From positions 1 through 47,465 of the forward strand of contig JAGGRY010000049.1 of the NCBI GenBank assembly GCA_021159365.1: a stretch of 47,465 nucleotides of DNA, given 5' to 3'. The notes under the pieces were generated by a model. That model was given only the letters and a program-made list of their open reading frames with translations, was not told the DNA's origin and did no database searches. Made by a program: the position numbers and the translations under genes. Shown piece after piece: positions 1 to 47,465 of this stretch (within the stretch, counting starts at the first letter, position 1; the number at the start of each line of letters is the position of its first letter). This DNA comes from Nitrososphaerota archaeon (GTDB lineage: Archaea > Thermoproteota > Nitrososphaeria_A > Caldarchaeales > Wolframiiraptoraceae).

Positions 1-279
1 CTACTATCGAGACCAGCCGGGGTAGGTGAGCCTCTCTGGAAGCAGACCCTAGAGGAGAGGAGGAAGAGTTGGGAGGAGATCTCGAAGACCTTGAAGGATG
101 ATGAGAGGAAAGTGTATGAAGTGATCCTAGAGGCCGGCGGGATGATAAATCAAAGCGAGCTACCTGAGAAGACCGGGCTATCGAAGACGAGTGTGAGCAG
201 GGCCCTAGACCTCCTAGAGAGTAGGGGATTGGTTGAGAGAAGGAGGAGGGGGATGGGGAACGTAATTCTCCTGAAATGA
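1..279 (+). CDS. C-terminal winged-helix DNA-binding domain of a protein cut by the window start (partial)
   Basis: The reading frame is open from base 1, so this is the C-terminal 92 residues of a longer protein. The TTG at 91 is probably internal. The last 60 residues form a MarR/ArsR-like winged helix: a helix around 'YEVILEAGG', a helix-turn-helix with 'LPEKTGLSKTSVSRALD', and a basic wing 'RRRRGMGN'. In archaea such domains commonly cap membrane or sensor proteins and act as transcription regulators, but the N-terminal part is not visible, so its target and partner cannot be named. It ends 12 bp before the stop of the convergent serS gene. Confidence 0.7.
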   Translation, partial: LLSRPAGVGEPLWKQTLEERRKSWEEISKTLKDDERKVYEVILEAGGMINQSELPEKTGLSKTSVSRALDLLESRGLVERRRRGMGNVILLK

Positions 280-291
280 GAGTGCCATGTC

Positions 292-1830
292 TTAGGTTAT
301 GGTCTTCGGAGGCTCTGGAAGTTCCCCGATCTTATCCTTGACCGCTTTCGGCCACTCATCGAAGTCGAATCCATGTCTCGCCAAGAATCCCGCAACCCAT
401 CTAGTCAATCCATGGCCAACGCATCCAGTCCAGATCTCCCTACCCCTCGCTTCCTTGATCTTGAAGTGGCTGACATAGAAGTCTCGGTGAACACTTGCGG
501 CCGTTATCTCCAGCCACTCAGCCTTATCTCTTGGACCACGATATGGTAGATAGACTTCGACGTCGAGGGTCGGAATTTTATCTATGCTTGAGACGTCGAT
601 CATTCTTTTCGCCGCCTCTTCTGGAGATAGATAGAATGGTGCTCCGGCGACGATCCTCCATTCCATGTCTAAATCCTTGTCAATTAGTTCAACGGTTAGA
701 TCTGTGACCTTATTTCTTATCTCGATCACTTCCTCAGGTGAGCTTAAGAAGACCATCTCAAGTCTCCAGAACTCATTTGTCCTAACGATTCCCTCAACTC
801 CTCCGGCTTCATTTCTCCAAGTCCATCCACCCAAGAGGTCATACGCCTTAACGGGTAGATCTTCCAATCTGACGATTTCGCCGCTAAAGAATTGATAGAA
901 TGGAGTGCACTGGATGGCCTCTAACACGTATTGAGGTTCGCTCAAGATCTCCTTTAGTAGATCCGTTCTAAGCTCCCTTCTCAGCTTATATTCTCGCTTA
1001 AATTCGTCGAACTTGCTGGGATCTCTCGGAGGAACACATACATAGAATACTCCTTCAGGAAGATGCTCGACATAAGTTGATAGTTTCCTGAAGACCTCGA
1101 TCGGCATCAATCTCGGAAACATCCATTCCTTGAATCCAAGCGGCTTCGCAACCCTCTCGATCAATAGCTCCGAGATAGCTCGGATAAGGGCAGCCATAGG
1201 AGGAGCATAAATCCACTGCCCTCTCGCTGGATAGCGTTTGATCCAGCCCAGCTTCTCAGCCTCACTTGCAACGCGTGCACTTAGCTTGAAAGGCTTCTCT
1301 TCTCCACGCTTGATGATCGTTCCGAACGGCGCAAGCTTTTCAGCTTTGACCTCAACTTTCTCTTCCTTCACTAAGCTGAGCCTTATGGCCCTATCAATCG
1401 TCCTTTCCCTAATATCGCGGTCGGTTAAATCTCTAAATCTTAGAATCAAGTTTCCTTCAACTTCCTGGACTTCGGCAACTCCTTTTAGAAGCTCTTTGGC
1501 CTTAGATTCTCCGACATGCCCACCCTTGAGGATCACTTCGAGATCTTCGATGAACACTCTTCTAGCACCTATCCTCTTAGGTCCAAGTCTTCTCGCCAAT
1601 TGATTCTTTAATCTTAGGAGGGCATCGTGCGCTCTTAAAGCCCGCCCTGACTTAAGTTCAAGCTTTAATCTTCTTCCATCAATTGCGTATCTTTCTATCT
1701 CCGTTCCCTCTTCTCCAGCTTTCTTGAATGTTTGGCTTGCTTCTTTGATAGCATCGGTTATGTCTTGAGCTACTTGGCTGAGATCTGAGCTAAACTCTAT
1801 GAATCCCTTGAGAGTTATTCTAATTGCCAT
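292..1830 (-). CDS. serS: Seryl-tRNA synthetase, type 2 (methanogen type)
   Basis: It charges tRNA-Ser with serine. The protein is 512 residues, the usual size of the rare type-2 SerRS rather than the common bacterial/eukaryal form. An N-terminal tRNA-binding region of about 165 residues precedes a class II catalytic core. Typical type-2 motifs are 'EAIQCTPFYQFFSGE', which supplies the first zinc-ligand cysteine, 'RTNEFWRLEMVFL', which carries the conserved glutamate, and the C-terminal 'TGCVGHGLTRWVAGFLARHG', which supplies the second cysteine. In the family the zinc binds the serine amino group. It lies 48 bp downstream of leuB on the same strand, so the two are probably co-transcribed. No type-1 serS is visible in the window. 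Confidence 0.93.
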   Translation of the reverse strand: MAIRITLKGFIEFSSDLSQVAQDITDAIKEASQTFKKAGEEGTEIERYAIDGRRLKLELKSGRALRAHDALLRLKNQLARRLGPKRIGARRVFIEDLEVILKGGHVGESKAKELLKGVAEVQEVEGNLILRFRDLTDRDIRERTIDRAIRLSLVKEEKVEVKAEKLAPFGTIIKRGEEKPFKLSARVASEAEKLGWIKRYPARGQWIYAPPMAALIRAISELLIERVAKPLGFKEWMFPRLMPIEVFRKLSTYVEHLPEGVFYVCVPPRDPSKFDEFKREYKLRRELRTDLLKEILSEPQYVLEAIQCTPFYQFFSGEIVRLEDLPVKAYDLLGGWTWRNEAGGVEGIVRTNEFWRLEMVFLSSPEEVIEIRNKVTDLTVELIDKDLDMEWRIVAGAPFYLSPEEAAKRMIDVSSIDKIPTLDVEVYLPYRGPRDKAEWLEITAASVHRDFYVSHFKIKEARGREIWTGCVGHGLTRWVAGFLARHGFDFDEWPKAVKDKIGELPEPPKTIT

Positions 1831-1878
1831 CCTTAGTCAAGTTAAACTATCACATAAACATCTATATCAAGATACCGC

Positions 1879-2889
1879 TCAATTACCGCTGAGAATCCTC
1901 GATATAATAGCCTCGGCAAAATCCATTGTTGACGCATTCCCTCCCATGTCAGGGGTTAGAGTCCTTCCTTCATTCAACACGGATTCAATCGATGACTGAA
2001 TCTCCCTTGAGGCGTCTATCATTGATCGATCTTCACGTCTTTTACCGAGCCATTCAAGCATCATGGCCGCTGAGAGGATGGTCGCCGTCGGATTAGCATA
2101 CCTTGGATCTATTGATGGAGCAGCTCCATGAACAGGCTCAAACAATCCATGGTTGTCTCCGATATTTGCAGATGGACAGACTCCGAGAGTTCCTATTATT
2201 CCAGCCGCTTCATCGCTTAAGATATCCCCAAACATATTCGGAGTGAGAATTACGTCGAATCTCATCGGATTCACGATCAGCTGATAAGCGGCGTTATCCA
2301 CATACATATCCTCAACTTTTAGATCAAAGTCTCTTAAAACATTCATACACGATTCCTTGAAGAATTTGAAGGAGTCTAAGATATTCGATTTATGAACTAT
2401 GGTGACGAGCTTCTTCCTTTCAGAAGCCATCTCGCCCGCAATCTTCGCTATTCTTTCACAACCTTTTCTCGTGAATATCATCATCGCGACCGCATAATTA
2501 TCTCCAACATCTTCAATTCCCTTATAGAGATCTTCAGTATTCTCCCTAACTACTACGAAATCCACATCTCTATAGATTTTAGGGGTTATTGGAAGCGATT
2601 TAAACGGCCTGATATTCGCGTAGAGGTCGAGCTCTCTTCTGAGAAAGACTATGACGTCTCTCGCAGTCTCGCCGATAGGTCCCTTAAGACAAGCATCTGA
2701 ATCCCTTATCTTTAAGAAGGAATCTTTCGGCAGAGGCTCACCCTGCTCCTCAGCAATCTTATCGCCGGCCGGAGTCATCACGAAATCCAGTTGGAAACCA
2801 TATTTGTCCGAGATTGCTTCGAGAACTTTTATCGCCGCTGAGATCACGCTTGGCCCGATCCCATCTCCTTGAATTACTGCTATCTTCAT
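1879..2889 (-). CDS. leuB: 3-isopropylmalate dehydrogenase (beta-decarboxylating dehydrogenase family)
   Basis: It oxidises and decarboxylates 3-isopropylmalate with NAD in leucine synthesis. The 336-residue protein opens with 'IAVIQGDGIGP', has the substrate-binding arginines in 'VFLRRELDLYANIRP', the catalytic 'VVRENTEDLYKG' tyrosine segment, a lysine in 'TIVHKSNIL', the metal-binding aspartates in 'NMFGDILSDEAAG', and the C-terminal 'FEPVHGAAPSI' loop. Isocitrate, homoisocitrate and isopropylmalate dehydrogenases share this fold. The divergent placement to leuA favours the leucine enzyme, although a broader substrate range is possible. A TTTAAG element about 25 bp upstream on the - strand suggests a leaderless or very short-leader transcript. 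Confidence 0.88.
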   Translation of the reverse strand: MKIAVIQGDGIGPSVISAAIKVLEAISDKYGFQLDFVMTPAGDKIAEEQGEPLPKDSFLKIRDSDACLKGPIGETARDVIVFLRRELDLYANIRPFKSLPITPKIYRDVDFVVVRENTEDLYKGIEDVGDNYAVAMMIFTRKGCERIAKIAGEMASERKKLVTIVHKSNILDSFKFFKESCMNVLRDFDLKVEDMYVDNAAYQLIVNPMRFDVILTPNMFGDILSDEAAGIIGTLGVCPSANIGDNHGLFEPVHGAAPSIDPRYANPTATILSAAMMLEWLGKRREDRSMIDASREIQSSIESVLNEGRTLTPDMGGNASTMDFAEAIISRILSGN

Positions 2890-2960
2890 CTTCCGTCATC
2901 CAATTCCCTTAGGCTTAAAGTTTTCACCAATTGAATTTAGATTTGCCGGGGTTTAGGAGC

Positions 2961-2976
2961 GGTAAATTAATATATG
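2961..2976 (+). promoter_or_regulatory. Probable BRE/TATA promoter of the leuA-ilv operon
   Basis: The A/T element TTAATATAT (2967-2975) preceded by GGTAAA resembles an archaeal TATA box with its upstream BRE. Using the usual 25-30 bp spacing, transcription would start near 2995-3002, leaving an untranslated leader of about 170 nt before the leuA ATG at 3172. That is long for an archaeal gene. No other element this good lies closer to leuA. Confidence 0.5.
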
Positions 2977-3008
2977 GGGAAAGTAGCTAATTTTCTCAAA
3001 CAGTGGGG

Positions 3009-3050
3009 GTGAGTTTATTGCTCCAAATTCGATGCTCCTCCCGGTTTTAG
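3009..3050 (+). promoter_or_regulatory. Candidate 13-codon leader ORF 1 (three consecutive Leu codons) upstream of leuA
   Basis: Starting from GTG at 3009 the frame reads MSLLLQIRCSSRF and stops at TAG 3048-3050. Codons 3-5 are three different leucine codons in a row (TTA, TTG, CTC), and an isoleucine codon follows. It sits about 10 nt after the predicted transcription start. No separate Shine-Dalgarno site precedes it, so translation would have to be near-leaderless. It may be chance, but together with the second Leu/Ile-rich frame it supports a BCAA-sensing leader. Confidence 0.3.
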
Positions 3051-3160
3051 CTCCTAAGGCGTTCCGCAAGTCGAAAACAGCGAATTTTATCTCATCGATC
3101 TCTCGATGCTCTGTGAAGATTATTCCAGCGCTTGTGCTCCTCATCATTATCATCCTTTAG
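3032..3160 (+). promoter_or_regulatory. Candidate BCAA leader peptide ORF 2 (ends ALVLLIIIIL), stop overlapping the leuA SD
   Basis: From ATG 3032 a 42-codon frame runs to TAG 3158-3160. Its last ten residues are ALVLLIIIIL (codons 3128-3157), so nine of the last ten codons specify leucine, valine or isoleucine, the products of the downstream operon. Shorter versions could begin at GTG 3113 or GTG 3134 (MLLIIIIL). The stop codon lies inside TAGGAGGG, the leuA ribosome-binding site. CTCCT at 3137-3141 can pair with AGGAG at 3159-3163 and hide that site, and a ribosome paused on the Ile codons would cover the 5' half of this stem. No strong SD precedes any of the starts, and the opposite strand is also open here, so coding is unproven. 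Confidence 0.4.
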
Positions 3161-3171
3161 GAGGGATAACC

Positions 3172-4683
3172 ATGACTTGGAAACAATTTTTCTGGGAGGA
3201 CTCTATATCTCTTCCATCGAGGATCAAGATATTAGACACAACTCTAAGGGATGGAGAGCAGACTCCTGGAGTCGCCTTAACCCCGAAGATGAAGCTTGAA
3301 ATCGCGAGAGCCCTCGACGAATTGGGAGTCGACGTAATTGAGGCAGGTTATCCAATAGTCTCAAGCGGCGAGGAGGAAGCGGTTAAAGCAATAGCATCTG
3401 AAGGGCTGAATGCGAAGATCTGTGCGCTCTCAAGAATAGACCGAATGGATATAGATGCAGCGATAAGATGCGGTGTTGACTGGATCCACATATTTGTCGC
3501 AACCTCGGACATACATCTGAAACATAAGCTTAAGATGAGTAGAGAGGAAGTTTTGAGAAAATCCGTGGAGGCCGTGGAGTATGCGAAAGCCCATGGATTA
3601 ACTGTTCAAGTCTCCGCAGAGGATGCGACGAGAACAGATCCAAAATTTTTATCAAAATTCTATAGAGCGGTTGTCGAGGCGGGATCTGATAGCATAGATA
3701 TACCGGACACCGTTGGAGTGATGACTCCTGAAAGATTCTTCAAACTCGTCTCCAAGATCAAGGAAGTCGTTAAAGTTCCAGTAGCCGTTCACTGCCACAA
3801 TGATTTTGGACTTGCAACCGCGAATACGATAGCCGGAGTTCTGGCTGGAGCCGAGATAGTTCATGTAACGGTTAACGGCATTGGTGAGAGAGCTGGAAAC
3901 GCAAGCCTCGAAGAGGTCGCGGCGATCCTAAAGCTCCTATATCATATTCCGATGAACCTCGATTTGAAGAAGATCTTTAAGGTTTCAAGGCTTGTTGAGA
4001 AATATACTGGAATCCAGATTCAGAAGAATAAGGCGATAGTTGGGGACAACGCGTTCACCCATGAAAGTGGAATCCATGTCCATGGAATATTATGTAAGCC
4101 TGAGACCTACGAACCAATCCCGCCCGAATTATTCGGAAGAGAAAGAAGGGTGGTAATCGGAAAACATTCGGGCTCACATGCGATTGCAGAGATCCTGAAG
4201 AAGCATGGATTAACGTTAGCATCAAATGAGATTTCAGAAATCCTCAGAGAGGTTAAGGAGAGGGGAGATAGGGGTGAGGTGATCAGCGAAGATCTCATCG
4301 TAGAGTTAGCCTTAAAGAGAAGGCGGAAAAAGGTCATAGAGCTCAAAGAAATTCTCTTGACATCCTCAATCGATGGATGCGCATGTCTAGTGAGTGTGAA
4401 GTCTAATGGAAGAGAGATCACGACTATATCGTATTCTCGAAGCCCAATGGATGCTGGGGTTAAGGCTCTCGGTAAGTCCCTCAAAGAACTCATAGATGCT
4501 GAGATAGAAGATGTTAGAATCGTAAATAGGAATTTCATCTCAGAAGCTGAAGTAACGTTAAGCTTAGGTGAATCAAGAACTCGTGAATACGCTGCAGATG
4601 AAGATCCAGTTAAGGCGGTGGCCTTAGCCGCCTTGAGCGCCGCTGAAAAACTGCTTAGGAGGGTTGAGATATGTCGAGGGTGA
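3172..4683 (+). CDS. leuA: 2-isopropylmalate synthase (LeuA/CimA/AksA family)
   Basis: It condenses acetyl-CoA with a 2-oxoacid, most likely 2-oxoisovalerate in the first committed step of leucine synthesis. I use ATG 3172, which has a strong GGAGGG site 6 nt upstream; an in-frame ATG at 3106 lies inside the leader. The 503-residue protein has the TIM-barrel catalytic domain with 'LDTTLRDGEQTPG' (D22, R26, D27), metal-binding 'HCHNDFGLA' (H207, H209) and 'NGIGERAGN' (235-243). A C-terminal LeuA dimer/regulatory domain from about residue 380 is where leucine feedback acts in the family. Citramalate and homocitrate synthases look alike; the operon favours isopropylmalate synthase. It overlaps ilvB by 13 bp. 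Confidence 0.9.
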   Translation: MTWKQFFWEDSISLPSRIKILDTTLRDGEQTPGVALTPKMKLEIARALDELGVDVIEAGYPIVSSGEEEAVKAIASEGLNAKICALSRIDRMDIDAAIRCGVDWIHIFVATSDIHLKHKLKMSREEVLRKSVEAVEYAKAHGLTVQVSAEDATRTDPKFLSKFYRAVVEAGSDSIDIPDTVGVMTPERFFKLVSKIKEVVKVPVAVHCHNDFGLATANTIAGVLAGAEIVHVTVNGIGERAGNASLEEVAAILKLLYHIPMNLDLKKIFKVSRLVEKYTGIQIQKNKAIVGDNAFTHESGIHVHGILCKPETYEPIPPELFGRERRVVIGKHSGSHAIAEILKKHGLTLASNEISEILREVKERGDRGEVISEDLIVELALKRRRKKVIELKEILLTSSIDGCACLVSVKSNGREITTISYSRSPMDAGVKALGKSLKELIDAEIEDVRIVNRNFISEAEVTLSLGESRTREYAADEDPVKAVALAALSAAEKLLRRVEICRG

Positions 4684-6365
4684 TTGGGGCTGAGATAGCG
4701 GTCAAGACTCTAGAGTCTGAAGGAGTTGAAGTGATCTTCGGAATACCTGGAGGGGCTATGCTCCCATTCTACGATAAACTCTACGACTCTAATATTAGAC
4801 GGGTTCTAGCTAGACATGAACAATCGGCTGCGCATATGGCTGATGGATATGCGAGGATAAGTGGAAGACCTGGAATCTGCGTAGTGACCTCTGGTCCAGG
4901 CGCCACAAATACTATCACGGGAATAGCGAATGCGTATATGGATTCATCGCCGATGATCGTGATCACTGGACAGGTTCCGGTGGATTTGATGGGTAAAGGA
5001 GCATTCCAAGAGGTGGATATGGTGGGGATGGCTACACACATAACCAAGTGGGCTACAATCATAGATAGAGTTGAGAAAGTTGAAGAAACCATAAGAAGAG
5101 CGTTAAAGATCTCCATGAACGCCAGACCTGGCCCAGTCCTAATAGATTTTCCAAAAGATGTTCAAACAGCGCTTCATGAATACAAGGCTGAGAAAGCCGT
5201 GAAGATTCCGATTAAATCTCCACAAAATCCAAAACCTGAGCAGATCTACGAAGCCGTTAAGATTCTCTTAAACTCCGAGAGGCCGGTTATCCTAGCTGGA
5301 GGAGGGATCAGATGGGCTAAGGCATATAGAGAGTTGATGGAAGTCGCTGAGATGCTCCAAGCTCCAGTCGCTACAACCTTGATGGGAAAAGGATCATTCC
5401 CAGAAGTCCATCCGCTCTCTCTAGGATGCGTAGGAATGCATGGAAATCCTGAAGCTTATGAAGTGATTCAAGAGGCTGATGCTTTGCTCGTCGTCGGCGC
5501 AAGGTTCTCAGATAGGACTACGTCTAAGCTCGATGAATTTGCACGCGATGCAAAGATAATTCACATAGATGTAGATCCAGCTGAGATCGGGAAGCTCAAA
5601 AAACCCATGATAGGAATCGTTTCATCCGCCGATAAAGCTCTGAAAAAGATCCTTGAAGGAATAAGGATCGCCGCCGAAAAGATTCATAGAAGTGAATGGT
5701 TGAGAAAGGTGAAGGAGATCAAGGAGATTTGGCGTGAAAGAATTAAGAGATCAGGAATTCTATCATCGAGGGTCGTGGAAATCTTTAAGGCAATGCGAGA
5801 AGCCTTGCCACCTAACACGATAATCACCACAGAAGTTGGACAGAATCAAATGTGGGCACAATTATTCTGGAAAGTTATTGAGCCTGGAACATTCATCAGT
5901 TCAGGAGGTCTCGGAACCATGGGATTCGGATTTCCGGCTGCGATAGGTGCAAAGGTTGCGAAGCCGAGTTCTCCCGTTGTCGATGTGGCGGGAGATGGAA
6001 GCTTCATGATGGTCGAGAATAATCTTGGAGTAATCTCCAAGGAGAATATTGCCGTGATAGTGGTGATCTTGGATAATAGGGTGCTCGGAATGGTCGCTCA
6101 ATGGCAAAGACTATTCTATAATCGAAGATATTCTTCGACAGATCTCGGTGAATTTCCAGACTTCGTCAAGCTCGCTGAAGCATATGGAGTTGAAGGAGTT
6201 AGAACGGATGATCCGGAAGAGCTTAAATCGATCTTGAGAAGAGCTGTTAGAGCAGATCAACCGATCATCATAGATGTTCCAATATCGAGGGAGGAGGATG
6301 TTCTACCATTCATCCCGCCTGGGAGGAGCTTTAGGGAGGTAATCTTGTCAAGGAGGTATGAATAA
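4671..6365 (+). CDS. ilvB: Acetolactate synthase large (catalytic) subunit
   Basis: A thiamine-diphosphate enzyme that condenses two pyruvates to acetolactate, or pyruvate with 2-oxobutyrate, for valine/leucine and isoleucine synthesis. Its 564 residues match the family. An N-terminal Pyr domain carries the cofactor-activating glutamate E50 in 'RHEQSAAHMADGYAR'. A central FAD-binding domain contains 'VGARFSDRTT'. A C-terminal PP domain carries the ThDP/Mg motif 'VAGDGSFMMVENNLG'. The start overlaps the end of leuA and the stop overlaps the next ATG, which indicates translational coupling with the small subunit. Confidence 0.95.
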   Translation: MSRVIGAEIAVKTLESEGVEVIFGIPGGAMLPFYDKLYDSNIRRVLARHEQSAAHMADGYARISGRPGICVVTSGPGATNTITGIANAYMDSSPMIVITGQVPVDLMGKGAFQEVDMVGMATHITKWATIIDRVEKVEETIRRALKISMNARPGPVLIDFPKDVQTALHEYKAEKAVKIPIKSPQNPKPEQIYEAVKILLNSERPVILAGGGIRWAKAYRELMEVAEMLQAPVATTLMGKGSFPEVHPLSLGCVGMHGNPEAYEVIQEADALLVVGARFSDRTTSKLDEFARDAKIIHIDVDPAEIGKLKKPMIGIVSSADKALKKILEGIRIAAEKIHRSEWLRKVKEIKEIWRERIKRSGILSSRVVEIFKAMREALPPNTIITTEVGQNQMWAQLFWKVIEPGTFISSGGLGTMGFGFPAAIGAKVAKPSSPVVDVAGDGSFMMVENNLGVISKENIAVIVVILDNRVLGMVAQWQRLFYNRRYSSTDLGEFPDFVKLAEAYGVEGVRTDDPEELKSILRRAVRADQPIIIDVPISREEDVLPFIPPGRSFREVILSRRYE

Positions 6366-6669
6366 GTTGAAGAGAAAATATTTGGTTTTAGTTGAAGCCT
6401 ACTTCCAACCCAATATCCTTGAAAAGCTCGTCGGATTTCTAAGGAGGAGAAACTACGAGTATAGGAGATTGACTTTCACGAAGATCGGCGATGAACATGC
6501 GGTAATCATATTTGAGGTCTCATGTAACGACTATGAGCTTGAACAATTAATGAAGAATTACCAAGGCTTCCCTGAGGTGATTAAGGTGGAGTTTTGTAAA
6601 ACTTTAGAGGATGTAAGTGTATTAGAATTGAGCAAGGAGGTGGTGCGCCTTAGCAAGAATATACTATGA
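6358..6669 (+). CDS. ilvN: Short ACT-domain protein, probable acetolactate synthase small subunit
   Basis: A 103-residue protein that starts inside the last codons of ilvB. The pattern '[24 protein letters not shown]' followed by two beta strands and a helix fits a single ACT domain, the valine-binding regulatory fold of acetolactate synthase small subunits. It lacks the C-terminal domain of typical 160-residue IlvH proteins and is closer in size to E. coli IlvM/IlvN. The usual 'N.PGVLARI' motif is eroded, so the assignment rests on size, fold pattern and position. Its 3' end overlaps the proposed start of ilvC. Confidence 0.7.
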
Positions 6670-7639
6670 TGATGACATAGATATGAGTCCGCTGAGAGAC
6701 AAGACTGTCGCAGTCATTGGATATGGAAACCAGGGTAGAGCTCAGGCATTGAATATGAGGGATTCTGGAGTCGATGTGATCGTGGGGGTGCGAGTTGGAG
6801 GCAAGTCATGGAAGATAGCCGAGGAAGACGGATTTAAGCCGATGAGCATAGAAGAGGCTTCGAGGAAGGCAGATATAATTCACATTCTAATACCTGACAC
6901 TGTTCAGCCGATGGTTTACGAGGAGAAGATAAAGCCTGAATTAAGAGAGGGAAAGACCCTTGGATTCTCACACGGATACAATATCCACTTCAAGCTCATA
7001 AAGCCTCCAAGCTGGGTCGACGTGATTCTCATAGCTCCAAAATCTCCTGGAAAGAGAATGCGGGAAGTATACCTTAGTGGAGGCGGAGTTCCAGCGCTTG
7101 TCGCCGTCGGTCAAGATTATAGCGGTGAGGCCATGAAGAAAGCTCTAGCAATGGCCAAGGCGATCGGGTGTTCGAGGGCTGGTGTGATAGAGACGACTTT
7201 CGCAGAGGAAACCGAGACAGATCTCTTCGGAGAACAAGCGGTTCTCGTCGGAGGAGTCATGGAGTTGATAAAGAAGGGATTCGAGGTCCTAGTGGAGGCA
7301 GGATATCAACCCGAGGTATCATACTTCGAGGTATGTAATGAGCTGAAGCTCATAGTCGACTTAATCCAAAGAGGAGGATTCTCTGAGATGCTTGAAGCCA
7401 TATCGGAGACCGCAAAATACGGTGGATTAACTGTTGGGCCAAAGATTATAGATGAATCGGTTAAGGAGAAGATGAAGGAGGTTTTGCAGAGAATTCGAAG
7501 TGGAGAATTCGAAAAGGACTGGACTGGAAATCCGAATGCGGGAAAACTGCTTAAAGAAAAACTTGAAGAGATTAGAAGACATCCGATAGAGAGCGTTGGC
7601 GAGAGAATTAGGAAGTTAATGAAGCTCGGAGAAGGATGA
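6650..7639 (+). CDS. ilvC: Ketol-acid reductoisomerase, class I; start codon uncertain (TTA 6650 or ATG 6683)
   Basis: It isomerises and reduces acetolactate to 2,3-dihydroxyisovalerate using NAD(P)H and Mg. The Rossmann motif '[21 protein letters not shown]', the '[10 protein letters not shown]' segment, the metal-binding '[16 protein letters not shown]' and the later E..E region are all present. The first ATG (6683) would drop conserved N-terminal residues: the upstream frame reads [10 protein letters not shown], which is where family members begin (MAKIYY-DID). No ATG, GTG or TTG occurs between the in-frame stop at 6629 and 6683. The codon in the expected place is TTA at 6650, 9 nt after GGAGG. 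From there the protein has 329 residues, the normal length. From ATG 6683 it would have 318. Confidence 0.85.
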
Positions 7640-7642
7640 TTC

Positions 7643-8908
7643 ATGGGGATGACTATAACCGAGAAAATACTTGCAAGAGCCTCGAACAAGGAGAGGGTTG
7701 ACCCCGGCGAGATAATCATCGCGAGAGTTGACAAGGTAATGATACATGATGTCTCAGGTCCTCCAGCCCTAAAGATCCTCGAAGATCTAGGAGTTGAGAA
7801 AGTCTTTGATCCAAGTAGAGTTTGGGTGACAGAAGACCATTTCGTCCCGCCGCCTGATACGAAATCCGCCAAAAACTTGATCGAACTCAGGAGGCTCGCC
7901 GCGAAATATGGTTTAAGAAAATATTATCGATGGGGTGTAGGCCAATATGGAGTATGCCATGCATTATGTTTCGAAGAGGCGTTGGTTGCTCCCGGAGAGG
8001 TGTTCATCGGAGGAGACTCGCACACGAATACCGCAGGAGGGATAGGATCTTTCGCGGCTGGAATGGGACACACTGACATCGCTTTCATCTTAAAGAATGG
8101 ATGGACTTGGCTAAGAGTTCCAGAAACTCTCCTATTCAAGATTAATGGAAAATTAAGAGAGCACGTTATGGCGAAGGATCTAGCCCTACATATAATCGGT
8201 GAAATAGGGGCTTCTGGAGCAAGCTATAAGGCCATGGAGTTTAAGGGTGAGGGAATTAAGAATATGAATCTTGAAGAGAGGTTAACTCTATGTAATATGA
8301 CGACTGAAGCCGGAGCGAAGAATGGGATAATAGAACCTGACGAGAAGACAATTCAATACTTCAAGGAAAGAGGCGTTGAATTCAAGCCAGTATGTAGTGA
8401 TGAGGATGCGGAATATCTAGAGGAATTCAGTGTAGATGCATCGAAGGTCGAGCCTATGGTCGCCAAGCCAGTATCTCCCGCAAACTCTTCTCCAGTCTCC
8501 GAAGATGAAGGTCTCGAAATCGATAGAGTTTATATCGGCTCATGCACAGGTGGAAAGTTATTTGACTTGAGGATGGCCGCGAGGATTATGAAAAACAGAA
8601 GGGTGAAGATTAGAACGGAGATAGCTCCAGCAACACAATCAATCTATCTAAAGGCGTTAAATGAGGGCTTGATTGAGATCTTCGCTAAAGCTGGAGCAAT
8701 AATCCTTCCGCCAACATGTGGAGCTTGCTTCGGAGGCCATATGGGAGTTTTGGGCGAAGGTGAGATTTGCGTCTCAACGACGAATAGAAACTTTCCCGGG
8801 AGAATGGGGCATAGAAGTTCAAAAGTATATCTGGTTTCTCCATTGACGGCCGCTGCATCGGCGATTACCGGAAGATTAACTAATCCAAGGGAGTTTCTTC
8901 ATGGGTGA
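7643..8908 (+). CDS. leuC: 3-isopropylmalate dehydratase large subunit
   Basis: With LeuD it isomerises 2-isopropylmalate to 3-isopropylmalate. The 421-residue archaeal-type LeuC belongs to the aconitase superfamily. The three [4Fe-4S] cysteines are visible as C301 in 'GSCTGG', and C359 and C362 in 'PPTCGACFGGHMG'. 'GGDSHTNTAGGIG' and 'NRNFPGRMG' are also typical. Homoaconitase is nearly indistinguishable by sequence, but the surrounding leu/ilv genes point to leucine. It begins 3 bp after the ilvC stop; an internal ATG two codons later is an alternative start. Confidence 0.92.
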   Translation: MGMTITEKILARASNKERVDPGEIIIARVDKVMIHDVSGPPALKILEDLGVEKVFDPSRVWVTEDHFVPPPDTKSAKNLIELRRLAAKYGLRKYYRWGVGQYGVCHALCFEEALVAPGEVFIGGDSHTNTAGGIGSFAAGMGHTDIAFILKNGWTWLRVPETLLFKINGKLREHVMAKDLALHIIGEIGASGASYKAMEFKGEGIKNMNLEERLTLCNMTTEAGAKNGIIEPDEKTIQYFKERGVEFKPVCSDEDAEYLEEFSVDASKVEPMVAKPVSPANSSPVSEDEGLEIDRVYIGSCTGGKLFDLRMAARIMKNRRVKIRTEIAPATQSIYLKALNEGLIEIFAKAGAIILPPTCGACFGGHMGVLGEGEICVSTTNRNFPGRMGHRSSKVYLVSPLTAAASAITGRLTNPREFLHG

Positions 8909-9414
8909 GAGTCTTGATGAAGGTGTTTAGGGGTAGAGTTCACAAGTTTGGAGACGATATAGACACCGACGTGATAATTCCAGGAAAATATCTGAAGGAG
9001 TTTGATCCAAAAGAGCTCGCGAAACATGCAATGGAAGGAGTTGATCCAGAATTCCCGAGAAAAGTTGGGGTTGGAGATTTCATCTTGGCTGGAGAGAATT
9101 TTGGATGCGGCTCAAGCAGAGAACATGCTCCGATGGCACTACACGCCGCGGGGATAAGAATAGTTCTCGCGAAGTCATTTGCTCGAATCTTTTATAGAAA
9201 TTCGATTAATGGAGCATATCTTCTTCCAATAGAGATAGATGATGACATTTATAACTCGATAAGCGATGGAGATGAAGTCGAACTCGATTTAAACAAGATG
9301 ACATTAAGAAATCTCACAAGCGGCGGAGAATTCGCATTAAAGGAGATTCCTGAAATAGTTGTGGAGATATTTGAAGCCGGAGGAATTCTGAAATGGAAGC
9401 CGAAAAAGCTTTGA
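8905..9414 (+). CDS. leuD: 3-isopropylmalate dehydratase small subunit
   Basis: This swivelling domain partners LeuC. Key motifs are '[17 protein letters not shown]' at the N terminus and '[14 protein letters not shown]', which carries the active-site serine/arginine loop. The first possible start is GTG 8905, overlapping the leuC stop by 4 bp. The ATG at 8917 gives '[18 protein letters not shown]', which matches the usual family beginning better. It overlaps ilvD by 22 bp, so leuC, leuD and ilvD are probably translationally coupled. Confidence 0.9.
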
Positions 9415-11081
9415 GACATAGGAGCAGGAAGATAGTTGAGGGAGTTGAAAGGGCTCCGCATAGAAGTCTCCTAAGAGCTGTGGGGCTTTCGGACGAGGAC
9501 TTCACAAAACCCCTAATAGGGTTGGCGAATTCATGGAATGAGATCGTTCCAGGCCACATCCATCTAAGAGATGTTTCAGCAAGAGTTAAGGAAGGTGTTA
9601 GAGAAGCTGGAGGAGTTCCGCTGGAATTTAACACGATAGCTGTCTGTGATGGAATAGCTATGGGTCATGAGGGCATGAGATACTCGCTTGTGAGCAGGGA
9701 AATTATCGCGGACTCCATTGAAATAATGGCCATGGCTCATGGGTTTGACGCGCTTGTCTTATTATCGAGCTGTGATAAGATAGAGCCTGGAATGATCATG
9801 GCCTCCGCCAGATTAAATATACCATCAATATTCGTGAACGGAGGCCCCATGCTCGCCGGAAGAATCGGAGATAAGAGATGCGGAGTCGGAGACGTATTCG
9901 AGGCCATTGGAAAATATTCTTCAGGAGAGATAACTCTTCAAGAACTCAGGGAAATAGAGCTTAAGGCATGTCCTGGACCCGGATCATGCTCAGGTCTTTA
10001 CACGGCGAACACCATGGCCATATTGATTGAAGCTCTTGGCCTCTCCTTACCTGGAAGCTCGACCGCGCCCGCAGTAAGCTCTGAGAGACTGATCCATGCT
10101 AAGAATGCTGGAAGGATTATCTTGAATGCTCTTGAAAATGGCTTGAAGCCTAGGGATATCCTGACGTTTGAGGCATTTGAAAATGCGATAGCGGTTGACT
10201 CAGCCATAGGTGGATCGACGAACGCTGTTCTCCACTTACTCGCAATAGCTCATGAAGCCGGAGTAAAGTTAACTTTAGATGAATTTGAGAAGATAAGTTC
10301 TAGGACTCCTCACATAGCTGACCTCGCTCCAGGGGGCAAATACTTCGTTGAAGATCTCCATAGGGTTGGCGGAGTCCCCCTTATCATGAAGTATCTAATG
10401 AAGCATGGGTTGATAAATGGAGATGCATTGACGATCAATGGAAAGACCGTTAAGGAGAATTTGAACGAGTTTAAGCCTAAGTCGAACGGGCAAGATGTTG
10501 TTAGAGATCCATCAAATCCGATACATGAGAGAGGCGCGATAGTGGTATTGAAAGGAAACCTCGCTCCAGAGGGAGCTGTGGTAAAGCTCGCGGGAGTTAA
10601 ACAATTTAAACACATTGGAAGAGCGAAAATATTCGATTCCGAGGAAGAGGCGTTTAAAGCTGTGATAAATAATCAAATCGAGGATGGAGACGTTCTAGTC
10701 GTCAGATATGAGGGGCCTAGAGGAGGGCCGGGAATGAGGGAGATGCTCTCAATAACAGCCGCGATAGTTGGGAAAGGAATAGGTGAAAAAGTCGCCATGA
10801 TAACCGATGGAAGATTCTCCGGCGCAACAAGAGGATTGATGGTCGGACACATTTCACCCGAAGCCGCGGTTGGAGGGCCGATAGCCGTTGTCAAGAATGG
10901 AGATATTATCGGAATAGATGTTAAGGAAAGGAAGATCTGGGTCGATTTACCTGATTCCGAGCTTGAGAAGAGGCTTAGGGAATGGAAGCCCAAGAAAAAG
11001 CATCTAACAGGAGTCTTAGCCAGATATGCTAAGCTATTCTCCTCGGCCTCGATTGGAGCAATTTCACGTCCACCAGTTTGA
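9393..11081 (+). CDS. ilvD: Dihydroxy-acid dehydratase
   Basis: It dehydrates 2,3-dihydroxy acids to the 2-oxoacid precursors of valine and isoleucine, using an Fe-S cluster and Mg. The protein has 562 residues. Visible cluster and metal motifs are 'CDKIEPGM' (C127) and '[16 protein letters not shown]' (C193-C199). Where [2Fe-2S]-type enzymes have PCNxHL, this protein has PGHIHL (53-58), as in E. coli IlvD, which suggests the oxygen-sensitive [4Fe-4S] subtype. It is the last gene of the leuA-ilvBN-ilvC-leuCD-ilvD run. After it there are 81 bp with a short T run (11095-11101) before the end of the convergent SDR gene. Confidence 0.93.
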
Positions 11082-11162
11082 TTCAAATCGCCTCATTTTT
11101 CTACTGAAAACACCACGCGATCGTGAAGTGAATGAGCAGAAAAATATTGTGAAGAGCTTATG

Positions 11163-11966
11163 TTAAGCTGAGAGAAAACCTCCATCAACTGGCAGTATCG
11201 CGCCGTTCACATAGCTTGACAGGTCGCTTGCCAAAAATAGTATCGCCCTCGCGACTTCATCCGGTTTCCCAAATCTGCCGAGCGGCAATCTAGACTTGAA
11301 CATTGCTCCAAGTCTCACTCGCTCAAGATCGAATCTCAAAACAGTCCTCATCATAAGCTTCTTCACTCCAGGCGTTTCTATTCCGCCAGGGACGACGGCG
11401 TTGATCCTGAATCCCCTCCTGCCATACTCCCGCGCTAGTGTCCTCGTTAGGGCTATGACCCCGATCTTGCTTATACTATAGTGGGCGAGTTCAGACGCGA
11501 ACGGCAAGATTGCTTCTATCGAAGATACATTAACTATAACTCCACCTTTGTTCAGCCTACGCTTAATCATGTGGTGACACATCCAGATAGCGGAATAGAG
11601 ATTCACGCTGATCGCCTTGTCCAGAGAATCTTCATCAAGCTCAAGGAAATCCTTGAAGAAGTATACTCCAGCATTATTGATCAGTATATCTGGCTCTCGT
11701 CCTCTAAGAGAATCCCAAAGAGCATCTATCTCATCTTTACGTGATAGATCTGCTTTATACAAATTCACCTCGACGCCAGTCTTGGAAATTTTATCGCCGA
11801 CAAGCCTTAATCCATCCATATCGATATCGACGAGTTCTAAGCTCGCCCCGGCTTCCGCCAACCTATATGCCGTCGCTTCTCCGATACCGGAGGCCGCGCC
11901 CGTAACTAGAGCGCGTCTCTCTTTCAGCGAAATGAGTTTCGCCAAGTTAGGAGTGATCAACGGCAT
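11163..11966 (-). CDS. Short-chain dehydrogenase/reductase (SDR, classical type)
   Basis: An NAD(P)-dependent oxidoreductase of 267 residues. It has the cofactor motif 'TGAASGIG', 'NNAG' in the central strand, the catalytic serine in 'VNVSSIEAI', the Y-x-x-x-K pair in 'YSISK', and the C-terminal 'PVDGGFLS' ending typical of FabG/sugar dehydrogenase-like SDRs. D50 (VDIDMDG) at the end of strand 2 suggests NAD rather than NADP preference. The substrate cannot be told; 3-oxoacyl reductases, sugar dehydrogenases and alcohol dehydrogenases share these features. It is transcribed alone, divergently from pcn, with an AT-rich TATA candidate (11999-12007) about 35 bp upstream of its ATG. Confidence 0.85.
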   Translation of the reverse strand: MPLITPNLAKLISLKERRALVTGAASGIGEATAYRLAEAGASLELVDIDMDGLRLVGDKISKTGVEVNLYKADLSRKDEIDALWDSLRGREPDILINNAGVYFFKDFLELDEDSLDKAISVNLYSAIWMCHHMIKRRLNKGGVIVNVSSIEAILPFASELAHYSISKIGVIALTRTLAREYGRRGFRINAVVPGGIETPGVKKLMMRTVLRFDLERVRLGAMFKSRLPLGRFGKPDEVARAILFLASDLSSYVNGAILPVDGGFLSA

Positions 11967-11999
11967 GATTCGAATAGCATTTTTGAGCCTTATATCTCT

Positions 12000-12122
12000 T
12001 TTATATCCACTGGAACCCCACGCTTTCCCACGCCCGCTCTTCCTTCAATAATCTCCTCGACCTAGTCTTGCTAGGGATCTAGGATATCCGCGGGTATGAC
12101 CGAAGAGGGTATTCGGAAGCGG
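12000..12122. other. Intergenic GC-rich segment with short hairpins upstream of pcn
   Basis: Between the SDR promoter and the pcn promoter lies a GC-rich stretch with at least two small inverted repeats: CCTAG-tcttg-CTAGG near 12060 and CCGAA-gagggta-TTCGG near 12100. In an AT-leaning genome this could mark a small structured RNA or simply promoter architecture. No known RNA family or C/D-box layout is recognisable. Confidence 0.2.
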
Positions 12123-12129
12123 GGATAAA

Positions 12130-12150
12130 TCAACCTTAATTAAGCCCTAA
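12130..12150 (+). promoter_or_regulatory. Probable TATA promoter of pcn
   Basis: The palindromic A/T element CTTAATTAAG (12135-12144) lies 31-40 bp before the pcn ATG (12175). That would place the transcription start close to the GAGGAG ribosome-binding site (12167-12172). The spacing fits an archaeal TATA box. Confidence 0.4.
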
Positions 12151-12174
12151 CGCAACTAAAATCTCTGAGGAGAG

Positions 12175-12939
12175 ATGTCGTTTAGAATGAGGTTGCCGAG
12201 CGCCGATTACTTCTCAGACTTAATGAAAGCTGTTCAAGCAGTAGTCGATGAAGGAACCTTCAAGATAGATCAGGAAGGAATGAAGCTCATAGCCATGGAT
12301 CCAGCCCATATCTCTCTAGTCGATTTCGAGCTGAGTAGCTCCGCCGCTGAAGAATACGTCTGTGAAGGAGAGCTCCAGATGACCGTAAGCATATCCGAGC
12401 TAATGAAGTTCTTGAAGAGGGCTAAGAAGGGCGAGAGTTTAACTCTTTCCTATGACGAAGGTGCAAAGAAGCTTGAGCTAACGCTGGTCGATGCAACCGG
12501 GTCTAGGGAGAAGATCTTCACCCTAAACACTCTAGAGACCGTTGAAGCCAGAAGCGTTACCCCAAGGCTAAGCTTTGATGCAAAGGCCAGGGTGGGTGTC
12601 GATGCTGTAAAGGATGCGGTGAGAGATAGCGGAGTTGTGAGCGACTATGTAAAGATAACGATAAATCCCGACGCCGTCGTCTTCTTGGCCAAAGGAGAGC
12701 TTGGAACGGTTCAAACAAAGCTCTCAAAGATGGGTGCAGCGGTCTATGAGATTGAAGCAGATAAAGAGGTTTGGGCGCATTTCAGCATAAACTATCTCGA
12801 CAAGATAGTTAAGCCCGCATCCTCACTAAGCGATGAGGTGGTCATGCAATTATCGACAAATAAGCCCATAAAGCTCTCATTCCCAATACCCTCTGGAAGA
12901 CTTGAGTATCTCATCGCTCCAAGGATAGAAGGTGCCTAG
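12175..12939 (+). CDS. pcn: DNA polymerase sliding clamp PCNA
   Basis: It forms the trimeric ring that tethers DNA polymerases, ligase and FEN1 to DNA. The 254 residues show the two-domain PCNA fold: 'FKIDQEGMKLIAMDPAHISLVDFEL' in the first domain, the interdomain connector 'LNTLETVEARSVTPRLSF' around 120-135, and the C-terminal 'SGRLEYLIAPRI', which normally contributes to binding PIP-box partners. A GAGGAG site 2 nt before the ATG supports the start. It is a single-copy-looking gene without replication neighbours here. Confidence 0.95.
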   Translation: MSFRMRLPSADYFSDLMKAVQAVVDEGTFKIDQEGMKLIAMDPAHISLVDFELSSSAAEEYVCEGELQMTVSISELMKFLKRAKKGESLTLSYDEGAKKLELTLVDATGSREKIFTLNTLETVEARSVTPRLSFDAKARVGVDAVKDAVRDSGVVSDYVKITINPDAVVFLAKGELGTVQTKLSKMGAAVYEIEADKEVWAHFSINYLDKIVKPASSLSDEVVMQLSTNKPIKLSFPIPSGRLEYLIAPRIEGA

Positions 12940-13059
12940 ATGATGCTGATCCACCCGATAAGATAATAAGCTCCCAAATTCATAAAGAACTTGAGGGAGA
13001 ACGATATTTGATAACCATAGATTCTCTTCATCGAGATCCGAGGGGAGTGGTCTAAAGGT

Positions 13060-14232
13060 TTGAAGGCTCTCATAATAGGTGTAGGTGCAGTTGGATCTGT
13101 TATAGCTAAACATTTGGCGAAGAGCGAGGAAGTCGAGGAGCTTATAATCGCCGATAAAAGCCTTGAGCGAGCGAGGAGAGTCGCCGCCGAAGTTGGAAGG
13201 AGAAAAGCCGTTGCTAAGAGAGTGAATGCCCTAAACTATAGAAGAGTTGCGAAGCTTGCGAAGAATGCTGATATATTGATAAACGCTACTCTACCGAAGT
13301 TCAATCTCTCTCTCATGAAGGCATGCTTGGAGGCTGGAGCCCATTACATAGATTTAGCGAGCGACGACACCGATGAGCAGATAAAACTTAATCGGAGATT
13401 CAAGGAGCAGGGATTAATAGCTTTAATCTGCATGGGCGAGGATCCAGGATTATCTAATATCTTGGCTAGATATGGAGTTGAACAGCTCTCGAAGGCTAGG
13501 TCTATCAAGATAAGAGATTGTGAGAGCAGCATAATTAAGGGGATGAGAACGCATCTAACCCCACTCTACTCGAAAGAGGTCTACTTCAGTGAACTCTCAG
13601 AATCAGCCTACATCTATCAGAATGGAAGATATAGGAGATTGCCTCCATTAAGCGGATATGAGGAATATGAGTTTCCTCCACCGATCGGGAGAATGCCCGT
13701 CTACGCGGTCTCCCATGAAGAGGTCTTTACGATCCCAAAATACATAAAGGGGATAAAATATGTGGACTTCAAGCTCTTCATACCATCTGACGTGGTCCAG
13801 ATACTCAAGGTCTTAAAGGTTCTAGGCTTGCTAAGTAAGAAGAAGATCAGGGTAGATGGTCAGGAGATCTCTCCTGCGAAAGTATTATACGCGGTTCTCC
13901 CAGATCCAGAAGAACTTATAGGAAAAGTCTCAGGCTATGCTGGAATAGTCGTTGAAGTTGAGGGTAGAAAGAATAGAAGGCGGGTCAAACATGTTCTCTA
14001 CACCTTGATGAGCCATGAAGAAGCATATAGGGAATTTGACACAACCGCCACAGCATATCTAACTGGAACTCCTCCAGCGGTAGCGGCTCTAATGATAGCG
14101 AAGGGGGAGATAAAGGAGAAAGGGGTTTATCCGCCTGAAAACTTAAAGCCTGAACCAGTTCTCAGAAACCTCGCAGAATACGATATAGTGATAAACGATT
14201 TAGTGACCGAAGAGACCCCGATAACGAGATAA
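13060..14232 (+). CDS. Saccharopine dehydrogenase-like oxidoreductase
   Basis: A 390-residue NAD(P)-binding protein with an N-terminal Rossmann motif 'IIGVGAVGSVIAKHL', followed by 'NATLPKFNLSLMKACLEAGAHYIDLAS' and 'CMGEDPGLSNILAR', all typical of the saccharopine dehydrogenase / carboxynorspermidine synthase family. A C-terminal substrate domain ends in 'ATAYLTGTPPAVAALMIAKG'. In archaea these proteins may serve lysine, polyamine or unknown 2-oxo/amino acid metabolism; no partner enzyme lies next to it, so the substrate is unknown. The start is TTG 13060, the only start giving the full Rossmann strand. A GAGGGGAG site lies 12 nt upstream. Confidence 0.8.
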   Translation: MKALIIGVGAVGSVIAKHLAKSEEVEELIIADKSLERARRVAAEVGRRKAVAKRVNALNYRRVAKLAKNADILINATLPKFNLSLMKACLEAGAHYIDLASDDTDEQIKLNRRFKEQGLIALICMGEDPGLSNILARYGVEQLSKARSIKIRDCESSIIKGMRTHLTPLYSKEVYFSELSESAYIYQNGRYRRLPPLSGYEEYEFPPPIGRMPVYAVSHEEVFTIPKYIKGIKYVDFKLFIPSDVVQILKVLKVLGLLSKKKIRVDGQEISPAKVLYAVLPDPEELIGKVSGYAGIVVEVEGRKNRRRVKHVLYTLMSHEEAYREFDTTATAYLTGTPPAVAALMIAKGEIKEKGVYPPENLKPEPVLRNLAEYDIVINDLVTEETPITR

Positions 14233-14234
14233 GC

Positions 14235-14245
14235 TAAAATAAAAA
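14235..14245 (+). promoter_or_regulatory. TATA box of tRNA-Pro
   Basis: The A-rich TAAAATAAAAA element ends 21 bp before the tRNA 5' end, the spacing expected for an archaeal tRNA promoter. Confidence 0.4.
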
Positions 14246-14266
14246 GCCGAGCTTACTAGCAAAGTA

Positions 14267-14341
14267 GGGGCCGTGGTCTAGCTTGGCTATGATTCGCGGC
14301 TCGGGCCCGCGAGGTCCTGGGTTCAAATCCCAGCGGCCCCA
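14267..14341 (+). tRNA. tRNA-Pro (anticodon CGG)
   Basis: A full cloverleaf can be folded. The acceptor stem GGGGCCG (14267-14273) pairs with CGGCCCC (14334-14340). There is a D arm with AGCTTGGCT. The anticodon stem CGCGG/CCGCG (14295-14299/14307-14311) closes the loop CTCGGGC with anticodon CGG at 14302-14304 and G37. The T arm is CTGGG-TTCAAAT-CCCAG, and the discriminator is A (14341). There is no intron, and the 3' CCA is not encoded (ACCT follows). The codon read is CCG. Confidence 0.95.
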
Positions 14342-14412
14342 CCTTGCTGCATCTCTCCCCGGAATTGTCTATGATTTAAGAGCTATTAGGTGAGCTTTAT
14401 TGGGTTAAGTGA

Positions 14413-15723
14413 ATGTTGTTGGATACTCCGAGGGGTATGGATGATCTGTTGCCGAGGGAGATGGCTCTAAAGAGGAGGATAGAGGATGTTATCAGAGAGG
14501 TCTTCAAGCTCTATGGATACCTTGAAGTCGAGACGCCCACCGTGGAATACTATGAACTCTTCGCGTTAAAATCTGGAGAAGAGATCAGGGAAAGAATGTT
14601 CGACTTCATCGATAAGGGCGGTAGAAGAGTCGTATTGAGGCCTGAGGTGACGGCGTCGATCGCCAGACTCGTCGCTTCGAAGCTCAAGGCCATGCCTCCA
14701 CCTTTAAGACTTGGATACATCGCAGACTGTTACAGATATGACGAACCTCAGTGGGGTAGAAGACGAAGATTTTGGCAAGGTGGATTCGAGCTAATCGGCA
14801 GTAAAGATCCGCTCGCAGACGCTGAGATCCTTGAAGTCAGCTACGAGGTCTTCAGCCGGATCGGATTAAGAGATCAATACTTTAAGGTTGGACATGTGGG
14901 GATCTTCAGAGAGATTTTGAAGAGCTATCGTGTAAATGAAAAGATCCAAGACAGAATTCTCACATTACTCGATAGAAAGATGATCGTAGAGGCTTTTGAT
15001 CTCATGAGGAAGAATGGAGTTGATGAAGATGGGGTTAAGGTGATTGAGAATTTGATGAAACTTGAGGGAACAGATTTAAGAAAAATATCAATAGATGCTT
15101 CAAATATCTTATCACCTTGGAAAGAGGCATATAGAGATCTTGAAGATCTTTGTGAAATAATAGATTTAGCGCGTGAAGGTGGAGTTGAGTCGAAGATGGT
15201 GGTCTCCCTCGGATTAGCTAGAGGACTTGAATACTACACAGGATTCATTTTCGAGCAAAGCGTCCCAGATCTTAGAATAGCGTTAAACGGCGGTGGAAGA
15301 TACGATAATTTGATCGAGTTATTTGGGGGAAATCCTACTCCAGCGGTTGGATGTGCAATCGGGATCACGAGAATTATGCAATATATCTTAGAAAAGAAAG
15401 CCGAGGAAACTCCGACGCCATCTAGACCAAGGATCTTATTGACCGGTGTTGCCGATGTATCAAAGAGGTATGTCATGAAAGTTGCGAGGATCTTAAGGGG
15501 CATGGGATTTGGAGTTGAGGTCGAAGTCTTATCTAGGAAGCTTCCATCAGCGATAGAGTATGCATTAAAAAGTGGGATGAAATTCATGATAATAGTTGGC
15601 AGGAGGGAGGAAGCTGAGGAGAAGATCTCAATACGAGACCTCGAACTCAGAAGACAAGTTGAGCTACCATTATCGGATGAAGAGAAAATTATGGAGGCAT
15701 TAACTGGAGTTGAACGTGTTTAA
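14413..15723 (+). CDS. hisS: Histidyl-tRNA synthetase
   Basis: A class II aminoacyl-tRNA synthetase that charges tRNA-His. The 436 residues begin with 'TPRGMDDLLPRE'. Class II motif 2 is seen as 'CYRYDEPQWGRRRRFWQGGFELIG' pieces at about 106-129. The histidine-specific signature 'GLARGLEYYTGFIFE' and 'NGGGRYDNLIELFGG' lie near 270-300. A C-terminal anticodon-binding domain of about 95 residues starts near 'PRILLTGV'. The complete motif 2 and anticodon domain argue against the HisZ regulatory paralogue. Its end overlaps the next gene by 14 bp. Confidence 0.93.
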   Translation: MLLDTPRGMDDLLPREMALKRRIEDVIREVFKLYGYLEVETPTVEYYELFALKSGEEIRERMFDFIDKGGRRVVLRPEVTASIARLVASKLKAMPPPLRLGYIADCYRYDEPQWGRRRRFWQGGFELIGSKDPLADAEILEVSYEVFSRIGLRDQYFKVGHVGIFREILKSYRVNEKIQDRILTLLDRKMIVEAFDLMRKNGVDEDGVKVIENLMKLEGTDLRKISIDASNILSPWKEAYRDLEDLCEIIDLAREGGVESKMVVSLGLARGLEYYTGFIFEQSVPDLRIALNGGGRYDNLIELFGGNPTPAVGCAIGITRIMQYILEKKAEETPTPSRPRILLTGVADVSKRYVMKVARILRGMGFGVEVEVLSRKLPSAIEYALKSGMKFMIIVGRREEAEEKISIRDLELRRQVELPLSDEEKIMEALTGVERV

Positions 15724-16504
15724 TCCGATAATCCACGTAGAAGCGGCCGCAGTCATCCTGATACTCTCCTTATTCTCACTTAGATTCAAGCTCCTGAATA
15801 AGAGTGGGGTTTTAGCATCGATCCCTATAGGCTATATAATCTATGTCTTTGGAGGAGTGGAGTACTTCATCCTACTGCTAGTCTTCTACCTAACATCTGG
15901 AATGGCGACAAAGCTCAGAGTCAGGCAAATTGGTAAAGAGGTAATGGATAAAGATTGGATTAGAAGCTGGAAAAATGTCGTAGCTAATGGGACCGCCGCC
16001 GTGATGATATCTTTACTCAGCGTCATGGGATTTGATCGAGGTCAAATTACAGCGGCTTATCTAGGAGCTGTGGGAACTGCTTTCGCCGATACGCTCGCGA
16101 CTGAGGTGGGATTGCTATATCCAAGGGAGCCGAGGCTCATAACGAATATGAGAAAGGTTGTGAGGGGAACTCCAGGCGCGGTCTCTCCATATGGCTATCT
16201 CGGCGGAATAATCGCCCTCCTAGTCTTGATGCTATCCTCGATGGTCACGGGGATTGCGGGCTTAAAAATAGTAATCGCGACGATGATCTCCGGAGTTTTA
16301 GGAATGACCATAGATAGCGTTTTAGGCGCAACCATCCAGTCAAAGTACAGGTGTATCGTGTGTGGGAAGCTCACGGAGAACAAAGTTCATTGTGGAAGAG
16401 CCGCGGAGAAGGTTGAAGGAATATCATTCATAGATACCCATATAGTAAATTTAATATCAACTATATCCGGAGCCGTAATCGCGTATCTAATAGCCTCTAC
16501 CTAG
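15710..16504 (+). CDS. DUF92 family integral membrane protein
   Basis: A 264-residue polytopic protein of the DUF92/TIGR00297 family, which is distantly related to CDP-alcohol/phytol-kinase-like membrane enzymes. About seven hydrophobic segments are visible. The family-typical stretch 'GTAFADTLATEVG' is followed by 'GTPGAVSPYGYLGG'. A cytosolic loop near the C terminus holds a zinc-ribbon-like set 'CIVCGKLTENKVHCG' (C-x2-C-x9-C). The first start is TTG 15710, overlapping hisS; GTG 15716 is an alternative. The family in archaea has no proven reaction; prenol or lipid phosphorylation is a reasonable guess. Confidence 0.8.
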   Translation: MNVFNPIIHVEAAAVILILSLFSLRFKLLNKSGVLASIPIGYIIYVFGGVEYFILLLVFYLTSGMATKLRVRQIGKEVMDKDWIRSWKNVVANGTAAVMISLLSVMGFDRGQITAAYLGAVGTAFADTLATEVGLLYPREPRLITNMRKVVRGTPGAVSPYGYLGGIIALLVLMLSSMVTGIAGLKIVIATMISGVLGMTIDSVLGATIQSKYRCIVCGKLTENKVHCGRAAEKVEGISFIDTHIVNLISTISGAVIAYLIAST

Positions 16505-16655
16505 ATAGCTGGTATGAGAAAAACTAACTTTAACGATCCGAGAGGCTAAGCCGTCATGCTTACTCGTCTTAAACTTTTTAACGAACCTCTCAACCCTATC
16601 TCCCGAGACCATCAATCCTTAAGAGAACCTTGGGATAAATAAGAATCCGCATCGA

Positions 16656-16730
16656 GGGCCCGTAGCGCAGCCTGGATAGCGCATCGGCCTTCTAAGCCGG
16701 GGGTCGGGGGTTCGAATCCCCCCGGGCCCG
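16656..16730 (+). tRNA. tRNA-Arg (anticodon TCT)
   Basis: The cloverleaf has acceptor GGGCCCG/CGGGCCC (16656-16662/16723-16729), D stem GCGC/GCGC, anticodon stem TCGGC/GCCGG with loop CTTCTAA and anticodon TCT (16690-16692), T arm GGGGG-TTCGAAT-CCCCC, and discriminator G at 16730. It reads AGA, a major arginine codon in this window. There is no intron and no encoded CCA. A TATA-like GATAAATAA lies about 15-25 bp upstream. The antiporter gene on the opposite strand runs into this tRNA and stops inside its anticodon loop. Confidence 0.95.
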
Positions 16731-17855
16731 TTTTAACGTGTTTTGTTTGTTGGTTTGAGTTTTCTCCATCATCTTTATGATTACTGATGAGATTAGCGAC
16801 GTCGTTATCACGGTTCCAACGATCGCTGTATATATCTCGTTTGTTAGGATTCCATGTTGAAGGCCGAAGATCGCTGAGATGAGTCCAAAGGTTAGCCTGA
16901 AGTTGAAGATTGCGCCGGCTAGTTTTGACCATTCCTTCCACTCTGGAGCAAGTCTTGAGAAAGCTAATCTTGCGGAGAGATATTTCGCTATGAATGCTAT
17001 TGAGAGGAAGACCACCATCAGGATAACAACATATATTCTCATTCCAGACAATTTCATCAAGGATCCAGCCCTAAAGAAGAAGATCGGTGACATAAATCCG
17101 AAAACTACCCCGCGGAGTTTCTCAGCTATTTCTTCATGCTTCTCGAGGATCTCGGAGAAGAGGAATCCGAGGATGAATGCGAGGATCGCTTCTTCAACCC
17201 CAACTCTACTCGAGAAAAACATTAGAGAGATCAGGATTAAGAATAGGAATTTGAGCTCGATTTCAGCCAGATTTCCCTTATATCTCTTAAACAAGAGTCT
17301 CCCAATCTTTGGCGCATGATACATGAATAGTATCGTTAATATGAGGAATATTATCGTCCAATAGGTGATTGATCCGAAGATCATCGTGAGAGAGACCATG
17401 CTGAGCACATCCACGAGAACAGATCCTGTGAATATTGTCTGACCGATCTCGCTACTAAGAAGCTTCAGATCCTTTAGAACTGGATAGACTAATGCGACAG
17501 ATGTCGTGGAGAGCGATATTCCTATGAGAGCCGCGGTCTTTAGGTCGCATGAGAGTAGGACGAAGCTCGCCAACAACGTCGTGGTGAATGGAATTAGATA
17601 GGAGGTTAAACCTAGGATAGCTCCTTTACCCGCATTTTTTCTTAAGATATCTTTATCCACTTCTAGTCCGGCGAAGAACATTAGACCTAGGATTCCGAAA
17701 TTTGCTATGAAATCCATCCATGAAACATCTGATAGTTGGAAAATGTTTACACCCACTAGTCCAGCTATTATCTCGAGTATAGGAGCCGCCATTCCTATCT
17801 CTAATGATATTATTCCGAAAATGACGATCAGGAGGGGTATTATTAACTCATTCAT
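16692..17855 (-). CDS. Cation/proton antiporter (CPA2, KefB/NapA type)
   Basis: A 387-residue membrane protein with about 11-12 hydrophobic helices and the CPA2 pattern 'LMFFAGLEVDKDILRKN', 'ISLSTTSVALVYPVLKDL' and 'FRAGSLMKL'. It probably exchanges Na+ or K+ for H+ across the cytoplasmic membrane. The last 14 residues, ending in RARGDSNPRPPA, are read from the antisense of tRNA-Arg. The first in-frame stop is within the tRNA anticodon loop, so the gene truly overlaps the tRNA by 39 bp unless a stop has been lost. No TrkA-N domain is attached. The 96-residue gene immediately upstream ends 6 bp away and is probably in the same operon. Confidence 0.85.
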   Translation of the reverse strand: MNELIIPLLIVIFGIISLEIGMAAPILEIIAGLVGVNIFQLSDVSWMDFIANFGILGLMFFAGLEVDKDILRKNAGKGAILGLTSYLIPFTTTLLASFVLLSCDLKTAALIGISLSTTSVALVYPVLKDLKLLSSEIGQTIFTGSVLVDVLSMVSLTMIFGSITYWTIIFLILTILFMYHAPKIGRLLFKRYKGNLAEIELKFLFLILISLMFFSSRVGVEEAILAFILGFLFSEILEKHEEIAEKLRGVVFGFMSPIFFFRAGSLMKLSGMRIYVVILMVVFLSIAFIAKYLSARLAFSRLAPEWKEWSKLAGAIFNFRLTFGLISAIFGLQHGILTNEIYTAIVGTVITTSLISSVIIKMMEKTQTNKQNTLKRARGDSNPRPPA

Positions 17856-17861
17856 CGGTCA

Positions 17862-18152
17862 CTAAACTTGCCATCCTCGATAATATCTACTTTCCTCCTG
17901 CAGTGAGGATAAGATCTCAGCTCGGTGATAGAGTATTTTGATTTTTAGGGCTAGTTCTTCAAACTTTTCATGAAGATCTTTTGGAAGTCTTCGCGCACGG
18001 AGGTTATCTATGTTCTTCATCAATTCCTCAAGCATATGTCTCGTGAGGTCAAGCCTGATTTCTCTCCTAAGGTTTTCTTCACAGAATCTTAAGTTTTCCT
18101 CGATTTCTTTGAGGGTCTTCTCCAATTCCTGATCGTTGAGCGAGCCCACCAT
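17862..18152 (-). CDS. Small charged, probably helical protein of unknown function
   Basis: A 96-residue protein that is almost entirely alpha-helical by composition, rich in Glu, Arg, Lys and Leu with heptad-like spacing ('LEKTLKEIEENLRFCEENLRR'), consistent with a coiled coil. There is no membrane segment or catalytic motif. It directly precedes the antiporter gene on the same strand with a 6-bp gap, so it may be a cytosolic accessory or regulator of the antiporter, but this is only inferred from position. Confidence 0.6.
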   Translation of the reverse strand: MVGSLNDQELEKTLKEIEENLRFCEENLRREIRLDLTRHMLEELMKNIDNLRARRLPKDLHEKFEELALKIKILYHRAEILSSLQEESRYYRGWQV

Positions 18153-18279
18153 CTCTGAGCTGAGTTCGATCTATGATAATAAAAATCTTAATTTCAAGAG
18201 GTCTGCTTATTTGCAGTTTGATGGAAATGGTTAAAGAATATGCCTATTAGATGGTTTATCGTGGATTAAGGGGTTTTCG

Positions 18280-19017
18280 ATGAGGAAGGAGTATAGAAGA
18301 GATCCTTTATGGCCTATCCTTGTCGAGGCGGTTAAGGGGAATCCAGTCTATGAAGGGCATAAAGTGCGCGTTAGAGATGAAATTCTTCCCAAGAAACCCG
18401 ACATAACTCCTGAAGAGCTCTCCAAGCTTCTCTCAATACCAATAGGGGAAGCATTGGTAATTCTCGACGAGCTCAGGATAACCGTCGAGGAAGTTAAGGA
18501 GGAGCTCTCAAAGCCACTTCCACCACCAATCTATGAACACGTTGCGATAGGTGGAACTTTCAATGAGATCCACTATGGCCACCTAATGTTGATCTTAATG
18601 GCCTTGAGACTTGGGAAAAGGGTCTTAATCGGAGTGACAACGGACGAATTTGTGAAGGAGCTGGGTAAAAAGCATGAGGTGAGAAGCTATGCCGAGAGAG
18701 TTGAGGGACTTAAGAGAGAGCTTGAGAAAAGAGATTGGATTGAGAGATGCAAAATAATTCCGTTAAGTGACCCCTATGGGCCAGCGGCTGAAGATCCAAG
18801 TATCGAGGCCTTAGTCACCAGCCCATTCACCCATTTTAGAGGAGTCGAGATAAATGAGTTGAGAGTGAAGAGGGGGTTAAAGCCGCTTAGAGTAGTGGTC
18901 TGTCCACTTGTAGTGGCTGAGGATGGAAAGCCCTTATCAAGCACGCGGATCGCCAGAGGGGAGATCTCCTTGGACGGTAAGAGTATTAAGAGATCACACC
19001 ACCCCGATCATCAATAA
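18280..19017 (+). CDS. coaD: Archaeal phosphopantetheine adenylyltransferase with N-terminal extension
   Basis: It transfers AMP from ATP to 4'-phosphopantetheine in coenzyme A synthesis. The catalytic nucleotidyltransferase domain begins near residue 85 with 'HVAIGGTFNEIHYGHLMLI' (H-x-G-H variant) and ends with 'LSSTRIARGEI'. Archaeal PPATs are usually about 150-160 residues; this one has 245. The first 85 residues ('DITPEELSKLLSIPIGEALVILDELR') look like a small helix-turn-helix domain. ATG 18280 is supported by the continuous conserved-looking extension. The 3' end overlaps the convergent membrane-protein gene by 24 bp. Confidence 0.85.
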   Translation: MRKEYRRDPLWPILVEAVKGNPVYEGHKVRVRDEILPKKPDITPEELSKLLSIPIGEALVILDELRITVEEVKEELSKPLPPPIYEHVAIGGTFNEIHYGHLMLILMALRLGKRVLIGVTTDEFVKELGKKHEVRSYAERVEGLKRELEKRDWIERCKIIPLSDPYGPAAEDPSIEALVTSPFTHFRGVEINELRVKRGLKPLRVVVCPLVVAEDGKPLSSTRIARGEISLDGKSIKRSHHPDHQ

Positions 19018-19923
19018 AATTACAAATATTAAGATCCCGGTCAGAGTAGAATGGATTTTTCCAGCCTGGTAAAGCTTCCTGAAGCCGATGGCGTTATAGG
19101 CTGCGATCACCGCCCATGAGATCGGTGACAATAATCCCATCAATTGCTCCAAAAAGCCTATCTCATGATTCATCCGCACATATTGTTCTGGAATACCGCT
19201 TGAGAAGACCACTTTATCCCATGACCAGCTTAAGGCGCTCAGTTTCTCAAGGGTTCTCTCAACGCCTCTTTCGACCCACTTAACTGAGCTTAAATTCATA
19301 TAGGTCTTGGTTTGATTGATAATTCTTTCAACATCATCTCGGGTTGTTAGACGAAACCATTCTGGAATGGTTTTATTCGGAAAACCTCTATAAACCTTAG
19401 CATAGCTCACATTAACCGTTTCAGATGATATTTCGATAGGTCCTTCAGGCGATACTCCGAGGAGGGTTGCGTTATAGAATGTGACGTTCTCGAATCTTGC
19501 ATCCACTATCATAAACGACGCTTTGGGCATATTGAATACTATTGGAAATTGTATCGCTGTGAATATTATCAAGATTATGAATGAGTGCAGGATTAAGGTT
19601 ATGAGGGAGATAAGCTTCCACTCCATGCCCCTTAAGAATAACATCAAGATCATCACGAGCGCTATCACCCCAAGAGCCATTATGACTTGAATTACCCTAG
19701 AAAACATAATCTGCTGGAATGTGGGTAGCGGCGGCTGCACATATTCAAAACCTCTTAATCCGAACCTTAGGTCGAGTTTGTTATAGAGTACATAGGTTGA
19801 ATATGATCCGAGCAGAATGGCGGAGACTATGAATATCGCTAAGCCCCTGAAGAGCTTAATCCATTTCCACTTGGATTCCTTAACGTAATCTAAGAATCCT
19901 TTCAGGAGATCCCATCCCGCCAA
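18994..19923 (-). CDS. Membrane protein of unknown function
   Basis: A 309-residue protein with predicted helices at about 25-48, 74-97, 103-127, 265-285 and 290-308, plus a long extracytoplasmic segment (about 130-260) with several N-x-S/T sequons ('ENVTF', 'NATLL', 'ETVNVS', 'NKT', 'NQTK', 'NLSS'), a sign that it may be N-glycosylated. I do not recognise a family. It is the last gene of a possible operon with the 116-residue membrane protein and the winged-helix/TM regulator upstream. Confidence 0.6.
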   Translation of the reverse strand: MAGWDLLKGFLDYVKESKWKWIKLFRGLAIFIVSAILLGSYSTYVLYNKLDLRFGLRGFEYVQPPLPTFQQIMFSRVIQVIMALGVIALVMILMLFLRGMEWKLISLITLILHSFIILIIFTAIQFPIVFNMPKASFMIVDARFENVTFYNATLLGVSPEGPIEISSETVNVSYAKVYRGFPNKTIPEWFRLTTRDDVERIINQTKTYMNLSSVKWVERGVERTLEKLSALSWSWDKVVFSSGIPEQYVRMNHEIGFLEQLMGLLSPISWAVIAAYNAIGFRKLYQAGKIHSTLTGILIFVILLMIGVV

Positions 19924-19962
19924 GCTTCCACGGCTAATAGTCTGAATAATTCTCTTATTTTC

Positions 19963-20313
19963 TTATCGCATTCTCATCCTAAATATGGCCATGACCATCA
20001 GGGCAATTGAAACTGATATAAGTAGATTTTGAGCGAGAGTCTCATATTCAAGTACATGTTCTCTGTCGACAAACCCTTTATAAGTCTCAGCGCCGATCTC
20101 CGCATGAGGTTTAGGCGCGGTCGTCGTCGCGGTTACCGTTTTAGTTGCCGTTGTGCAGAGAACGGTCGGTACCTTCCGCAACGTCTTCACGGCTAGGGGT
20201 TGAATCGGAGTTGAGATGACGAATGTCAATACCCCGTAAAAGAGTATCGCCGAGATTATAGCTGCCGCGACTCTAAGCTTCAACCCCTTAAACACATGTA
20301 TCATATGATTCAC
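19963..20313 (-). CDS. Small two-helix membrane protein with Thr-rich loop
   Basis: 116 residues. A helix at about 13-33 and another at about 90-110 flank an outside loop that is rich in Thr, Ala and Val ('TATKTVTATTTAP'). The topology with a Thr-rich stalk is seen in archaeal surface proteins, where Thr is a likely O-glycosylation site. No family is recognised. It lies between the winged-helix membrane regulator (29 bp upstream) and the 309-residue membrane protein, so the three may be co-expressed. Confidence 0.55.
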   Translation of the reverse strand: MNHMIHVFKGLKLRVAAAIISAILFYGVLTFVISTPIQPLAVKTLRKVPTVLCTTATKTVTATTTAPKPHAEIGAETYKGFVDREHVLEYETLAQNLLISVSIALMVMAIFRMRMR

Positions 20314-20342
20314 CTATTGGATAAATCTATAGATTAGAACAG

Positions 20343-20777
20343 CTACCAAAGCCTATGCCTCCAGAGCCTTATCGTCTCGAACCAGAAGAAGATCGATGAA
20401 ATTACTCCGAAGGAAACGGCGTAGGGGTTAAGATTTTTGAGGTTTTGGAGTATGTATAGGGTCGTTAGGGTTGTTGTGAAGACCGCATAGAAGATTAATC
20501 TTGGAACGAGCTTTCCACCTATTACCATAAACATCTTGAGGATCCCAACATCGACTTTCTCAGAGACGACATATCTCCCCGACTGATCCTTTGACACCAA
20601 CCCCATCTCCCTAAGTTTTTCTAGATGGTGATGGGCTATACTTGGGCTGGAAAATCCCAGCTTTCTTTGAAGTTCTCTGACCCCAACTCCCTCTCCTCTC
20701 CTAAGTAAGTATATATAGACTTGAAGGGTCTTCCCCCTAAGCTTATAGAGTTCCTCCTCCTTCGCCAACCCAGGCAC
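20343..20777 (-). CDS. Membrane-tethered winged-helix transcriptional regulator
   Basis: 144 residues. An N-terminal ArsR/MarR-like winged helix spans about 10-75, with recognition helix 'SSPSIAHHHLEKLREMGLV' and wing 'KDQSGRYVV'. Two C-terminal transmembrane helices follow at about 90-112 and 118-136. This one-component design, DNA binding joined to membrane anchors, is common in archaea. The first start is GTG 20777. A TTG at 20768 has better spacing to AGGTG and gives a protein three residues shorter. It is first in a likely operon with two membrane proteins that it may regulate. Confidence 0.75.
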   Translation of the reverse strand: MPGLAKEEELYKLRGKTLQVYIYLLRRGEGVGVRELQRKLGFSSPSIAHHHLEKLREMGLVSKDQSGRYVVSEKVDVGILKMFMVIGGKLVPRLIFYAVFTTTLTTLYILQNLKNLNPYAVSFGVISSIFFWFETIRLWRHRLW

Positions 20778-20812
20778 CTAGAGATAACTTTCAAGAAAAT
20801 AGCATTTATGTT

Positions 20813-21049
20813 ATGCATCCATTCAGGATCTTCTTGGATATGAGCCTGGTTAGGGTTGCTGGGGCGCTTATATCATTGGCCTCGATATGCTTCGCCATCT
20901 TCTACATTCTATGGTTCTTCGGATATCTTCCAATAAATCCGGAGTTAGCGGTTAAGCTCCCAGTTTTAGTAATAGTCTTGGCTTTGTGCTTCATAGCGGG
21001 CTGGGTCGGGTACGTCATGCTGACCGCGCCTCAGAGACCTAAACAGTAG
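20813..21049 (+). CDS. Small membrane protein of unknown function
   Basis: 78 residues with two hydrophobic helices (about 12-35 and 47-70) and a short basic tail. ATG 20840 (MSLVRVAG) is an alternative start. It is divergent from the winged-helix regulator gene, and its end overlaps the convergent glycosyltransferase by 11 bp. It is short but has good hydrophobic patterning and no competing longer frame. No family is recognised. Confidence 0.5.
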   Translation: MHPFRIFLDMSLVRVAGALISLASICFAIFYILWFFGYLPINPELAVKLPVLVIVLALCFIAGWVGYVMLTAPQRPKQ

Positions 21050-22337
21050 ATATTCCGAGGGTTAGGAGGAAATCTATGAGCCATTGAGGCTTTACGGGAA
21101 ACCAGACTATAAACCAGGCAATCTGGAATGCGAGGATCAGATATAGCACTATCTCGGAGATTCTCTCGCCCAATAATACCCTAGGGAGGCCTAATGCGAT
21201 CACTGGAATAGTCATGTAAAAGTAGAATGGATAAACCCATCTATGGAGTATGTGGGCGAATGGAAAGTAGATCAAATAATTTGCCGCAAACCAGATCAAG
21301 ATAAAGAACTCCATACTCGGATATCTTCCCTCCCTAAGATCTAGATATGAGAAGTAGGCGGCGAACACTGCCACAAGCCAAGTCATCCACCAGAGAGGAG
21401 TCTGCATCCCATAATACGCTATTGGCTGATACTTCTTTCCATCAACCTCAATTGTTATCGCATAGTAGGGCATTCTGGGGAACTGTTCGATTGGATTCGT
21501 CCAGCTCAACGGCATATAGACGACATCGCCTTCCTTAAAGGTTAGGGACGAGTGGTAGCTAAGCATGTAATCAAGATGTTCGAAAGGTGTTGGATATGCT
21601 CCATAGATGTAGTCATATACTCCGAGGCCTATCATCATCACTATGAACGCTGGGATCGCTACCCTTTCAGTTGCCTTAAGCCAGCTCCTCAAACCATTGA
21701 AGAAGTCCTCACTCAGATATACGTCGTGGAACAGCTTATAGACTATCAAGGCGATCAACACGAATAGACTTGACATCTTCGAAAGCAACGCCAACCCCAT
21801 CGCGATTCCAGATGACATCCATCTCTTTTTGAGGAAGAATAAAGTTGAGATCAAGCAGAACATCATGGCCGGAGCATCGAGCATGGCGATCGAAGTCAAG
21901 TTAAATGATGAAACATCAAAGGCGAACAGGGCGGCGGAAATTAAGGCGAGCTTCTCATTCTTCGAGATCTCATATCCAATTCTTCCTAGAAAGTATATCG
22001 AAATAGCTCCAGTGATTGTGATGAAGATTCTCCAACCATATGGATTATCGCCGAAGATCAGGATTCCCAAGACCATCAATGCCTTCGAGAGCGGCGGATG
22101 CTCGTTATTCACGGCCTGCCCTCTCAGCAACTTTCTAGCCGCCGGGATGTAATGTGCTTCATCGAATATCAGAGCACACTCAGTCTTCAATGGAGGTGTG
22201 ATGCACTCCTCTGGGGAGAGCTTCGGCCAGGGATACGGGATTATCGCTATCTTCATCGCGAGAACCACGATCGTCAAGATTATTAGCAAAAATCTATAAT
22301 CTCTAAAGATCCGCGCTCTGAATATGCTTTCTATCAC
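21039..22337 (-). CDS. Membrane glycosyltransferase, GT39/PMT-like (GT-C fold)
   Basis: A 432-residue polytopic protein with about ten helices. The first outside loop has 'FDEAHYIPAARKLLRG' followed by 'NNEHPPLSKALMVLG', the D-E-x-x-Y and HPPL pattern of protein O-mannosyltransferases and ArnT-like enzymes that use polyprenyl-phosphate sugars. It probably transfers a sugar to a protein or lipid on the outer face of the membrane. It overlaps the upstream GT87-like gene by 4 bp (ATGA), so the two form an operon and perhaps a common glycan pathway. Confidence 0.8.
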   Translation of the reverse strand: MIESIFRARIFRDYRFLLIILTIVVLAMKIAIIPYPWPKLSPEECITPPLKTECALIFDEAHYIPAARKLLRGQAVNNEHPPLSKALMVLGILIFGDNPYGWRIFITITGAISIYFLGRIGYEISKNEKLALISAALFAFDVSSFNLTSIAMLDAPAMMFCLISTLFFLKKRWMSSGIAMGLALLSKMSSLFVLIALIVYKLFHDVYLSEDFFNGLRSWLKATERVAIPAFIVMMIGLGVYDYIYGAYPTPFEHLDYMLSYHSSLTFKEGDVVYMPLSWTNPIEQFPRMPYYAITIEVDGKKYQPIAYYGMQTPLWWMTWLVAVFAAYFSYLDLREGRYPSMEFFILIWFAANYLIYFPFAHILHRWVYPFYFYMTIPVIALGLPRVLLGERISEIVLYLILAFQIAWFIVWFPVKPQWLIDFLLTLGISTV

Positions 22338-23404
22338 CTTTCACGCCTCCTGGCAGATAGGTAGACTTGGATGAGCAGAATGAATAATATTATGGCTCTC
22401 AATAACGCTAGGTTCTGTGGAAGGGAATAGGCTCTAACGGGGTCTGGAGCCGAGAACCAAGTCAATATTATTCCGGCGTTCGCAAACTCCGCGATGAAAT
22501 ATGGCCATGGAATCCATCCCATTATTGCGAAGAATGGGAGGAGCCAGAGAAGCATCTGAGGAGTGAATACATAGTTTGTGAGTAGGAACGCCGTAAAGGC
22601 CATGAAGCACCTTTCATAAAGATCTCCAACCTTGGATAGATAAACTTTGAGAAGGGCGTAGGCCATCAAGATGAGGCTCATCAGCTTCGCGGTGTTCCAA
22701 GTATTCTCATCTGGGAAGAGGTATATGAGCCAGCTATCCTCTAATCCCCATTCGGCATGATGTAGATATGTTTGGGGAAAGACCGTTGGGCTTAAGACGT
22801 ATAGAACAGCATTCACGAGGCAGAACAAGCCCACTGAAAGGGCTATGTAAGCGACTCTATCCCTCTTTTCCTCAATATATGGCAGGATCACGGGAAGCAG
22901 GATGAAGCTCATGAACTTCGCCAGGGCGGATGCTCCGAGAGCTATCGCCGACCACCTCACCCTCTTGGCCTGAAGTAGGAGTAGGGATAGAATTACAAGG
23001 GATATGAAGATCACGTCGAAGTTATAGATCATGTATAGGATCATGGATGGACTCACGGCGAGAAAGATTATGATCAATTCATCCATCCCATCTCTTTCAG
23101 AGATGATCCTTCTAACGGATTCTATCAAAACTATGTAGAAGATGAAGATGATTATGGAGAAAATGAGATAATATCTCTCAATATCTTTGCCTAAGATCAT
23201 GGAGATATATGTGAGGAATCCGGAGATCGGTGGATACTCGAATGGAAAGCTGATATATGGTGGACCGATCTCGCTTGAATGCCTAAACCAAAATGATAGT
23301 ATATCTGAGTAGATTCTATTATCGAGTCTTGGATGATGGATTAGATATGATGTGAGGAATGATGATGAAGCCGCCGCATAGATCGTCTTCTTTCCGATCT
23401 TCAT
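22334..23404 (-). CDS. Membrane glycosyltransferase, GT87/mannosyltransferase-like
   Basis: A 356-residue polytopic membrane protein with about nine helices. An early outside loop contains 'RIYSDILSFW' and 'PFEYPPISGFLTYI', a layout shared with GT87 and PIG-M-like GT-C enzymes that use polyprenyl-phosphate mannose. 'SALAKFMSFILLPVILPY' is another typical loop. It is upstream of, and overlaps, the PMT-like gene. The acceptor is unknown. Confidence 0.7.
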   Translation of the reverse strand: MKIGKKTIYAAASSSFLTSYLIHHPRLDNRIYSDILSFWFRHSSEIGPPYISFPFEYPPISGFLTYISMILGKDIERYYLIFSIIIFIFYIVLIESVRRIISERDGMDELIIIFLAVSPSMILYMIYNFDVIFISLVILSLLLLQAKRVRWSAIALGASALAKFMSFILLPVILPYIEEKRDRVAYIALSVGLFCLVNAVLYVLSPTVFPQTYLHHAEWGLEDSWLIYLFPDENTWNTAKLMSLILMAYALLKVYLSKVGDLYERCFMAFTAFLLTNYVFTPQMLLWLLPFFAIMGWIPWPYFIAEFANAGIILTWFSAPDPVRAYSLPQNLALLRAIILFILLIQVYLSARRRER

Positions 23405-23516
23405 CGCCTACTCAACCATCGCCGCCGAGATGAGATCGCCGTGATATTTTTAGCTTCCCATCTTTCCGAGATCTCGATGTGAATTCTTTTAAGATAACTT
23501 AACATAAAATCTTGCG

Positions 23517-24674
23517 ATGAAATCTATCAGTAATCTCCGGGACTACGTTGTATCTATGCTCTCAAATATGATTCGGATAAACTCCGAAAATCCGCCTGGG
23601 AGAGAGGATGAGATAGCGAGTTATGTCGCTGAGAGATTGGCCGAGCTTGGACTTAAGGCTTGGATAGATAGATTTCAGGGAAGGGCGAATGCTCTCGGAT
23701 CCATTAAGATCGGTGATGGAAAAAAGATAATGCTCATATCACATCTAGACACGGTTCCAGCAGGAGAGAAGGAACTCTGGAGAATACCCCCATTCTCGGG
23801 AATTGTCAAAGATGGAAGAGTTTATGGTAGAGGAGCTGCAGATGCCAAGGGATGTATAGCCTCAATGCTTGGATGTCTAAAATCCTTGGCCGATGAGGGA
23901 TGGCCCATCAATGGAGAGATAATCTTCGCGGCCGTAGCGGATGAAGAATCTGAAAATCGGGGAGTTAGAAGACTGATCGCTCAAGGAGTTAAAGCGGACT
24001 ATGCAGTTGTCGGCGAACCAACAAATCTGAATGTATGTATAGCTCATAGAGGCAGCATATTTCTTAGGGCGAGCTTTATAGGCAAGGCCGCGCACTCAAG
24101 CAAACCTGAGAAGGGTGTGAACGCGGTCTATGCGGCATCAGAGTATGCCTTAAGAATCGAGAAACTATCGAAGAGATTCAAGATCAAGCATAAGCTACTT
24201 GGGAAGCCGAGCTTGGCGGTCACAATCTTTAGGGGAGGAGTTAAGGATAACGTGATTCCAGATCGCTGCGAGTTGATAATTAATAGGAGGACTCTCCCGA
24301 ACGAGGATCTCGAAACAATCGTTAATAGGCTTAGAGATTTGGCCGAGAAAGTCTCTGAGAAGAGAAGAATTAAAGCCGCCGTCAAAATAGACAGATATCT
24401 ACCAGCATCGGAGACTGATAGGAATGAGGAAATCGTTAAGGCGGGTTTAAGAGCCGTATCAAAAGTTCTTGGAAAGAGGGCGAGACCTAGAGGATTCCAA
24501 GCATTATGTGATATGACCTTCCTAGTTCATAAGGCAAATATACCTTGTATAATTCTCGGCCCTGGAAGGCTGGAAGAGGCTCATGTGATAGATGAATGGG
24601 TTGGTATAGATCAGCTTGTCAATGGATCTAGGATTTACCATGAGTTGATAATGGATTTGATCGGGTCAAGATAA
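23517..24674 (+). CDS. M20 family metallo-deacylase (ArgE/DapE/LysK-like)
   Basis: A zinc-dependent amidohydrolase of 385 residues. It has the metal-binding 'LISHLDTVPAG' and 'GRGAADAKGCIA', the catalytic 'VADEESENRGVRRL' with adjacent glutamates, and 'VGEPTNLNVCIAHRGS' leading into the dimerisation domain with 'KAAHSSKPEKGVNA'. The family removes acyl groups from amino acids such as acetylornithine, succinyl-diaminopimelate or acetyl-lysine. No arginine or lysine pathway genes are nearby, so the substrate is open. An AT-rich promoter-like segment lies about 25 bp upstream. The 3' end overlaps elp3 by 9 bp tail to tail. Confidence 0.85.
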   Translation: MKSISNLRDYVVSMLSNMIRINSENPPGREDEIASYVAERLAELGLKAWIDRFQGRANALGSIKIGDGKKIMLISHLDTVPAGEKELWRIPPFSGIVKDGRVYGRGAADAKGCIASMLGCLKSLADEGWPINGEIIFAAVADEESENRGVRRLIAQGVKADYAVVGEPTNLNVCIAHRGSIFLRASFIGKAAHSSKPEKGVNAVYAASEYALRIEKLSKRFKIKHKLLGKPSLAVTIFRGGVKDNVIPDRCELIINRRTLPNEDLETIVNRLRDLAEKVSEKRRIKAAVKIDRYLPASETDRNEEIVKAGLRAVSKVLGKRARPRGFQALCDMTFLVHKANIPCIILGPGRLEEAHVIDEWVGIDQLVNGSRIYHELIMDLIGSR

Positions 24675-26267
24675 TCTCTTGCTCACATATGGGCCATCTC
24701 TCCTATAGCCATGCTTGTAATAATATTTTCTAACACCTATTCCGCTTATCACGACGATCTTCTTCGCATCGAGTTCTTCAGCCGCTATTCGCTCAGCCTC
24801 TGCTAGAAGTCTCGAGCCATAGCTTCTATGCTGCATAGTCCAGTCGCTTACATCTTTGACTCCAACCGGGGTCATTCTGCCATAGACGTGTAGTTCTCTG
24901 ACTAATGCCGCGTGCTCAAGCTCTTTTCTCAATATCTGTGACGGGCTTCTAAGTCTGAGGAATCCTATCAAGATGTCGTTTGAGATGTCCTCGTATGAGA
25001 TGAAGTATTCGATTCCGCCTGAAGCCCTATATCTCCTAACTACCAGTCTGATGGATTCCGGATCGACCTTCACCTTATCCTTCAATAATCTATGTCCAAC
25101 CTCCCTACACCTGATACATCTACATCTAAGCCCTCGCTCTTTCAGATAGTTCTCGACGACTTCTCTCAGATTCGCTATCCTATTTCCAGCGGAGGTTATG
25201 TTTAGAGGAATCTCTCTCTGAATCCTCTGGATTCTGACATATGGTGGGGTTAGGAGAAGCCAGTTTGCGAGGAGCCTGACGAGATCTTCATCCTTATATG
25301 GCTTATATCTTCCACTCTTCCACCATTCATGCAGAATTGTTCCAGGGAGAACCAAGGTTGGATAGATCTTGATCATGTCAGGTCTAAATCTCTCATCAAC
25401 CCAAATCTTCCTATAGCACTCCAAATCTTTCTCAAAACTTGAGCCTGGGAGATTCGGCATGAGATGGTATCCCACCTTAAATGCTAGATCTTTTAGGGTT
25501 CTCGTGGCCTCGGCGACGTCTTCAACCGTATGCCCCCTCCTAACGAGTTGATAGATGTCATCGTCTAGGATCTGGACACCTATCTCGACTCTCGTCACAC
25601 CCATCTCCAATAACTTTTCGGCCTGCCTCGGTCTCTTAACCCAATCAGGCCTGGTCTCAACGGTTATTCCGGAAACCCTATGCCTCGGCCCTTCCTCAGC
25701 AATCCTTAAGGCTTCCTCGAGGCTCGATGAATCAACCCCATTTAACATGTCAAGGCATCTCTTCATGAACCATCTCTGGAAACCATAAGGCATGGCGTTG
25801 AATGTTCCAGCTATGAATATCAGCTCAACTTTATCGACGTCATGGCCCATCCGCTCAAGCTTTCCAACCTGGCTTTGGACCTGTAGATATGGATCATAAT
25901 CTACTAGGCTCGCCATTCTAATGGACTCCTCCTCACCCGTATAGCTTCTCGGAGAACTTGAGTCTCCTCCAGGGCAATAGATGCACGCTCCATGCGGGCA
26001 GGATCTTATCGGGGAGACGACGGTTATCACGCTCACGCCCGAAATGGTTTTAACAGGCTTCTTCGATAAAATTCTCTTAACCTTCTCGCGCAGCTCAGCT
26101 GGAATGTTTTGAAGGATCTCTATGTTTGATGGAACCTTATTCAAGCCATACTTCTTCGAGACCCTTAACTTGATTCGCTCAACATCTTTGAAGCCGCTCT
26201 CGATTATTCGCTCCGCTATCTCCCTACACGCCTCATGGATTTCAGCCAGCTTTTCTTCAGCCTCCAA
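24666..26267 (-). CDS. elp3: Elp3: tRNA U34 carboxymethylation radical SAM/acetyltransferase
   Basis: It modifies uridine 34 in the tRNA anticodon using S-adenosylmethionine and acetyl-CoA. The 533 residues hold an N-terminal tRNA-binding region of about 85 residues, the Fe-S motif C90-x4-C95-x2-C98 ('SCPHGACIYCPGG'), radical SAM elements such as 'VETRPDW' and 'PNLPGSSFEKDL', a cysteine cluster 'CRCIRCREVGH' near 385, and a C-terminal GNAT domain with 'QHRSYGSRLLAEAERIA' (acetyl-CoA loop) and 'SGIGVRKYYYKHGY'. This is a standard archaeal single-protein Elp3. It starts 17 bp before the Mer-like gene's end; both are on the - strand. Confidence 0.95.
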   Translation of the reverse strand: MEAEEKLAEIHEACREIAERIIESGFKDVERIKLRVSKKYGLNKVPSNIEILQNIPAELREKVKRILSKKPVKTISGVSVITVVSPIRSCPHGACIYCPGGDSSSPRSYTGEEESIRMASLVDYDPYLQVQSQVGKLERMGHDVDKVELIFIAGTFNAMPYGFQRWFMKRCLDMLNGVDSSSLEEALRIAEEGPRHRVSGITVETRPDWVKRPRQAEKLLEMGVTRVEIGVQILDDDIYQLVRRGHTVEDVAEATRTLKDLAFKVGYHLMPNLPGSSFEKDLECYRKIWVDERFRPDMIKIYPTLVLPGTILHEWWKSGRYKPYKDEDLVRLLANWLLLTPPYVRIQRIQREIPLNITSAGNRIANLREVVENYLKERGLRCRCIRCREVGHRLLKDKVKVDPESIRLVVRRYRASGGIEYFISYEDISNDILIGFLRLRSPSQILRKELEHAALVRELHVYGRMTPVGVKDVSDWTMQHRSYGSRLLAEAERIAAEELDAKKIVVISGIGVRKYYYKHGYRRDGPYVSKRLS

Positions 26268-26284
26268 CCCTAGATCATAGACAA

Positions 26285-27271
26285 CTACTCTCGATTTATA
26301 TCCTCCTCAAAATACTTGATGACTTCTCCAATCATCTTTAGAGCCTTTAAGATTCTTGGGCCGAATGGGCTTCCGAAGACTATCTGGGTGTAGCCGAGTT
26401 TGAAGAGTTTCGCGACGAGTTCCTTGAGTTCCTCGACTCCGCCTATGAAGGTCGTCGCCTTGATATAATCTGGGGGCAGGACTTGATAAAGCCTGATCCA
26501 ATCTCCAATTCTCAAGATGCGCCTAACATCTTCGACGATCTTCGGATCTATTCCAAGCCTTTCGATGAATTCTCTTCCAGCGCCGCAGATTATGTAGGCT
26601 GAATAGGGTGTAGCGGTCTTCAAAGCCTTTGACTCATCCTCGCTCATCGAGATTGTTAAGTAGGCGGCTAAATCGAGTTCATCTATTCTCCTATTCGCCT
26701 CTTCCGCTCCCATCTTCACCTCATTCACCGCGAACTCTAGGAGATCCGGATTTGTGTGATTGACTAATACGCCATCTCCAATCTTTCCGGCGAGTCTCAG
26801 CATTCTTCTTCCCTGGGCTCCAATATAGATTGGAACCCTGCTCCTGGGTCTAAAATTCAGCCTTAGGTGGATCTCTTCATCCTGATAGAATCTTTTCTCC
26901 AGGATTTCTCTAACTATCTTAACGCATCTCTCAACTTTCTTAAGCGGATGAGCTCTTTTGATCCCAGCCTTCTCGAGAGATGTCCTATCTCCCGCTCCGA
27001 TCCCGATATAGACTCGTTTCGGAGCTATCTCGCTTAGGGTTGCGGCGACTTGAGCTATGGTTAATGGATGAAACATATACGGGTTTAGGACCCCTATTCC
27101 GATCCAAAGTCTTGGAAACGTCTTAAGTAAATGGCATGCGGTTAAGATGCTGCTCCTATTATCCGGATGCTCGCTCAACCATATTCCATCAACTCCAACA
27201 TCTTCGGCTATCGATCCTATGATCTCCAGCTTCCAGAGCGGACTATTTGGAACGAGTTCAAATGAAAACAT
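26285..27271 (-). CDS. F420-dependent oxidoreductase, luciferase-like (Mer-related)
   Basis: 328 residues of the bacterial-luciferase-like (LLM) fold. The beginning 'FSFELVPNSPLWKLEIIGSIAEDVG' and 'GVLNPYMFHPLTIAQVAATLSEIAPKRVYIGIGAGD' match methylene-tetrahydromethanopterin reductase (Mer) and its relatives, which use coenzyme F420. 'IYIGAQGRRMLRLAGKIGDGVLVN' is the second conserved block. Whether it acts on tetrahydromethanopterin or another substrate cannot be told; many Mer-like paralogues exist in archaea. It overlaps the upstream 85-residue gene by one base (TAATG), so it is translationally coupled to it. Confidence 0.8.
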   Translation of the reverse strand: MFSFELVPNSPLWKLEIIGSIAEDVGVDGIWLSEHPDNRSSILTACHLLKTFPRLWIGIGVLNPYMFHPLTIAQVAATLSEIAPKRVYIGIGAGDRTSLEKAGIKRAHPLKKVERCVKIVREILEKRFYQDEEIHLRLNFRPRSRVPIYIGAQGRRMLRLAGKIGDGVLVNHTNPDLLEFAVNEVKMGAEEANRRIDELDLAAYLTISMSEDESKALKTATPYSAYIICGAGREFIERLGIDPKIVEDVRRILRIGDWIRLYQVLPPDYIKATTFIGGVEELKELVAKLFKLGYTQIVFGSPFGPRILKALKMIGEVIKYFEEDINRE

Positions 27272-27528
27272 TATTTCATCTCCTCTTCTAAGAATTTTTC
27301 AAGCTTCGTCGGCTCACATGAATTCGCGGCCTCAAGTATTAGCTTGAATCCATCTAAATCGTATAACTCCCCTGATCTAAACTTGTTTGAGATGCTCCAT
27401 CCAACCTCGTCTGGAACGAGATCCGTGTTAGGTGATGAAAGAATTATCTCCAAAATTCCATCTATCAACTCCCTCCGAGCCTCTTCATTAAGCTCAAGGT
27501 ATCTCCTCGAAACTCTCTCCAGGTCCAC
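27271..27528 (-). CDS. Small helical protein of unknown function, coupled to the Mer-like gene
   Basis: 85 residues, acidic and mostly helical ('RRYLELNEEARRELIDGILEIIL'), with no transmembrane helix or cysteine motif. It is upstream of and coupled to the Mer-like gene, and divergent, with a 56-bp gap, from the LarA-like gene. It could be a small subunit or regulator of either, but no family is recognised. Confidence 0.55.
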   Translation of the reverse strand: MDLERVSRRYLELNEEARRELIDGILEIILSSPNTDLVPDEVGWSISNKFRSGELYDLDGFKLILEAANSCEPTKLEKFLEEEMK

Positions 27529-27584
27529 GTTTTGAAAAATCCTAACAGTAACTTAAATATCTGGGCTGAGTGCCTTGAGAATGA

Positions 27585-28700
27585 ATGCCTGAGTATTGGT
27601 TCAAGTACGGGGTTACTGAGACCTTTGTAGAGATTTCGGAAGAAATAGCTCAGAGGAAGATCCAACCAGATACCATCGGCTCCCTCATGGATGTCGAGGG
27701 AAGGATTGCGGATTTTCTAGACGAGTTTTTAGCCGATAGAAATCTAAATTTAATCCAGATTCTCTATGATCATCCTGGCGATCTTAAATCATTAAATCTC
27801 CTAAAGGCTTTGATCGAGAGATTTCTAAAGCTTAAACCCGATGGTAACGTGATCTTCGCGGCATCCTCTTGGAGGCTTGACCCAGAGATTGGGAGAAAAC
27901 ATCTGAACACTGAGCTTAGAAGGCTGGAACTCAATCTCACTTTGAAAGCCTTTCTCAAAAAAGGTGACCCGCTGAGAATCGAAAACCTCGTGGACAAGTC
28001 GATCCCCTTGATAGTAGTGACTTCAGCCGAACCCCATGGAGTATTTGGAGAATTCTGCTTAAGAGAGGCCATGGCCTTAAGCGATCTCATGATGATTGAA
28101 GGCCATGAAAAACCCTCTGAGAAGGTCGATGAAATTTGGAGGGATCTATTGGCCAGATATGATATATATGGCTTATGTATCATTGGAGATGAGGTGCTGG
28201 GAGGCTCAGCGGCGGAAGTAGATTTGAAGGCTAGAAAACTCGTTAAGGAAAAGTTTGGAGTTGAAGTTGACGATGCTGATATGATTATCGCGGGCGCCGG
28301 GGGATATCCAAGAGACTCAACCCTTGAGAGCTCTATCCATCTATTAGGTCTCCTAGCCGATTTTGTTGTTGATGGGGGGCTTATTGGACTGGTGGCCGAA
28401 TGCCGTGAGGGACTTGGATCTAAGGAGTTTATCGAGGCTTTGGTAAAGGGCTCTGGAGCTGGATATGAGGGTGAGCTGGTGAAGAGAATTAAAGAAGCGT
28501 CAGAGAATAGGAGAATCGCCTTAACCTCAACTCTTCCAAGAGCCATCCTCAACAACATCCTTGGAATCAAGGGATTTGACACACCTCAAGACCTATTGAC
28601 CTATGGTTTGAGGCTCTACAGTAGAAGCGCGAAAATCCTAGTGGCTGAAGATGGATTGATGAAGCCTATTAGAAGAAGGGTAGCATCGGAACGAAGCTGA
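27585..28700 (+). CDS. LarA-like protein (DUF2088/lactate-racemase C-terminal domain) of unknown function
   Basis: 371 residues. The segment 'IIAGAGGYPRDSTLESSIHLLGLLADFVVDGGLIGLVAECREGLGSKEF' (read in parts) matches the C-terminal half of nickel-pincer lactate racemase LarA: GGYP-x-D, a helix, then GG-x-I-x-L-V-A-E-C-x-E-G-x-G. The N-terminal half is divergent. The 'HxxxH' histidine pair and lysine that bind the pincer cofactor in LarA are not evident, although 'SAEPHGVFGEF' is in a comparable place. Racemase activity is therefore doubtful. The protein is compactly built and intact. It overlaps the M50 protease gene tail to tail by 32 bp and is divergent from the Mer-like operon. Confidence 0.65.
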   Translation: MPEYWFKYGVTETFVEISEEIAQRKIQPDTIGSLMDVEGRIADFLDEFLADRNLNLIQILYDHPGDLKSLNLLKALIERFLKLKPDGNVIFAASSWRLDPEIGRKHLNTELRRLELNLTLKAFLKKGDPLRIENLVDKSIPLIVVTSAEPHGVFGEFCLREAMALSDLMMIEGHEKPSEKVDEIWRDLLARYDIYGLCIIGDEVLGGSAAEVDLKARKLVKEKFGVEVDDADMIIAGAGGYPRDSTLESSIHLLGLLADFVVDGGLIGLVAECREGLGSKEFIEALVKGSGAGYEGELVKRIKEASENRRIALTSTLPRAILNNILGIKGFDTPQDLLTYGLRLYSRSAKILVAEDGLMKPIRRRVASERS

Positions 28701-29838
28701 GGACTAGCATCGCGAAGACGGCTATGAACATGAGCTTCCTACTCCTTGAGAGGGGTGAGACCTGATCTAATGGGGGAATGTCTGGAACCCTCGGCATCAA
28801 GAGGAGTAGGAGGAGGGCGAAGAAGAAGTATCCCGTAAAGGCTAGGATGGCTATAGAGATATAGCTCGCTATCCTATGCTGCCTTGGAGACAAGATGCTC
28901 CTGAAGATCCTCCCACCATCTAGCTGCCAGACTGGAAATAGGTTTAAGGCGGTTACGAGGAGGCCCAGCCAAGCCGCGAAGCTCAGCGCTGGAGAAGTTA
29001 GGGGCAACTTATCTGGATGGCCGAATAACGGTCTAATTAGATAGAAGAGGAGTGGGGATGGAAGAGGCACTCCACCAGCCTTCTCCGCCTGCTCTATCAC
29101 GGATCTGAACTCGTCTATCGGTACCCACGTCCCTCTGAGGAAGGATAGGATAGCCACTCCTATACTCACTAGGAATCCGGCTATCGGTCCGCTGAATCCT
29201 ATATCAAACATGTCATCTCTATTCACCACAGGACTTTTCTGGAAGATTATCGCTCCAAAGGTTGGAAGCATAAATGGTATTCCAGGTATGAAGTATGGAG
29301 GAGAGGATTCTATGCCATCGATCTTTGCGGAGATCTTATGGCCTAGTTCATGGATCCCTATTATAGCTATCAGGGAGATGGTGAATAATAGTCCTTCAAT
29401 CAATTGGTCGATGAAGCTTATTCTTCCAAAAATCATTCTATAAATGACCTTATAGACCGGCGAAGTCACCCTGAGAAATCCGTCGGCGCCAATAGTTCCG
29501 ATGGTCGCAGCCAAGAGTATTATCGGCAGAATCTTTATCTTCATTATGGATGGAGTCACTTCCCTATACCTGAAGACCCTGATCTTCACCTTTCCGTTTT
29601 CAAGCTTCGCGGTTGGGACAAATCTCATTGGATAGAGTTCCCGATGAAGGTTCTTGAATCTCTCCTTGATCTCGGTTTCGGAGACTGTGAAAGTCAAGAC
29701 TCCTGCTTCCAAGAAGACGTCCTCGACCGTGAAGTATTTTCCGACAGCTTCCTTAATCTGCTCCAATTCTTCTCCGTAAAACTCCAAGCCCAACACCTTT
29801 CCTCGATTAAGCACCTTTAATGTTTTCCTTCCCTCCAT
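28669..29838 (-). CDS. Site-2 protease-like membrane metalloprotease (M50)
   Basis: An intramembrane zinc protease of 389 residues. An N-terminal soluble region of about 100 residues precedes the membrane domain. The zinc motif HELGH is at 163-167 ('IGIHELGHKISAKI'). The third ligand is the aspartate in 'FPVWQLDGGRIFRSIL' near 310. 'PGIPFMLPTFGAIIFQKSP' and 'GFSGPIAGFLVS' are typical of archaeal S2P homologues. It probably cleaves membrane-anchored regulators. It may be divergently paired with the rimI-like gene. Confidence 0.9.
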   Translation of the reverse strand: MEGRKTLKVLNRGKVLGLEFYGEELEQIKEAVGKYFTVEDVFLEAGVLTFTVSETEIKERFKNLHRELYPMRFVPTAKLENGKVKIRVFRYREVTPSIMKIKILPIILLAATIGTIGADGFLRVTSPVYKVIYRMIFGRISFIDQLIEGLLFTISLIAIIGIHELGHKISAKIDGIESSPPYFIPGIPFMLPTFGAIIFQKSPVVNRDDMFDIGFSGPIAGFLVSIGVAILSFLRGTWVPIDEFRSVIEQAEKAGGVPLPSPLLFYLIRPLFGHPDKLPLTSPALSFAAWLGLLVTALNLFPVWQLDGGRIFRSILSPRQHRIASYISIAILAFTGYFFFALLLLLLMPRVPDIPPLDQVSPLSRSRKLMFIAVFAMLVLSFVPMLPFF

Positions 29839-29882
29839 CCGAATTAAAGCTTATAGTGTATCTCTAACCCTGATTTCCTTGA

Positions 29883-30377
29883 ATGAGGAGCGTCAGGAAG
29901 GCTGAGACCTACCTGATACGGCAGGCATCTGAAGAGGATCTAGTTTCCGTCATGAACATAAACAGGATATGCCTCCCCGAAAATTATAGTTTCTTCTTCT
30001 TCCAGACAATTCTACGAGACTATCCGAAGACGTTTCTCGTCGCAGAGGCTGATGGAAAGATCGTTGGATACATAATGTGTAGGGTTGAGAGGATTCTCTC
30101 GAAGCTTGATAGATTCAGGTTTAAGAGAGCTGGACATGTTATCTCGATAGCAGTTCTACCCGAATATAGGAATAGGGGAATAGCTAGGTCTCTGCTCAGC
30201 AGGGCGATAAACGTCTTGAAGGATGAATATGGTTGCGAAGAAGTCTTCTTAGAGGTTAGGGTCTCAAATGCTCCCGCGATCTCGCTCTATGAAAAACTCG
30301 GATTTCTAAAGGTGAATGTCTCGAGAAGATATTATCTTGATGGGGAGGACGCGTATATAATGGCGAGAAGACTATAG
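29883..30377 (+). CDS. GNAT N-acetyltransferase, RimI/Ard1-like
   Basis: A 164-residue acetyltransferase. The GNAT core shows 'YIMCRVERI', the acetyl-CoA loop 'VLPEYRNRGIARSLLSRAI' (Q/R-x-x-G-x-G/A variant) and the C-terminal 'NAPAISLYEKLGF'. It resembles archaeal N-terminal protein acetyltransferases of the RimI/Ard1 type, which acetylate nascent proteins. It ends 6 bp into the convergent 102-residue gene. A general GNAT role remains possible. Confidence 0.8.
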   Translation: MRSVRKAETYLIRQASEEDLVSVMNINRICLPENYSFFFFQTILRDYPKTFLVAEADGKIVGYIMCRVERILSKLDRFRFKRAGHVISIAVLPEYRNRGIARSLLSRAINVLKDEYGCEEVFLEVRVSNAPAISLYEKLGFLKVNVSRRYYLDGEDAYIMARRL

Positions 30378-30680
30378 CATTTCACCAGATTTCACCCTAA
30401 CCATCAAGATGCTTATGTCATTCGGCTCCGTTGAAGGCTTATCTCCAAACCTTATCTCCCCAGTAACTCTATTGATGTAGGCGAATTTCTCCACTGGAAC
30501 TTTATCCAATTTACAGTAATAGATTATCGGAGTCAGAGAGGCGATGGGGATTAGGAAGCAGTAAGCCAACTTTTTCTCCTCATCTAAATGAATTATCGTG
30601 GATCTCATAGAAGATGTTAGTAAGAGGAGCTGTTCGAGGTCAGCTACCTCAATCTTTATCGGAGAAGCCGGCTCCCTCAT
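30372..30680 (-). CDS. Hypothetical protein, about 102 residues
   Basis: The sequence has alternating beta-like segments ('STIIHLDEEKKLAYCFLIPIAS', 'PIIYYCKLDKVPVEKFAYIN', 'ISILMVRVKSG') and no transmembrane helix or known motif. It may be a small archaeal conserved protein with an alpha/beta fold. It lies downstream of the nucleotidyltransferase gene on the same strand and overlaps rimI tail to tail by 6 bp. I do not recognise it. Confidence 0.55.
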   Translation of the reverse strand: MREPASPIKIEVADLEQLLLLTSSMRSTIIHLDEEKKLAYCFLIPIASLTPIIYYCKLDKVPVEKFAYINRVTGEIRFGDKPSTEPNDISILMVRVKSGEML

Positions 30681-30717
30681 ACTATTATTGAGTTATTCGC
30701 CGCATATAATCCTTACA

Positions 30718-31425
30718 TCATTTCGAGAATATGCTGAGGGTTGGAATGATCTTAGAAGCCTCCTCAAGATCCTTATGCGAGTCTATGCTCATCCAGAAAA
30801 CCTTCTCAAAGAGATGAGCTCTAAGTTTTCCCTCTTCTGCGAGTTTCGGCAAGGCGGTCTTCTCGATGTCTCCCTTCTCTGGAAGATAGTTAAAGATCTC
30901 GCGTTTGAATGCGTATACGCCGGCGTTTATCCAATAATCCATTAACCTTGGCTTCTCGACGAATGAAAGCACCTTACATGTCTTCTCGTCAAACTTTACA
31001 ATCCCATAAGGGGATGGAAGTTGGACTAAAGCTATCGTGCCAAGGTATTTTTCTTCAAGGCCTTCTAGAAGCTCATTTGGATCTAGATCTGTTAAGATAT
31101 CGCCATTTATCAGAAGAAAGCTCTCATCATTCTTTAGGATATGTTCCGCGTTCTTTATCGCTCCACCTGTTCCAAGAGGTTCATCCTCGACGACGTAGCC
31201 CACCTTAACTCCATACTTTGTCCCGCTTCCGACTTCATTCACGAGCTTCTCCTTAAGATAGCCTGCGCAGATCAAGATCTCCTTAAATCCATAGTGTTTA
31301 AGCCACCTAATTTGCCACTCTAGTATACTCTTCCCAGCCACAGATAGAAGCGGCTTCGGAACATTCTCAGTATATGGTTTAAGCCTCTTTCCATAACCTC
31401 CTGCGAGTATCACCGCTTTCATCAA
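30718..31425 (-). CDS. Sugar-1-phosphate nucleotidyltransferase (NTP_transferase family)
   Basis: 235 residues. The N-terminal nucleotide-binding signature 'AVILAGGYGKRLKPYTENVPKP' (Gx2GxRLxP variant) is followed by 'DEPLGTGGAIKNA' and 'LLINGDILTDLD', with the catalytic aspartate region, and 'FVEKPRLMDYWINAGVYAF'. It probably makes a nucleotide-activated sugar such as GDP-mannose or dTDP/UDP-glucose. It could feed the membrane glycosyltransferases encoded 8 kb upstream, though they are not adjacent. The C-terminal left-handed helix domain of longer family members is absent. Confidence 0.85.
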   Translation of the reverse strand: MMKAVILAGGYGKRLKPYTENVPKPLLSVAGKSILEWQIRWLKHYGFKEILICAGYLKEKLVNEVGSGTKYGVKVGYVVEDEPLGTGGAIKNAEHILKNDESFLLINGDILTDLDPNELLEGLEEKYLGTIALVQLPSPYGIVKFDEKTCKVLSFVEKPRLMDYWINAGVYAFKREIFNYLPEKGDIEKTALPKLAEEGKLRAHLFEKVFWMSIDSHKDLEEASKIIPTLSIFSK

Positions 31426-31474
31426 CTTTAACCCTGTAAAATGCTTTTAAATCCATTTCTAATGCATGAAGCAT

Positions 31475-32647
31475 CTAAATTCCGTCTTTTAGCAGGATGT
31501 ATGGATTCTCAAGAAGTTCCTTTATCCTGCCTAGAAATCTGCAGCCCATCGCCCCGTCTGCGACTCTATGATCGACTGAGAGGACGAGCTTCATAATCTT
31601 CTTAATCTCGATTCTCCCATCTTTCACGACCGGTGTATCCTTTATAGCTCCTATCGATAGGATCGCAGCCTGAGGCGGATTTATTATTGCCGCCAGCCAA
31701 TCGACTCCGAACATGCCAACATTTGAGACTGTGAAGCTTCCCCCGCGGACATCTTTTGGCTCAAGCTTATGTTCTCGGACTCTCTTAACGAGCTCTCCTC
31801 TCTCCTTCGCTATCTCGCTTATCTTCTTCTTATCAACCTCTCTTATCACTGGAGCAACCAATTCCTCATCAACGGATATCGCTAGGCAGATATCGATGCT
31901 TGGATAGATCCTTACACCATTCTCCTCGAATGTCGAGTTGAGTATCGGGAATTCTTTCAGAGCCATGGCCGCGGCTTTCATTATCAGGTCATCATAAGCC
32001 AATTTAACCCCAACTAGCTTCTCGACTTCAGGGATTAAGCTTTGGCGAAGCTTTATCAATTCTGAGGCGTCAACGTCAACTTGAACATAAAAATGCGGTA
32101 TCGTCCTCTTACTAAGGCTCATTCTCTCAGCCGTGATTCTCCTAATCTTCGATAACGGTATGATCTTATGCTCAACGGGTTTCTCCAAAGACTCGATGTA
32201 GGCCAACACATCCTTTGCAAGAATTCTACCGCCTGGCCCGCTTCCCTTCACTTTACTAAGATCTATTCCCTTTTCTCTGGCGAGTTTCTTCGCTAATGGA
32301 GATGCCTTAACCTCCACCACCTCTTCCGTTTTTTCGACTTTCTCTACAGGCTTAGCTTCCTCAACTGTAATGGGCTTTTCTTCTGGGATCTCCTCATCCA
32401 TAGAATCTGAGATGTAGGCGATCACCTTTCCAACTTCAACAGTCTCTCCTTCTTCATAGAGTATCTTCCTCAAGTATCCGCTTCTCTCGGCCTCGAGTTC
32501 GAAGCTGGCTTTATCGACGTCGATCCTTAGAATAGGTTCTCCCTTCTCAACCTTATCTCCCTCCTTCTTCAACCACTCTCCAATCGTTCCCTTCTCCATC
32601 GCTTGATCGAGTTTAGGCATAACGATCTTTGTGATCACGCCCACCAC
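31475..32647 (-). CDS. Dihydrolipoamide acyltransferase E2 of a 2-oxoacid dehydrogenase complex
   Basis: It carries the acyl group on a swinging lipoyl arm and passes it to CoA. Domain order: lipoyl domain (about 1-78) with the lipoyl-lysine K46 in 'IDVDKASFE'; a Glu/Pro/Val-rich linker; a peripheral subunit-binding domain (about 114-151, 'SPLAKKLAREKGIDLSKVKG'); then the acyltransferase domain with catalytic 'SVDHRVADG' near the C terminus. The length of 390 is normal. It lies 3 bp downstream of the E1 fusion, so they form one operon. The substrate, pyruvate, acetoin or branched-chain 2-oxoacids, cannot be fixed. No E3 is in the window. Confidence 0.9.
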   Translation of the reverse strand: MVGVITKIVMPKLDQAMEKGTIGEWLKKEGDKVEKGEPILRIDVDKASFELEAERSGYLRKILYEEGETVEVGKVIAYISDSMDEEIPEEKPITVEEAKPVEKVEKTEEVVEVKASPLAKKLAREKGIDLSKVKGSGPGGRILAKDVLAYIESLEKPVEHKIIPLSKIRRITAERMSLSKRTIPHFYVQVDVDASELIKLRQSLIPEVEKLVGVKLAYDDLIMKAAAMALKEFPILNSTFEENGVRIYPSIDICLAISVDEELVAPVIREVDKKKISEIAKERGELVKRVREHKLEPKDVRGGSFTVSNVGMFGVDWLAAIINPPQAAILSIGAIKDTPVVKDGRIEIKKIMKLVLSVDHRVADGAMGCRFLGRIKELLENPYILLKDGI

Positions 32648-32650
32648 CTC

Positions 32651-35005
32651 CTAAAACAGCTTCCTAACGGTCTCCAATATGTCCTCCTCATTTGGAAGGA
32701 ATTCTCTCTCAAGCACAGCTGAAGATGGCGGAGTGCAATACGGCGCAGTAACTCTCAGGATTGGGGCATCGAGATAATCTAATGCTTTCTCCTGTATTTG
32801 GGCAGCTATCTCCGCTCCTAAGCTCATGAAGGAGATGGCTTGATGAACTACTACGGCTCTATGAGTTTTTCGAACAGATTCCAATACAGTCTCCATGTCG
32901 AGTGGATATAATGTCCTCAAATCTATCACCTCCGCCTCAATTCCTTCCTTCGCGAGCTTCTCAGCCGCGCTCAAAGAGTCGTAGACCAGATATGACCAAG
33001 TGATTATCGTGACTGCATTATCATAATTTGCCGCCTTCCTAACCACAGCGGCCTTTCCAAGCGGGACTATGTACTCTTCTTTTGGAACTTTCCTCTTGGT
33101 GAGCTTTGAATAGACTGGATCTCGATGGAAGTTTTGATGCTCTATGAAGACTATGGGATTCTTATCTCTTAAAGATGCCATAAACATCCCCTTAACGTCA
33201 TATGCATTCGATGGATAGACCACCTTCAATCCTGGGAAGTGTAGAAGAAGTGATTCGAGACTCTGAGAGTGCTGCCCTGCATATCCTCTACCTCCACCTA
33301 TCGTGGTCCTAACTATTAATGGAACTGATACCTGTCCACCTGTCATGTAACACCATTTAGCCGCGTGATTTCCAAGCTGATCTAAAGCTTGGGTTATGAA
33401 GTCGATATACATGATCTCTACTACCGGCTTAAGTCCCCTTAAAGCTGCTCCAAGTCCAGCTCCAACTATCGCCGCCTCAGAGATCGCTGTATTGAATATT
33501 CTCTCTCTTCCAAACATCTCTAGAAGTCCTTCAGTCGCTCCGAATGCCCCACCATAATCCGCTATGTCCTCACCCCAAAAAACTATTCTCTTATCATTTT
33601 TCATAGCTTGATAGAATGCTTCAAGTAAGGCTTCCCTATACGTGATCTCAACATTTGGATCTCGATTGACGAATTCAGGCTCTTTAAGGACTGGAGCATT
33701 TCTAAATTCTTCTGGAACCTCTTCTTCGACTTCCTCGCTGAAAGTGTATGCGCAGACCTCTTTGGGATCTGGATCCGGCGCCTCAGCCGCTGCTTTTGCT
33801 ACCTCCTCGTTTCTCAGCCTAGCTTCCTTCACAAGTCTATCTAATTCCTCTTTAGTTAGGATCCCTTCTTTAAGAAGTCTTTCCGAATAGACTTTTATTG
33901 GATCCCATCTCATCCAAGCCTCAACTTCTTCTTTGGTACGATAATATTCTCTATCGCTTAGGGAGTGGCCCTTAAACCTATAGCCCACGAACTCTAGGAG
34001 GATTGGACCTTCTCCCTTCCTCGCGAGTTCCACGGCTCTAAGTGTTGCGTCTCTAACGGCTAAGACATCCATTCCGTTCACTATTTCCGCATGCATTCCG
34101 ATCTTGTTATATGCGAATCCCCTCTCAGCAAGGTAATCTATTCCCGTGACCTCGCCCTTCTGTTGACCCGACATGCCATATTGATTATTCACTATTATGA
34201 AGATTGTTGGAATACCGTATCTCCTACCCATTAAGCCGTTTGTGAACTGGGCCATGCAGGCCATGTTTAGAGCTTCTTGAACTACGCCATTATTGTATGC
34301 TCCATCTCCTGCGAAACATAGAGTAACTCTATCGTCACCCAAGTATCTGGAGGCTATACCTGATCCCACGGCCATCGCTACACATCCGCCGACAATAGCG
34401 GTCGCTCCAAGATGATTGAGATCGAAGCACGCTATATGCATAGATCCACCTCTGCCTCTACAATATCCATCCTCCTTTCCAAATAGCTCCGCGATAATCT
34501 TGAAGAGATGTACTCTTAACGCCGCTTCAAATAAAGCATCCCTATCTTCTTTCTCAACTTTAAGCTTGAGATAATTCATGATCCTCTCATTCCTCTTCAA
34601 ATAATTCACAAGCTGCTCTTCAGTCATCTCCCTTAAGGCAAAGTATCCCTTAGCAACTACATCCCCATGGCCTCGATGATGACTTGTTATGTAATCATTC
34701 AAGGTAATCGCTGAAATCGCTCCAGTAGACATTGCCTCCTGGCCTATTGAGAGATGAGTTGGCCCCCTATACAGGAATCTAAGCGATCCATATTTCCCCT
34801 TATGAACTCTGAGTTCAACGAGCATATCTTCAACATTTCTTATCATGAGCATGCATTTCAACAAATCTATCGCAAGGTCTTTTGTGAGCCTCCCCGCCTC
34901 TATCTCCCCTCTTATAGTCCCTTCATATCTAAACTTCGGTATCTCTCCGCCAACTCTTATAACTCCGCGCTCAAATTCTGGCATAACATTTATTTCTTTC
35001 ACCAT
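32651..35005 (-). CDS. 2-oxoacid dehydrogenase E1, alpha and beta subunits fused
   Basis: 784 residues that combine E1 alpha (about 1-440) and E1 beta (about 450-784) through an acidic linker ('EEVEEEVPEEFRNAP'). The thiamine-diphosphate motif GDG (233-235)...NN (273-274) is intact in alpha. 'HRGHGD' and 'GRGGSMH' are also in alpha but are separated by an extra helical segment of roughly 45 residues (about 122-170). Beta contains 'GEDIADYGGAFGATEGL', 'ISEAAIVGAGLGAALRGLKPV' and 'VYPSNAYDVKGM'. It decarboxylates a 2-oxoacid and acylates E2. Separate subunits are usual in archaea and Gram-positives. ATG 35005 is preceded by GAGGT-like purines. Confidence 0.92.
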   Translation of the reverse strand: MVKEINVMPEFERGVIRVGGEIPKFRYEGTIRGEIEAGRLTKDLAIDLLKCMLMIRNVEDMLVELRVHKGKYGSLRFLYRGPTHLSIGQEAMSTGAISAITLNDYITSHHRGHGDVVAKGYFALREMTEEQLVNYLKRNERIMNYLKLKVEKEDRDALFEAALRVHLFKIIAELFGKEDGYCRGRGGSMHIACFDLNHLGATAIVGGCVAMAVGSGIASRYLGDDRVTLCFAGDGAYNNGVVQEALNMACMAQFTNGLMGRRYGIPTIFIIVNNQYGMSGQQKGEVTGIDYLAERGFAYNKIGMHAEIVNGMDVLAVRDATLRAVELARKGEGPILLEFVGYRFKGHSLSDREYYRTKEEVEAWMRWDPIKVYSERLLKEGILTKEELDRLVKEARLRNEEVAKAAAEAPDPDPKEVCAYTFSEEVEEEVPEEFRNAPVLKEPEFVNRDPNVEITYREALLEAFYQAMKNDKRIVFWGEDIADYGGAFGATEGLLEMFGRERIFNTAISEAAIVGAGLGAALRGLKPVVEIMYIDFITQALDQLGNHAAKWCYMTGGQVSVPLIVRTTIGGGRGYAGQHSQSLESLLLHFPGLKVVYPSNAYDVKGMFMASLRDKNPIVFIEHQNFHRDPVYSKLTKRKVPKEEYIVPLGKAAVVRKAANYDNAVTIITWSYLVYDSLSAAEKLAKEGIEAEVIDLRTLYPLDMETVLESVRKTHRAVVVHQAISFMSLGAEIAAQIQEKALDYLDAPILRVTAPYCTPPSSAVLEREFLPNEEDILETVRKLF

Positions 35006-35065
35006 TTGAGGTCACCTCGTTAAGTTTCCATCGTCTCCCTTAATATACCTAGTATTAATGTTTTC

Positions 35066-35095
35066 TCAATAAAAAAATTCAAATTGAAAAAAATC
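35066..35095. promoter_or_regulatory. A/T-rich palindrome between E1/E2 operon and lplA
   Basis: The perfect inverted repeat TTCAA-A-TTGAA (35078-35088) is flanked by A runs on both sides in the 141-bp divergent gap. It is placed where one regulator could control both the lipoyl-dependent dehydrogenase genes and the lipoate ligase gene. TAATATA and AATAAAAAAA nearby can serve as TATA boxes. The operator role is inferred only from symmetry and position. Confidence 0.3.
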
Positions 35096-35146
35096 CATCA
35101 AAATGTTTAACAAGACTTAGACTTTTTTGAAAGATCAGGTGAATCC

Positions 35147-35914
35147 TTGGAAGAGTGGAGATTTCTTGAACTCGAATTTCCAAGCGATCCTGCCATGAAC
35201 TTGGCGGTCGATGAAGCGATCCTAAACTCTGTATTGGAAGGACGTGTTTTGCCAACTCTCAGATTTTGGAGGAATGATAGATCGGTTATAGTTGGAAGGT
35301 TTCAGAGAATATGTGATGAAGTGGATTTGAATTTATGCGCGAAGGAGGGAATAAGCGTTGTTAGAAGAATGAGCGGAGGGGGAACGGTATATCAAGACTT
35401 GGGAAATCTAAACTACACCATAGTCTTAACCGATGAACATAAGCTGATTAAAGGGCTGGGAATAACCGAATCTTATAAAGTTCTCTGCTCATGGCTTCAA
35501 AGGGCGCTTAAGTTCATGGGTTTAAACCCTGAGTTTAAACCTCCCGGCAACGTCCTGATCAATGGCAAGAAGGTCTCAGGCTCAGCTCAACTGAGAAGAA
35601 GAGGGGGAGTTCTCCATCATGGAACACTTTTAGTGAACGCCGATCTAAATTTGATGAAAAAAGTTCTTAAAGCGTGGAGAGATGATTATAAAGGTGGAGT
35701 GATTGCCAGCATTAACATGCCCGTTACAAATCTTATGAATGAACTCGAGGTTGAGATGGATCTTAACGAGTTGAAAGAGGTTTTGAAATGGAGTTTTGAA
35801 GAGACGTTCTCGGTGAAGCTTATAGATGGAAAGCCCACGAGTTCTGAGAAGTTTATCGCGGAGAAGCTATATAAAGAGAGATATTCAAGGGATTCGTGGA
35901 ACTTTTCTAGATAA
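35147..35914 (+). CDS. lplA: Lipoate-protein ligase A, N-terminal (catalytic) type
   Basis: It activates lipoate with ATP and attaches it to lipoyl domains, most likely K46 of the E2 encoded next door. 255 residues contain 'RRMSGGGTVYQDLGNLNYT' (lipoate/ATP loop), the catalytic lysine in 'INGKKVSGSAQLRRRGGVLHHGTLL', and 'NADLNLMKKVLK'. The C-terminal accessory domain of E. coli LplA is absent. In archaea such short LplA proteins need a separate LplB, which is not visible here. TTG 35147 is the start, with AGGTGA 5 nt upstream. Confidence 0.88.
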   Translation: MEEWRFLELEFPSDPAMNLAVDEAILNSVLEGRVLPTLRFWRNDRSVIVGRFQRICDEVDLNLCAKEGISVVRRMSGGGTVYQDLGNLNYTIVLTDEHKLIKGLGITESYKVLCSWLQRALKFMGLNPEFKPPGNVLINGKKVSGSAQLRRRGGVLHHGTLLVNADLNLMKKVLKAWRDDYKGGVIASINMPVTNLMNELEVEMDLNELKEVLKWSFEETFSVKLIDGKPTSSEKFIAEKLYKERYSRDSWNFSR

Positions 35915-35964
35915 TGATTCTCATCTGAGACATTGAAGTGAAAAATAGAGGGAATCGCAATGAG

Positions 35965-37389
35965 TTATCTTCTTAATTTCCATCTCGTTTGATAACCAAT
36001 ATCTTCCAAGATTATGCCTATCTCTCTAAGCCTATCTCTTATCTGGTCGGCGAGTTCAAACTCACCCTTAATTCTAAGCTTGCCTCTAACATCTATCAAG
36101 ATCTCTAAGACGCTTTCCAATAGGCCTGCTTCAATTGTGGGCTTCTTTTCCAAGATCCCGAAGATCTTGCTTATCCTCTCAATCTCAGATAACAGCTTGA
36201 ACTTCAATAAAGCGTATAGCCTTTCCTGAGAGTCCAAGATCTTATTTATGGTCGAAGCTAGCTTGAAGAGTTCTGCCACCGCTCTCGGAGTGTCGAGATC
36301 ATCGTCGAGATAACTGTAAAAGTTCTTCTTGAAGTTCTCATAGTAGTCCTCAAGCTTTTTCTCTTCTTCACTTAATTCCTCATCAGCCTCGACCTCTCTT
36401 AACCTCTCAACCATATTGTATAATGAGTTTAGAGAGGAATTGCTGCTCTCAAGCGAACTCCATTTAAAGTCTATTGGACTCCTATAATGGGAGAAGAGGA
36501 ACATCAATCTAAGAGCTTCTGGGTCATGCTTCTTGACTATATCCCTGATTAGGATGTAGTTTCCCAAGCTTTTAGACATCTTCTCCCCGCCAACTGTGAG
36601 CAATCCTGTATGACACCAATATCTGACAAACGGCTTCTTCCCAGTAGCAGCCTCCGCTTGAGCTATCTCAGCTTCATGATGTGGAAACGTCAGCTCTATT
36701 GCTCCTCCATGGATGTCTATTTGCGGGCCGAAGTGTGTTAAGATGATCGCGGTGTCCTCGATATGCCATCCAGGTCTTCCATAACCCCATGGTGAATCCC
36801 AGCCTATTTCATCTTTATCACGCTTCTTCCAAAGCGCAAAATCCGCGGGATTTTTCTTCGTCGGATCAGGTTCGATCCTATGAACTAAGAGTTCTTCAGG
36901 TCTCTTATGGGAGAGCTTTCCATAATCTTTGAATCGGCTTGTGTCAAAATATACTCCTGTCTCGGTCTCGTATGCGAACCCCTTATCTATTAAGACTTTA
37001 ATCAAATCCACAATCTCATCGATATACTCTGAAGCCCTAGCATAGAGATTCACGCTCTGGATTCCCAAGGCATCCATATCTTCCATAAAATATCTCTCAT
37101 ATTCCCGGGCGAGTTCTATCGGATTTACTCCCCGTTCTCCTGCACGTCTAATGATCTTATCATCCACATCTGTTATATTCATCAGGTAGAAGACCGAGTA
37201 GCCCCTCTCTCTCAAATATCTCGCGATAACGTCATATGCTATATAGGTTCTAGCATGACCTATGTGAGAGTAATCGTAGACGGTGGGGCCGCATACATAC
37301 ATGTACACCCTATTTCCCTTGAGAGGCTTAAACTCCTCGATTCTCCTAGTCATTGTGTTGTAGATTCTCAGCACCTCGCGGACCTCCAA
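35965..37389 (-). CDS. cysS: Cysteinyl-tRNA synthetase
   Basis: A class I synthetase of 474 residues. It has 'YVCGPTVYDYSHIGHARTYIAY' segments (HIGH at about 38-41, with C31 as zinc ligand), 'GWHIEDTAI' where bacterial enzymes have GWHIEC, 'DIHGGAIELTFPHHEAEIAQ', and 'KMSKSLGN' as the KMSKS loop. The D in place of the second zinc cysteine (HIED) occurs in archaeal-type enzymes to my knowledge, so a modified metal site is expected rather than loss of function. A helical anticodon-binding C terminus follows. It lies 87 bp from the divergent small membrane protein gene. Confidence 0.94.
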   Translation of the reverse strand: MEVREVLRIYNTMTRRIEEFKPLKGNRVYMYVCGPTVYDYSHIGHARTYIAYDVIARYLRERGYSVFYLMNITDVDDKIIRRAGERGVNPIELAREYERYFMEDMDALGIQSVNLYARASEYIDEIVDLIKVLIDKGFAYETETGVYFDTSRFKDYGKLSHKRPEELLVHRIEPDPTKKNPADFALWKKRDKDEIGWDSPWGYGRPGWHIEDTAIILTHFGPQIDIHGGAIELTFPHHEAEIAQAEAATGKKPFVRYWCHTGLLTVGGEKMSKSLGNYILIRDIVKKHDPEALRLMFLFSHYRSPIDFKWSSLESSNSSLNSLYNMVERLREVEADEELSEEEKKLEDYYENFKKNFYSYLDDDLDTPRAVAELFKLASTINKILDSQERLYALLKFKLLSEIERISKIFGILEKKPTIEAGLLESVLEILIDVRGKLRIKGEFELADQIRDRLREIGIILEDIGYQTRWKLRR

Positions 37390-37476
37390 AATAGGAGTGA
37401 TCGCTTAGAATAAAACTTTAAAATGTCGTTGACCATAGGCTTTAATCCGAGATAAGGTCTTAGAGGAAGTCGGTGT

Positions 37477-37761
37477 ATGGATTTGAGGCTTGAGGATAAG
37501 TTGTATTGGAGCAGATTTCTCGGCGGAATAATAATGGGGTTTCTAACGGAATTTTTTAAGCTCTACAAACCCACGATACTTCTGGGAATCTTGGTGGCCG
37601 CGCTCGCATACATAATCTCCGCAATAATCCTGAGAGCGATCATGCCATTGAATGTGAGAGAGAAATTGGGAAGGAAGCTGTATATCTCTGGGGCTGGCAC
37701 ATATGCGGTAATGTGGTTGATAACGTTAATTCTTTGTTTTAACCTTTTTGAAGCCACTTAG
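37477..37761 (+). CDS. Small two- to three-helix membrane protein
   Basis: 94 residues with helices at about 30-53 and 70-90 and a basic cytosolic loop 'NVREKLGRKLY'. 'LYISGAGTYAVMWLI' is a distinctive, probably conserved, part. Its family is not certain. It is divergent from cysS and ends 1 bp before the convergent 125-residue gene. Confidence 0.5.
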   Translation: MDLRLEDKLYWSRFLGGIIMGFLTEFFKLYKPTILLGILVAALAYIISAIILRAIMPLNVREKLGRKLYISGAGTYAVMWLITLILCFNLFEAT

Positions 37762-37762
37762 C

Positions 37763-38140
37763 CTAAGTTTTCTTAAATTTATGCGGAGTTGGAAGCTTAT
37801 CGAGCATCTTTATGAAATCAATCCATGCTTGAATAAAATCTGATGGCGGATCATAGAGATCTCTTAACAGCTCCTTAAATGATCTCTCGATGGATCTCTT
37901 ACTTTCCCCATTCAGAAATTTCTCCCAAACCTTGAAGACATATGAATTCTTATCATCGCTCACATAAGAATAATAGATTCCATATAGCGCCTTATAGTAT
38001 CCATCATCCTCCGATAACTTATACCTCTTCCTCATATGCTCCAAAGCCTTCTCCGCCCTACTGATCTTTCCGGAGAAGAGGAGGGTGAAGAATTTTTTGA
38101 TCATCCGCTTCGTCGGCGTATTCCCTTCTCTTCTCATCAC
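37763..38140 (-). CDS. Hypothetical protein, 125 residues, helical
   Basis: Basic and aromatic-rich, apparently all-helical ('RAEKALEHMRKRYKLSEDDGYYKALYGIYYSYV'). The spacing of Ala/Leu/Tyr resembles short helical-hairpin (TPR-like) repeats, but that is a weak impression. There are no transmembrane helices. It marks the end of the dense gene block; to its right is a 733-bp gap. Confidence 0.5.
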   Translation of the reverse strand: MMRREGNTPTKRMIKKFFTLLFSGKISRAEKALEHMRKRYKLSEDDGYYKALYGIYYSYVSDDKNSYVFKVWEKFLNGESKRSIERSFKELLRDLYDPPSDFIQAWIDFIKMLDKLPTPHKFKKT

Positions 38141-38873
38141 TCATTCTGTGTGGGAGCCTCCTAAATTATATTCCGCACATTCTCTACCTTTAGTAGCCCG
38201 GCCTTCCTTGGGATCTCATCGCCCGCCTTGGCATTTTGAAAGACTCCTCGACCGGAGCCCCATCTTAAAGTTGCGACCGGCTTCGTTGCCGGGATAGGTC
38301 TTCGAGGTCTTACCCGTCGAGCTTTATGCGGCGGGGTTATGGCGATAGGTTTGATCCTCAGGAGCCATGAGAACTACATATCCCACGATCCGGATGGGGA
38401 AGCAGTATGTAGCACTTAGGCTTGCGAAGATCATCGTTGATAGATTTAAAGAGCAATTCGGCGGGGACAACTTGTAAAGAAGAGCAGAAAAGTTCTAAAA
38501 TTCTATCATCTTGATATCCGCTACTATAAACATAGCATATGCGCTTTAATCTGCGCTCTCCAATCATTGTCAAGGTTTTTTCAGCAACAGAACTTGTTGA
38601 TCAGGCTTCTAAATCTCGCGGTCGCAAGTTCTTATGATTTTTTGTCGTTGAGCTCGATAAGCCATAACAGGATATTAGATTGCATTGCTCGTGGAGTTTA
38701 CGGGCCCAGCATCTTTCCATTTTAATCGTTTCCGAGAATATTCTGAATCTTGCATTGAATTGAACTATACTATACAAGCACCCTGAACTTTGTCTTTAAC
38801 CTTGTTAATATAATCGCCTATGCTCTTTAAGGCTTAACAGCATTCATTACCAGCTCTCCCAAAGATCTAGTTC
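38141..38873. other. 733-bp stretch without a convincing gene
   Basis: 38,190-38,350 is markedly GC-rich and has short hairpins (CCGGC-ttcgtt-GCCGG at 38,277-38,292; CTCC/GGAG near 38,250). It reads as no intact protein, though both strands show patches of open frame with stops. A 36-codon frame at 38,367-38,477 with AGGAG just upstream (begins MRTTYPTIRMGKQYVALRLA) is too short to call. The rest to 38,873 is AT-rich with nothing recognisable. It may hold a decayed mobile element or gene, or a structured RNA. Confidence 0.4.
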
Positions 38874-39800
38874 TCACTTACATTTCAATTCTTCTAAGAT
38901 TCCTCGGAGGAACTTGGATGTCTCTTTAGCTCCTTTTTCTAAATCTAGCATCGGATCTTCGTGTTCGAATGATAGCGTACCTCTGTAACCTATTGACAGT
39001 AGTGATTGTACAAGCTTCTTCCAGTCGATAACGCCCTTACCCGGGATCCTAAATCTCCAAGATCTTTCCTTAGATCTCCATCTTCCCGTGGCAAGAAGAC
39101 CGTTTTCTTTTAATTTCTCGTTATCAAATTCTACGTCTTTTGCATGAACATGGTATATCCTATCACCAAATCTCTCTATAATTATCATCGGGTCCATTAA
39201 CTGCCAAACATAGTGTGATGGGTCAAAATTGAGCCCTATAGTTCTTGATGGAATTTCCTTAAACATTCGAGTTACCGTTTGAGTATTATAAACGAGGTGT
39301 CCAAAATGAGCCTCAATAGCTATTTTTACGTCATGGTTTGTCGCATGATCCACTAAATAGCCCCAAACTTCCTTAAATTCTGCCCAAGCTTTTTCCAACT
39401 CGTCCATGTTTGATTCAGGATGTGGATAGAATATGTTGAATGGATGCTGCATTCCTGAGAAAGTAACTACGATTGGAACATCTAGTAAGGAAGCTGCTTC
39501 GATTGTTTTCATAAAGTTATCATTATATCTTTTCCGAAGCTCTTTATCTGGATGGAGGTGATTATAATGTGCTGCCAACGCCGTTATCTCTAAACCATAT
39601 TTTTCTGCTATTCTTCTAACTTCTCCCGCTCCCCCAGATAGCACACGATTAATATCTAAGTGACGCTTTGCAGATAACTCTACACCGTCATAACCTAGTT
39701 CGATAATGTATGCAGCCATCTTCTCGGACCAAGTCCACTTTTTAGCCTCTTCAGGAGGTAGTTTATATGAAAAGACGTTCGTAAGTAAACTGATTCTCAT
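38874..39800 (-). CDS. Sugar phosphate isomerase/epimerase-like TIM barrel (AP endonuclease 2 fold)
   Basis: 308 residues. 'IELGYDGVELSAKRH', 'EITALAAHYNHLHPD', 'KIAIEAHFGHLVY', 'IGLNFDPSHYVWQ', 'IYHVHAKDVEF' and 'GTLSFEHEDPML' are successive metal-binding strands of the xylose-isomerase-like family that includes IolE, IolI and hexulose epimerases. It likely isomerises or epimerises a sugar or inositol derivative. Its location in the sugar-transport cassette supports a catabolic role. AT-rich promoter elements lie upstream (about 39,835-39,900), so it may have its own promoter. Confidence 0.82.
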   Translation of the reverse strand: MRISLLTNVFSYKLPPEEAKKWTWSEKMAAYIIELGYDGVELSAKRHLDINRVLSGGAGEVRRIAEKYGLEITALAAHYNHLHPDKELRKRYNDNFMKTIEAASLLDVPIVVTFSGMQHPFNIFYPHPESNMDELEKAWAEFKEVWGYLVDHATNHDVKIAIEAHFGHLVYNTQTVTRMFKEIPSRTIGLNFDPSHYVWQLMDPMIIIERFGDRIYHVHAKDVEFDNEKLKENGLLATGRWRSKERSWRFRIPGKGVIDWKKLVQSLLSIGYRGTLSFEHEDPMLDLEKGAKETSKFLRGILEELKCK

Positions 39801-39911
39801 CTCTCGTTGAGGTTAAATGCTGGAAAGGAATTAATAAATTTTATTTTAAACTTGAAGGGAGTACGAGATGAATAGAAAGTTGTTCAAAACAATTATATAT
39901 AACTGTATGAT

Positions 39912-40314
39912 CTAGAGATAGACTTGTTTAATTAAAGAGAGTAGTTCACAGAGAGAGTCCACTATTAAATCTGGAGTAACACCAAGTTCTGATGTTCTGA
40001 GCCTGTGTTGGTGCTTTAACAAAATTGAACGAACACCAGCATTTCTAGCTGTTAGAACATCGAACGGGGAATCTCCTACACAGACTGCTGCAGAGGCATT
40101 TACTCTTAGTCTCTCTAAGATGTAAATTAGCATGTCTGGATAAGGCTTCCCTTTCTCAGCGTACTCTCTTCCAGCGATCACATCGAAAAAACCTCTTATA
40201 CCGAAAAAATTTAGATTTCCTCTATCCGTTTAATGGGATTTGAAGATGCTATAGCAACTTAAATCCTTCCTCTTTAAGTATGAGAGTAACTCTTTCGCGC
40301 ATTGATTCATTCAT
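39912..40314 (-). pseudogene. HAD-family phosphatase remnant (frameshifted, 5' truncated)
   Basis: The last 89 codons give 'AEKGKPYPDMLIYILERL' and 'AAVCVGDSPFDVLTARNAGV', the lysine and acidic motifs (III and IV) of HAD phosphatases such as beta-phosphoglucomutase. Upstream, after ATG 40314, other frames continue the family: 'MNESMRERVTLILKEEGFKL', then 'AIASSNPIKRIEE', then 'FFGIRGFFDVIAGREY'. At least two frame changes and stop codons (near 40,255 and 40,215) separate the pieces. The first motif, DxDGT/V with the nucleophile, is missing because the gene abuts the sugar-kinase stop codon. It is therefore not functional as read. Confidence 0.8.
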
Positions 40315-40316
40315 GA

Positions 40317-41735
40317 CTATGCCTCCATAATAAGTAGTCCGGCTGTAAATACGTCTCCAAGACCTACCGTCGCAATCGGGTTTCTGACAACTTTAGCGGG
40401 AGTATAAGTTAAAATGAAATTCCCCCCGTCGAATATACCACTCTTTTCGAAGCTCTCGGCTTCTGAATAAGAATACTTCCTAAGATACTCGGAAAGTAAT
40501 CTCCTTTGTTCAAGTCCTATAATGCTGTCCTCCAGCTTAAGAGCTTTCTCGGCAATCTCGCTAATACTACAAAATCTTCCAGTTACTGCGAGAGCGGCTG
40601 CTGTTAAACATCCAAAAATTAAACCTCTAAGTTCGTTAACAGGTTCTACACCGAATTGTTTGGAGAGTATGCTCATTGCAAAATCTTTTGTATGCAGGGT
40701 CACGCGCTTAAATTCGAATTCTTCATAAAGTTTTAGTAACATTTTAAAGAGATTAATTGCGCTTAGAGATCCCTGATATTTTTCTGCTTCCTTTAATTCA
40801 TAAGCCTCAAGTATTAATGGTAGCTCAACCTCATTCATTCCTACGGCGTCTATAACACCATTTATTCTATCGAAAACGATTCTAATGAGAGCAGGATCGT
40901 GCATGAAACCATGTTCGTAATGCACCTTGATGCTCGGATTTGCATCCTTCCAAGAGCGTATTAATGCTATTGTTCTATCCACGTGCTCAGAGGGTGTTGA
41001 GCCATCGTTATACGTCTTTTTTAATAAATGATATCCACTTGCGATAGCATAATTGGATTTTTTAGCGAGTTCTTTTGCCGCTTTTTCAAAATCATCTTTG
41101 AAAAACAGCTTAGAACATAGTTCATCGAATGTTGCTATGAGCCTTAAGGGGGCAGAAGTTTTATGATAAAAGCTCCCCACCTTTACGGTGAAGCCTGATG
41201 GAATTTCAAACGCCCAATGAATTAGATCTTTCTCTTCAGGTTTAACAGCTTCCAATGGATGTTTCAATATGATCTCCTCATCCTTTTGTATGGGGACGTA
41301 TATGTTCTTGAAATCGGCATAGATCTCTGCTTGAGCTCTCGATATACTTGGAATAGAGATGTAAATTTTTCTAACCCCGAACTTCGCAAGTTGATATGCT
41401 ATATTCCCCGCTTGTCCTCCAATTCTCATTTGACACCCTTTAAAATTCATTTTAATCCAATTATTAACTTCAGGATTTTCTAGAATCCATTCGGCCGTCT
41501 TCTCCTCATGTATCACATATAAAAGACAAGCTATCAGATCTTCAGGGGATGTTATGATGGTTGGAGGAATCTCCGTGAAACCTGCTGCCTTATCTTTATA
41601 AGTACTTTGAATTATGTTCACCAGCTCATTCTCAGTCAACTTATGAATGGCATCAATATTTACATTAAAGGCGCATATAACTCCATCTATTTCCCGTATC
41701 TTTTTCTCAACTTTACTCATAAGGTCCTTATTCAT
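40317..41735 (-). CDS. ADP-dependent sugar kinase (ADP-glucokinase/phosphofructokinase family)
   Basis: 472 residues of the ribokinase-like ADP-dependent kinase family, known from archaea and some eukaryotes. Visible marks are 'FNVNIDAIHKL' (N-x-D), 'MRIGGQAGNIAYQLAKFG' (GG-x-AGN), 'ASGYHLLK', 'VHYEHGF', 'GMNEVEL' (NxxE) and the catalytic 'TVGLGDVFTAG' (D461) close to the C terminus. Family members phosphorylate glucose, fructose-6-phosphate or both, or other sugars, using ADP; which one applies cannot be told here. It overlaps the ROK kinase gene by 8 bp, making a translationally coupled two-kinase operon. Confidence 0.85.
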   Translation of the reverse strand: MNKDLMSKVEKKIREIDGVICAFNVNIDAIHKLTENELVNIIQSTYKDKAAGFTEIPPTIITSPEDLIACLLYVIHEEKTAEWILENPEVNNWIKMNFKGCQMRIGGQAGNIAYQLAKFGVRKIYISIPSISRAQAEIYADFKNIYVPIQKDEEIILKHPLEAVKPEEKDLIHWAFEIPSGFTVKVGSFYHKTSAPLRLIATFDELCSKLFFKDDFEKAAKELAKKSNYAIASGYHLLKKTYNDGSTPSEHVDRTIALIRSWKDANPSIKVHYEHGFMHDPALIRIVFDRINGVIDAVGMNEVELPLILEAYELKEAEKYQGSLSAINLFKMLLKLYEEFEFKRVTLHTKDFAMSILSKQFGVEPVNELRGLIFGCLTAAALAVTGRFCSISEIAEKALKLEDSIIGLEQRRLLSEYLRKYSYSEAESFEKSGIFDGGNFILTYTPAKVVRNPIATVGLGDVFTAGLLIMEA

Positions 41736-42720
41736 ATTCTTTCACCTCTTTCAATAGAACTGCTGCGGCGCCATAAAGTACTATATTTTCACCTAATGGA
41801 GTTGGTAGGATTTCTGGAATGCGATTCGAGGCATAATTTTTGATATATGGTATCATCTTGTTTAGGGTAAGTTCAACGTTGTGGAGGATGATCGAGCCGC
41901 CGAGCGTTATTACGTCTGGATTATAAGCATTGATAACTTGACCCACTCCGGCAGCGTTTATTACTGCTAGGTTCTCAACTATTTTTAGAGCATCCGCGTC
42001 ACCCTTCTTGGCACAATCGTAAAGGATCTTTGCCGATAGATTTTTTAGACCATTGCTCATCTTAAATAAGAGAGAATTTTCCTTAATTACGAGTTCTCCT
42101 GATTCTACTAAGTATTTTATGTAGTTTGGAATTCCCGCTCCAGAACTGTAAGCTTGCCAGTGCCCATATCTCCCACATCCACACCGCAATTTTCCACGAT
42201 AATCAATTAGTAAGCATCCAATCTCTCCAGCATTTCCGTCCGCCCCCATAAGTAGTCTACCATCTTCCACTATTCCCCCTCCTATTCCGGTACTGATTGT
42301 GATGAAGACTAGTGTTTTTATCTTCTTTGTTCTCCCAATACCGAACAGCCATTCTCCTAATGTTGCAGCATTTGCGTCATTCATCAAGGCAGTGGGGATC
42401 TTAAACGACTCCTTAAGAGGCTCTTCTATGGGGACGAAATCGTAAGGTATGTTAACCGCGCGTGCAATCCCTCCTCTTCTTAAGTCTAAAGGACCTGGAG
42501 CGCCCACCCCTATTCCCATGACTTTATTCAGATCCACCTTTGTCAGGGCTAAGAGTTTCCTGACGATATTAACGACTTGGTCTGAAATTATATTAGGGCC
42601 TTTGGAAACTAACGTCTTCTCGGATATCTTTTTCAAAAGTTTTAGTCTTTCAATATCTACTAACGCGGCCCTCAGATTACTTGCCCCCAGATCTATGGCA
42701 ACAATATACTTTTTAATCAC
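41728..42720 (-). CDS. ROK-family sugar kinase with permuted zinc ligands
   Basis: 330 residues. N-terminal phosphate loop 'AIDLGASNLRAALVD', then 'GVGAPGPLD', catalytic D115 in 'LMNDANAATLGEW', and 'TISTGIGGGIVEDGRL'. ROK proteins normally have EIGH...CxCGxxGCxE, zinc held by one His and three Cys. Here the series is EIGC (C169), C180, C182, then H187 in 'RYGHWQ'. The first His and last Cys have swapped, keeping a Cys3His set. There is no helix-turn-helix, so it is a kinase rather than a repressor. Glucose or a related hexose is the most likely substrate given the transporter type. Confidence 0.88.
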   Translation of the reverse strand: MIKKYIVAIDLGASNLRAALVDIERLKLLKKISEKTLVSKGPNIISDQVVNIVRKLLALTKVDLNKVMGIGVGAPGPLDLRRGGIARAVNIPYDFVPIEEPLKESFKIPTALMNDANAATLGEWLFGIGRTKKIKTLVFITISTGIGGGIVEDGRLLMGADGNAGEIGCLLIDYRGKLRCGCGRYGHWQAYSSGAGIPNYIKYLVESGELVIKENSLLFKMSNGLKNLSAKILYDCAKKGDADALKIVENLAVINAAGVGQVINAYNPDVITLGGSIILHNVELTLNKMIPYIKNYASNRIPEILPTPLGENIVLYGAAAVLLKEVKEYE

Positions 42721-42792
42721 AAATTTTTATCATCAAATCCCTGTATAAAAATCTTAAGCAAGAATCAAATGTTCTCACCTGGAACAGTAGCT

Positions 42793-43620
42793 TTAAGGGT
42801 CTCCGATAATTACCAGCAGACTAAAACTTAAAGTAAGTTCGGCCGTTTTTACATCGACTTTTTCTGGAGATTTACTTCTTAGCAATTTAATCCCTTTTGA
42901 GATTGTAAGCAAGGCGAGTAAGCTAGTGAGTGATAGTATTTCAAAAATTACGAGTAATATCAGCAATAAGTATGCGAGAGTGAGCAGAAGTACGTAAAGC
43001 ATAGACGCAGCCGCATATCCTAAGATCATGGCTAGTGTTTTAGCCTTCTTCTTTAAATCGTTTTTGAAGTCTCTGATATTGTTTGCTAAAAGTACGGCAG
43101 AAACCAGTAAACCGACTGAAATAGAAGCCAAAACCGCATTGAGATCCAGACATCCCGTTAACGTATAGTATGTGCCTGAGACAATTAAAGATCCCCATAT
43201 AGCGAAGACCACGAATTCCCCTAATGGTCTCTTCTTAAGCCTGAAAGGCTTCACATTATAGAAGAGACCTGGCATGACGCCTAAACTGGCAAAGGCTTGT
43301 GACCAGTAACCCTCTAACTGAGGTCAAGTATGCTGCGGTGACCACGCCTACGCCGTAAAGAACCAGAACTACCTTTTTTAATTGATGTTCCTTAATAGTT
43401 CCCGATATGATTGGATGCTGCCTAAATCGTAAACTCTCGATAGTGTCAACCGTACTTTACGTCAAGCAGATCGTTTAATATATTAGACGCTGCATGGACC
43501 GATATAAGACCACACAATCAGGATAATATAATTTGCAAGACCCGATCCGAACTGCGAGAACGAACCCTTAGCCACATGGAAACTGGCGTTATAAAAATGA
43601 TCAAGGACGAGTAACCGTTA
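42793..43620 (-). pseudogene. MenA/UbiA-type prenyltransferase pseudogene
   Basis: The 3' part encodes 160 residues beginning with 'MPGLFYNVKPFRLKKRPLGE', then 'VLLANNIRDFKNDLKKKAKTLAMILGY', the second aspartate motif of UbiA/MenA prenyltransferases. Upstream, in other frames, the rest is recognisable: 'LISVHAASNILNDLLDVKYG' (first motif, 43,450-43,508), then a frame change in TACGGTTGAC, then 'VDTIESLRFRQHPIISGTIK' and 'LVLYGVGVVTAAYLTSVRG', then another change near 43,290-43,320. At least two indels break it. The intact gene would attach a polyprenyl chain to an aromatic ring (quinone synthesis). Confidence 0.85.
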
Positions 43621-43670
43621 TCTATAGTCTGACTTTCTGCATCATGGCACTACTTTTTGTGGAATTCAAC

Positions 43671-44414
43671 TTATTTCCGTGCAAGCCATTTCACGCATTG
43701 ATACCAGAATTTCGGATAATATTCCCATTTAACGAACGCAGTACCCCAATGTGGTGCTAAGTCTGATGTGAATGCCAACGATCTCCCATCCCCAAATTCC
43801 CATACCGCTATGAATGGATCCCCATTGATCTCAGCTAGTAGTTCAGCACCATCTTTGAGCTTAACTCTATTATATCCTAGGAATTGCGGCCAGTCTGAAG
43901 GTATATCCTTTAGGATTTCATGCTGAGGCTTTAGGATTCTTGGTGATGCTCCTTCAGGCGTTTCAACGCGATCATCCCATTGACTTATCTCGACAGGCAG
44001 CGCTTCTTCAACCGGAGTTCCATGATATTTAGCTATACCTAGTTCCCCTGCAAATGAATACCATCCCCCAGCCATTATTAGACCTCCTCCAGATCTCACG
44101 TAATCACGTATTGTTACGAGCCTATTGGGTCCCATAGGCACTTTGAAGAGCTCAGGATATAGGATGAGGCTATTGCTTCCAATGTCGCTTAGGACAACGA
44201 CATCAAACTTCTTGAGCTCTTCAACCGTTTTTGGAAATTTGTGAAAAGCAACATAATTAGGCATGTGAACTATCTCGACATCCTTAAATTTAGAGAGACT
44301 TTCTCTGAACCACCTACCAAAATCTTGATAACCACCTAAATGGAAGATATCAAAACCCTTTATATTCAATTGGAGCGTTACCCAACCCTCGCCAGCGAAC
44401 AGGACTTTAATCAT
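43671..44414 (-). CDS. Putative glutamine-amidotransferase-like / ThuA-like protein
   Basis: 247 residues. 'IKVLFAGEGWVTLQLNIKGFD', 'KKFDVVVLSDIGSNSL', 'VTIRDYVRSGGGLIMAGGWYSFAG', 'WPQFLGYNRVKLKDGAELLAE' and 'VWEFGDGRSLAFTSDLAPHWG' fit the DUF1355-type class I glutamine-amidotransferase-like fold, whose members often lack the nucleophilic cysteine; none is evident at the elbow here (GGWYS). Such proteins often sit beside sugar ABC transporters and are related to ThuA of trehalose use. Its exact role is unknown; it probably supports sugar catabolism. Confidence 0.75.
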   Translation of the reverse strand: MIKVLFAGEGWVTLQLNIKGFDIFHLGGYQDFGRWFRESLSKFKDVEIVHMPNYVAFHKFPKTVEELKKFDVVVLSDIGSNSLILYPELFKVPMGPNRLVTIRDYVRSGGGLIMAGGWYSFAGELGIAKYHGTPVEEALPVEISQWDDRVETPEGASPRILKPQHEILKDIPSDWPQFLGYNRVKLKDGAELLAEINGDPFIAVWEFGDGRSLAFTSDLAPHWGTAFVKWEYYPKFWYQCVKWLARK

Positions 44415-44480
44415 GGTGGTTATTATCCCCGTTTGGATATATAAGCTTTTTCCTAAGTTAGCTTAGGATCTTTGGAATTT

Positions 44481-45293
44481 TTATCCCTTAATAGCTCCGG
44501 CCATAAGGCCCTTAATCACTAGTTTCGTTGCAAATATATAGAATATGGCGACTGGGATCGCTCCTATCACTGCTCCCGCCATTTGCACGTTCCAAGCAGC
44601 TAAGGTTGTTCCTTTAAGATTTGCTATCGCAACTGTCACGAGCTGAGAAGCTCTTCCTCTGCCCAGTACAAGCGCGAAAAGAAATTCATTCCATATGTTT
44701 GTAAATTGGAAAATGGAAACCACGGCAAATCCCGGCAACGAGAGCGGTAATAGGATGCTTCGATACAGCGTTGTCAGGCTGGCTCCATCAACTTCCGCGC
44801 TATCTAATATTTCCTTAGGTATGGATTCATAATAATTCTTGAACAATAACGTCGTAATTGGCATTCCATATGCGACATGAGTTAACACCAGACCCGCTAT
44901 TGTGCTGTATAGACCTATGTCTGCTAAAAACTTCACCAAGGGAATAAGTACAGCCTGAGGTGGCACGTAGAATCCTAAGACGATCAAGAAGAGCAGCAGG
45001 TCTTTATATTTAAATTTAGCTCTATAAAATCCCAGCCCGGAGATAGAACCCAAAAATGTCGAGATCAGCGTGGCCGGTACGGTCATTTTGATGCTATTGA
45101 AGAACGGCTCTGAGATTTTCTCCCAAGCTTGAAGATAAGAGTTGAAATAAAGTCTACGGGCTGGAGCTACAGGCCCCCATATGAGATCTTCAGGAGATTT
45201 AAGTGACACATTGACCATAGTATACAGAGGTAGAAGATACAGCGTGCATGCGATTATGGTGATTAAATATGCAAAGATTCTTCCCTTATCCAT
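44481..45293 (-). CDS. Sugar ABC transporter permease, MalG type (CUT1)
   Basis: 270 residues with six membrane helices and the cytosolic EAA loop 'EILDSAEVDGASLTTLYRSILLP', which docks on the ATPase. It ends with 'LVIKGLMAGAIKG', the standard tail of CUT1 MalG/LacG permeases. It follows the MalF-type gene with a 4-bp gap. No ATPase gene is in the window; archaeal CUT1 systems often share an ATPase encoded elsewhere. Confidence 0.92.
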   Translation of the reverse strand: MDKGRIFAYLITIIACTLYLLPLYTMVNVSLKSPEDLIWGPVAPARRLYFNSYLQAWEKISEPFFNSIKMTVPATLISTFLGSISGLGFYRAKFKYKDLLLFLIVLGFYVPPQAVLIPLVKFLADIGLYSTIAGLVLTHVAYGMPITTLLFKNYYESIPKEILDSAEVDGASLTTLYRSILLPLSLPGFAVVSIFQFTNIWNEFLFALVLGRGRASQLVTVAIANLKGTTLAAWNVQMAGAVIGAIPVAIFYIFATKLVIKGLMAGAIKG

Positions 45294-45297
45294 GTTT

Positions 45298-46224
45298 TCA
45301 CCTTCTTCTAGAGAGTAGGAGGAAGGGGATCATGATAGCGAGAGCTATGATAAAGATCACCGTCCCTATACTCGCTCCATAGGCAAATAAGTTCTGGTTA
45401 AAGGTCATCCTATACATGTACGTCGCTAAGACCTCGGAAGACAGTGCAGGTCCACCTCCCGTTAATAGGTATACGAGGTCAAACACCCTTAGGGCGTAAA
45501 ACAATAATATTGTCAGCACGCCTATAGTCTCACCTTTTAGCTGGGGAACTATGATATGTCTATATATATTAAATCTCGAAGCACCGTCTATTTCGGCCGC
45601 CTCTATGTGCTCTTGTGGAATAGACCTGATTCCAGAATAGTATATTATTGTGACATACCCTGAGAATTGCCAGATATATACTAATAGAATGCACCATAGA
45701 GATTGCTCGGTGGAGGTTATCCAGGGTTGGCATAGGAAGTCTAAGTGCAATAGCCTAAGCAAAGAATTTATCGTTCCTTGTTCGGGTGAAAACATCCAAG
45801 TCCACATAGTGGCGCTTATCACGAAGGAGAAGGATAATGGAAGTAGAAATATTGTTCGAAATATGCTTGTCCCTTTAAGCTCCAAGCACAAAAGTATTGC
45901 GGTGATCAGCCCTATGAGCATAGTTAGCGGTATAAACGTGACCGCTAATAGGAAAGTGTTTATCAAAGCTTTTTGAGCTATGGGATCATTTATTAATTTT
46001 AGATAATTTTCAAGCCCGACGAACCTGATGCTGGTTACAAGACCCCTCCAATCCGTTAAAGAAATCGATACATTCCATGCAGAGAAAGCATATACAAATA
46101 TCCCAACAAGGACTGTTGCAGGAAGAATAAATAAGAAAATTTGAAGGTTGCCGTATCTCGCCATTTTTCCATAAGCACCTACTACTTCACCGTAATTATT
46201 CCAATGGTTTTGGATAAATTTCAC
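45298..46224 (-). CDS. Sugar ABC transporter permease, MalF type (CUT1)
   Basis: 308 residues from ATG 46224, or 288 from ATG 46164 (MARYGNLQ), which does not overlap the binding-protein gene and has AGGTG upstream. Six helices are visible, with EAA loop 'HIEAAEIDGASRFNIYRHIIVPQLK' near the middle-to-end and 'DLVYLLTGGGPALSSEVL', a MalF-type signature. It forms the membrane pore with the MalG-type partner. Confidence 0.92.
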   Translation of the reverse strand: MKFIQNHWNNYGEVVGAYGKMARYGNLQIFLFILPATVLVGIFVYAFSAWNVSISLTDWRGLVTSIRFVGLENYLKLINDPIAQKALINTFLLAVTFIPLTMLIGLITAILLCLELKGTSIFRTIFLLPLSFSFVISATMWTWMFSPEQGTINSLLRLLHLDFLCQPWITSTEQSLWCILLVYIWQFSGYVTIIYYSGIRSIPQEHIEAAEIDGASRFNIYRHIIVPQLKGETIGVLTILLFYALRVFDLVYLLTGGGPALSSEVLATYMYRMTFNQNLFAYGASIGTVIFIIALAIMIPFLLLSRRR

Positions 46225-47465
46225 GATACGCTGTATCTAAAGCCGCAACTGTCTTATCGATGTTAAATGATGTTACAAATTCTTCCAGTATCTCGCCACA
46301 CTTGTCAAGCCATGCTTCAACGACACCGTGCCCACCTACAACGATCTTATGGCCCCTAATGTACTTGATTATTCTCCGCTGCATGGGGTCAAATCTATCC
46401 AGAGGAACATCCGTTCTAGGTGGAGTCGCTCCCTTAATTACACAGAAATCCTCCTGAGCCTTTGCTGTGGAAAGAAGCTTTACCCATGCCTTGGCATACG
46501 TGGGATGCGGAGCTCCTTTACATACGCCGAACGAGTCCCCATGGACTATACTTGCTCCCTCTGTGCCTGGAGCTGGTTGCCATCCGAAGTCCACGTCTGG
46601 CTTCCATCCGGAGGCCATAAAGTGTCCTTTCTGCCAGTCTCCCATGTAGTTAAATACGGCTTTATCAGCCATTAGGAGTTTTCCTGCTTCATCCCAAGTC
46701 AGTGCTCCGAAGTCCGGGTTAACGTAGTTCTTCCAGAGAGTCTCCATATTTTTCAGAGCATCCTTAACAGCTGGATCTGTTGCTGGATGCGCTCTTCCGT
46801 AATTAAAGTCATTGACGTAATCTGGTCCTCCGTTAGGTGAGGCCATCATGAACCACTCGAGTATGTAGTTAAGCCAGAACCTCTGGCCGCCGACTGTTCC
46901 GAACGCAAAGGGAATATATCCGGCAGATTTTATTTTTTCGCATGCCTTGAAGAAGTCATCCACGGTTTCGATAGGCACCTCTATCCCTATCTTGTTAACC
47001 AACTTGAGGTTGTACCATATATTACTGTCTCTATGAATGTTCAAGGGCATGACGTAGTAATGATCGCCGACCTTGGCCCAGCTCTTCAGAGTCTCTGGAA
47101 CGGGAAGTCCCTCCCACACATCGTCTATAGGCTCCAAGAACTTCGCCCAAGATTGTATCATGCCAGGTCCATATGTTATCTGGCACGTGTCTGGAGGCTG
47201 TCCAGCGAGTAGCATCGCTTTGACAGCGGCTCTCATGACAGCTCCGCCGCCACCAGCGGCTGGGTTATCGATTATCTCTACATCAGGATACTTCTCCTTG
47301 AATAGCTTATAAACGGCATCTATCGCTTCACGCTCCCCTCCCGCAGTCCACCAGTGATAGATGGCGAGCTTCTTTTCTTCAGGCTTTTTAGGTGGTGCAC
47401 GAGTTGCATAATATATGCCAGTTCCTATTCCGGCGGCGGCAATAGCAGCTCCCACACCGATCGCT
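46196..47465 (-). CDS. Sugar-binding protein of CUT1 ABC transporter, glucose-type (5' end outside window)
   Basis: 423 codons are visible; the frame is open to the window edge, so the start is missing. The GTG at 47455 probably lies inside the hydrophobic signal/anchor helix (AIGVGAAIAAAGIGTG), which is followed by a short linker and the mature protein at 'LAIYHWWTAGGEREAID'. Motifs 'VMPLNIHRDSNIWYN', 'MGDWQKGHFMASGWKPDVDFGWQPAPGT' and 'HGDSFGVCKGAPHP' resemble Thermus-type glucose/galactose-binding proteins (WW, H, DSFG positions). This suggests monosaccharide, perhaps glucose, uptake rather than maltose. It is the first gene of the transporter operon. Confidence 0.88.
   Translation of the reverse strand, partial: AIGVGAAIAAAGIGTGIYYATRAPPKKPEEKKLAIYHWWTAGGEREAIDAVYKLFKEKYPDVEIIDNPAAGGGGAVMRAAVKAMLLAGQPPDTCQITYGPGMIQSWAKFLEPIDDVWEGLPVPETLKSWAKVGDHYYVMPLNIHRDSNIWYNLKLVNKIGIEVPIETVDDFFKACEKIKSAGYIPFAFGTVGGQRFWLNYILEWFMMASPNGGPDYVNDFNYGRAHPATDPAVKDALKNMETLWKNYVNPDFGALTWDEAGKLLMADKAVFNYMGDWQKGHFMASGWKPDVDFGWQPAPGTEGASIVHGDSFGVCKGAPHPTYAKAWVKLLSTAKAQEDFCVIKGATPPRTDVPLDRFDPMQRRIIKYIRGHKIVVGGHGVVEAWLDKCGEILEEFVTSFNIDKTVAALDTAYREIYPKPLE

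Follow-up and report, generated by a model that had tools for sequence, protein, structure and literature searches.

A conserved two-frame leader with a Leu/Ile/Val codon run before the leuA-ilv operon of Caldarchaeales resembles a bacterial-style amino-acid supply sensor

Amino-acid leader peptides are a textbook form of bacterial control, and a short reading frame that ends in leucine, valine and isoleucine codons directly before an archaeal leuA gene raises the question of whether an archaeon may sense the supply of these amino acids in a comparable manner. The window analysed here, a stretch of 47,465 nt from a member of the Caldarchaeales, archaea of hot springs, is contig 7 in a 1.25-Mb draft genome of 89% completeness. 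An earlier note on this DNA had proposed that one or two leader peptides, together with a stop codon overlapping the leuA Shine-Dalgarno sequence, control the operon; all of its coordinates were correct when the sequence was read directly, and its interpretation of the leader is partly supported by the comparison with relatives described below.

The leuA-ilv locus and the layout of its leader

The leuA gene for 2-isopropylmalate synthase (3172–4683, + strand) was recognized by an NCBIfam match above cut-off (NF002085) and by alignments with relatives, in which its start MTW is the counterpart of MAW or MSW; a LeuA start further upstream, at ATG 3106, was rejected, the extension being interrupted by stops in most relatives. 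It is followed by ilvB, a short ilvN-like ORF, ilvC, leuC, leuD and ilvD (4671–11081, + strand), which by NCBIfam assignment gives the operon under the leader the content of the branched-chain pathway. The ilvN-like ORF encodes 103 aa between ilvB and ilvC (6358–6669), has no NCBIfam match at 1e-20 and is possibly a minimal acetolactate synthase regulatory subunit. On the other side of the leader, a divergent leuB-like dehydrogenase gene (1879–2889, − strand; NCBIfam TIGR02088/TIGR00169 below cut-off) has its start 282 nt from the leuA ATG, and a seryl-tRNA synthetase gene of the rare methanogen type (serS_MJ; 292–1830, − strand; below the curated cut-off) adjoins the leu operon.

The leader transcript exhibits a TATA box, TTAATATA (2967–2974, + strand), which starts 51 nt 5' of the TTG codon of a first short frame, uORF1. 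This codon lies in a conserved 5' block, GGTGAGTTTATTGCTC (3008–3023, + strand), made up of the uORF1 Shine-Dalgarno sequence GGTG (3008–3011) and a TATTGCTY core, and uORF1 itself (3018–3050, + strand) reads TTG CTC CAA ATT CGA TGC TCC TCC CGG TTT TAG, with 10 codons. The earlier note had described the same ORF with an earlier start (3009–3050; GTG AGT TTA TTG CTC CAA ATT ... TAG), and the three adjacent Leu codons and one Ile codon seen there are present; the comparison confirms a separately conserved uORF with its own Shine-Dalgarno sequence and places the start at the conserved TTG 3018 and not at GTG 3009, because the latter is part of the GGTG. A second frame, ORF2 or frame 0 (3017–3160, + strand), lies in the −1 phase relative to uORF1 and ends at TAG 3158–3160. 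Its portion from ATG 3032 is the 42-codon ORF 2 (3032–3160) of the earlier note, correctly described as ending in ALVLLIIIIL. The terminal part of ORF2 is the Leu/Val/Ile codon run LVLLIIIIL (3131–3157, + strand), and the stop is contained in TAGGAGGG (3158–3165, + strand), where it overlaps the leuA Shine-Dalgarno sequence. ORF2 has no Shine-Dalgarno sequence of its own in the window. A candidate local hairpin of GGGGGTGAG (3005–3013) with CTCCTCCC (3035–3042), spanning 3005–3042 on the + strand, would close the uORF1 Shine-Dalgarno sequence and is not significant in this genome.

Comparison across the Caldarchaeales

The sequence upstream of leuA was extracted from relatives, and the leader was observed in 33 of the 44 genomes of the order Caldarchaeales (which in the collection used has the same members as its class), representing 12 genera and three families. 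It occurs where leuA heads a leuA-ilvB operon and is absent where leuA follows leuB; ilvB stands directly after leuA in the leader-bearing loci with downstream sequence and does not do so in the leaderless leuB-leuA loci, which on inspection were those of genus g2, of family f3 and of the other-class genomes G051 and G058. The features shared among the leaders are informative because LeuA identity between relatives is only about 50–55% and most of the leader is no longer alignable between genera. No leuA orthologue was found in the genome G001 of the window's own genus (best match E 5e-37; genome 80% complete), and therefore there is no within-genus comparison for that genus.

In its strict form the 5' block is present as a single copy in each of 10 of the 44 genomes, every time before leuA, with looser forms in the remaining leaders, while among 354 other phylum members it gave 19 matches, none of them near leuA or its operon partners. 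The best TATA match starts 44–52 nt (median 51) before the TTG or GTG in 32 of the 33 leaders, L028 being the exception. All 33 leaders contain a uORF1 of 5–10 codons. Outside genus g4 its layout is a GGTG-type Shine-Dalgarno sequence, about 6 nt and then TATTGCTY, read as TTG CTY, which places the Leu codon CTY at codon 2. In genus g4 (L015, L016, L018, L020, L023, L027), the 5' block is GGTGAGCAAAGTGARCCAACTCGAWTAR and a nearly invariant pentapeptide, GTG-Ser/Asn-Gln-Leu-Glu/Asp-stop, takes the place of uORF1; therefore the start and the position of the Leu codon, here CTC as codon 4, have changed, and the second frame is still in the −1 phase in five of these six loci. Genus g6 has MLG[A/G][M/V/I/L][N/T]-stop, with changes mainly at third positions. 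Coding-type substitutions in the TTG frame inside uORF1 are suggestive, with small numbers, and not significant in a second test.

The ORF2 frame ends in mostly Leu/Ile/Val codons and a stop that overlaps the leuA Shine-Dalgarno sequence in 8 of the 11 scored genera, with a Leu/Ile/Val fraction of 0.41–0.93 over the last eight codons against 0.21 further inside the frame. Counted back from the stop, these residues make up 93% at position 3, 90% at position 2 and 14–31% beyond position 8, and the last six codons hold a mean of 4.2 of them, where the other two frames hold 0.3 and 1.3 (29 leaders, g8 excluded). The codons of the run are mixed, CTT/CTC accounting for 92 of the 148 Leu/Ile/Val codons (62%), and owing to this dominance part of the run signal could be a pyrimidine tract; in the window and in L116 the run is rich in ATC, ATT, GTA and TTG. 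Weak runs were observed in L018, L031, L013 and L014, that of L018 being short and located in another frame. The loci of genus g8 (L010, L022, L024, L026), which we take to be the Caldarchaeum group, have kept uORF1 and have no Leu/Ile run; their frame 0 ends 11 nt inside leuA, overlaps its start by about 14 nt and is Val-rich in three of the four. Most leaders exhibit the overlap of the ORF2 stop with the leuA Shine-Dalgarno sequence, in forms such as CTY-TAG-GTG, CTC-TGA-GGTG, CTC-TAA-GGTG and similar, and in most of them 9–16 nt separate the ORF2 stop from the leuA start. The run and the overlap are thus kept in relatives while the intervening DNA has diverged beyond alignment, as the earlier note had predicted for a genuine leader. 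Judged by this comparison of sequences, the leader is conserved in both of its frames and their phase, in the run, in the promoter spacing and in its link to the operon.

Reading of the second frame and pairing of the RNA

Between the start block and its own stop, the ORF2 frame is uninterrupted in all 33 leaders, as compared with 0 and 5 of the 33 for the other forward frames, and the −1 phase of ORF2 relative to uORF1 is constant across the leaders. The antisense strand, whose openness had been raised as a caution against the proposal, does not exhibit conservation of a frame in its place, the reverse frames being open in only 6, 13 and 7 of the 33. The genus-by-genus shuffle probabilities multiply to about 10^-7.2 for the openness and phase of ORF2 (11 genera) and to about 10^-6.4 for the termination of uORF1 within 10 codons, figures that overstate the certainty because the tests were post hoc, chosen after the data had been seen, and because the genera share ancestry and are not fully independent. 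On the 3' side of the uORF1 stop, an excess of synonymous substitutions was observed in the ORF2 frame only (fraction 0.386 against a null of 0.291, z 3.2) among seven within-genus pairs, of which those of unequal length were aligned by protein, a procedure favouring frame 0; the equal-length pairs alone display the same tendency in frame 0. Between L005 and L006 an in-frame ATT (Ile) codon was gained or lost inside the run, and most of their other differences are synonymous. Four lines, namely the openness and phase, the enrichment of the run, the synonymous excess and the in-frame Ile codon, all point to translation of frame 0.

How ribosomes would enter this frame is less evident from the leaders. 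ATG 3032, which had been proposed as the start of ORF2, is unconserved, and about half of the leaders contain no ATG, GTG or TTG in that frame (L007, L009, L012, L016, L023, L028 and most of g6, for example), so that translation of ORF2 needs an unproven step. A recognisable start and a ribosome-binding site are both found in uORF1; the run-bearing ORF2 has no conserved start. Possible routes of entry are a −1 shift from uORF1, reinitiation at a 4-nt overlap, or an AUU start, and none of them fits every genus: genus g4 has AGUG in place of the AUUG that would contain an AUU start, no slippery heptamer for −1 slippage was seen in the leaders checked by eye, and a start codon overlaps the uORF1 stop in L017 (ATG) and L031 (TTG), whereas the other leaders have ATA, TTA, CTA or GTA at that place.

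In genera g3, g6, g9, g10 and g12, the region of the uORF1 Shine-Dalgarno sequence pairs with the stretch that immediately precedes the run, with arms that differ in sequence, such as GGCGTGGTGGGA/TCCCGCCACGC (L007), AAGTCTGAGG/CCTCAGACTT (L006), CACGAGGG/CCCTCGTG (L014) and GCGAAGGG/CCCTTCGC (L029, L115, L118). In these genera the two arms of one leader pair better with each other than with arms taken from another genus (permutation p ~0.01), and the same arm-swap test found no such advantage in g1 (the window's genus), g5, g11 and g13; a stem between the uORF1 Shine-Dalgarno sequence and the pre-run segment is partly supported in this way, in about half of the genera. Across genera, neither the run nor the segment before it paired with the leuA Shine-Dalgarno sequence or leuA codons better than expected by chance, and therefore no conserved sequestering hairpin was found. 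The CTCCT that had been proposed to pair with the AGGAG of this site is present at 3137–3141, but the pairing is not conserved; as a conserved switch, neither the CTCCT:AGGAG stem nor a hairpin of the run with leuA codons has cross-genus support (mean z −0.21), and the RNA of 2998–3200 folds with ordinary energy (z 0.09). No intrinsic-terminator-like site was found in 2850–3300, and the Rfam covariance models for T-boxes, leader motifs and riboswitches gave no match to the leader.

Possible mechanism, rival readings and related systems

We consider it rather probable that the leader of the leuA-ilv mRNA is a translated regulatory leader sensing charged Leu/Ile/Val tRNA, and its conserved features give it the look of a bacterial-type sensor for the supply of these three amino acids. 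Ribosomes would load at the uORF1 Shine-Dalgarno sequence, some 20 nt behind the 5' end, and would meet a leucine codon at once. In replete cells, most of them would complete the 5–10 codons of uORF1 and then leave, the 5' Shine-Dalgarno sequence being able to re-close through pairing with the stretch immediately ahead of the run, and some would go on in the −1 frame of ORF2 and arrive at the run beside the leuA start. Under a shortage of Leu, Ile or Val, a ribosome would be slowed as it enters the run, some 8 codons (24 nt) ahead of the stop, where it would cover the pairing segment, so that the 5' site would stay open, and would leave just enough space for another subunit to bind at the leuA Shine-Dalgarno sequence, with the outcome that the operon would be translated more. 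That the slowed ribosome would cover the one segment and leave the other site free follows a footprint argument from bacterial numbers, and the entry into ORF2, the stalling and the direction of regulation are steps that we infer. A more specific version is offered tentatively, in which the leader would be a two-stage translational attenuator: leucine supply at the uORF1 Leu codon would set the passage into the −1 frame, and the speed over the run would decide leuA initiation.

It is fairly unlikely that uORF1 alone is regulatory, with a stall at its Leu codon gating the leader and the pyrimidine-rich CTTCTTCTC ahead of the leuA site acting as an RNA- or ribosome-binding element that reads as Leu by accident. 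uORF1 is indeed the most widely conserved part of the leader, being present in g8 without the run, and the share of CTT/CTC among the run codons and the lack of a canonical ORF2 start in about half of the leaders would suit this reading; the ATC/ATT/GTA/TTG-rich runs of the window and L116, however, as well as the constant phase, openness and synonymous excess of ORF2, speak against it. Plain translational coupling, in which ORF2 would bring ribosomes to a stop 9–16 nt before leuA with no amino-acid sensing and the hydrophobic codons would have another cause, appears unlikely. Termination-reinitiation exists in archaea, and the stop overlaps the leuA Shine-Dalgarno sequence in most leaders; in Haloferax, however, gaps of 13–14 nt already cut reinitiation to about 40–60% and a gap of about 22 nt abolishes it (PMC10666635), which weakens pure coupling, and Leu/Ile/Val codons before a Leu/Ile/Val operon would be left unexplained. 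Very improbable is a metabolite-binding RNA or protein-bound operator behind the conserved block, with both ORFs incidental: TATTGCTY is conserved at the nucleotide level beyond codon need, but the lack of an Rfam match, the ordinary folding energy, the divergence of the mid-leader beyond alignment and the strong frame signals are all against it. A chance hydrophobic ORF within an intergenic gap, with which the window alone would be compatible in view of the missing ORF2 Shine-Dalgarno sequence and the ordinary folding, is opposed by all the comparative results and, as an origin of the leader as a whole, is already refuted by them.

The leader can be compared with several known systems. In the erm and cat translational attenuators, the leader ORF is located directly upstream of the regulated Shine-Dalgarno sequence and a drug is the signal. 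The position of the leader ORF is the same here and the stall site could decide access, whereas no conserved hairpin was found to cover the leuA Shine-Dalgarno sequence and the signal would be an amino acid. The bacterial ilvL, ivbL and leuL attenuators and the actinobacterial leuA leaders (PMC1262725) likewise have a short ORF, rich in codons for the product amino acids, between promoter and operon; the present leader differs from the ilvL/leuL type in its archaeal promoter, in its two overlapping ORFs in −1 phase, in a run that forms the extreme end of its ORF, the stop falling on the Shine-Dalgarno sequence, and in that no terminator hairpin was found. Archaeal termination-reinitiation (PMC6728339, PMC10666635) is similar in that an upstream stop lies within reach of the next start and the frames are offset by −1, as in the common 4-nt overlap, but the 9–16 nt of the leader are outside the efficient range and few leaders have a start codon that overlaps the uORF1 stop. 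A full-text search, with most subscription papers outside its scope, found no archaeal leader-peptide attenuator, which does not prove absence; PMC10219788 names archaea where it speaks of uORFs in general.

Upstream of leuA in Lokiarchaeota, a leader ORF of about 28–41 codons with a Leu-rich terminal run, mostly ATG-started, was observed in nearly every locus whose upstream sequence was long enough (L083, L100, L098, L084, L091 and about 17 others within L066–L103), ending 114–160 nt 5' of leuA. It is exemplified by MLQ...LLLNLLLLLL, its run has mixed Leu codons, MKMLQNIKDHYEISNLRHVLSLGLLLNLLLLL being one example, and it carries CTTCAA near the start, TTGAAG or TTGAGG before the run and, after it, inverted repeats whose stem-loop potential was seen by eye; these features suggest a leucine attenuator of Asgard archaea, and no description of it was found in the literature searched. 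Both leaders end in a Leu-containing run before leuA and have a start region that can pair with the pre-run segment, whereas that of Lokiarchaeota is a single, mostly ATG-started ORF, more distant from leuA and followed by stem-loop potential. Further Leu/Ile/Val-run matches in Methanococcoides (L079) and Methanophagales (L056) were discarded, as they are not kept in neighbours.

The poly-Leu leader of Lokiarchaeota is seemingly separate from that of the Caldarchaeales, which belong to the Thermoproteota, and the unexplained relation between the two frames of the latter could expose an archaeal mechanism of recoding or reinitiation. Were the two-stage attenuator true, it would sense amino acids through a regulated frame switch that needs no second start codon, and archaea would have their first described case of leader-peptide control. 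If the leader does act as a supply sensor, archaea too would read amino-acid supply from the speed of ribosomes on their mRNAs.
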